Positions 1 through 34,437 of a stretch of DNA of 34,437 nt are shown in pieces. The stretch comes from Kutzneria sp. 744 (GTDB lineage Bacteria; Actinomycetota; Actinomycetes; Mycobacteriales; Pseudonocardiaceae): assembly GCF_000568255.1 (NCBI RefSeq), contig NZ_KK037166.1:11384946-11419382 (forward strand), written 5' to 3'. A program made the position numbers and the translations under genes. How positions within the stretch are numbered: the stretch's first letter is position 1; each line of letters starts with the position of its first letter. The notes under the pieces are model-generated. The model worked only from the letters and a program-made list of their open reading frames with translations, ran no database searches and was not told where the DNA came from.

Positions 1-2
1 CC

Positions 3-245
3 CTCACCAACCAGCTGCACCGTCACGATGACCAGCCCCTGGTCGAGCACCTTCACCGGCTACTCGCTGCCCTGACGTGCCTGCGCCGCGCCGAAGCCGG
101 CGACCCAGCGACCGCCACCGCCCCGGACGGATCAACCGGGACCGACGCAGTTGTCGGCTACTGGCGGCGGTGCGTCACCCACGCGGCGCACAGCCTCGTC
201 GCACACATCACCGCCCCAGAAGACACATTGACCCGTTCCGCATAG
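3..245 (+). CDS. C-terminal part of an unknown protein, cut by the window start
   Basis: An open frame runs from base 3 to a TAG at 243-245 with no start in the window, giving 80 residues. The visible part begins LTNQLHRHDD and ends TLTRSA. It is rich in His, Ala and Arg, with leucines spaced as in an amphipathic helix (LVEHLHRLLAALTCLRR) and a second helical stretch (CVTHAAHSLVAHI). Codons strongly favour G or C in third position, as in the neighbours. I recognise no family. About 180 bases separate it from the next gene, so it may or may not share its transcript. Confidence 0.55.
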   Translation, partial: LTNQLHRHDDQPLVEHLHRLLAALTCLRRAEAGDPATATAPDGSTGTDAVVGYWRRCVTHAAHSLVAHITAPEDTLTRSA

Positions 246-426
246 CCCGCAGTCCCGCCTGTCGTCGGGGGAGCGGTGGCCGCCCCGATGACCGCAGGCC
301 ACCGCTTCCACCCGACAAGGAATCACGTACCCACCCGATCACCCCCTCACGCTCCGCAGTGCCCTCGGGGCGGCTGTGCATATCCGCACCACGATCCCGT
401 TCAGGCCACCCACCCCGGGAGCACCG

Positions 427-777
427 ATGACCAACCCGACGATCCGTCACATCACCGATATCCCTCGTGCCCGGCTGCAAGGCCTCTACACCCTCACCCG
501 GTACTACCGCGTCGGCGTCACCACCCTGTGCGCGGTCGTTGCCCGCACTCCCGACCTGGCCACCTCCACCGCAACCCTGTCCAGGTACGGCGCAGACCAC
601 GCATGGATCCCAGTGGCCACCGAGCCGGCGACCACCTGGCATCACCGAACCCCCTTATGGGGCCACCGCGCCAGCACACCCAACGGGCAAAGCGGATTCG
701 CGGTACTGCGCGAGATCGCCGACCGCCTGCTTGACCATGCCCTGATCACTGTCCCTGAGCTGCAAAAGCTGGAGTGA
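427..777 (+). CDS. Small unknown 'PTIRHIT' protein, module A copy
   Basis: This 116-residue protein begins MTNPTIRHIT. Its diverged paralogue at 27109-27468 begins MENPTIRHIT. Both keep the LQG-Y-L-R-YRVG block, an STATLS block, a W-H-RTPLWG motif near residue 70 and a C-terminal leucine-rich helix ending in PEL-KL. The ATG at 427 is chosen because similarity to the paralogue starts there; an in-frame ATG at 376 would add 17 unconserved residues. There is no signal peptide, membrane segment or catalytic motif, so it is probably a small cytoplasmic protein. It is the first gene of module A and the Cys-rich gene follows after 4 bases. Function unknown. Confidence 0.8.
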   Translation: MTNPTIRHITDIPRARLQGLYTLTRYYRVGVTTLCAVVARTPDLATSTATLSRYGADHAWIPVATEPATTWHHRTPLWGHRASTPNGQSGFAVLREIADRLLDHALITVPELQKLE

Positions 778-781
778 CCCG

Positions 782-1318
782 ATGACGAACCCGGTCGCCA
801 TGGCCTGCGCTGTGTGCAGGCAGGTCCTCAACACGCACATCCCCTACGGATCAACGAAGCGACACTGGAGGCACCCGGCAACCGCCGCCTCCGACCATGA
901 ACCGGTCCCCACGCCGGCGGACACGCTCTCCGACGTCATCTACCACTGCGACTTTTGCAACGACACGTCCGTGGCGTTCGCGTACTCCACCACCGACGAC
1001 ACCACCATCGTCATCGCGTCACCGCGCTTCACCGACCAAACCCGCCGCGAGCAAGTCGGCCAGCACACTTGGATGGAGCGCACCATCGACGCGCCAGCCA
1101 TCGACATCACCACCAATCGCTCCCTCGGAGGGTGGCTCGCCTGTGCCCCGTGCGCCGAATTGGTCGACATCCGCGACTGCGAACGACTGATCACCCGCTT
1201 CCGACGCAGACACCCCGAGCTCAACGCGACCAGGAAGCACCTGCGCGCCAACTACATGGCGTTTTTCCGAGTCATCGGCCTCCGCGCGCCGTTCGGCGAG
1301 CAGCAGACGTCCCCATGA
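782..1318 (+). CDS. Unknown Cys-rich protein, possible zinc ribbon
   Basis: This 178-residue protein has three CxxC knuckles: CAVC near residue 9, CDFC near 56 and CAPC near 117, with another Cys at about 132. The spacing suits one or two treble-clef or ribbon zinc sites, but no named family is recognised. Between the first two knuckles is a polar linker; the C-terminal third is basic (LITRFRRRHPEL, TRKHLRANY). The ATG lies 4 bases after the previous stop and its Shine-Dalgarno (GGAG) overlaps that gene's end, so the two are probably cotranslated. It has no paralogue in module B, so it is an insertion in A or a loss from B. Zinc binding is inferred from spacing only. Confidence 0.75.
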   Translation: MTNPVAMACAVCRQVLNTHIPYGSTKRHWRHPATAASDHEPVPTPADTLSDVIYHCDFCNDTSVAFAYSTTDDTTIVIASPRFTDQTRREQVGQHTWMERTIDAPAIDITTNRSLGGWLACAPCAELVDIRDCERLITRFRRRHPELNATRKHLRANYMAFFRVIGLRAPFGEQQTSP

Positions 1319-1476
1319 CCGCACGCACCCCGTCGGCCGATCCGAGATGGCGGGCCCGGCGCACCGCGCCGGCAAGCCCGCAGCTCATCTCATTGGCCAC
1401 CTCCGGTCCCCACTGGCGCCGGCCCCGGGACTGAACGCCCCGTGCGCCAACGATCACGAGAGCACAGGAGACCACG

Positions 1477-1791
1477 ATGCCCGAGGCATTCTCTTGGTTC
1501 ACACCAGACATCCCGCCGAATCCGACCCCCTCGCCGTCCACGGCAGCAGTGGAAGACCCGCCTATCTACGCAGAACTTGCCCGCACCCACCTCACGCTGG
1601 CCCCGCGCGCGAAACCCATCGCATGGCCCACTGCACAGCAGGCAGCCGACGCGGCGGCGCGCGCTCACGCGGACCACACCGCGATGGCGTTGTCCCACAG
1701 TGCTTCGACGACGGCTCCGGACCCCGCCGCCACGGCCCCGCCGCCTCAGGAGGCCACCGCGTCCACTGTGCCGCCCCACATCCGTGCGTGA
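1477..1791 (+). CDS. Small Pro/Ala-rich 'WFTP' protein, module A copy
   Basis: This 104-residue protein starts MPEAFSWFTPDIPP and is preceded by AGGAG seven bases before the ATG. It shares with the protein at 27608-27907 an N-terminal WFTP motif, a central PIYAELA / PIYAALA block and a WPT-x-x-x-A-x-DA-x-AR block. The C-terminal 40 residues are low-complexity Ala/Pro/Thr and unlike the paralogue. The sequence looks largely disordered with one short helix. Its stop lies inside the start region of the following DUF6884-like gene (candidate GTG codons at 1784 and 1788), suggesting translational coupling; the module B copy has the same arrangement. Function unknown. Confidence 0.65.
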   Translation: MPEAFSWFTPDIPPNPTPSPSTAAVEDPPIYAELARTHLTLAPRAKPIAWPTAQQAADAAARAHADHTAMALSHSASTTAPDPAATAPPPQEATASTVPPHIRA

Positions 1792-2400
1792 CCGCCCTTC
1801 GTCGGACGGACCCGCGGGGCGGCAGCACCCAACGCACCACGACGTCGCGCCCGCACCTGGGCCTCCGAACGTGCCAGCCGCACAGGACACCCTGCCCGCG
1901 CCACCAACCTTGAGGCTGTACATCACGCACGGAAGCAAATCCACACTGCCCTTCCCCGCACCGGCGCGCCGGCTCTACACCGGAGCGCGTTTCGCACCGT
2001 GCTCCCCGTGCTCTGCACCCAAGCACGCCTCACCGCACGGCGGGACCTGCACACCCAGGTCCTGATCCTGTCTCGGCACCACGGACTGATCGGCCCGGGC
2101 ACCCTGATCGAACCCTACGAGCAGCCACGCGAACGCTCCGCCGCTCTCGCGCCCCACACCCTGGCCGAGCAACTCACCGACATCGTCGACGAGCATCTGC
2201 ACGTCACGATCACGGCGTACACCACACGGGCGAACGTCGGCCTACTGAGCGCGGCGATCGCGAAGGTAAACACCGGCGCCATCCTCGCACTCGGCGCCGC
2301 GTTCGCGACCGCGCATGGAATTGGCGACCAGAACAAGGTGGTCTCCCAACTGCGGCGCGAACAGAAGCAGCGGATGGCCGAGTACGAATGGCACGTCTAG
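1784..2400 (+). pseudogene. DUF6884-like gene, broken by a -1 frameshift (module A copy)
   Basis: Two adjacent frames together spell one DUF6884-like protein. The first frame, from GTG 1784, gives LRLYITHGSK, then FPAPARRLYTGARF up to about 1993. The second, one base back, continues FRTVLPVLCTQARL, ILSRHHGLIGPGTLIEPYEQ and a C-terminal helix ending MAEYEWHV at 2400. The order GxxK, PAPA-R-LYTG-FR, ILS-HGL, PGT-I-PYEQ matches what I know of that family; its biochemical role is unknown. One base seems to be missing between about 1984 and 1993. ATG 1999 could start only a protein lacking the conserved N-terminal half. The paralogue at 27904-28514 also needs a -1 shift, about 20 bases away in alignment. 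Decay, sequence error or recoding are all possible; no canonical slippery heptamer is seen. Confidence 0.65.
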
Positions 2401-2467
2401 CGCGCACCGTCAGCTACCGACGCCCCATCAGGCCGACCTGACCATGCGCCGACCTGACCCACCACAC

Positions 2468-2491
2468 AGGCGAGCCGACCGCGGCTCGCCT
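2468..2491 (+). terminator. Hairpin terminator after the DUF6884-like gene
   Basis: AGGCGAGCCG and CGGCTCGCCT form a perfect 10-bp stem with a 4-base loop, and flanking CACAC/GTGTG can extend it. There is no long T run, as is usual for actinomycete terminators. It lies 68 bases after the stop at 2400 and would separate the upstream genes from the acidic-protein/NADAR pair. Confidence 0.6.
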
Positions 2492-2581
2492 TCCGTGTGC
2501 CTGCAGCACCTGTGTCCGACCGTCTGCCGACCTCACCGACCACTCCGCGGCAGCGTGTCCATGAACGGAGACGACCCCCCG

Positions 2582-2971
2582 ATGACTGACACCTGGACCA
2601 TCGCCATCCCGGAAACCGTTGCGCAGGCGCGCCTTGCGGAGAACCCGCCGACGTTGGATGGCATCGGCCACGTGACCCAGATCAGCGTGAACGCCGGCGC
2701 GTTGCGCGTGTCGCTCACCTTGACCAACGGTGCCGAAGTCACGCTCGAAGAGGATATCGAAGGAATGACGGTCCTTGACGACGAGAACGAAGTCCTGGAA
2801 CCCGATGCGTTGGCCGCCATGGTCGGCCCGGACGCCGACCCAGACCGGATCACCATGGCCCTCGACGATCTCTGGCTGACCGTGACCACCATTTCCGACG
2901 CGCTCATCTCAGCAGTCCTCACGGCTGTGGCACCGACCGTGGTCGACCTCCTCAACACCTCCACGAGGTGA
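2582..2971 (+). CDS. Small acidic unknown protein upstream of NADAR, module A copy
   Basis: This 129-residue acidic protein begins MTDTWTIAIPETVAQARLAE. Its paralogue at 33455-33844 shares a DT-TI-IP / TIS-VP opening, the LDGIG-VT block, GALRVSLTLTNG (around residue 40), an E-D-DEVL-PD block and a C-terminal helix with VAPT near residue 118. The first half looks like alternating beta strands, the second half helical. No catalytic motif or membrane segment is visible. It is followed after 87 bases by a NADAR gene; the module B copy is followed by another NADAR gene after 112 bases. The repeated pairing suggests a shared function, possibly a partner or regulator, but this is inference. Confidence 0.8.
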   Translation: MTDTWTIAIPETVAQARLAENPPTLDGIGHVTQISVNAGALRVSLTLTNGAEVTLEEDIEGMTVLDDENEVLEPDALAAMVGPDADPDRITMALDDLWLTVTTISDALISAVLTAVAPTVVDLLNTSTR

Positions 2972-3058
2972 CGAACAGCGCCACTGGCACCTCAACCCTG
3001 CATCAGCGGGGCCAAGCCCGCGCAACCCGCCGACATAGCCAAGGAGGACCACTGCACG

Positions 3059-3517
3059 ATGTCCACGACCGCACAGATCGACAACTTCCTCGGCGAGTAC
3101 CGCTTCCTGAGCAACTTCTACCCGCACACCATCATCGGAGCACACGGAATCCAGTACCCGACCGCCGAAGCTGCCTCCCAGGCCGGCAAGACCACAGATC
3201 GACGCGAACGCGAACGCATCGCCGCCGCGAGCACACCGAACGAGGCGAAGCGACTCGGTCAGAAGGTCACGTTGATCCCCGGCTGGAACGAGCGTGGCCG
3301 GCACGTCGTCATGCGGGCGGTGCTGCGGGCGAAGTTCTCCGACCCTGAGCTTGCCAGCCGGCTCGTGCTGACCGGAGAAGCCACACTGGTGGAGGGAAAC
3401 TCGTGGCACGACCAGTTTTGGGGTGACTGCCGTTGCAGAGGCTCCGCGTGTGAACGCGTCGGCGAGAACTGGCTTGGCCAGTACCTGATGGCGCTCCGAA
3501 TGGAGCTAGCCGGCTAA
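3059..3517 (+). CDS. NADAR family protein (YbiA-like), module A copy
   Basis: This 152-residue protein matches the NADAR/YbiA fold by motif order: FLGEYRFLSNFYP near residue 9, TAEAASQAGKT near 38, NEAKRLGQKV near 61, WNERGRHVVMRAVLRAKF near 77, LVLTGEATLVEGNSWHDQFWG near 101 and NWLGQYLMALR near 139. Known NADAR proteins cleave N-glycosidic bonds in riboflavin intermediates (YbiA) or remove ADP-ribose from guanine in nucleic acids opposite DarT-type toxins. The usual aromatic in the EHYFQAQK-type helix is replaced by EAASQAGK, as in the module B copy. The ATG at 3059 is preceded by AAGGAGG. No DarT-like toxin gene is visible nearby, so the substrate here is unknown. Confidence 0.85.
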   Translation: MSTTAQIDNFLGEYRFLSNFYPHTIIGAHGIQYPTAEAASQAGKTTDRRERERIAAASTPNEAKRLGQKVTLIPGWNERGRHVVMRAVLRAKFSDPELASRLVLTGEATLVEGNSWHDQFWGDCRCRGSACERVGENWLGQYLMALRMELAG

Positions 3518-3732
3518 GCCGAGGGATGACTGGCATCAGGTCAGCCGGCGGCCAGTACCCGCCAATCCCGACAAGCTCAAACCCCGCACAGTAGCCGCCC
3601 AAACCTGGCCACCGTGCTGGCCGCGTACCCAAACAGCGCCGGGTCAGACCTGACGACAGATGGACGCCCGATCCGTCGGTAACCGCGTCGGCAACGTCGG
3701 CGCGTCAACATCGCGCTGAACTGGAGATACTC

Positions 3733-4761
3733 ATGCCCGACCTCGACACGATCCGCAGCGCCCGGATCTACCTGGCCCGCGTAGCAGAACCACCGGCGCC
3801 AGCGTTGGCACAGTTCGTCGCGCAATTCGGCCCCATCACCGCCGCCGAGCGGGTCCGCGCCGGCGACGTGCCCGACGACGTCGCCGCGGAGACCCGTCAC
3901 CGCCGCCGCATCACGGACGCCCGTGATGCGGACTTCTGCGGCGCCAGCAGAGGAATCCACCTCCTCATTCCCGAGCACACCGACACCTGGCCAGCCGCGG
4001 CAATGGACGCGCTGCTGCGGACAGCAGAGCATGGCGGGCCACCGCTAGGTGCTCCGCTCGCGCTGTGGGCCCGCACCGACCTCGACCCGATCGCGCTGCC
4101 GGAACTGCTGGAGAGCGGCGTCGCCCTGCTCGGCGCCCGTGCCGCAACCAGCTACGGCGAAACGGTCGCCGCCGACCTCGGCCACGACTTGGCCCAGCAG
4201 GGCATTACCGTGACCAGTGGCGCGGCGTACGGAGTCGAAGGCGCCGGCCTGCGCGGTGCCCTGATGCGCGGCGGACGCGCGGTCGCCGTGCTCGGCTGTG
4301 GCATCGACCGGGACTACCCCCACGGCCACCGCTCTCTGTTGGCCGACGTCGCCGCACACGGTGTGGTGCTCAGCGAGTACCCGCCCGGTGTGCTGCCGGC
4401 GCGCCACCGGTTCATGGCCAGGAACCGACTTCTCGCGGCCATCAGCTCGGTCGTGGTGATCGTGGAAGCCGGCGTCCGCAGCGGAAGCCTGGCTGCGGCG
4501 AACACGGCCCGCATGGTGAACCGCACGGTCATGGCGGTGCCCGGACCGATCACCTCGGCCACATCCCGCGGCACCAACCAGTTGCTCCACGACCACGCAG
4601 CCACTGCCGTGACCTCCATCAAGGACGTGCTGGACGCACACCGCGAGGCGGCCCAGCCCGGGTCCGCGAGCGTCCATACCGCACCGGCGATCCGGGCGGT
4701 TGCCACCCGGCTGCCCGCAGACGAACACGCCCAGGTGTTTGACGCCGAGCCCGTCGACTGA
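3733..4761 (+). CDS. DprA/Smf-like DNA-processing protein without a C-terminal winged helix
   Basis: This 342-residue protein carries the DprA Rossmann-like core. It has GARAATSYGE at about 134-143, GAAYGVEGAGLRGAL at about 163-177, a nucleotide-binding loop LGCGIDRDYP at 187-196, SEYPPG at 214-219, RHRFMARNRLLAAIS at 224-238 and EAGVRSGSLAAANTA at 245-259. DprA binds single-stranded DNA entering the cell and loads RecA. The first 100 residues are a degenerate N-terminal domain. The C-terminal 60 residues are low-complexity and lack the usual DML1-like winged helix. Such plasmid-borne versions are seen in actinomycetes and probably act on the element's own DNA. A strong hairpin follows the stop, and the gene seems to be a single transcription unit. 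Confidence 0.88.
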   Translation: MPDLDTIRSARIYLARVAEPPAPALAQFVAQFGPITAAERVRAGDVPDDVAAETRHRRRITDARDADFCGASRGIHLLIPEHTDTWPAAAMDALLRTAEHGGPPLGAPLALWARTDLDPIALPELLESGVALLGARAATSYGETVAADLGHDLAQQGITVTSGAAYGVEGAGLRGALMRGGRAVAVLGCGIDRDYPHGHRSLLADVAAHGVVLSEYPPGVLPARHRFMARNRLLAAISSVVVIVEAGVRSGSLAAANTARMVNRTVMAVPGPITSATSRGTNQLLHDHAATAVTSIKDVLDAHREAAQPGSASVHTAPAIRAVATRLPADEHAQVFDAEPVD

Positions 4762-4773
4762 CCCTCCTTCAGC

Positions 4774-4799
4774 GCGGCGACCCGACACCGGGTCGCCGC
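4774..4799 (+). terminator. Perfect 11-bp hairpin terminator after the dprA-like gene
   Basis: GCGGCGACCCG and CGGGTCGCCGC pair over 11 bp around an ACAC loop, 12 bases after the dprA-like stop. There is no T tract, which is common for actinomycete intrinsic terminators. Confidence 0.7.
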
Positions 4800-5142
4800 C
4801 CTGACCGCCGTTGCGGACGCCCCGCGTACGAACGAGCGCACGGTCGCCTGGCCGGTACCTGATGGAGCGCAACACGGAGCTGGCCGCCTGCCGCGATCCA
4901 GGCCCGCCATGCGCATCATCGCCGTCGCAGGTGGAGGAGATCCGCAGCGAACCCGACGTGGACATCCCAATGGGGTGTGTCCATGTCGGGCGACATGCGC
5001 GCACCCTCCTCGCGTCGTGGACATGAAGGACACCCGCCGGGGAGATCCGCATACCCCTCACCCGGGGTGCTATCCGGTGGGTCTCGACGATGCCGCTAGA
5101 ACGTCGGTCCCGCCTCATTTCCTCCAGTAAGGACACCCCGCT
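4800..5142 (+). other. Intergenic stretch without a convincing gene
   Basis: A 71-residue + strand frame at 4811-5026 has no ribosome binding site or recognisable motif. The long minus-strand frames crossing here are shadows of the dprA-like gene. The last 100 bases become less biased in base composition and end with an AAGGA about ten bases before the ATG at 5143, so the promoter of the next gene probably lies between 5030 and 5130. No defined -35/-10 pair stands out. Confidence 0.4.
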
Positions 5143-6310
5143 ATGCCCGCAGGACCACTCCGCCCGCGCACGATCTCCGAGTACGCCGAGATGATGGACG
5201 CTGCGGCCGCCCGTACGCAGAAATTCTGCGCCGACCAACCTGCTCAGCAGGAGGTGCGTACCGCGCTACTTCGCGCCGAAAAGGACGTTCACCAAGGAGG
5301 CTGGGACGGCCAACCCAAGATGTTCTTCCTCCAACAGAACACCCGGACCCACCGCATCCGCTACACCGAGTTCGAGACGTTCCCGCGGATGCTGTCGGAG
5401 GTGCCCGGCCGGACCGCGGACATACTCGACCGGCTCGCCGAGGTCTACGAGTTCATGCGCCGCCAGGTCCATGTCCCAGCCGTCGAGATCGACCAGGCCC
5501 TGAGCGGGCTACCCCTCACCGTCCGTGACATCGTCTTTCGCGCGCGAGCCAACCCCGACGCTGATCTGTTCGACATCACCGGCCGCAACTGGCGCTTCCA
5601 CGGCGTGGGTATGGCCTGTGAGGCCTGGATGGCTCTCAACGACGGCGAGGCCACCGAAGAACTAGTGTCCTGCGCCTAAAGTTCGTTGATTAATTGTAGG
5701 ATTGACGGATGGCAGGTAGAGGCCGGCCGGTGGCCGCTGTGGTGTTAACCGACGAGGAACGCGAGACGCTTCAACGGTGGGCGCGGCGGGCGAAGTCGTC
5801 GCAGGCATTGGCACAGCGATGCCGAATCGTGCTCGGGTGCGCGGCCGGCGGATCCAATCAGGACGTCGCCGCCGAGTTGGGGATCTGGCCGCAGACGGTG
5901 GGCAAGTGGCGACGACGGTTCCTGGACAGGCGCCTGGAGGGCTTGGTGGACGAGCCACGTCCGGGCGCCCCGCGCAAGATCACCGACGAGCAGGTCGAGG
6001 AACTGGTGGTGGCCACGCTGGAACGGACCCCGGCCGATGCCACGCACTGGTCGCGGACCTCGATGGCGGCCGAGAGCGGATTGTCCAAGTCGACGGTCGG
6101 ACGGATCTGGAAGGCGTTCAACCTCAAGCCCCACCAGGTCGACACCTTCAAACTCAGCAACGATCCGCAGTTCGTCGACAAGGTCCGCGACGTCGTCGGG
6201 CTCTACCTGAATCCGCCCGACAAGGCGCTGGTCCTCTGCGTCGACGAGTTGGGTCGGACCGGGGCGCGTTGACGTCCTTACGAACGTTACGTTTCCCCGG
6301 CCCGCCCGCC

Positions 6311-6344
6311 GAACCGGACGTGCCCATTCCTGAGCATCCGGCTC
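6311..6344 (-). ncRNA. Group II intron domain V
   Basis: Read on the minus strand, the 34 nt start GAGCCGGATGC and end GCACGTCCGGTTC. This forms the classic domain V hairpin, the catalytic core helix. It lies between the RT stop and the 3' splice site, as expected. Confidence 0.92.
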
Positions 6345-6366
6345 TCCACGAGCCCGTGTCAGCGGA

Positions 6367-7800
6367 TCACTTTGCTGGTTCTGGCGTTATGACTGCCCAG
6401 GGTGTAGGGATGTTGGCCGCCCGGTATCGGTAACGGCTGACCGTCACCGTCTGGGGCTGGAACAACGTCACCTCGTCCTCCGTCGGTCGCCACCCCGGAA
6501 GGTAACGGCGCATGAGGACGGCCCACTTCGTTTTGTTGTGCCGCTTACGAATCCACCGCACTACCCGATGCCAGGCGTAATCATCGAGGTAGTGGAAGGT
6601 CGCCTTCGACACACCATGACGGAAGTAGACGCACCAACCCCGCAGCACCAAGTTGAGTTGGCGCAGCAGGGCGGCAAGTGTTGGATGCGACGACCTGCGG
6701 GTCAGCGCGCGGACCCGCCCGACGATCGAGGCCAGCGCCTTCTTCGACGGGTAGGTGTAGACCACGCGCTTGTCCGTGCCCCGCTTCCGTTTCCGCTGGA
6801 TGCGGAACCCGAGGAAGTCGAAGCCCTCATCGATGTGACAGACCCTCGTCTTGGCTGCCGACAACCGCAGGCCCATCGGGGCCAACAGTCCGGCCACCAC
6901 CTCCCGGAGGTCTTCGGCATGCCGCTTCGACCCGGACACCAGAACCACGAAATCGTCCGCGTAGCGAACGATCCGATAGGTGGCCGACCCCTTGCGGCGC
7001 GCCACGAACCGCCGATACGAGGTGCCGCTGGCCGCCCATGCCCGGGCGAAATGCTCGTCCAGGACTGACAGGGCGATGTTGGCCAGCAACGGAGACAGGA
7101 TCCCGCCTTGGGGTGTGCCGGTACTGGTGTTCCTGACCACGCCGTCCTCGCTGAGGACGCCCGCATGCAGGAACGCCTTCACCAGAGCCAGAACACGTTT
7201 GTCCCCGACCCGACCACGCACCCGGTCCATCAGGGCCGGGTGGTCGATCATGTCGAAGCACGCCTCGATGTCCCCTTCCAGGACCCACTCATACGAGCGG
7301 GACGTGAACTGGTGGATCTCCGCGATCGCATCCTGGGCCCGGCGCCGAGGACGGAAACCGTAGGAACACGGTTGGAAGTCCGCCTCGAAGATCGGCTCCA
7401 GTACCAGCTTCAGAGCCGCCTGCACGGTGCGGTCCCGCGCGGTCGGGATACCCAAGCGACGCAGATTCGCGCTGCCCGGCTTGGGGATCATCCGCTCCCG
7501 CACGGGCATCGGGTCGAACCGCCGCTCCCTGAGATCTCGCCTCAAGGTGGGCAGGAACCACTCCTCGGCGGCGAACACGGCGTCCGGACGGACACCATCC
7601 ACCCCCGCCGACCGCTTACCCTTGTTGCCCCTGACCCGCGTCCACGCCACAACGAGAACAGCCGGGTCACACACCAAATTGAACACGTCGTCGAACCGGC
7701 GACCAGGACCATCGATCGCCCACTGATGCAGCTTGGTCTGGATCCGCAGTACCCGCGCCTCGGCCTCCTCGACCGTCGGCCACAGCACACCCGTATTCAC
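6367..7800 (-). CDS. ltrA: Group II intron reverse transcriptase/maturase
   Basis: This 477-residue protein starts at a GTG (complement of 7798-7800) preceded by AGGAG at good spacing. A longer frame upstream to 8094 is Arg-rich, unconserved and overlaps intron RNA domains. Visible reverse transcriptase blocks are GDIEACFDMIDH at 176-187 (first catalytic Asp), TPQGGILSPLLANI at 229-242 and YADD at 280-283, with FDFLGF at 327-332 as the block before the thumb. The maturase (GIIM) domain has LNLVLRGWCVYFRHG at 382-396 and HYLDDYAWHRVVRW at 403-416. There is no HNH endonuclease domain. The enzyme helps the intron splice and copies it into new DNA sites. All motifs are intact, so it may be active. 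The symbol ltrA is used in the generic sense. Confidence 0.95.
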   Translation of the reverse strand: MNTGVLWPTVEEAEARVLRIQTKLHQWAIDGPGRRFDDVFNLVCDPAVLVVAWTRVRGNKGKRSAGVDGVRPDAVFAAEEWFLPTLRRDLRERRFDPMPVRERMIPKPGSANLRRLGIPTARDRTVQAALKLVLEPIFEADFQPCSYGFRPRRRAQDAIAEIHQFTSRSYEWVLEGDIEACFDMIDHPALMDRVRGRVGDKRVLALVKAFLHAGVLSEDGVVRNTSTGTPQGGILSPLLANIALSVLDEHFARAWAASGTSYRRFVARRKGSATYRIVRYADDFVVLVSGSKRHAEDLREVVAGLLAPMGLRLSAAKTRVCHIDEGFDFLGFRIQRKRKRGTDKRVVYTYPSKKALASIVGRVRALTRRSSHPTLAALLRQLNLVLRGWCVYFRHGVSKATFHYLDDYAWHRVVRWIRKRHNKTKWAVLMRRYLPGWRPTEDEVTLFQPQTVTVSRYRYRAANIPTPWAVITPEPAK

Positions 7801-9230
7801 CGGTGATCTCCTGCCCTTCCGTTCCCATCGCCGCGGACTCGCTGCCGCCCTTCGCCATGTGGCCGGCTTTCCCGACCTCGGACTACTACGACGGCTCCGC
7901 CACGCCCCGGCCCGCTCAGCCGACGACGAGCCTGCCCGCACCCGACCTGGACGGCCAGCACGCGGGACCAGCCCGGGACGCTTCCCACGTTCACCACACA
8001 CCGGTCGACGGGGTCGGTGCCCAGCTTTGCCCCTGCGACATCGCCACGAGTACGCCGCAGCCTTTCCTCGCGGCCTCCCTGCCGGCGTCTTCACCCGGCC
8101 CGAAAGTCACCCGCCCTGTCCCGGACATCCGGTCAAGACAGGTGTGCGTCGCGCTCCGGCCCGCATCCGCCAGGTTGGAGCCGGTGTATCTCTTGAGAGG
8201 CTTTAACCGCTGGTTCCTCACGTACACCTTTCCGTCTCGCTAGGTGAGCCCGAGCCGTCTGGCAGTGCCGGCCCGTCTCCTCGTTGTCAGGGCTGCTCCC
8301 ACCCTCCCCGGCGCCTCCCGGATCAGGCTGCCCTCAGCTTCATCGACCTGCTGCGACAGGACGACGGCGGAGGTCTCTCACCTCCACCCGATAGTGCAGC
8401 GCCTCGTGGCGCACGAAGTCGCAGATCCAGGCGCTGGACCGGTCCGCGCCGATGCTGCCGATGATGCCCGGCCTGCCGCAGCGCCGTACCCATGACTACA
8501 TCCGGCACGGCATCACCACCCTGTTCGCCGCGCTCGACGTGGCCAGCGGCGAGGTGATCGGCTCCATCCACCGCCGTCACCGCGCGGTGGAGTTCAAGAA
8601 GTTCCTCACCACACTGGACAAGCAGGTGCCCGCCGACCTTGACGTGCACCTAATCTGCGACAACTACACCACCCACAAACACCCCACGATCAACAAGTGG
8701 CTGGCCGCGCACCCCCGCTTCCACATGCACTTCACCCCGACCTACTCCTCCTGGCTCAACCAGGTGGAGCGATGGTTCGGCTTGCTGACCGACAAACGCC
8801 TGCGTCGAGCTGCGCACAAGTCCTTACGTGCACTGGAAAACGACATCCGCGACTGGATCACGACGTGGAACGCCGATCCCAGGCCGTTCGTGTGGACCAA
8901 GGACGCTGACGAGATCCTCGACCGCCTCGCCTCATATCTTGACCGAATTCCTGGCGCAGGACACTAGCCCGTGACCACAAACTCTATACCCACCCCCGGC
9001 GCATCGAAGTCCGCGAGGTCTACTACGCCGCCCGTGACGGCTGGACGTGGGAAGTGATGAGGGCGCGACGGACGCCGACCATCGCCCTACCCCGGCACTG
9101 CATCGTCTTTCACCGCGACAACGACTACCGCGTGATCGGTGGTGTCCCGCACGCACTCACGCGCATCTGCAACGCCATCGCCTCCAACCCGGTCCCCATC
9201 GTTCCCGCTGATGGGCCGGGCAACGAATAG

Positions 9231-9410
9231 CCGCAGATCTGCATCGGCGCCGACGAAGTGGTCCGTCACTCCGGCACCGAGTTGGGCCAGCGCGTGCTGA
9301 TCGACCAGCTCCTGGCCGAGGTCCTCCTCATCCTGCGCTGTTTGCAGCGCGTGCGGGAGCCCGAGCGTTCGGAAGACCGCGAGGTTCACGACACGCGCTC
9401 GGGTTCATGA
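9231..9410 (+). other. In-frame open continuation after the stop of the interrupted gene
   Basis: Directly after the TAG at 9228-9230 the same frame stays open for 59 codons to a TGA at 9408-9410. It reads like protein, for example GADEVVRHSGTELGQRVLID followed by a Leu-rich helix. There is no start codon with a ribosome binding site except a weak GTG near 9259. It may be the true C-terminus behind a nonsense mutation, a small downstream gene or chance. A 100-residue minus-strand frame (9087-9389) overlaps it and is no more convincing. Confidence 0.25.
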
Positions 9411-10280
9411 ATGCGACGCACGGGTCATAGGTATCACCGTGTCGTCGGGATTCCGGAAGTGATGTCAACAATCCGGAGGGGCGCCCCAAGCAGCCAACAT
9501 CCCCCGTCCCAGCCCTCGAGGTGTGCGAGCGTCCCAGATGAACTCGCGGGATTCGAGGTATCAACAAGGTCAGCCGCAGCAGCGGTTGCGGAACTGGCGG
9601 TCAGCCCAACGAGGGCACCCCCAAGACGACCCGTGCGACTCCGCTCTTCCGACGAGTTCCGGCGAGTTCACCGAAGAGCCCCGTTCTGCCCCTGGTCCAC
9701 CTGCCCGAGCGCATGCCGACGCCCCCATCGGTAGCAGCTCCGCTCACACCTGTTCGAGCACCTGCCCCTAGAGGGGCGCGACCAGGCCCACTGACAGTCC
9801 GGAAAGAATGCTCAACCGATTCCGCAAGCCGCGCTGACCGACATCCGGATGATGGTCAAAACCTGCTCATGGGCATGCGCCCTACGGTGACACGCACGAG
9901 GGGCGCTGCCTCGCGGAGACCGTCATGGCACCGGACGACTGGTTGTCAGGCGGGGCTCTCTGCCCGTCGACTGAGACGGACCGCCGACCTGCGGCGATTC
10001 CCAGTGCAGACAAGGAACCTGACCGCCGATCCCGAGCTTCGCTTCACCAGTGGCTCGCCACCGTCGCCGCAGAGCAGGATTGCCAGGCTCCGCGACCCCG
10101 ATCTTCTCGATTGGTGGCGCGCGCATTCCCGCGACTGTCAGGCCTCACCGCGTGTGGATCACAGAGCTGACCGCCGCCATCGGGCTTCCATCTGCAGCTG
10201 TTCGCCACGGTCGTGGCAGCGCCACACCGCTGCGCCGCTGCCCGCAATAGCATGCATTTTCAACCCGAAAGGATGCCCTC
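9411..10280 (+). other. Gene-poor stretch containing an ssb fragment
   Basis: No convincing complete gene is seen. A polar Gln-rich frame (starting MNSRDSRYQQGQPQQ, about 9538-9771) has weak support. Within a long open frame, bases 10016-10047 copy 32 bases of ssb exactly. The sequence looks like a patchwork of remnants. The last 20 bases hold GAAAGGA upstream of the RNA ligase ATG. Confidence 0.45.
10016..10047 (+). repeat. 32-bp exact copy of part of ssb
   Basis: The 32 bases are identical to 31157-31188 inside the intact ssb gene. Both read [11 protein letters not shown] in their local frame (10016 is in frame with an open stretch from 9713). The match stops sharply on both sides, so this is a transplanted fragment and not a second ssb gene. 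Confidence 0.85.
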
Positions 10281-11057
10281 ATGACGTTCGCACTGAGCGC
10301 AGCGGATCTGCCATCGCTAAACTCGATGACGAAGTACCCGTCAATCCCCACGTATCACCGCCTGGACTCTTCGAATGGCAGCCTTGCTGAGCCGACCGTG
10401 CCCTTCGAAGGGGAGGTGATTGGGACTGAGAAGATCGATGGCACGAACGGTCGGATCATCACCTTCCCCGACGGCAGGTACATCATCGGGAGCAGGGAGG
10501 ACCTGCTGTATGCCAAAGGTGATCTGATCTCCAACCCCTCCCACGGGATCGTCGCTGCGCTCAAGCCCGTCGCGGACCGCATGGATCCCGACGTCCACGA
10601 CCAGATCCGAGTGCACTACCTGGAGGTATACGGCGGGAACATCGGCAGGATGGCGCGACAGTACACCGGCTCCGACCATGTCGCCGGCATCATGTTCGAC
10701 TGCGTCGTCATCAGTGACTATGTCGAACTACTGTCCTGGCCTATCGAGCGGTTCAGCCATTGGCGGGAAAACGGTGGACAGCGCTTTCTAGGCGAGAACG
10801 AACTCTGGGACGAAGCACTGAAGCACGGCTTCACCCTTGCCCCACGCCTGTTCACCCTCAACGCCACCGAGTTGCCTACGACGATCGAAGCCACGCGAGC
10901 ATGGCTGAGCGAGCGACTCCCGCGCACTCTCGTCGCGCTCGACGATGCCGCCGGCGCACAGGCAGAGGGCGTCGTACTGCGTGCCGCCGACCGCCGTCTC
11001 ATCGCCAAGGCGCGCAACCAGGACTACGACCGCACCATCCGGCGAGCCCGCAAGTAG
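10281..11057 (+). CDS. Rnl2/T4-type RNA ligase-like nucleotidyltransferase
   Basis: This 258-residue protein has the ordered motifs of covalent nucleotidyltransferase RNA ligases. Motif I is TEKIDGTNG at 49-57 with K51 as the likely AMP-accepting lysine, then GSREDLLY at 70-77, motif III LEVYGG at 114-119, FDCVVI at 139-144, motif IV AEGVVLR at 228-234 and motif V LIAKARNQDY at 240-249 with K243. Such enzymes seal nicked or broken RNA using ATP. There is no extra C-terminal domain and no adjacent kinase/phosphatase or RtcB gene, so it acts alone or with distant partners. The ATG at 10281 follows GAAAGGA at about 10 bases. Phage and plasmid versions often repair tRNA cut by host defences; that role is inferred. 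Confidence 0.9.
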   Translation: MTFALSAADLPSLNSMTKYPSIPTYHRLDSSNGSLAEPTVPFEGEVIGTEKIDGTNGRIITFPDGRYIIGSREDLLYAKGDLISNPSHGIVAALKPVADRMDPDVHDQIRVHYLEVYGGNIGRMARQYTGSDHVAGIMFDCVVISDYVELLSWPIERFSHWRENGGQRFLGENELWDEALKHGFTLAPRLFTLNATELPTTIEATRAWLSERLPRTLVALDDAAGAQAEGVVLRAADRRLIAKARNQDYDRTIRRARK

Positions 11058-11068
11058 CGACTGCAGAG

Positions 11069-11278
11069 ATGCACCAGCCTCAACCCGCGTCGACCCCCTC
11101 GCCGCCGTCACCGACGTTCACGTCGGACGGAACGCAAAGGTGCGCCGCCCGACAACCATCCTGCACCACAAGACAGAGCAACACTGCGACCGCCGCCTCG
11201 GCGGTCCAGCGCACGCTCACGCTCGCGGCCACCGGCGTTGCGTTCGGACTGGCCGATCGGGCGCTTGCCACGCGCTGA
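11069..11278 (+). CDS. Possible small protein between the RNA ligase and DUF4192 genes
   Basis: A 69-residue frame starts with ATG 11069, 12 bases after the RNA ligase stop. The first 40 residues are polar (Thr, Ser, Pro, Gln). The last 28 form a possible helix with a short hydrophobic stretch (LTLAATGVAFGLADRALATR). The ribosome binding site is weak. I recognise no family. It may be real, given its close spacing, or chance in high-GC sequence. Confidence 0.3.
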   Translation: MHQPQPASTPSPPSPTFTSDGTQRCAARQPSCTTRQSNTATAASAVQRTLTLAATGVAFGLADRALATR

Positions 11279-11340
11279 GCACCGGGCCTCAGCCACACGT
11301 GCTGAGCCCCTCAACTCTCCCCATAGAAGGGAAATCTGCC

Positions 11341-12381
11341 ATGGACGCAGCCGAACACCCATCCCCGGACCGACCAGACCCCGCCCGCAGGATCACGCTC
11401 ACCGACAGCGGCTCGCTCATCGCTGCGATCCCGTCGGTGATCGGGTTCCACCCCCAAGCCTCACTTGTCGTGGTGACCCTGCAGGACGACATGATCAGTG
11501 ACGTCGTGCGGATGGACCTGGCGCCGCCACCGCAGTACGGCGCGCTCATCACCGGCCTGATCAGATCGGTACGGCAGTTCAACGGGAAGACAGCCGTGCT
11601 CGTCATCGTCAGCGACCAGCCAGATCCACGGCACGATGATCTCGTGCGGGGCGCAGTCGCCGCCCTGGCCGACATCACTGTGCCCGTGCGGCACGCCCTG
11701 TCGGCCCCATCCACCGCCGGCGGTGTGCCCTGGCGCTGCTACCTGCACGACGACTGCGAGGGTGAGGTGCCCGACAGCACCGCCACCGAACTGGCCGCCG
11801 AGATGGTCCTGGCTGGCAATGTGACCTTCCACAGCCGTGACGACCTGAACCGGCTGCTCGAACCGCCCGACGTCGACCGCGTGACCAGGATCAGCAGCCT
11901 GATCGACACAGCTGCCCAGACCGATCGCACCACCAGCGCCAAGTATATGGAACTCATTCGCGACGCCATCACCTCCGACACTCTGCCCACCACCGACGAG
12001 GACCTCGTCCGCCTCGCCCTAGCCCTGTCCGACTACCGGGTCCGCGACGCGTGCCTCGGCTACGCACTGGACCCTCAGGCCGCCACCGCCGCCGAGACGC
12101 TCTGGCTCGAAAAACACCCAAAAACCTGCCGTCCCCGGACCGCGCCGAGGCCGCAGTCCTGCTGGCCGCGTGCGCCTGTCTTCGTGGCGCCGGACGCCTT
12201 GGCCACCATCGCTGTCAATGAAGCCCGAAAGGCCCTGCGCGGTCACAATCTCGCGGACGTCCTCTACGGTGCCATCATCCACGGCGTTCCTGTCGCCCAG
12301 GTCCGGCAGCTGGTCACCAAGGCTGCCACCGACGCACGCGCCGACATCGAGACCGACGCAGACGCCGCCTCGGCGCGTTGA
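11341..12381 (+). CDS. DUF4192 protein with a frame-shifted internal segment
   Basis: The 346-residue product matches DUF4192: SLIAAIPSVIGFHPQASLVV near residue 24, VRMDLAPP near 55, VLVIVSDQ near 85, WRCYLHDDC near 131 and a helical C-terminal half. DUF4192 is common in actinomycetes and its function is not known. From about 12121 to 12195 the current frame is unlike the family (KTCRPRTAPRPQSC). The frame one base back reads NLPSPDRAEAAVLLAACACL, matching the family and the paralogue at 22479-23534 (LPAPERADAAVLLA). The original frame is again right from ALATIAVNEARKAL on. So a one-base loss near 12115-12124 (an A-rich run) is offset by a one-base gain near 12186-12196. The start is ATG 11341 after GAAGGGAAA. 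Confidence 0.85.
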   Translation: MDAAEHPSPDRPDPARRITLTDSGSLIAAIPSVIGFHPQASLVVVTLQDDMISDVVRMDLAPPPQYGALITGLIRSVRQFNGKTAVLVIVSDQPDPRHDDLVRGAVAALADITVPVRHALSAPSTAGGVPWRCYLHDDCEGEVPDSTATELAAEMVLAGNVTFHSRDDLNRLLEPPDVDRVTRISSLIDTAAQTDRTTSAKYMELIRDAITSDTLPTTDEDLVRLALALSDYRVRDACLGYALDPQAATAAETLWLEKHPKTCRPRTAPRPQSCWPRAPVFVAPDALATIAVNEARKALRGHNLADVLYGAIIHGVPVAQVRQLVTKAATDARADIETDADAASAR

Positions 12382-13083
12382 CCGGGTTCCCTGGCGCAGC
12401 GATGCGCCTGGAGACCATGAGGAACAGCACAGCAGGACCAGGGATCAATTGGGAGCCCGCGTCTACAACTACGACGACCCCGGTTCCTCCCTGGCTCGCA
12501 CAAGCCGCACCTTCACCGCCCTGAGGAACCCTCGCGCGATTGGCGGGATCACCGCACGCGGCGCGACGTACGCCGGGCTCCACCAAAGCTGAGCTCCGGC
12601 AGCGACCTGTGGGATTCTGAGTCGGACGACAGCATGTTCTGTCGCACGGTGCGCCTTCAGCAAACGCCGTCGACCACAACGGCCAGCCGGACTTGCTAGC
12701 TCAGCGGCCAACGATCCACTCCACGCCTGAGAACCGAGGTGTGGCACAGGCCACGGGGCCGCAGTCCGAAGCCGACACTCGGCTTATGAACGAGCCGTCC
12801 GGGCCGTCCTCGGCGGGGACAGGCGCTTTCCGGCTGGACACCGGCATCGCCCACCCGGTGTCCAGCCGGTCCCTGACACGCAGGGGCCCTGCGTTGTGAG
12901 GCCCACGTCGCGACCAAGGGCGGCGCGCGACGGACTCCCGCTGGGACAAATAGTTCATTGCCTGCGACTGCGCCGATGCCGCACCGCCGCCCTCCACCCC
13001 GGGCCTGTCTCGACCATCGAGAACGCCACATTCCGCGCGACCACTCGATCGCCAGTGCACCGATAACCTCGCCGGGAGACACC
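12382..13083 (+). other. Long intergenic region with a repeat element, no firm gene
   Basis: A 40-residue frame at 12402-12524 (MRLETMRNSTAGPG...) is the only small candidate and its ribosome binding site is poor. Bases 12739-12870 hold the first copy of the hairpin repeat. The last 60 bases contain GGGAGACACC just before the ATG at 13084. Nothing else is recognised. Confidence 0.45.
12739..12870 (+). repeat. Hairpin repeat element, copy 1
   Basis: The element contains an ATGAACGAGCCGT segment at about 12787 and ends with CCGGCTGGACACCGG at 12830-12844, a 10-base loop and the exact complement at 12855-12869: a perfect 15-bp stem. A second copy lies at 14205-14335. The stems are identical and the 5' part is diverged (shared CCGAAGCC, ACAC, ATGAA-GAGCCGT). 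The edges are approximate. It may be a mobile intergenic repeat, a transcription terminator or a structured RNA. Confidence 0.7.
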
Positions 13084-13782
13084 ATGGCTCACACCGAACA
13101 GCGGGACGAGCAGTACGTCACTGCCGCGAAAGCCACACTGCACCCGCTGCCCGATTTTGGCTACCACGGGGACAAGAATCTGTTTCGCAGCTGGGGTTTG
13201 CTGCCGTTCACGCAGCACCGCGACTCGCACACCGCTGACCGCAGCAATTACCGCACCATTCTCGCTGCCCTTCAACAACACGCAGCCCAGGACACCGCCG
13301 ACCGAGCCGGGGAGGCACCCGACCTGGTCGAGGACATGCGGGCAGCATGCTGGGCGCACGGCTGGCGCGAGCACATCCTGTGCCGCGTGCTGATCGACGA
13401 CACCGCCGACATCACCATCGCCAACCTGACCCACGTGTTCAGGGTGGCCGTGGACATCGCCCAGCGCCTGATCGAGCATCCCATCCTCGACGAAGACGAC
13501 CTCGGTAAGCTGGAAAGCGAGGAATCCTGGGAAGCGTTCGACACAGCATGGAACGGCATCCTCTGGATCGAGGTGTCTCCGAACTTCACTGATGAGCAGA
13601 TGAAAGACGCCGTCTACCGGGAACTGACCGCGGCCGGGCTGCCCGATGGGTTCAGCGAGCAGGAGATCGTCGCGGCCGTCATCGACTGGACCTGGAACGA
13701 GGCTTGGGAGGACTACGCGCGGGTTTACGCGGCGCAGCTTCCACTATTCGATGTGACACTCACGCCGTCTCCCCGCGCGTGA
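13084..13782 (+). CDS. Unknown acidic protein between the two hairpin repeats
   Basis: This 232-residue protein starts MAHTEQRDEQYVTAAKAT. The ATG at 13084 is chosen because GGGAGACACC precedes it; 42 upstream in-frame codons are Arg/Pro-rich and unconvincing. It is acidic and aromatic-rich with mostly helical segments: THVFRVAVDIAQRLIEHPIL near 118, SWEAFDTAWNGILWIEV near 149 and VAAVIDWTWNEAWEDYARVY near 200. No Cys cluster, signal or membrane segment is visible. I cannot assign a family. Repeat copies about 215 bases upstream and 425 bases downstream bracket it together with the small gene at 13896. Confidence 0.75.
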   Translation: MAHTEQRDEQYVTAAKATLHPLPDFGYHGDKNLFRSWGLLPFTQHRDSHTADRSNYRTILAALQQHAAQDTADRAGEAPDLVEDMRAACWAHGWREHILCRVLIDDTADITIANLTHVFRVAVDIAQRLIEHPILDEDDLGKLESEESWEAFDTAWNGILWIEVSPNFTDEQMKDAVYRELTAAGLPDGFSEQEIVAAVIDWTWNEAWEDYARVYAAQLPLFDVTLTPSPRA

Positions 13783-13895
13783 CGGCGATGGCGTCGATAC
13801 CGGGGATTGCACCGCAGGCCGCCATTTCAGCGCCTACCAGGTGAGCGGATCACGTGCACTGCGCCAATGCCGGACAACCACGACAGGAGCCCGAA

Positions 13896-14123
13896 ATGGC
13901 GAGGCCAGCCAGCAGCACCAAGGCGCAGCACGCTGAGTACCGGCGGGCGCTGGCAGTCGGCGGCCAGGCCCACGCGACCGGCGGCATGGACTGTCCCACG
14001 CACCAGGCGCTCGACGCCTATGCGCTGTGTACCACTGCGGCGACGGTCGAGGAGGTCTGCGGCGGCTACCACACGCAAGACGACGCGGGCCCCATCTGGG
14101 AAGGGATTGCCCGAGCCTCTTAA
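13896..14123 (+). CDS. Small unknown protein
   Basis: This 75-residue protein starts MARPASSTKAQHAEYRRALA with AGGAG eight bases upstream, a strong site that decides this start over the in-frame ATG at 13854. It has three Cys (residues about 36, 48 and 58) and a central helix (HQALDAYALCTTAATVEEVC). The Cys spacing is not a standard zinc ribbon. No family is recognised. It lies 113 bases after the previous gene and is followed by the second hairpin repeat. Confidence 0.6.
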   Translation: MARPASSTKAQHAEYRRALAVGGQAHATGGMDCPTHQALDAYALCTTAATVEEVCGGYHTQDDAGPIWEGIARAS

Positions 14124-14204
14124 CACGGCTACTGGTTCGTCTGAAGGATCCCGACCGAGAAGGCGATGCGCAGCTCCCGCCACCCGCCAAACCGCAAACC
14201 TGAC

Positions 14205-14335
14205 ACACAGTAGGCCCAGGCGTAGCTGCCCGAAGCCACACACGCCCCATGAATGAGCCGTTCGAGGCATCCCCGCTGCGCCCGAACTGGCTTCCGGCTG
14301 GACACCGGCGTCCCCCCACCCGGTGTCCAGCCGGC
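14205..14335 (+). repeat. Hairpin repeat element, copy 2
   Basis: CCGGCTGGACACCGG at 14294-14308 and its exact complement at 14320-14334 enclose an 11-base loop. Upstream, ATGAATGAGCCGTTCG at 14249 parallels copy 1. The conserved stem and diverged flanks suggest the hairpin is the maintained part. The whole gap 14124-14465 holds nothing else I recognise. Confidence 0.7.
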
Positions 14336-14465
14336 CCACCCTCGATTCGTCCACTCGGAACGTGCCGCAACCCACTCTGCGCACTCAACCCATCTGTCCG
14401 ACCCGGACGCAATGTCTGTGCCCACTGCCCTAACAACCATCCCTGACCCACACTCGGGAGCGCTT

Positions 14466-15074
14466 GTGACCACCTTCACCGGGTACTCCATCACCAGCAC
14501 CGACGATCTTCAGCCTGGCTGTGTGGTGATCTCGGAAAGCTACGTTCGGTGGAAGATCACCGCCCGCAGCGCCCTCGCCAGCAATCGTGAGCCCGTGTTG
14601 ACGCTGAACCCGATCGACGACCCCGTCAGCATCGCTGACAGTCTGACCCACCCCCGCGCCGACACGGTCCAGGTCTCCTCATACGAGCTGGCAGCAGACC
14701 CGGACAACGAGGTCCGGTGGGGTTGCGTCCCCGCGGACGACCAACGCGCGGTGATGACTCCCACCCAGTGGTGGAACGTGCTCGCCGCGCACCACCGGGC
14801 ACCCGACCCGCGAACAATCGTATGGGCCGGCCCGGCCCCGATCGCAGACGCCGACCTCGCCGCGAACGCGACGATATTCGAGCCCCACAGCAACGCGGTT
14901 CCGCACCCGGAGTTCCGAGACTGGCTCCGCGACTACGCCAGCCGCGTCCCGATCGCCAACCTCGAACATCGGAAACGCACGGTCCTGAGTTGCCTACCCG
15001 GGTACGCGCGCCCCGGAGCACTCGCCTGCTGCTGGCACCTTCCCCGATTCTTGGACGCCGCTCACCCGTCCTAG
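14466..15074 (+). CDS. Unknown protein of about 200 residues
   Basis: The GTG at 14466 is preceded by GGGAG at six bases and gives 202 residues starting VTTFTGYSITSTDD; an ATG at 14412 would add 18 residues. The N-terminal half looks strand-rich (GCVVISESYVRWKITARS, VQVSSYELAADPDNEVRWG), with a helix near TPTQWWNVLAAHH at about 95. A C-terminal Cys-rich patch (LSCLPGYARPGALACCWHL) is odd for an otherwise cytoplasmic-looking protein. I recognise no family. It precedes the gene at 15315 by 240 bases, which hold no gene. Confidence 0.65.
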   Translation: MTTFTGYSITSTDDLQPGCVVISESYVRWKITARSALASNREPVLTLNPIDDPVSIADSLTHPRADTVQVSSYELAADPDNEVRWGCVPADDQRAVMTPTQWWNVLAAHHRAPDPRTIVWAGPAPIADADLAANATIFEPHSNAVPHPEFRDWLRDYASRVPIANLEHRKRTVLSCLPGYARPGALACCWHLPRFLDAAHPS

Positions 15075-15314
15075 TCAGGTGGAGGGCAACGGCCAGCCAC
15101 CAGCTCCTCCTCCCCGCCACCGCCGGGCATGTCGTCGGCCGCACGGCCTGGGCACAAGCAGCACACGCCGGCCGGAAAACCCTGAAGACACACCACGCGG
15201 CGACCGCCGCCCGCCACGCCACGCCACGCCAGCAACATACCCAACGTCATCAACGGCAAGCACGTCGACGACGCGCTCGGCGCCGAATCCGTCTGTATCA
15301 CAGGAAGCTTTGCG

Positions 15315-16112
15315 ATGACTGAGCACACCACCACGCCACGGCCCACACCGGCACTGCTGACCGCGCCGAGTTGGCCGCTGGGCTCCGCCAACTCACCCGA
15401 GCACCACCAGCCAGCCCGCCGCGTCCTGGCCCAACCGGCCCGCCCGACCACGATGGGCAACACCATCCTCCATTTCGGAACCCACCCCACCGCCAGCGGC
15501 AGCGAACTCTGCGACAGCAACGAGATCCTGCTTACGCCGGGAGAGCGCGAAGAGTTGATCGCCGCCCTGATCGCCCAGCGCGACACCGTCCGCACGCGCG
15601 TCGACGCCGCCTGCGCGGAAAGCGTTGGCCACACCGAACTAACCCCGGTAGAGACGATTACCGCGAGCCTGTTGCGGACATGGTCCGCAGCGAATCGCAC
15701 CACGATCGTCCAGTACGCCAAGGGCTTGGTGGCCACAGCAACACCAGCCGTGAACGACATCGAGCAGTGGGCGACGGTAGCGGCGGCACTGGGCCTGCCC
15801 GCAGGAATTGACGCGCGAGTCGACGGTGCCTGGGTGACGCTCGACGAACAGGCATGGCGGACCGGCATCGGCGCCGTGCACGCCCTCGGGCACGGCCGGG
15901 TCGACTCCGCGCACGACGACGATCCCTTCGATGTGTTCCGGCCGTGGTCGACCCGCCACCCCTGGATCGTGCGACCCGAGCATCTGGTCCTGCCCGACGG
16001 CGACTCGGTCGCCCTGGGCGACTACGTCACCGCCGTCACCGGGAACACCGCGCAGGCCGCCATGATCATCGTTCGAGCGGCCCTCGGCCCCTCCGCAGAC
16101 ACGAGTCGGTGA
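15315..16112 (+). CDS. Unknown 265-residue protein
   Basis: The ATG at 15315 follows ACAGGAAGC, a good ribosome binding site. Residues 1-45 are Pro/Thr-rich and probably disordered. The body contains helices (ELIAALIAQRDTVRTRVDAA near 79; IEQWATVAAALGLPAG near 147). The C-terminal part has a WIVRPEHLVLPDGDSVALGD segment near 218 that resembles a small beta unit. No catalytic motif is evident and I cannot name a family. The next start is 6 bases after its stop, indicating an operon with the following small genes. Confidence 0.7.
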   Translation: MTEHTTTPRPTPALLTAPSWPLGSANSPEHHQPARRVLAQPARPTTMGNTILHFGTHPTASGSELCDSNEILLTPGEREELIAALIAQRDTVRTRVDAACAESVGHTELTPVETITASLLRTWSAANRTTIVQYAKGLVATATPAVNDIEQWATVAAALGLPAGIDARVDGAWVTLDEQAWRTGIGAVHALGHGRVDSAHDDDPFDVFRPWSTRHPWIVRPEHLVLPDGDSVALGDYVTAVTGNTAQAAMIIVRAALGPSADTSR

Positions 16113-16118
16113 CCCGCG

Positions 16119-16343
16119 ATGACCATCACCCGCTACGGGCACCGCACCCGTGACGCGCCTGTGCACGCCGTCGGCCGGAACCACGCCAGCGGCATGCTGC
16201 TCAGCACCACCCCGCGCCGATACCTGTTGGCACTGGCCGCCTCCTGGTACGACCACACCCACGCGTCACGAGACCGCATCGTGCTCCAGACAAGTGCCCG
16301 GTCTCGTTTCTTGCCCCCGAGACCAGCAGGGAAAGCGACCTGA
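16119..16343 (+). CDS. Small unknown gene, probably frame-shifted near its end
   Basis: The 74-residue frame starts MTITRYGHRTRDAPVH, 6 bases after the previous stop. Its last 15 residues are Arg/Pro-rich. The frame one base back, from about 16300, reads more naturally (FLAPETSRESDLIHGACWLA and a following helix) to a TGA at 16424-16426, exactly abutting the GTG of the next gene. A single-base shift near 16290-16310 would join both parts into a protein of about 100 residues. This is an inference from composition and spacing; no homologue is available to confirm it. Confidence 0.5.
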   Translation: MTITRYGHRTRDAPVHAVGRNHASGMLLSTTPRRYLLALAASWYDHTHASRDRIVLQTSARSRFLPPRPAGKAT

Positions 16344-16426
16344 TCCACGGCGCGTGCTGGTTGGCCGTCGCAGCTTCGCGCAGCCTGGCCGCGATCGCGA
16401 CGCGCCTGGCCGAGGACCCGCACTGA

Positions 16427-16636
16427 GTGGCCTGCCTCGACAATCCCGCGCAGGTGCCGGTGCGCCTGGGCTTCGAGACCGACGCGGCGGTCGCTGTCCT
16501 GAGGATGACCGCCCCGCAGGCCGTTCCCGCAGCTGTGTGGCCGCAGGTGGACGCCGACGACCGCGCGGTGCTGGCCACTGTCTGTTTCGACGAGTTGGCC
16601 AGGGCCATGGCAGCTGAGTGGGCCGCCGTCGGGTAG
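16427..16636 (+). CDS. Small acidic unknown protein
   Basis: A GTG at 16427 directly follows a TGA at 16424-16426 in another frame. The 69 residues start VACLDNPAQVPVRLGFETD and contain an acidic helix (DADDRAVLATVCFDELARAM). Codon use fits the neighbours. If the upstream frame shift is real, the two genes abut and are translationally coupled. No family is recognised. After its stop, 16637-16856 holds no gene apart from the GGAGG site for the next one. Confidence 0.45.
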   Translation: MACLDNPAQVPVRLGFETDAAVAVLRMTAPQAVPAAVWPQVDADDRAVLATVCFDELARAMAAEWAAVG

Positions 16637-16856
16637 CCCAGCCGCGGTCACCAGCCATCGGGAGTCGGGCCCCACAAGGCCGGTCCGCGCCCCGCTGTGC
16701 CGGGTTGAGGGGCGTCGCCGTAGCGCGCTAACGCCACCAACCGAGCAGCCGGCCCGCCCCACCGACTGCCACCGGCCCTGGCCCTCCAGTAGCCCGGTCT
16801 CGACCGTTAGCGGTCGGGCTGACTGCCCACTCCGTCCCACTTTCGGAGGCGCCCCC

Positions 16857-17552
16857 ATGCACACCATCAGCCTTGACGATCTACCCGCAATACAGCACGT
16901 CGGTGCCGACAGCGGCAAGCCGCCCAGCGGCTGGGCACCACGCGATTCACTGCGCATCGGCATGCTGGCCGAAGTCCACCAACGGTGGGCCGTCATCGTG
17001 TACATACGGCCGAAAAACGACACTCTCGCGGTCCAGTTGCGTGAAGTCGACGGCAGCCACACCGTGCAATTCCTCGCCGACGGCGGAGGGATGTACGTGC
17101 GGCTCGACGTCGTGGTCGACCTCGGCGACCACCGGGCGCCGCTACTGCTGCCCATCCACGCCGGCCCGTCACCACGCCACCTCGGAGTCGGACCGGTCCC
17201 TGCCCACGAACTCACCGTCGGCACCGAGGTCATCTGCTGGACCGCTGCGGCGACCAGCGGCCAGCTGGCGACACAGACACCGTGCTGCGGCCGGCGCCTC
17301 ACGATCGCCGCCGTCCGCGGTCTCCACCAGTTCGCCGTGTGCTGCAAGCACTCCCGAATCTTCGGCTGTGTCGTGGAGCAGGACCTCGACGGTGGCGACC
17401 AGGCCACCTTCACCGTCCTCACCGACACGGTCGCGGTCGCGTCGCACCGTGGCGTATCGCCACGCACGCAACACCGGCGCGATGACAGCGGTGCGGCATG
17501 CCAGGCCAGCCCACTCCTGGCGGTTCTGGCCGAACCACTCGGCGGGAACTGA
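16857..17552 (+). CDS. Unknown protein with a C-terminal Cys/His cluster
   Basis: This 231-residue protein begins MHTISLDDLPAIQHV after a CGGAGG site. The first 120 residues look beta-rich (AVIVYIRPKNDTLAVQLREV, MYVRLDVVVDLGDH). A cluster TPCCGRRLT ... HQFAVCCKHSRIFGC at about 142-170 has five Cys and two His and could bind a metal. The last 30 residues are low-complexity. Family unknown. It lies just upstream of the amidoligase/GATase pair, about 200 bases away, so it may belong to that unit. Confidence 0.7.
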   Translation: MHTISLDDLPAIQHVGADSGKPPSGWAPRDSLRIGMLAEVHQRWAVIVYIRPKNDTLAVQLREVDGSHTVQFLADGGGMYVRLDVVVDLGDHRAPLLLPIHAGPSPRHLGVGPVPAHELTVGTEVICWTAAATSGQLATQTPCCGRRLTIAAVRGLHQFAVCCKHSRIFGCVVEQDLDGGDQATFTVLTDTVAVASHRGVSPRTQHRRDDSGAACQASPLLAVLAEPLGGN

Positions 17553-17755
17553 CCAACACCCAGCAGCAGCCCGACACGGTTCATAGTGATGTTTCACGTC
17601 TGCTGACAAGGCCGAGATACCTAGCGGTCACGACGACACCGCGCGGAAGCGTCGGGCCGCTGCAGTTTCGTTCCCCAGCCGCACTCTCCGCGCCGCCGCA
17701 CGCCACTGAACATCCGCCACCGCAGTTTCCTTCCCAAATAGGAGGTGTCCTCGCT

Positions 17756-18892
17756 GTGCCCGAAACCACACTAGATGACCCTTGGTTGCTCGGCGCCTAC
17801 GGACAACCGAACCCGGACTCGACCGCGTCGACGCGCGAACACACCGATGGTGCGCTGCGCTGCGATGACGAGGAGGCGCGATGCGCCCGCTGCGGCGGCT
17901 GCGCCGCCACCACCGGGCGGACTGTCGACGACGACGACGTCTGCGATTCATGCGCCGCCCGACACTACACACGCTGCGAGAGCTGTGATCTCCTCGTTGT
18001 CGACGACGAGGTCGAGAACGCCGCCGACGACACCGAGCTCTGCGGCTCGTGCGCGAACAGCCGCTACTGGAGCTGTGAATACTGTGACAGTCTCATCAAC
18101 CGCGGGGACCACTGCGACTCGTGCGCCCGCGACCTCTCCGCCGACGGCGTGATCCAATCGTACGACTACACCCCGGAACCGGACTTCCATGGTGAGGGAC
18201 CGTCATATTTTGGCATCGAGCTCGAGCTCAGCGCAAATTCCGGGCACTTGCGTCGCTGCGCCGACCTCGCTGCGCAGCGCCTCGGAGATGTCGGCTACCT
18301 CAAGAAGGATGACTCCATCAACTACGGCTCCGGCTACGGTTTCGAACTGGTGACCCATCCGATGTCCTACCCGTGGGCGATGGAGAATTTTCCCTGGGAC
18401 ATCCTTGAGGAGCTGGACCGAAATGGATGCAGCGGCGGCGGCAACGGGCTGCACGTTCATCTCAGCCGTGCCGCGTTCGGCTCCGCCACGCACAGCTACC
18501 GGTGGATGCAGTTCCTCTATCGCAATGCCGGCCAGGTGATCACCGTTGCCCGACGGGTGTCCGATGAATGGGCGGCGTTCCACGAGGCAGACCGACGGCG
18601 TGTCAAGGACTACGCCAAGGGCGCACGAGACGGCGGCCGATATCGAGCGATCAACACCGGGAACGTCGACACCTTCGAGCTGCGTATGTTCGCGTCATCA
18701 CTGAAGCGTCAAGAAGTTCAGGCCGCGCTCGCGCTCGCGTCCGCTTCAGTCGAGTACACCCGGGTCCTGAGCGTGTCCGACATTGTCCGCCGTGGCGGAT
18801 GGACGTGGGCTGCGTTCACGGTCTGGCTTCAGGAACGACCCGAGTACGCGCCGCTGGCGAGGGAGATAGACGAGCGCTCATGTGCCTGCTGA
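17756..18892 (+). CDS. Putative amidoligase (Amidoligase_2-like) with N-terminal zinc knuckles
   Basis: From GTG 17756, ten bases after AGGAGG, the product has 378 residues. Residues 40-125 carry six CxxC-type knuckles (CARCGGC, CDSC, CESC, CGSC, CEYC, CDSC), likely two or three zinc ribbons. The rest fits the glutamine-synthetase-like carboxylate-amine ligase superfamily (PF12224 type): FGIELEL at 152-158 (metal/ATP acidic pair), ELVTHPMS at 197-204, GLHVHLS at 231-237 and NTGN-x-x-TFELRMF at 300-312. Such enzymes join an amine or ammonia to a carboxyl group using ATP. The overlapping GATase gene supplies the expected ammonia source. The substrate is unknown; the ribbons could hold a protein or nucleic acid. 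The start is not certain, since the frame is open further upstream to 17498. Confidence 0.8.
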   Translation: MPETTLDDPWLLGAYGQPNPDSTASTREHTDGALRCDDEEARCARCGGCAATTGRTVDDDDVCDSCAARHYTRCESCDLLVVDDEVENAADDTELCGSCANSRYWSCEYCDSLINRGDHCDSCARDLSADGVIQSYDYTPEPDFHGEGPSYFGIELELSANSGHLRRCADLAAQRLGDVGYLKKDDSINYGSGYGFELVTHPMSYPWAMENFPWDILEELDRNGCSGGGNGLHVHLSRAAFGSATHSYRWMQFLYRNAGQVITVARRVSDEWAAFHEADRRRVKDYAKGARDGGRYRAINTGNVDTFELRMFASSLKRQEVQAALALASASVEYTRVLSVSDIVRRGGWTWAAFTVWLQERPEYAPLAREIDERSCAC

Positions 18893-19632
18893 CGTTCTGC
18901 CCGGAAGGGGTAGTACCCGATGTGGACGCACTGGCTATCGGTGCGTGCGTGAACCCAGATGGTCACGGGTTCGCAGTGGTCTCCGGTGGTCGGATCATCG
19001 TGCGCCGCGGCCTCGACGCCGAGCGAGTCCTGGCTGAGTTCAAGCGCGTCCGCAGTCGGCACCGCAGCGGACCCGCGCTGTTTCACAGTAGGCTGGGCAC
19101 CCACGGAGGGATGTACAGTCGCAACTGCCATCCGTTCCGAGTAGGTGGCGACGGTCGCACTGTCCTTGCGCACAATGGGATTCTTCCACCCCTGGTGCAC
19201 CCGATGGATGGGGACGTACGTAGTGACACCCGCATCGCTGCGGAGGACTTCCTGCCACAGCAACCGTTCGGCTCTCTGGACAGTCGCTTCGGTCATGAGC
19301 TGCTCCGTCGCTGGCTTGGCCCGTCGAACAAAATGGTCATCTTGACCGTCGATCCGCTGTACCGCAGAAGCGCGTACCTCCTCAACGAGGACAGCGGCAT
19401 CTGGCGTGACGATGGCGCGTGGTATTCAAACCTCAGTTTCCTCTCGGCCGCACTGGACTACGACCATCTCGCCGCAGACGAGGATCTGTTCTGCGGCCCG
19501 TGCTCGACGCTCACCGCGATCGATCCGTTCAGCGGCTGCTGCGCTGTCTGCGGCAGCTGTCCTGATTGCGATGAACTGGGTGGCTACTGCTCCTGCTACC
19601 GGCGAACGTCGCTGGGCAGAGCAACAAGCTAG
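18880..19632 (+). CDS. Class II glutamine amidotransferase (Ntn hydrolase) with C-terminal Cys cluster
   Basis: The ATG at 18880 overlaps the amidoligase stop by 13 bases. The protein starts MCLLTF, placing Cys2 as the Ntn nucleophile once Met is removed. It continues with NPDGHGFAVVSGG at 25-37, FHSRLGTHGG at 68-77 (Arg for substrate carboxylate), CHPFRV at 83-88, LAHNGIL at 96-102 (Asn/Gly oxyanion hole) and SDTRIAAEDF at 115-124. This is the GATase II core; family members release ammonia from glutamine. Residues 205-240 contain nine Cys, suggesting a zinc module like that of its partner. At 250 residues it is a stand-alone amidotransferase domain. Overlap with the ligase gene implies coupled translation and a joint reaction. 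Confidence 0.85.
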   Translation: MCLLTFCPEGVVPDVDALAIGACVNPDGHGFAVVSGGRIIVRRGLDAERVLAEFKRVRSRHRSGPALFHSRLGTHGGMYSRNCHPFRVGGDGRTVLAHNGILPPLVHPMDGDVRSDTRIAAEDFLPQQPFGSLDSRFGHELLRRWLGPSNKMVILTVDPLYRRSAYLLNEDSGIWRDDGAWYSNLSFLSAALDYDHLAADEDLFCGPCSTLTAIDPFSGCCAVCGSCPDCDELGGYCSCYRRTSLGRATS

Positions 19633-19672
19633 AACAGGCCTGACCGCCAAGCAGATCGGCGGGATCACGCTT

Positions 19673-20179
19673 ATGGCCCCGCGCTTGGCCGCCACCCGAG
19701 TGTCCAGCACGCTGAGCCGCGGCAGCACCACGGCCGCCAGCTGCTGCCTGCGTTGGGACGCCGGCGGAAGACGGTCGCCCTCACCCGCGGACTGCAGCCG
19801 ATCGCCAGTTCACCGCCGACAAGCTCGCCAACTCGGAGCCTTCAACGAGGACGGCCGTGCCTACCACCGGCGCGTGTGCCTGGTGGACGAGTGCCGGCAC
19901 AGTTCCCGCCAAGACTCGCCGCGCTGCTGCACAGGCCTTTTCCGGGACACATCCAGTGCCTGCTGGCCGAGATCGCCTACCTGTACTCGACCGATCCGAA
20001 GGTCGTCTCCGCCGCACTCATCGATGCGGTCGACGATGGCGCGGAAAGGCTGTCGCTGTTCAGTGCCACCCGCCACCGCTACACGTGTTCTGCCGCGACC
20101 AGAGCAGCCACTGGCTTCCGTACAAGTGCTTCCCGTCACGGACCTTCGAGACCTGGATCCGACCACCATCCCTGCCTAG
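19673..20179 (+). pseudogene. Decayed or frame-shifted unknown gene
   Basis: No single frame reads well, but three consecutive pieces do. The frame of ATG 19673 gives FNEDGRAYHRRVCLVDECR to about 19905. Another frame then gives RLAALLHRPFPGHIQCLLAE and KVVSAALIDAVDDGAERLSL to about 20065. The first frame returns with LASVQVLPVTDLRDLDPTTI to a TAG at 20177-20179. This is again a loss-and-regain pattern. No family is recognised. The rest of 19633-20371 (before and after) holds no other gene. Confidence 0.4.
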
Positions 20180-20371
20180 CCACTCGCGGCACTCGCCGGT
20201 CCCATCGCAGCCCTGCGGTTGTGGGTCGACACCCGGCCGAGCTCTGCGTTGATCCCACCGCCGGAAGCACGCCGGACGCTGAGGACTCGATGCCGTCGCG
20301 GAGGCTGAGCGCACGCGGATGAGGACTTGTCCAGCGCCGCCACCACATCCGACTCCAGGAGGACCCGGCTC

Positions 20372-20842
20372 ATGGCTGAAAGCGCCACGCATCTGTCATC
20401 CATCCAAGGCGAGCAGTGCCACGACACCGAGCGGGCACGAGCGACAGAAGACGCCATCGACGACTACGTCGAGAGCGCCTCTGAGTGGGTCCTCGCCTGC
20501 CGAGAACGCGGGGTTCACGAATTTCCCACCATCAAAGAGATCGGCATCGCCTTCACCGCAGTCAACCGTGACGGGCTGTTCGTGCGCGAGGTGCTGTGCA
20601 CCCGCTGCGGGCTGGCCGTCAGGACCGAGAACTGGGAGGGGTTCAAGCGCGGAAGGCGCAGCCGATTCCGAAAAGTCAGTTCCGATCTGAGATACCTGAA
20701 GGGCCGCAACGGAGAGAGGTACTTGGCACCACCAGGGCAGGGGCGTATGACACCGCGTCAGATCGCGGACGCGATCGCCTCGAAGGTCCTGCACGATCAG
20801 AGCTTGGTGGAGCTTCGCAAATCGCTGAAGCCCAGTGAATAG
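20372..20842 (+). CDS. Unknown protein with one CxxC motif
   Basis: The ATG at 20372 follows AGGAGG at nine bases and gives 156 residues. An acidic N-terminal helix (EDAIDDYVESASEWVLACRE) leads to a beta-rich centre with GLFVREVLCTRCGLAVRTE (CTRC near residue 76) and a basic stretch FKRGRRSRFRKVSSDLRYLK near 92-111. The C-terminal TPRQIADAIASKVL is a helix. One CxxC alone may be half a zinc site or a dimer interface. The basic patch would suit nucleic-acid binding, but that is speculative. Confidence 0.75.
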   Translation: MAESATHLSSIQGEQCHDTERARATEDAIDDYVESASEWVLACRERGVHEFPTIKEIGIAFTAVNRDGLFVREVLCTRCGLAVRTENWEGFKRGRRSRFRKVSSDLRYLKGRNGERYLAPPGQGRMTPRQIADAIASKVLHDQSLVELRKSLKPSE

Positions 20843-21271
20843 AGCAGATGTCGCCCCGGCTCAGGCGTCGCGCACGCGGGCGACCGCGCCGCGGCCCAGG
20901 TGAGCTCCCGCTGGCCTGGATTCGCCTACCGGCCCTCTCCCCGAGATCTGAGGTCGGGAACACGCCGGCGACGCGAAAACCCCACCGCACAAGCTTGTCT
21001 TCCCGGCGCATACGGCCACGCCGAGCCGATGTGGGGTCGCCTTGCGCCCGACGGCACACGCCACGACAGGAACAGTGTCCACGTGAGGCAGTCGATGCCC
21101 GTGACACGAGCATAGATCGGCTCTAACCGGCACTGATTCCTCTGGCATGAATCTTCCCGCCATGACCCCGTTGACTTCGCCCGGACGGGCCGCCGCTCAC
21201 GCGGAGAGCCATCCACACCGTGTACATCGAGCGATGTGACGGGGCCGATGCCCAGCCTGAAAGGGTCACTC
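20843..21271 (+). other. Intergenic region without a recognisable gene
   Basis: Arg/Pro-rich frames on both strands (20848-21126 on +, 20861-21163 on -) lack ribosome binding sites and motifs and look like high-GC noise. The 3' end carries GAAAGGG before the ATG at 21272. Confidence 0.4.
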
Positions 21272-21715
21272 ATGTCCGATCCGCCCCTGACTGTGTGGAT
21301 CATCGCCCGACACGACCCCTCCGCGGACCCTGAACCCGTCGCTGCCGTAACCGATAAGAACCTCGCCTGCCAGGCCCTGAGCGACCTGGGTCCGGAACAC
21401 ACCGTGCTGTACGAAGTCCCACTGCTCACCGCCGATAGCGGACACGCCATCGTCGCCTGGTGGAGATGCACAGCCACCGTAACCGCAACCGCCACCGCCA
21501 TCGGAACCCCCACCCGTATGCCCGGCGCCGCGCACGTGCTCCACGCCGGACAGGTCCTGCACTGCACCGAACATGTCGTCATCGACACCGAGGCATCGCA
21601 ACTCGAACAAGCGGTCAACGGCACACGCGTGCACTACATCGACACCTTCGCCACCAGCCCCACCCGCGCCCGCGCCCTCGCGGAAGAACGCGCGCACCAG
21701 CTACACGAAGCCTAG
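21272..21715 (+). CDS. Unknown 147-residue protein
   Basis: The ATG at 21272 follows GAAAGGG at six bases. A GTG at 21236 and an ATG at 21248 are in frame but poorly supported. The product starts MSDPPLTVWIIARHDPSAD, then alternates short strands and helices. A Thr-rich run (TATVTATATAIGTPT near 69) breaks it, and a C-terminal helix is rich in Ala, Arg and Glu (TRARALAEERAHQLHEA). No motif or family is recognised. Confidence 0.7.
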   Translation: MSDPPLTVWIIARHDPSADPEPVAAVTDKNLACQALSDLGPEHTVLYEVPLLTADSGHAIVAWWRCTATVTATATAIGTPTRMPGAAHVLHAGQVLHCTEHVVIDTEASQLEQAVNGTRVHYIDTFATSPTRARALAEERAHQLHEA

Positions 21716-21876
21716 ACACCCCACGGCGAACACCTCCATCACGACGTGATCGCCGCAGCTCCACACAAAACCACGCAGCACGGCCTCGCCATGGGCTTCC
21801 CCGCCAGGGGAGGGGCTCTCAGCGCACAGGTGCGGAACCACCTGCTGAGGGTGCACCACCAGAGGAGGACTCCGCA

Positions 21877-22287
21877 GTGGATGACACTCGATCCGACGGC
21901 CGAATCTACGGCATGTACGCGCCCCCGACCCTCGGGGACGGCCTACTGGTCATAGCCGGCCGGATCATGCAGGACCTCTCCGACATGCGAGACACCATCG
22001 CATCAGAGGGACCGCAGGATCCCCGTCCAGTTACCGACAAGGTGAATCTCACCGCCGCGGTGATCGACCGCACCATCTCGATCAACGTGTTCCTGTACCG
22101 CGACGACTACGCCGATCTCGACCCGAAGCGTGCCGCCGCGATCCGGAACAAGGTGGCGACGATCGCCAAACGGTACAACTGGAAGCACCGGACGAATCAC
22201 GCTGACGTCCGATTTGTATTGCGGTGCAGCGTGAAAGTCATCGACACCAGCCTGCACCACCTGGTCGCCGGAGCGCTGATCGGCTAA
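21877..22287 (+). CDS. Unknown 136-residue protein
   Basis: The GTG at 21877 is preceded by AGGAGG at eight bases. The sequence begins VDDTRSDGRIYGMYAPPTLG and has a helix (LVIAGRIMQDLSDMRDTIAS), then strands (VNLTAAVIDRTISINVFLYR) and a basic segment (AAAIRNKVATIAKRYNWKHR). No catalytic signature is visible. A perfect hairpin 12 bases downstream ends the unit. Family unknown. Confidence 0.7.
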   Translation: MDDTRSDGRIYGMYAPPTLGDGLLVIAGRIMQDLSDMRDTIASEGPQDPRPVTDKVNLTAAVIDRTISINVFLYRDDYADLDPKRAAAIRNKVATIAKRYNWKHRTNHADVRFVLRCSVKVIDTSLHHLVAGALIG

Positions 22288-22298
22288 CGCCGTGAAGC

Positions 22299-22334
22299 CG
22301 TCGTGGGACGGCAGTCGCATGCCGTCCCACGACG
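22299..22334 (+). terminator. Perfect 15-bp hairpin terminator
   Basis: CGTCGTGGGACGGCA at 22299-22313 pairs fully with TGCCGTCCCACGACG at 22320-22334 around a 6-base loop, just after the stop at 22287. There is no T run, as at the other hairpins here. Confidence 0.75.
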
Positions 22335-22478
22335 CTCCTCACCAGAACAGCGCCGGAGCGCGGAACCACTGACCGGCCACTGAGGACTCCCGCACGAGCG
22401 GGACAACCAACTCGACATTACCACCACCACAGGACCACCGAGCCCTCCGCGCCGCCTGCACGCGTACCCAACCGCACC

Positions 22479-23534
22479 GTGAGCGAGCGGTTCCCCAACC
22501 ACGCCGAAGCCACAGAGAGCCGCATGCGCCCCGACATCCACTCCCTCGCGCCCGCACAGCTGCTGTGCACCCTTGCCGTCACCGAAGGCCACCACCTGCA
22601 CAGCGACATCCGTGCCCTCTACGTCCGCGGCGCCCGAACCGTCGCCGCACTGCACGAGGCAATCCCGTTCGCGCACGACTACCGACTCGCCGCCCAGACG
22701 ATCGCTCGCCGCGCCAGCACCGAACACGCTGACCAGATCCTGCTGGTGATCGTCGGCCCGCAGCTGGCCGACGCCGACCCCACACCCGCAACCCACCGAG
22801 CCCTGGTCGAGGTCACCGGTCAGGAATGCCAGCACGCCAGCGTGGGGCTGCGGGCCCTCTGGTGCGCGAACACCACACCAGGTGCGACGTGGGCCAGCTA
22901 CGACACCGACGCGCAAGGAACCGTGGCGCCGATCGAGCAGTCACCGGAATTCACTCCCGGCCAGGTCGGCCCCTTCGCACACCTCGCCGATCTCCGCCAC
23001 GCAACGCACGAGGACGACCCCGAGCACACCGCCCGACTCGGCGCCCTCATCGACGACCACCTCACCTCCGGTGAGGCCGACACCGACCCGCCCGCGATCC
23101 TCGCACGCGTGCAGCACATGCTTGACGGCCACCAGACTCCCGACACCGACGAGTGCCTGGTCGATCTCGCGGTCGGCCTGGGCGACTACCTGATCCGCGA
23201 CGCCCTGATCCACCACACCCTGCGCCGTCCGCTGGGCCGGTCCGAGGCACTGTGGCTCGCCCTCACCCGCACGCTTCCCGCACCCGAACGCGCCGACGCC
23301 GCCGTCCTGCTCGCGATCTCAGCACTGCGACGCGCCAACCGCGCGCTGTGCGACACCGCCGTGAACACCACACTCACCGCAGCCCCCAGCCACCCTCTCG
23401 CGATGCTGCTGCGCGACGCATGCGACCAGCCGGACACGTGGCCCCGTGTGATCGCCAGCCTGCACGGGATGACCGAGGCCGCGCATCAGCACCTGTCGCT
23501 GCCGGCGCCGCCGCCCGACGAGAGCCACGACTGA
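22479..23534 (+). CDS. DUF4192-like protein, second copy
   Basis: From GTG 22479 the product has 351 residues; an ATG at 22524 after AGAG is an equally plausible start (336 residues). The C-terminal half matches DUF4192 and the 11341 paralogue: LVDLAVGLGDYLIRDALIHH near 227, then SEALWLALTRTLPAPERADA and AVLLAISALRRANRALCDTA near 255-294. The N-terminal half is much more diverged and lacks the usual GFHP-SLVV block, so it may have changed role. DUF4192 function is not known. The frame is intact and shows what the broken segment in the other copy should look like. Confidence 0.7.
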   Translation: MSERFPNHAEATESRMRPDIHSLAPAQLLCTLAVTEGHHLHSDIRALYVRGARTVAALHEAIPFAHDYRLAAQTIARRASTEHADQILLVIVGPQLADADPTPATHRALVEVTGQECQHASVGLRALWCANTTPGATWASYDTDAQGTVAPIEQSPEFTPGQVGPFAHLADLRHATHEDDPEHTARLGALIDDHLTSGEADTDPPAILARVQHMLDGHQTPDTDECLVDLAVGLGDYLIRDALIHHTLRRPLGRSEALWLALTRTLPAPERADAAVLLAISALRRANRALCDTAVNTTLTAAPSHPLAMLLRDACDQPDTWPRVIASLHGMTEAAHQHLSLPAPPPDESHD

Positions 23535-23885
23535 GCACGCACTCTCCGCACACGAGCACCCCGACGATCAGTCGCAGGAGGACCGGTCGGCCCTCGCACC
23601 GCGTCGACCCGCCGACAGCCCGGACGCATGCGACGTGGTCGAGCCTGGCCACGCGACAGTCGTACAGGCGCCCACCGCTGGCTCCGGGCGGATCCGGCGC
23701 CGTGGCGCATCCCCACCCGCCGTCGGGAGCTGCGGCGACCCGTGCCCGGCGTACAGCGGAGTGCGCCTGGTCCGCACGGTGCGCAGACGCGACGCAGGGC
23801 ATCGCGGGCCGTGCCCTGCCAAGAGGTCGGTCAAGACCCACCCTCGCGCGCCAACGGTCGCGCGACCACATCGAAAGGAACCATC
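23535..23885 (+). other. Intergenic or unrecognised coding stretch
   Basis: One frame stays open across the gap with gene-like composition (EHALSAHEHPDDQSQEDRSA; GHATVVQAPTAGSGR) but has no good start, only a GTG at 23635 without a ribosome binding site. It could be an eroded gene. The end carries GAAAGGA before the GTG at 23886. Confidence 0.35.
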
Positions 23886-25151
23886 GTGCGTCGCACGTCC
23901 CACCACCCCTACACCGAGGCCCAGCGCGCAGAACTCCAAGGCAAATACGCCGCCCTGCTCACTCAAGCAGAAACGGCTCTGGCCGATCCCGTCGTCCGCG
24001 AGGCGGTCGACGACCAGTTGGCGCAGGCCGCCCCCAGCATCGCCAACCAAACCCCTGTCAACCGGGCGTTGCTCATGCTGCAAGGCCAGCATCGCGACAT
24101 TCCCCTGACCGACATCGACACCTACGACGGCTGGCGCGCACACGGGCGGCTCGTCCGGCGCGGCGAGGAAGCACTACGGATCCTTCCCCACGGCAGCCGT
24201 CCCGAAGGCCTCCGTGCCAGCCCGGACGGAACCCGCCCACCCATTGTCATGCTGGCCGTGTTCGACATCAGCCAGACCAGCGACACCAACCACGCCGGAG
24301 CGGTCCCGACCCCGGACCGCGAAGCGTCCGCGGCGACCACCGCGGCAACCCGCCCTCGTCCACGCTCAACGCCGGCGCAGACCACCGCCACGACCACCCG
24401 ACTCCGGACGATCACCTCAGCCCTCAACGCCCTCGGCTTCGACCTCGAACGCACCGGCAGCGCAGTGCGCGCCGACAGCGTCGCCCGCCGCGTGTTCGTG
24501 CCCGAGCACCTCACCGAGGAACAAGCCGCGCAAGCTCTGCAACGCCTTCGCCCGGCCATCGAGCGCGAACTCGCCGCCGACGCCACCATGGACACGCGCC
24601 CACCGGCGCGTGCCGCAGACCCCACGCCTCGGCCTGCCCTGCTGGCCCGTCCCCGCCGGGGCACGGACACCTCGGAGCCGGCCGCCCGTCCCAACACCGC
24701 AGGGGCGACGGCACCCGTGACAACCCGACAGCCCGACGCCGCCACCCCGTCCGACGGTCCCGCAACCCCACCGACGCAGCCTGCGGCAGCCGGCCAGGAA
24801 CCCCAGCTGCCCACCGAGCTCGCTCAACAGTGGCCGGACGCAGCGGACCTGATCACGCGTTCACACCACCTCTCGCCCACCCAGCAGACAGTGCTCGAGG
24901 TCTACCAGGCCGAGCACCCCGCTCACGTCGTGGCCGCAGCCCAACGCGAAGTGATCGCCGCCGCCGTGGCCGCCGAACGCGACCAGGCCTACCGCATCGC
25001 CGCAGCCTCACCGGCCGGCCTGGCCGCAGCCGCCCTCGTCGTGCGCGACACCGTCAGCGACCGCAGCTTCCAGGCGCTCGTGCAGCCGTGGGCGCACGTG
25101 CTCGCGACACCCGCGTTCGGCTGCGCGACGGGCACTCGCGCCGCCACATAG
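23886..25151 (+). CDS. ArdC-like anti-restriction/ssDNA-binding protein
   Basis: The GTG at 23886 follows GAAAGGA and gives 421 residues. Residues 40-110 resemble the ArdC N-terminal domain (DUF1738, PF08401): QTPVNRALLMLQGQH near 59, TYDGWRAHGRLVRRGEEALR near 80 and FDISQTSDTN near 125, i.e. the usual N-x-LLL ... W-x-x-x-G ... VRKGE order in a diverged form. That domain binds single-stranded DNA and protects incoming plasmids from restriction. A second segment near 175-225 (LRTITSALNALGFDLERTGS, RVFVPEHLTEEQAAQALQRL) is followed by a long Pro/Ala/Thr linker and a C-terminal helical region. No metalloprotease HExxH is seen. The assignment to ArdC is moderate. Confidence 0.65.
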   Translation: MRRTSHHPYTEAQRAELQGKYAALLTQAETALADPVVREAVDDQLAQAAPSIANQTPVNRALLMLQGQHRDIPLTDIDTYDGWRAHGRLVRRGEEALRILPHGSRPEGLRASPDGTRPPIVMLAVFDISQTSDTNHAGAVPTPDREASAATTAATRPRPRSTPAQTTATTTRLRTITSALNALGFDLERTGSAVRADSVARRVFVPEHLTEEQAAQALQRLRPAIERELAADATMDTRPPARAADPTPRPALLARPRRGTDTSEPAARPNTAGATAPVTTRQPDAATPSDGPATPPTQPAAAGQEPQLPTELAQQWPDAADLITRSHHLSPTQQTVLEVYQAEHPAHVVAAAQREVIAAAVAAERDQAYRIAAASPAGLAAAALVVRDTVSDRSFQALVQPWAHVLATPAFGCATGTRAAT

Positions 25152-25222
25152 AACAGGCGCCCACCACCTCGGCCGTCATCCACTGTCCGTCCTGAGTCAC
25201 ACCGCGCCATCAGGAGGAACGG

Positions 25223-25690
25223 GTGGACACACCCGACGACTACCCCTACATCCGGGCGCTCGGGCGATTCCTTTTCCTGCCCGAACACGAGATCGACCGC
25301 GAAGTCGCCCGTGCCCGCGCTGCATGCGCCCCCACCACCGTCGCCTACCGCACCGCAGACAACCAGTGGATCACCGCCAGCGAACTGTTCCAGGCCCGTA
25401 CCCACCTCCCCGTGCCACCACTGGCCGACCTCGCCGCCGTCGTGATTCGCGACCGCATCCACACAGCCCTCGAACACCTCGACGCCACCCAGGGACCCCT
25501 CGACGGCGTGATCCTGCGCCCTGTCGACGAATCCACCCTCGCGCTCCACCACGCCAGCGGATGGACCGTCCGTGTGTCCGTCGCCGCGGACACACCGCCG
25601 CCACGCCCCGCGCCGACCGCCCCTGAGCCAGCCATCGCCGCATCGCCCATCCGCGAGCCCGCCCGAACACACACCGAGGAGTCCTCATGA
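25223..25690 (+). CDS. Unknown protein, coupled to the DUF932 gene
   Basis: The GTG at 25223 has AGGAGG eight to nine bases upstream. The 155 residues start VDTPDDYPYIRALGRFLFLP, followed by helices (HEIDREVARARAACAP), a DNQWITASELFQA segment and a helix VIRDRIHTALEHLDATQG. The last 40 residues are Pro/Ala-rich. Its stop overlaps the next ATG by 4 bases (ATGA), so it is translationally coupled with the DUF932 protein and probably works with it. No family is recognised. Confidence 0.75.
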   Translation: MDTPDDYPYIRALGRFLFLPEHEIDREVARARAACAPTTVAYRTADNQWITASELFQARTHLPVPPLADLAAVVIRDRIHTALEHLDATQGPLDGVILRPVDESTLALHHASGWTVRVSVAADTPPPRPAPTAPEPAIAASPIREPARTHTEESS

Positions 25691-26664
25691 CCACCACGCG
25701 CTTCGTCACCCCGCCGGACCAGCGGCGGTTGCCCTGGCTTGAGCTGGGCACCGACGTCAGCGGCGCCTTCAACGCCTACGACGCCATGGTGACGGCGAAC
25801 CTGACCGGCTGGGACATCCGCAAGCTCCGCCAAAGCGCTTGTGAGATCACCGAGCACGGCGCTGTCCGCGTGGACAACCCCGACAAGGTCATGCTCGTCT
25901 ACACCGATCCGGCCACACACGCGGTCCGCTACCTGTCGACCGTGGGGGACAAGTACGGAATCCACCAGAACGAGGCCGTCGCGAACCTCATCGACGCGCT
26001 CGTCGCGGACACCGGCGCCGCCGGCTGCACGAGCGCCGGAACGCTGCACGGCGGCCGGCAGGTGTACGTCACCATGACCCTGCCCCACGTCACCTCACTG
26101 GGCGGATTCGACAATGTCCGTTTCGTCATCGAGACCTCGACCTCCCACGATGGCACCGCCGCCTTCCGCGTCCGTCTGGTGCCCTACCGCCAGATCTGCA
26201 CCAACGGCCTGCACGTGTCGATGGACGGGTTCGTTAACGAAGTCACCATCCGCCACACCAGCAACTCCCAGATCGACGTCGAGGCGGTCCGGGCGAAGCT
26301 GCCCAGGTTGTACGAGTACGCCGCCGAGTTCGAGAACCGCGCGGCACGAATGCTGGAAACCCGGATGAGCGACACCGAATTCGATGACCTCATCACCGCG
26401 GTCTGGCACACCGACAGCGCTGCGACCGGAGCGCGCGCGGAGAAGAACGCCCAGCGGCGTAACGAAGCGCTGCACTGGCTGTGGCGATCCGCCGACACCC
26501 AAGCCGGGATCACGGGCACCCGATGGGGCGCTTTTCAGGCCATCACCGAACACCTCGATCACTCCGCCCGCACCCGCCGTGCCGACGACCGCGCGACCCG
26601 GGTCCTCACCAGCAGCGACCTGGCGAAGAAAAAGCAGAAGGCGTTCGTGCTGCTGACTCCCTGA
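25687..26664 (+). CDS. DUF932 / TIGR03299-type phage- or plasmid-like protein
   Basis: This 325-residue protein has the pattern of the TIGR03299 'phage/plasmid-like protein' group. It has FNAYDAMVTANLTGWDIRKL near 30, VMLVYTDPATHAVRYLSTVG near 68, IHQNEAVANLIDALV near 91, HGGRQVYVTMTLP near 122, PYRQICTNGLHVSMDGF near 170 and a helical C-terminus with EALHWLWRSADTQAG. Its activity is not established; members are typical of phages and plasmids and often lie near SSB, RecT-like or anti-restriction genes. The full domain is present and the length is normal. The ATG overlaps the upstream stop by 4 bases. Confidence 0.85.
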   Translation: MTTTRFVTPPDQRRLPWLELGTDVSGAFNAYDAMVTANLTGWDIRKLRQSACEITEHGAVRVDNPDKVMLVYTDPATHAVRYLSTVGDKYGIHQNEAVANLIDALVADTGAAGCTSAGTLHGGRQVYVTMTLPHVTSLGGFDNVRFVIETSTSHDGTAAFRVRLVPYRQICTNGLHVSMDGFVNEVTIRHTSNSQIDVEAVRAKLPRLYEYAAEFENRAARMLETRMSDTEFDDLITAVWHTDSAATGARAEKNAQRRNEALHWLWRSADTQAGITGTRWGAFQAITEHLDHSARTRRADDRATRVLTSSDLAKKKQKAFVLLTP

Positions 26665-27108
26665 CCGTGCAACCGCCCCGCGATCAGCACGTCGGACTGG
26701 ACGGCACGGGCCCGGAAAAGCCCGGATCGACCTCGAAGCCGGAGAGTCGCAGCCTCGAACAGCGGCGCCCGCAGCGCCCGACCTAACAGGCGCCCAACCA
26801 CGGCCGAGTGTTCCGGCAAACACGCGGCCGATCCGTGACCGCCTGCCCCTGGAGCGCACCGGCTCAACGCCGGGCCCGGCCCCGGCCCGCACCCTCGCCA
26901 GCGCACCGCCCCGGCGGCCTGTCCTGCTCAACCCTGCGCGCCACCACCGTGGTGGCACAGATTGTCCTGCGCCACCACGACTCACGCCACAGCGCAGCGC
27001 CGTTCATCAGCACGTGCCCACCCGGGCCACCTGCCCGCCGACATGTCCGCGAGGCGTCCCACACCACTCACATCGACCTCGACCCCTCCACCTACTCCGG
27101 GGCCCTCA
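26665..27108 (+). other. Intergenic region ahead of module B
   Basis: No convincing gene is found. Frames on both strands are Arg/Pro-rich. It separates the DUF932 gene from module B and should contain the module's promoter, but I see no clear -35/-10 pair. Confidence 0.4.
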
Positions 27109-27468
27109 ATGGAAAACCCGACCATTAGGCATATCACCGAGATCTCCAGCGCTAGCCTGCAGGGCGTCTACCGCCTGGACCGCTTCTACCGCGTCGGCCC
27201 CATGACACTGCGCGTGGTGGTCTCCCGAACCGCCGATCCGAGTTCCTCCACGGCGACGCTGTCACTGTTCACCCCCGAGAATGCCTGGCGATTCGTGGCC
27301 GACAGCCCTGGGACCAGTTGGCATGACCGCACCCCGCTGTGGGGCCAACGAGCCGACTCTCCCGGCTGGACGAACGGTTTCGACACGTTGCGGCAGATCG
27401 CGGACGCACTTCTGAGCCGCAGCCTCACGACCATTCCCGAACTCACGAAGCTCCAGGAACTCGAATGA
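27109..27468 (+). CDS. Small unknown 'PTIRHIT' protein, module B copy
   Basis: This 119-residue protein starts MENPTIRHITEISSASLQG and is the paralogue of 427-777; similarity begins at this ATG, which settles the start over longer in-frame options. Conserved points are FYRVG, the STATLS run, W-F/I-V-x-D/T, W-H-RTPLWG-RA and the C-terminal PEL-KL. The middle has changed more (LFTPENAWRFVADSPGTSWH). It opens module B as its relative opens module A. There is no Cys-rich gene after it. Function unknown. Confidence 0.8.
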   Translation: MENPTIRHITEISSASLQGVYRLDRFYRVGPMTLRVVVSRTADPSSSTATLSLFTPENAWRFVADSPGTSWHDRTPLWGQRADSPGWTNGFDTLRQIADALLSRSLTTIPELTKLQELE

Positions 27469-27607
27469 TCAACCAGGCCGCCACGGCCCACGGCGTCCGG
27501 TAGCGCCTGCCGAGCCGATCCGCACCGCTACAACTGGCCGCGACGCCCCCTTTCGGCCGCCGACCGCACCACCCCCTGATCACGACCACCACGAGGAAGG
27601 AACGGCG

Positions 27608-27907
27608 ATGCCGCCTGCATCTCCCTGGTTCACGCCAACCACCAACCCCGGCGCAGCCGCCTCGGCCCCCGGGTCACCCATGACCGACACCCCGATCTAC
27701 GCCGCCCTCGCGGCCGCCTACCTGCATCCGAGCGACCCGACCGAACCCCTGTGGCCCACCGAAGATGAGGCTCGTGACGCCTGCGCGCGAAATCGACCGC
27801 ATTGTGTCCCCGCCGGGCTGCTCCAACCAGAAGCCGCTGATGCACAGGGAGCGATCGGTCCGAGCTCGCACACGGTCACCGGGGCGCCGCCCGACCTCCG
27901 GTCGTGA
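27608..27907 (+). CDS. Small Pro/Ala-rich 'WFTP' protein, module B copy
   Basis: The ATG at 27608 follows GAGGAAGGA. The 99 residues share WFTP, PIYAALA and WPTEDEARDACAR with the 1477-1791 protein. The C-terminal 45 residues are unrelated to that copy and less repetitive. The stop TGA overlaps the GTG of the following DUF6884-like gene (GTGA), so translation is coupled. The position within the module is the same as in A. Function unknown. Confidence 0.65.
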   Translation: MPPASPWFTPTTNPGAAASAPGSPMTDTPIYAALAAAYLHPSDPTEPLWPTEDEARDACARNRPHCVPAGLLQPEAADAQGAIGPSSHTVTGAPPDLRS

Positions 27908-28514
27908 CCGCCTTGGGCCGGCCAGCTCCAGGCCACCCCGTCGGCCCGCATGCCCAGCACGCGCGACCTCCGGCTCAACGCGCCACGACCGCCGACACCA
28001 CTAGGGACCCGTCGCCCACAACGCTGGCGCTCTACATCACCCATGGCGGCAAAGCCAAACTCCTGCTCCCCGCGCCGGCTACAGGCTCTATACCGGCGCT
28101 CAATTCCGCACAGTCCTTCCCGTCCTGTGCGCCCAAGCACGGCTTACCGCGCGACGCAACCTCCACGCGCGCGCGCTGATTCTCTCGCGGCACTGCGGTT
28201 TTGTCGCCCCAGGCACCCTCATCGCCCCATACGAGCAGCCTCACCCCCGGTCGGCCGCTCTCACACCACACACCGTCGCGAAGCAACTCGCGGACAACGT
28301 CGTCGGGCATAGCCACGTCACGATCCACGCGTACACCACGCGAGCGAATGTCGCGCTGCTTCGAGCAGCGGCGGCAACGCTAGCTGCCCACACGGCTGTC
28401 GAACTCGATGACGCTTTCGCCACCGCCCACGGAATCGGCTACCAGAAACAGGTGATCTCCCACCTGCGCCGTGAACAGGAGCAGCGAATGGCCGAGTACG
28501 GCTGGCACCTGTGA
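27904..28514 (+). pseudogene. DUF6884-like gene, broken by a -1 frameshift (module B copy)
   Basis: From GTG 27904 the first frame reads LALYITHGGKAKLLLPAPA to about 28075, then diverges. The frame one base back reads GYRLYTGAQFRTVLPVLCAQ, ILSRHCGFVAPGTLIAPYEQ and MAEYGWHL to TGA 28512-28514. The second frame has a TAG just upstream (in the ACTAGGGA near 28005) and no start of its own. Nucleotide alignment with 1784-2400 shows this copy has one base fewer inside the PAPA-R segment, whereas the A copy has one fewer after LYTGA. The two disruptions therefore arose separately or are independent errors. The family's function is unknown. Confidence 0.65.
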
Positions 28515-28690
28515 CAGACGACGCCGCACCGGAGACAGCGTGGGTTCGCAGTGCCGTTGAGCGATCCGGAGAAGCCGTGCGGGACCTGGCGGGCAGGGGG
28601 CGGCGCGGACCTGCCCAGCCGGTGGCAGGCCGAGGATTCTGTGCGGAAACCGACCGCGAGCTGACCGAGGAGGTGCTCGACGATGACTGA
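28511..28690 (+). CDS. Small acidic protein linking two genes by overlaps
   Basis: A GTG at 28511 overlaps the previous stop (GTGA), and its own stop TGA at 28688-28690 lies inside the start of the next gene (ATGACTGA). The 59 residues start VTDDAAPETAWVRSAVERSG and end ELTEEVLDDD: a polar, charged helix-rich peptide. The AGGAGG serving the next gene lies within it. The double overlap argues for a real, translationally coupled gene. There is no counterpart in module A and no recognised family. Confidence 0.55.
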   Translation: MTDDAAPETAWVRSAVERSGEAVRDLAGRGRRGPAQPVAGRGFCAETDRELTEEVLDDD

Positions 28691-29423
28691 CAAGACCGTT
28701 CGCGTGGTGGGCTACACCGAACTGTGGGAGCGGATGCGGCGCGTACTCGCTGTCGAGGGAGACCAGACCTACGTCGGGTGGATCGAGTCCGAGCCGCCGC
28801 CCGCCTACTTCGGGCAGGACGGGCAGCCCGACATGCTGTTCGGCCACGTCCTGGCGGGCCTCGGGACCACTCCCGAGCAGGTGACGGCGGACTTGCTGCC
28901 CCACAACGAAAGTGAGCCGCGCACGATATTCGCCGCCGCCGGGTTCCCCCTGACCGTGGAAGCGGGGTGGTTGGCGGAGGGCGTGTGGATCTACGAGATG
29001 CGTAGTGTGTACTGGACCCGCTGTATCGGTAAGCGCGAAGACCATACCGCGGATAAACCTGACTGGGTGACGCAGGACGCCGTCCCCCTGGCCGAGATCG
29101 AGGGGACTTCGGGCGAGGTTCCAGTGGACGTCACCGCCATCACGGCGGCGGTCCCCACGACACGGCCGTCGGCCATGACGATTTCCTGGGCGCGCCAGAT
29201 CGGCTACAACGTGTGGATGCGCGCCGCCGAGCAGGCGGGGGAGGGCACCACGTGGACGGTCACCCGAGCCACGTTCGATGTCGACAGCGTGCCCGTAGAT
29301 GCCTCAGCCGCCGACGACAACGTGTGCGCCGCCATCCTGGTGGACCACCGGTGGTACGTGATCGAGCGCTGCGGCGATACCGTCCGCGCCCGCCTCGTTC
29401 CGATCGACGGCCACGATGACTAG
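28683..29423 (+). CDS. Unknown 246-residue protein
   Basis: The ATG at 28683 follows AGGAGG at about ten bases. The product starts MTDKTVRVVGYTELWERMRR and has alternating strands and helices, with VWIYEMRSVYWTRCIGKRED near 101 and a C-terminal segment (AAILVDHRWYVIERCGDTVR near 215). It is acidic and Trp-rich, without signal or membrane segments. I recognise no family. It is part of the extra material in module B that module A lacks. Confidence 0.7.
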   Translation: MTDKTVRVVGYTELWERMRRVLAVEGDQTYVGWIESEPPPAYFGQDGQPDMLFGHVLAGLGTTPEQVTADLLPHNESEPRTIFAAAGFPLTVEAGWLAEGVWIYEMRSVYWTRCIGKREDHTADKPDWVTQDAVPLAEIEGTSGEVPVDVTAITAAVPTTRPSAMTISWARQIGYNVWMRAAEQAGEGTTWTVTRATFDVDSVPVDASAADDNVCAAILVDHRWYVIERCGDTVRARLVPIDGHDD

Positions 29424-29455
29424 CCAGCTGAGGAGGCTGCGGACGGCCCAACCCG

Positions 29456-29641
29456 GTGCTGGTGCCGAGCGTCCCATCCGCCGAACCACGAGCTATCGAG
29501 TGCGGTCAATCCGCGCTGTACTCAGCGCCTGCGAGCCGGCATGGCCCCGGGTTCACGATCCACGACGTCGACGCGCGCCCGACAACGGTCACCAGGCGGG
29601 ATGTCCCCACTGCGGGACACCCCGGCTTCCGTTGCGCTTGA
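29456..29641 (+). CDS. Possible small protein in the 29424-29656 gap
   Basis: A GTG-started frame of 61 residues reads naturally (ALYSAPASRHGPGFTIHDVD near its centre) with G/C-rich third positions, but has no good ribosome binding site. A competing frame from ATG 29416 overlaps the previous stop but is Arg-rich. Either or neither may be real. Confidence 0.3.
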   Translation: MLVPSVPSAEPRAIECGQSALYSAPASRHGPGFTIHDVDARPTTVTRRDVPTAGHPGFRCA

Positions 29642-29656
29642 ACGAGAGGAACATCC

Positions 29657-30166
29657 ATGTCCACCAGGCCATCCAATGGGCCGACGGTGAGCATCGCTGA
29701 CGCGCTCGACGTGATCGCCGACATGCTCAAGCGCGAAGCTGATTCGGACCTGGAGGGTGCCCGCGCCAAGGTGTGGACCGAGGCCGCGGTCTGGCTCCAC
29801 CAGTACGCAAACGCGGCCCGGCAGCAGACGGCCACCAGTTACGGCGTGGTGACCAGGCTCGATGGATGCTGTATGTGGCTCGACCAGCGTCGTCTCGAAA
29901 CCGAGGACCTCGCCCTGGGCGAGGCGTTCACGGCGCTGCACGACCGGCTCAAGGCCTACACGCAGGGGGACAACTACCGCGTAACCATGCGCGCCTACGA
30001 CGACACCAGCCACTCCCTCGCCGTGCGCGCGACGACCCCGACAGAGGCCGCACAACGCGCGCGACGGCTGGACCGGTTCTACCTGGTGGGTACCGATGTC
30101 CCTTCCGTCGAGTTCGTCGAGGTGACCTCGGTGGCAGTCATGACGCTGGCCGGACCTCGCCGTTGA
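29657..30166 (+). CDS. Unknown 169-residue protein
   Basis: The ATG at 29657 follows GAGAGGA at seven bases. The N-terminal third is helical (SIADALDVIADMLKREADSD, WTEAAVWLHQYANAARQQ). The rest is strand-rich with a repeat-like basic helix (TPTEAAQRARRLDRFYLVG) and ends SVEFVEVTSVAVMTLAG. No family is recognised. A 40-residue frame at 30427-30549 (PNRTPVADTLDDLANHLERG) loosely resembles its N-terminus and might be a partial duplicate. Confidence 0.7.
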   Translation: MSTRPSNGPTVSIADALDVIADMLKREADSDLEGARAKVWTEAAVWLHQYANAARQQTATSYGVVTRLDGCCMWLDQRRLETEDLALGEAFTALHDRLKAYTQGDNYRVTMRAYDDTSHSLAVRATTPTEAAQRARRLDRFYLVGTDVPSVEFVEVTSVAVMTLAGPRR

Positions 30167-31123
30167 GCGGCCGCGCACGCCCGGTCCGGACTGAGGACCC
30201 CGTGGCGCGACAGGTACCACCATCTCGAGGTCACCTTGGCCCCTGACATCGGCACCGCACCAGACGCCACACCGCCTCCGGAACACCTCGTCTCATCGAG
30301 CGAGCCGTCCAACGTGATCCGCTACGCGAGATTCTTCCCGTGTGGCCACTCGGCCACCCGCACGCAGCGTCGGTCTGCTCGGGCGACAGCCGTTCGGTGA
30401 CACAAACTGAGCCAGCCCCATTCCCGATGCATCCACAACTACCCGCGGGAACTGGGCCCAACAGGACGCCGGTCGCCGACACGCTCGACGACCTGGCCAA
30501 CCACCTGGAACGTGGTCTATCCACGGCAGAGAATCCGACCCTGGCGTAGGTGACGGGACCATTGCAGCACTGCGGGCCAGCGCCGGCCGAAGCCCGCAGT
30601 TCGATGTCTTCATCCGCGATCGATCCCAGCGAAGCCGTGGATCGCCGGACGGCCGTCTGCGTGACGATGCCCCATTGTGTACACCTGACCGGGATTACGT
30701 GAGCCAAGCAACCTGGTCTCTGGCTTCGAATAGACTGTGCTGCGAAGGCGAGGAATCCTCTTATGCTGGGGTCGGATGGCGATCGACACGCCGTGATCCG
30801 CCATCACGAAGAATCGCTTCCACAGCAGGATTCACCGACGGCCGCGCCCGACGATCTCCGCAGAAAGGCCCATGGATGTTCCTGCGCGCCGTGGTGTCAT
30901 GGCGACGACATCGCCGCCACCAGCCGGGCCGCCCGCGCGTGACCTCCAGGCCTCCCAGTCGAGAGATGACGACCGGGCCGAGTCAACCGAGACCCGACCA
31001 TGCAGCACGACACATCGCACCATCAACCCCTGGGCCAGCTGACAGAATGCAGTACCGATCGAGTCACGCCAGTCGATCACCGATCTGCACGAAACCATAG
31101 ATACACATAAGAAAGGATCAGTC
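30167..31123 (+). other. Gene-poor region upstream of ssb
   Basis: Two tiny candidates exist. Frame 30427-30549 resembles the start of the previous gene. Frame 30872-31042 (MDVPARRGVMATTSPPPAGP..., 56 residues) has AGAAAGG upstream. Neither is firm. Parts of 30690-30780 and 31080-31123 are less GC-rich than the surroundings and could hold promoters, e.g. around TAGACT at 30732 or CATAGATACACATAAG just before ssb. rpsF, which normally precedes ssb in bacteria, is absent. Confidence 0.4.
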
Positions 31124-31630
31124 ATGGCTGGAGAGACGGTAATCACCGTGGTCGGAAACCTGACCGCCGATCCCGAGCTTCGCTTCACTCCCTCCGGCGC
31201 CGCTGTCGCCAGCTTCACCGTCGCGGCCACGCCGCGCACGCTGGACCGGCAGTCCGGCGAGTGGAAGGACGGCGACGCGCTGTTCATGCGCTGCAACATC
31301 TGGCGCCAGGCCGCCGAGAACGTCGCCGAGTCCCTCACCCGGGGCGCTCGCGTGATCGTGACCGGCCGGCTGCGCCAGCGGTCCTACGAGACCAAGGAAG
31401 GCGAGAAGCGCACCGTCGTGGAGCTCGAGGTCGACGAGGTTGGCCCGTCCCTGCGGTACGCCAACGCCAAGGTCAACAAGGTCCAGCGCGCAGGTGGCGG
31501 TGCTGGCGGCGGCGGTGGTGGTTTCGGCGGCGGCGGTGGCGGCAACAGCGCCCCGGTCGACGACCCGTGGGGCTCCGCGCCCCCGGCGAGCTCCGGCGGC
31601 GGCGGTTTCGCCGACGAGCCCCCGTTCTAG
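31124..31630 (+). CDS. ssb: Single-stranded DNA-binding protein
   Basis: This 168-residue protein has a full SSB OB-fold: [20 protein letters not shown] near 6, [20 protein letters not shown] near 28, [19 protein letters not shown] near 53 and [20 protein letters not shown] near 76. A Gly-rich linker follows (125-165) and then the acidic tip DEPPF that recruits partner proteins. It coats single-stranded DNA during replication and repair. The ATG follows GAAAGGA. In actinomycete chromosomes ssb sits in rpsF-ssb-rpsR-rplI; here rpsF is missing and rpsR and rplI follow only as damaged pieces, so this block looks captured from such an operon. The gene itself is intact. Confidence 0.95.
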
Positions 31631-31681
31631 ATCGCGGCCCAGCAGACCTCATTCACGTAGAAGTATCCAGGAGAAGACCCC

Positions 31682-31939
31682 ATGGCGAAGCCGCCTGTGC
31701 GCAAGCCCAAGAAGAAGGTTTGCGTTTTCTGCAAGGACAAGGCCAGCGCGAACCTGATCGACTACAAGGACACCACGCTGCTGCCCAGTGACGTCTCACC
31801 ACGGCAGTGGACGGTGATCGCGGCCTGGGAAGACGGTGAGTACGTCGTGGCCAACCCGGAGCGCGGTGAAGAACTCGCGCGAGATGGCGCTGCTGCCCTA
31901 CACCTCGACCGCTCGCTGAGAAAGGAGTCGCACCGATGA
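31682..31939 (+). pseudogene. rpsR: Chimeric rpsR: bS18 N-terminus, 26-codon insert, out-of-frame bS18 tail
   Basis: Residues 1-34 are the start of bS18 of the zinc-binding type (MAKPPVRKPKKKVCVFCKDK, then ANLIDYKDTTLL). After L34, at a codon boundary, come 78 bases (31784-31861) identical to part of the small gene at 32262-32435, in the same frame ([15 protein letters not shown]). Then bS18 3' sequence resumes at 31863 but in another frame: [18 protein letters not shown] and TGA 31917-31919. About 28 codons of the rRNA-binding core (normally RKFISDRGKI...) are missing. The open frame ends at 31939, overlapping the rplI start. A functional ribosomal protein is not expected; an intact rpsR must exist elsewhere. 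Confidence 0.9.
31784..31861 (+). repeat. 78-bp exact repeat, copy inside rpsR
   Basis: Bases 31784-31861 (CCCAGTGACG...CAACCCGGAG) are identical to 32310-32387. The flanks differ immediately on both sides. The length is 26 codons and the reading frame is the same in both contexts. Confidence 0.95.
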
Positions 31940-32152
31940 AGCTCATCCTCACCACCGATGTCAGCGGTCTCGGCGGCCCCGGCGACCTGGTCGAGGTCAA
32001 GGACGGCTACGGCCGCAACTACCTGCTGCCCCGCGGCTTCGCGATCCTCGCGACCCGTGGCGCCCAGAAGCAGGTCGCGACCATCCGTCGGGCCCAGGAG
32101 CCCCCCGGCGAGCTCCGGCGGCGGCGGTCTCGCCGACGAACCGCCCTTCTAG
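31936..32152 (+). pseudogene. rplI: Truncated rplI (bL9) joined to an ssb 3' end
   Basis: The first 55 codons (31936-32100) encode the N-terminal domain of bL9 ([46 protein letters not shown]). The start, 16 bases after the residual rpsR stop and with AAAGGAG, is that of a normal rpsR-rplI pair. At 32101 the sequence changes abruptly to an ssb 3' end (32102-32152), which in its own frame reads [13 protein letters not shown] and a TAG. The bL9 frame runs on as nonsense to 32343. The linker helix and C-terminal domain of bL9 are lost, so the product would be non-functional or only the rRNA-binding domain. Confidence 0.9.
32102..32152 (+). repeat. Second copy of the ssb 3' end
   Basis: These 51 bases match 31580-31630, the end of the intact ssb, at all but four positions. 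Three of the four changes are silent in the ssb frame (the acidic tip DEPPF is kept); the fourth turns Phe to Leu. That pattern suggests it came from a different, functional ssb gene and not from a fresh copy of the neighbour. Confidence 0.9.
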
Positions 32153-32261
32153 GTCAACGAACTGCTACAGACCCGGCCCGGACATGGCGAGCCGGGCCGG
32201 GGCTGCCGCGAACCCCAGCAACTCGCATCGCTCTGGCCAACGAGAGAGGTCGCAGATCACC

Positions 32262-32435
32262 ATGCAGGTGCAGGACATTCATAACAACTGTGGCCGCCGG
32301 TGCAGTCTTCCCAGTGACGTCTCACCACGGCAGTGGACGGTGATCGCGGCCTGGGAAGACGGTGAGTACGTCGTGGCCAACCCGGAGAACGAATTCCGGT
32401 TCGTGAAGCTCCGCGAGCTCAGGAACTTGTACTGA
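32262..32435 (+). CDS. Small unknown protein containing the 78-bp repeat
   Basis: The frame starts with ATG 32262 after a weak GAGAGG and encodes 57 residues: [16 protein letters not shown], then the 26 residues shared with the rpsR chimera ([20 protein letters not shown]...), then [15 protein letters not shown]. The repeat is bounded on both sides by unique coding sequence that reads smoothly, so this is likely the donor of the rpsR insert. It is a short beta-strand-rich peptide with no recognised family. Confidence 0.55.
32310..32387 (+). repeat. 78-bp exact repeat, copy inside the small gene
   Basis: Identical to 31784-31861. Here it encodes residues 17-42 of the 57-residue protein. The two copies lie 526 bases apart in direct orientation and could recombine. 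Confidence 0.95.
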
Positions 32436-32589
32436 CTGGCTGTGGGGCGCGTGGCTGCACGTGAGAGCGATTCCCCATGCGATCACACCCGCTGTGGACT
32501 GTTCACACACAACATGCCGGCGGTGCGCGCACTGCCGGCACGCGACGCCACGCCGAGCGTGCGACGCCACGGGTTTGGCTCACTAGCTC

Positions 32590-32964
32590 ATGGCGTACCC
32601 GCCGACGCGCGAACACGCCCGGCCCGCCGGCCGCCAGCCGGAACACGACCTGTCCGGGCACCATCTCGACCGGCGCGCTGTCCACCACGCCACCGGCGGC
32701 GAGTCGCAATCCTGTAAGCGTCCCGCGCCCGTCGCGCGCCAGGCCGCCCGATCACGTCGCGGAGAGACCTCCACCTCCGCATGGCCACTATCCACGCTCA
32801 TCAGCCTGAGCGAGCCGCTGCCGTTCCTGGATGAGTACGGCCACAACACAGCCGTCGCTGTGATCGACGGCCCGCTGCAGCCGACGGGTCACCCTCCTCA
32901 GTGGACCTATCGTGACGCTGACCCAACAGGACGACGCCTGAGCCATCACCCACGACGGCGGTGA
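32590..32964 (+). CDS. Possible small gene with protein-like C-terminal half
   Basis: The frame's second half reads well (SLSEPLPFLDEYGHNTAVAV, TGHPPQWTYRDADPTG), while the first 60 residues are Arg/Pro-rich and doubtful. The true start may lie near 32780, where no ATG or GTG with a ribosome binding site is evident. It may be the remnant of a longer gene. The rest of 32436-32911 holds nothing recognisable. Confidence 0.3.
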   Translation: MAYPPTREHARPAGRQPEHDLSGHHLDRRAVHHATGGESQSCKRPAPVARQAARSRRGETSTSAWPLSTLISLSEPLPFLDEYGHNTAVAVIDGPLQPTGHPPQWTYRDADPTGRRLSHHPRRR

Positions 32965-33259
32965 GACAGACATCGACGCGCTCGCCGAGCTGGCGAGCCA
33001 GCCCGGTGACACCGACGGGGTCACGCTGATGTTCGCCACGCTGTGGCACGCGGTTCGCTCGATCGGTGATCACCACACCATTGCCGCCGTGCGCACGGTG
33101 GAGCGGGCCTTGGTAGACGCGCTCGACGCGCTCATGATCCATCCGTTCTCATCAGGCGGCTCTCACCGCGAAACATCCAGTGTCGACGCGCGCCCACAGG
33201 TGCGGCCCGATGTCGACCCCCCTACGAGGCGGCCGCCGCACGGCCGACAGTGGCCTTGA
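32912..33259 (+). pseudogene. Possible small gene with an in-frame TGA at codon 10
   Basis: From GTG 32912 the frame reads VTLTQQDDA, a TGA (32939-32941), then an acidic, helix-rich stretch (THDGGETDIDALAELASQPG, LMFATLWHAVRSIGDHH, VRTVERALVDALDALM) to 33259. The stretch after the TGA is highly protein-like but its first ATG is only at 33029. It may be a nonsense mutation, a sequence error, or a gene starting at 33029 with chance coding upstream. Between 33260 and 33454 only the GGAGG site of the next gene is seen. Confidence 0.35.
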
Positions 33260-33454
33260 ATCGACGCTCCAGCATCGACCACTGGCAACCTTCAGATGGT
33301 GCAAGGACCGTCGTAACGGCATGTCCGCCAGCGGTCCGACGAGATCGACGGTGCGCGTGGTCGTCCCGGACGGGGTCGTGCTGTGTAGCGCCGGTGATGT
33401 TTCTCGACCTGACATCCGCAACGACCACGTACACCGCCACCGGAGGCACATTCC

Positions 33455-33844
33455 ATGAAGGACACCCTGACCATCTCCGTTCCCGCCACCACAGTGGACG
33501 CCCGACTCGCCGAGCCAGCGCCGTCGCTGGACGGGATCGGCCGCGTTACCTCCGTCGGCGTCGTCGGCGGCGCACTGCGAGTGTCGCTCACGCTCACCAA
33601 CGGCGTTGCCATCACACTCACCGAGGACGTCGGATCGATGGTGGTCGTAAACCGCGACGACGAGGTCCTGCAGCCCGACCAGGTGGCCGCGCTCGTCGAC
33701 CCGTTCGCCGACACCGACCACGTCGACCGCGAGCTCGACGCGCTGTGGCTGGCGGCGACCTCGCTCGTCGACGCGGCCACGGCTGCGGCCGTCGACGCGG
33801 TCGCGCCGACACTGATCGGCATCCTCAACGCCGGCGCCCGGTGA
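33455..33844 (+). CDS. Small acidic unknown protein upstream of NADAR, module B copy
   Basis: This 129-residue paralogue of 2582-2971 has exactly the same length. It starts MKDTLTISVPATTVDARLAE after GGAGG and keeps SLDGIGRVTSVG, GALRVSLTLTNG, DDEVLQPDQVAALV and the C-terminal VAPTLIGILNAGAR. Equal length and collinear similarity show both copies are under selection. It is followed, as in module A, by a NADAR gene. Its role may be linked to NADAR, but this is inferred from the repeated pairing. Confidence 0.82.
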   Translation: MKDTLTISVPATTVDARLAEPAPSLDGIGRVTSVGVVGGALRVSLTLTNGVAITLTEDVGSMVVVNRDDEVLQPDQVAALVDPFADTDHVDRELDALWLAATSLVDAATAAAVDAVAPTLIGILNAGAR

Positions 33845-33956
33845 CCAGCCACGGCCCGTCCGGGCAGCGCCATCGTCGTGTCCGCCTCGCGGCCCGCCGC
33901 GCCGTCCCTGCTCGCCTGCTGTGTTCGTGCATTGGCTTCCACGGAGGACCTTCCCG

Positions 33957-34437
33957 ATGACACCGTCCACACTGCCTGAGCTCCCCATCCTCGACCTGGT
34001 TGACGGCTTCGACCGCGAGTGGTGGTTCCTGTCGAACTTCGCGTTCTCACCGCTGCTGTGGGAAGGAGTCTGGTACGCGACCGCGGAGGCCGCGTTTGCC
34101 GCCGGCAAGACCGTGGATCCAGCGCTGCGACTGTGGATCTCACAGGTCGTCCCCCCGCGTGAGGCCAAGCGCCGCGGACGTCAACTGGCGCTGCGCCCGC
34201 AGTGGGACACCTCCCACCGCTATGCCGTCATGCGGCAGGTGTTGCGTGCGAAGTTCACCGACCCCGGGCTGCGGACCCGACTGATCAACACCGGCGCCGC
34301 GCTCCTGGTCGAGAGCAACACCTGGTGTGACACGCAGTGGGGGAGTTGCGTGTGTCAGCGACACCGCGCGACACCCGGCCACAACCACCTCGGCCGCATG
34401 CTGATGGCGTTGCGGGACGCGCTCACGGCCGTGCCGG
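33957..34437 (+). CDS. NADAR family protein, module B copy (cut by the window end)
   Basis: From ATG 33957 (GGAGG nine bases upstream) the frame is open to the window end, 160 residues so far. Motifs follow the family order: REWWFLSNFAF near 22, TAEAAFAAGKT near 43, REAKRRGRQLALRPQWDTSH near 64, YAVMRQVLRAKFTDPGLRTR near 85, LLVESNTWCDTQWG near 112 and HNHLGRMLMALRDAL near 140. It is the paralogue of 3059-3517 but with a longer N-terminus and loop. Known NADARs act on ADP-ribose-linked bases or riboflavin intermediates; the substrate here is unknown. Nearly the whole domain is visible, and only the last few residues can be missing. Confidence 0.88.
   Translation, partial: MTPSTLPELPILDLVDGFDREWWFLSNFAFSPLLWEGVWYATAEAAFAAGKTVDPALRLWISQVVPPREAKRRGRQLALRPQWDTSHRYAVMRQVLRAKFTDPGLRTRLINTGAALLVESNTWCDTQWGSCVCQRHRATPGHNHLGRMLMALRDALTAVP

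Follow-up and report, generated by a model that had tools for sequence, protein, structure and literature searches.

Two recombination processes are among the closest counterparts of the arrangement described here. Homology-facilitated illegitimate recombination (HFIR), as set out in PMC3240628, combines homologous recombination at one end with illegitimate joining at the other. In SPDIR, sequence copied from a distant segment takes the place of a short piece of the recipient while the donor stays intact, according to a title cited in PMC6321871 and PMC8116780; both processes are named in PMC7192050. For the genus, Kutzneria albida is covered in PMC4210621, and PMC4437187, PMC13344027 and PMC5312590 are cited as further sources. 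The DNA analyzed in this study, hereafter the window, is a 34,437-nucleotide stretch of Kutzneria sp. 744 that is exactly one contig lying between 100-N runs of the draft scaffold. Gene conversion between paralogues and misassembly at a repeat common to two loci are two further comparisons for it. SPDIR is marked by microhomology at both joints, and HFIR involves the uptake of linear DNA into a recipient.

One stretch of the window alternates between accessory and chromosome-type sequence, in the order accessory, chromosome-type, accessory block, chromosome-type, accessory (Table 1). It runs from an old-type ssb start through chromosome-type ssb, the 5' part of rpsR, the block, the 3' part of rpsR and the rplI start; another ssb tail comes next, and an orphan frame of 57 codons closes the series. 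The hybrid ssb is open over its entire 168-aa frame, and no rpsF was seen upstream of it in the window. The rplI fragment encodes an intact L9 N-terminal domain and then breaks off abruptly at ~32098. The preliminary description spoke of a captured ribosomal operon, a view that we do not share: only the whole ssb, a broken rpsR and 163 bp of rplI are there, with no rpsF before ssb. That description was also silent on the second ssb tail (32102-32155) and on the abrupt rplI end. Of 20 window frames scanned with Pfam, 11 gave hits at E ≤ 0.001, and two of the 11 fell short of the curated cut-off. Pieces of ssb occur elsewhere in the accessory DNA: at window positions 10016-10047, where ssb bases 31157-31188 have an exact copy (32/32), and on L027 at 5731-5928 (82%, with an internal stop) and 9780-9829.

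Table 1. Segments of the patchwork in the window, in order (window coordinates)
Feature	Position	Strand	Remarks
ssb start, accessory-type allele	31124..31189	+	6 bases absent from all six congeners
Remaining ssb, chromosome-type	31190..31630	+	3 window-unique bases; SSB PF00436, 106 bits
rpsR 5' part, 34 codons	31682..31783	+	102/102 identical to G005
Foreign 78-bp block inside rpsR	31784..31861	+	Identical to 32310-32387
rpsR 3' part, out of frame with 5' part	31862..31919	+	58/58 identical to G005
rplI first 163 bp	31936..32098	+	PF01281, full 47 positions, 77.6 bits; G005 similarity ends at 32100
Second ssb tail to stop codon	32102..32152 (match up to 32155)	+	91-92%; 92% over 51 bp versus 31580-31630
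57-codon orphan frame with donor block 32310-32387	32262..32435	+	Open frame within longer 32184-32435 frame

The block matches its donor at 78 of 78 positions (80 of 81 across 31781-31861), an agreement far beyond chance that bears out the exact identity first reported. A search of the whole genome with 31770-31880 hit two places only, and no third copy of the block was found. Measured against the congener G005, 84 bp of rpsR between CTGCTG and GCGGTG are swapped for 79; with the last C counted as native, 83 native bp are replaced by 78 foreign bases. No hidden homology is indicated between the block and the rpsR sequence it replaces, since 296 of 1,000 shuffles reach the same score. The first base of the block begins codon 35 in rpsR and codon 17 in the 57-codon frame. 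Both phases are kept at the entry, and to this extent the preliminary description was right to call the piece in-frame. At the exit the phase is lost: rpsR resumes one base off (CGC GGT GAA versus native GCG GTG AAG), so the C-terminus of S18 is out of frame and S18 is broken. The fused open frame, 85 codons long, extends to 31939. Pfam gives nothing for its product at E ≤ 1, and the alignment with TIGR00165, over residues 9-41, scores 22 bits, below the cut-off of 38.75; the above-cut-off S18 domain expected of a functional bS18 is therefore lacking. A mobile or programmed coding cassette, with an 85-aa fusion that is made and used, is in our view a very improbable account of the block. The entry in phase in both genes and the open frame of 85 codons would suit such a cassette, but a common entry phase has a one-in-three chance, and the shifted exit, the lack of a Pfam S18 match and the lack of a third copy in this genome all speak against it. 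So does the lack of any inverted repeat of at least 20 bp in 31000-33200, which agrees with the earlier remark that no mobile-element ends are visible.

The usual chromosomal locus, at 5.92 Mb, retains most of rpsF, the 3' end of rplI and dnaB, and N covers ssb, rpsR and most of rplI. This run of N is 1851 long where G005 has 1249 bp, and is presumably an assembly gap. A Pfam S18 search of the genome returned one match, a gene that lacks the CxxC seen in the normal protein; the adjoining frames we take to be bL28, bL33 and bS14, and the whole presumably a zinc-independent set. Other N runs in the chromosome sample are of several sizes, from 100 to 1215. In the last 396 kb, which contain the window, 18 of 18 are 100, and contig order there may therefore be arbitrary. 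On G005, 18 of the 23 N runs in the chromosome sample could be placed (five could not), 15 of them with more than 40 bp to test, and among these ssb-rpsR-rplI alone has its sequence on accessory contigs. The matching normal locus is thus missing from the assembly, as a misassembly at a shared repeat would have it.

We consider the patchwork rpsR most likely an assembly artefact, a reading in which we place moderate confidence. Reads of the chromosomal rpsF-ssb-rpsR-rplI operon would have been piled together, at the common ssb sequence, with reads of an accessory locus in which the 57-codon frame comes after another ssb; the pile-up itself we infer. The consensus would then pass from the accessory ssb into the chromosomal operon, take 78 bases from accessory reads lying equally far from the ssb stop codon, return to rpsR and finally meet the accessory ssb tail at a joint that has no overlap, with the normal locus left as N. 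An artefact is favored by the N at the normal locus, by other silent faults in the assembly, by a near-exact register and by the lack of shared bases at two of the three joints, and on the same grounds the evidence leans to faulty assembly over the shuffling of coding segments first proposed. If this is correct, it would be a mistake to say that this genome has captured a ribosomal operon or lost rpsR. The likeness to a misassembly at a repeat common to two loci lies in one locus being N with its sequence in the contig of the other, in joints without homology and in consensus faults close by; two clean in-register switches 78 bp apart are unusual for such a fault.

Register was counted from where each ssb stop codon ends (31630 and 32152), with G005 standing for native rpsR. 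By this count the block is entered at base 154 in rpsR versus base 158 in the donor, and rpsR picks up again at its base 237, which would correspond to base 236 in the donor. So close a register, which was noticed after the fact, has by a rough hand estimate a chance of about one in several hundred. A read pile-up aligned at ssb predicts the register; a copying polymerase without side-by-side duplexes does not. Shared bases number one at the block entry (a common C amid an imperfect CT.C.CA) and none at the exit, which was judged against the rpsR of the congeners since our own reading there is N; none are clear at the join of rplI to the ssb tail.

All six Kutzneria congeners compared (G001-G006, of which G006 is Kutzneria sp. 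CA-103260) match the ssb-rpsR stretch. At the equivalent place G005 has an ordinary 80-aa S18, and a MAFFT alignment shows rpsR uninterrupted in G005 and G001, the two congeners supplied in the same orientation. Native sequence is present at both block joints in five of the six, and in the sixth the entry site alone was found. The same patchwork was found in none of the six congeners. Similarity to the congeners' operon starts at the ssb start codon and stops at 32100. Across 482 compared positions of ssb, nine bases occur in none of the six congeners, six of them in the first 66 bp and three beyond (5/64 and 3/417 when counted in pieces). Window-unique bases number 0/102 and 0/58 in the two parts of rpsR and 2/163 in the rplI start; the flanks at our own normal locus have 2/230, 0/78 and 3/275. 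With so few unique bases, the stretch beyond the first 66 bp resembles a normal Kutzneria operon and not an old pseudogene. The two rpsR counts of zero indicate either a very fresh copy or the normal gene's own sequence. Of the preliminary description, the exact copy and its donor hold. As for the accessory flanks, 29400-31200 matches the six congeners in the ssb end only, and for 32100-34437 the similarity is limited to the ssb tail plus some short, weak pieces; with matches so confined, an uninterrupted accessory allele was not found among them.

Other faults are present in this assembly. Beside the N run, conserved codons of our dnaB give way to T-runs with small insertions and deletions, and A20, C10 and G9 junk follows one N run. 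A 302-bp exact duplicate, single in G005, terminates at an N run. Comparison with G005 over 364 kb gave six duplication-type joints, the reverse comparison two, and G006 against G005, a small control, none in 74 kb. Two of our joints (G000:C1:5877703-5877803 and 5906154-5906310) have 53- and 51-bp duplications around 99 and 155 bp of filler with GC of 0.55 and 0.50, at places where the G005 frame is open end to end; they look like silent assembly faults. Not all of the survey favors an artefact. Replaced-sequence patches show no excess (30 in 356 kb here versus 8 in 72 kb for G006), and the fillers at the two faulty chromosomal joints are not copies of neighboring genes as far as the two sequences show. 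Four of the 30 patches match elsewhere in our sequence examined, and the matches listed, up to three per patch, are all situated in different stretches of the chromosome; this assembly therefore has no general habit of filling in wrongly from a local copy. A joint made without overlap is odd for an assembler as well.

A real and very recent event, in which copying switched templates between the chromosome and accessory DNA, is in our view a serious possibility but a less probable one. An accessory ssb paralogue would have paired with chromosomal ssb. Repair synthesis would have copied the chromosome past rpsR as far as rplI, with an excursion of 78 bases onto the accessory strand that lay alongside at equal distance; after its return it would have been terminated at the accessory ssb tail by an illegitimate join, leaving a hybrid ssb with rpsR and rplI debris. 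Such an event would be like HFIR with one short-patch template switch. It would account for the accessory start and chromosome-type body of ssb and for the barely diverged rpsR and rplI parts; pieces of ssb are indeed scattered through the accessory DNA, and a near-identical second copy would itself produce an N run at the normal locus. Microhomology is nevertheless absent at two of the three joints, the assembly has silent faults elsewhere, and the patchwork recurs in none of the six congeners. A more specific form of the event, somewhat less probable still, is that a repair polymerase hopped between unrelated strands lying side by side beyond the ssb homology, in register within a few bases, and copied 78 bases before it hopped back. 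In that case the locus would preserve, as a natural fossil, a template switch made in register under the guidance of upstream pairing and not of microhomology. A real event would in any case be a very fresh record of repair-polymerase switching between accessory DNA and chromosome, with a register that tells how the duplexes lay.

Set beside the described processes, the locus resembles HFIR in its entry within homologous ssb, where accessory sequence gives way to chromosome-type sequence after 31189, and, if the assembly is right, in an exit at a homology-free joint, that of rplI to the ssb tail at ~32098. It differs in the extra 78-bp switch mid-way, and no donor molecule or event was observed. 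With SPDIR it shares, again if the assembly is right, the replacement of recipient DNA by a short intragenomic segment whose donor at 32310-32387 is intact; unlike SPDIR, it has no microhomology at the exit, and its donor, in register with the target, lies at a distance of just 526 bp. The ssb body could be explained by gene conversion between paralogues, but rpsR, rplI and the block could not, for they have no homologous target in the accessory locus.

Gene conversion would also explain the body of a gene on another accessory contig that we take to be ino1, at about 10499-11567 of L064 (G000:C1:11468499-11469567). It is identical at 1059 of 1069 positions to a chromosomal copy at 5.935 Mb, ~13 kb from rpsF; the match spans codon 3 to the last codons and stops at the gene edges, and nine of the 10 differences are synonymous by reading. 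Such a pattern would be expected if an accessory paralogue had recently undergone gene conversion, and we read it as recent conversion or capture. By this example, an accessory contig can carry a genuine recent copy of chromosome type, which favors a real event at ssb-rpsR and tells against an artefact. A broad trade of genes between chromosome and accessory DNA was considered and rejected: when ~1.6 Mb of our chromosome, in four stretches, was compared with the accessory contigs (matches of at least 88% and at least 40 bp), the matches were ino1, 811 and 1511 bp, 369 bp, and 87 and 52 bp. The 811-bp and 1511-bp matches meet one and the same accessory place, and our guess is that they represent a mobile element.

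The 57-codon frame appears, by sequence comparison, to have no convincing relative among the sets searched. In the order, three of 397 genomes matched at E ≤ 0.01, our own and two weak ones; the first weak match falls within a frame on the strand opposite a long frame, presumably mfd, the second in one of several overlapping frames, and both were judged chance. Within the genus one of seven genomes matched, our own alone, and in the phylum two of 396, our own and an unconvincing weak match at the end of a small contig. The one IMG/VR match, in a frame overlapping a longer one, was also judged chance. Searches of plasmids, phages and genome_contigs gave nothing (our own genome may be absent from these sets), nor did Pfam and NCBIfam.

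Several other features were recorded along the way. The dnaB of G005 contains ~1.24 kb that is absent from our own dnaB at one point (L030 8625-9862 versus L026 ~3759-3765); our guess is that this is a candidate intein. At window positions 5709-8967 there is a split transposase, with a helix-turn-helix part (5709-6272) and a DDE_3 part (8452-8967), and between the halves, on the opposite strand, lies a group II intron type reverse transcriptase with a maturase domain. The accessory DNA also holds paralogous pairs, at window positions 1915-2394 and 28029-28508, at 10267-11061 and in the stretch after the window, and at 11281-12378 and 22479-23531; the pairs include two DUF4192 genes and two RNA-ligase-like stretches.
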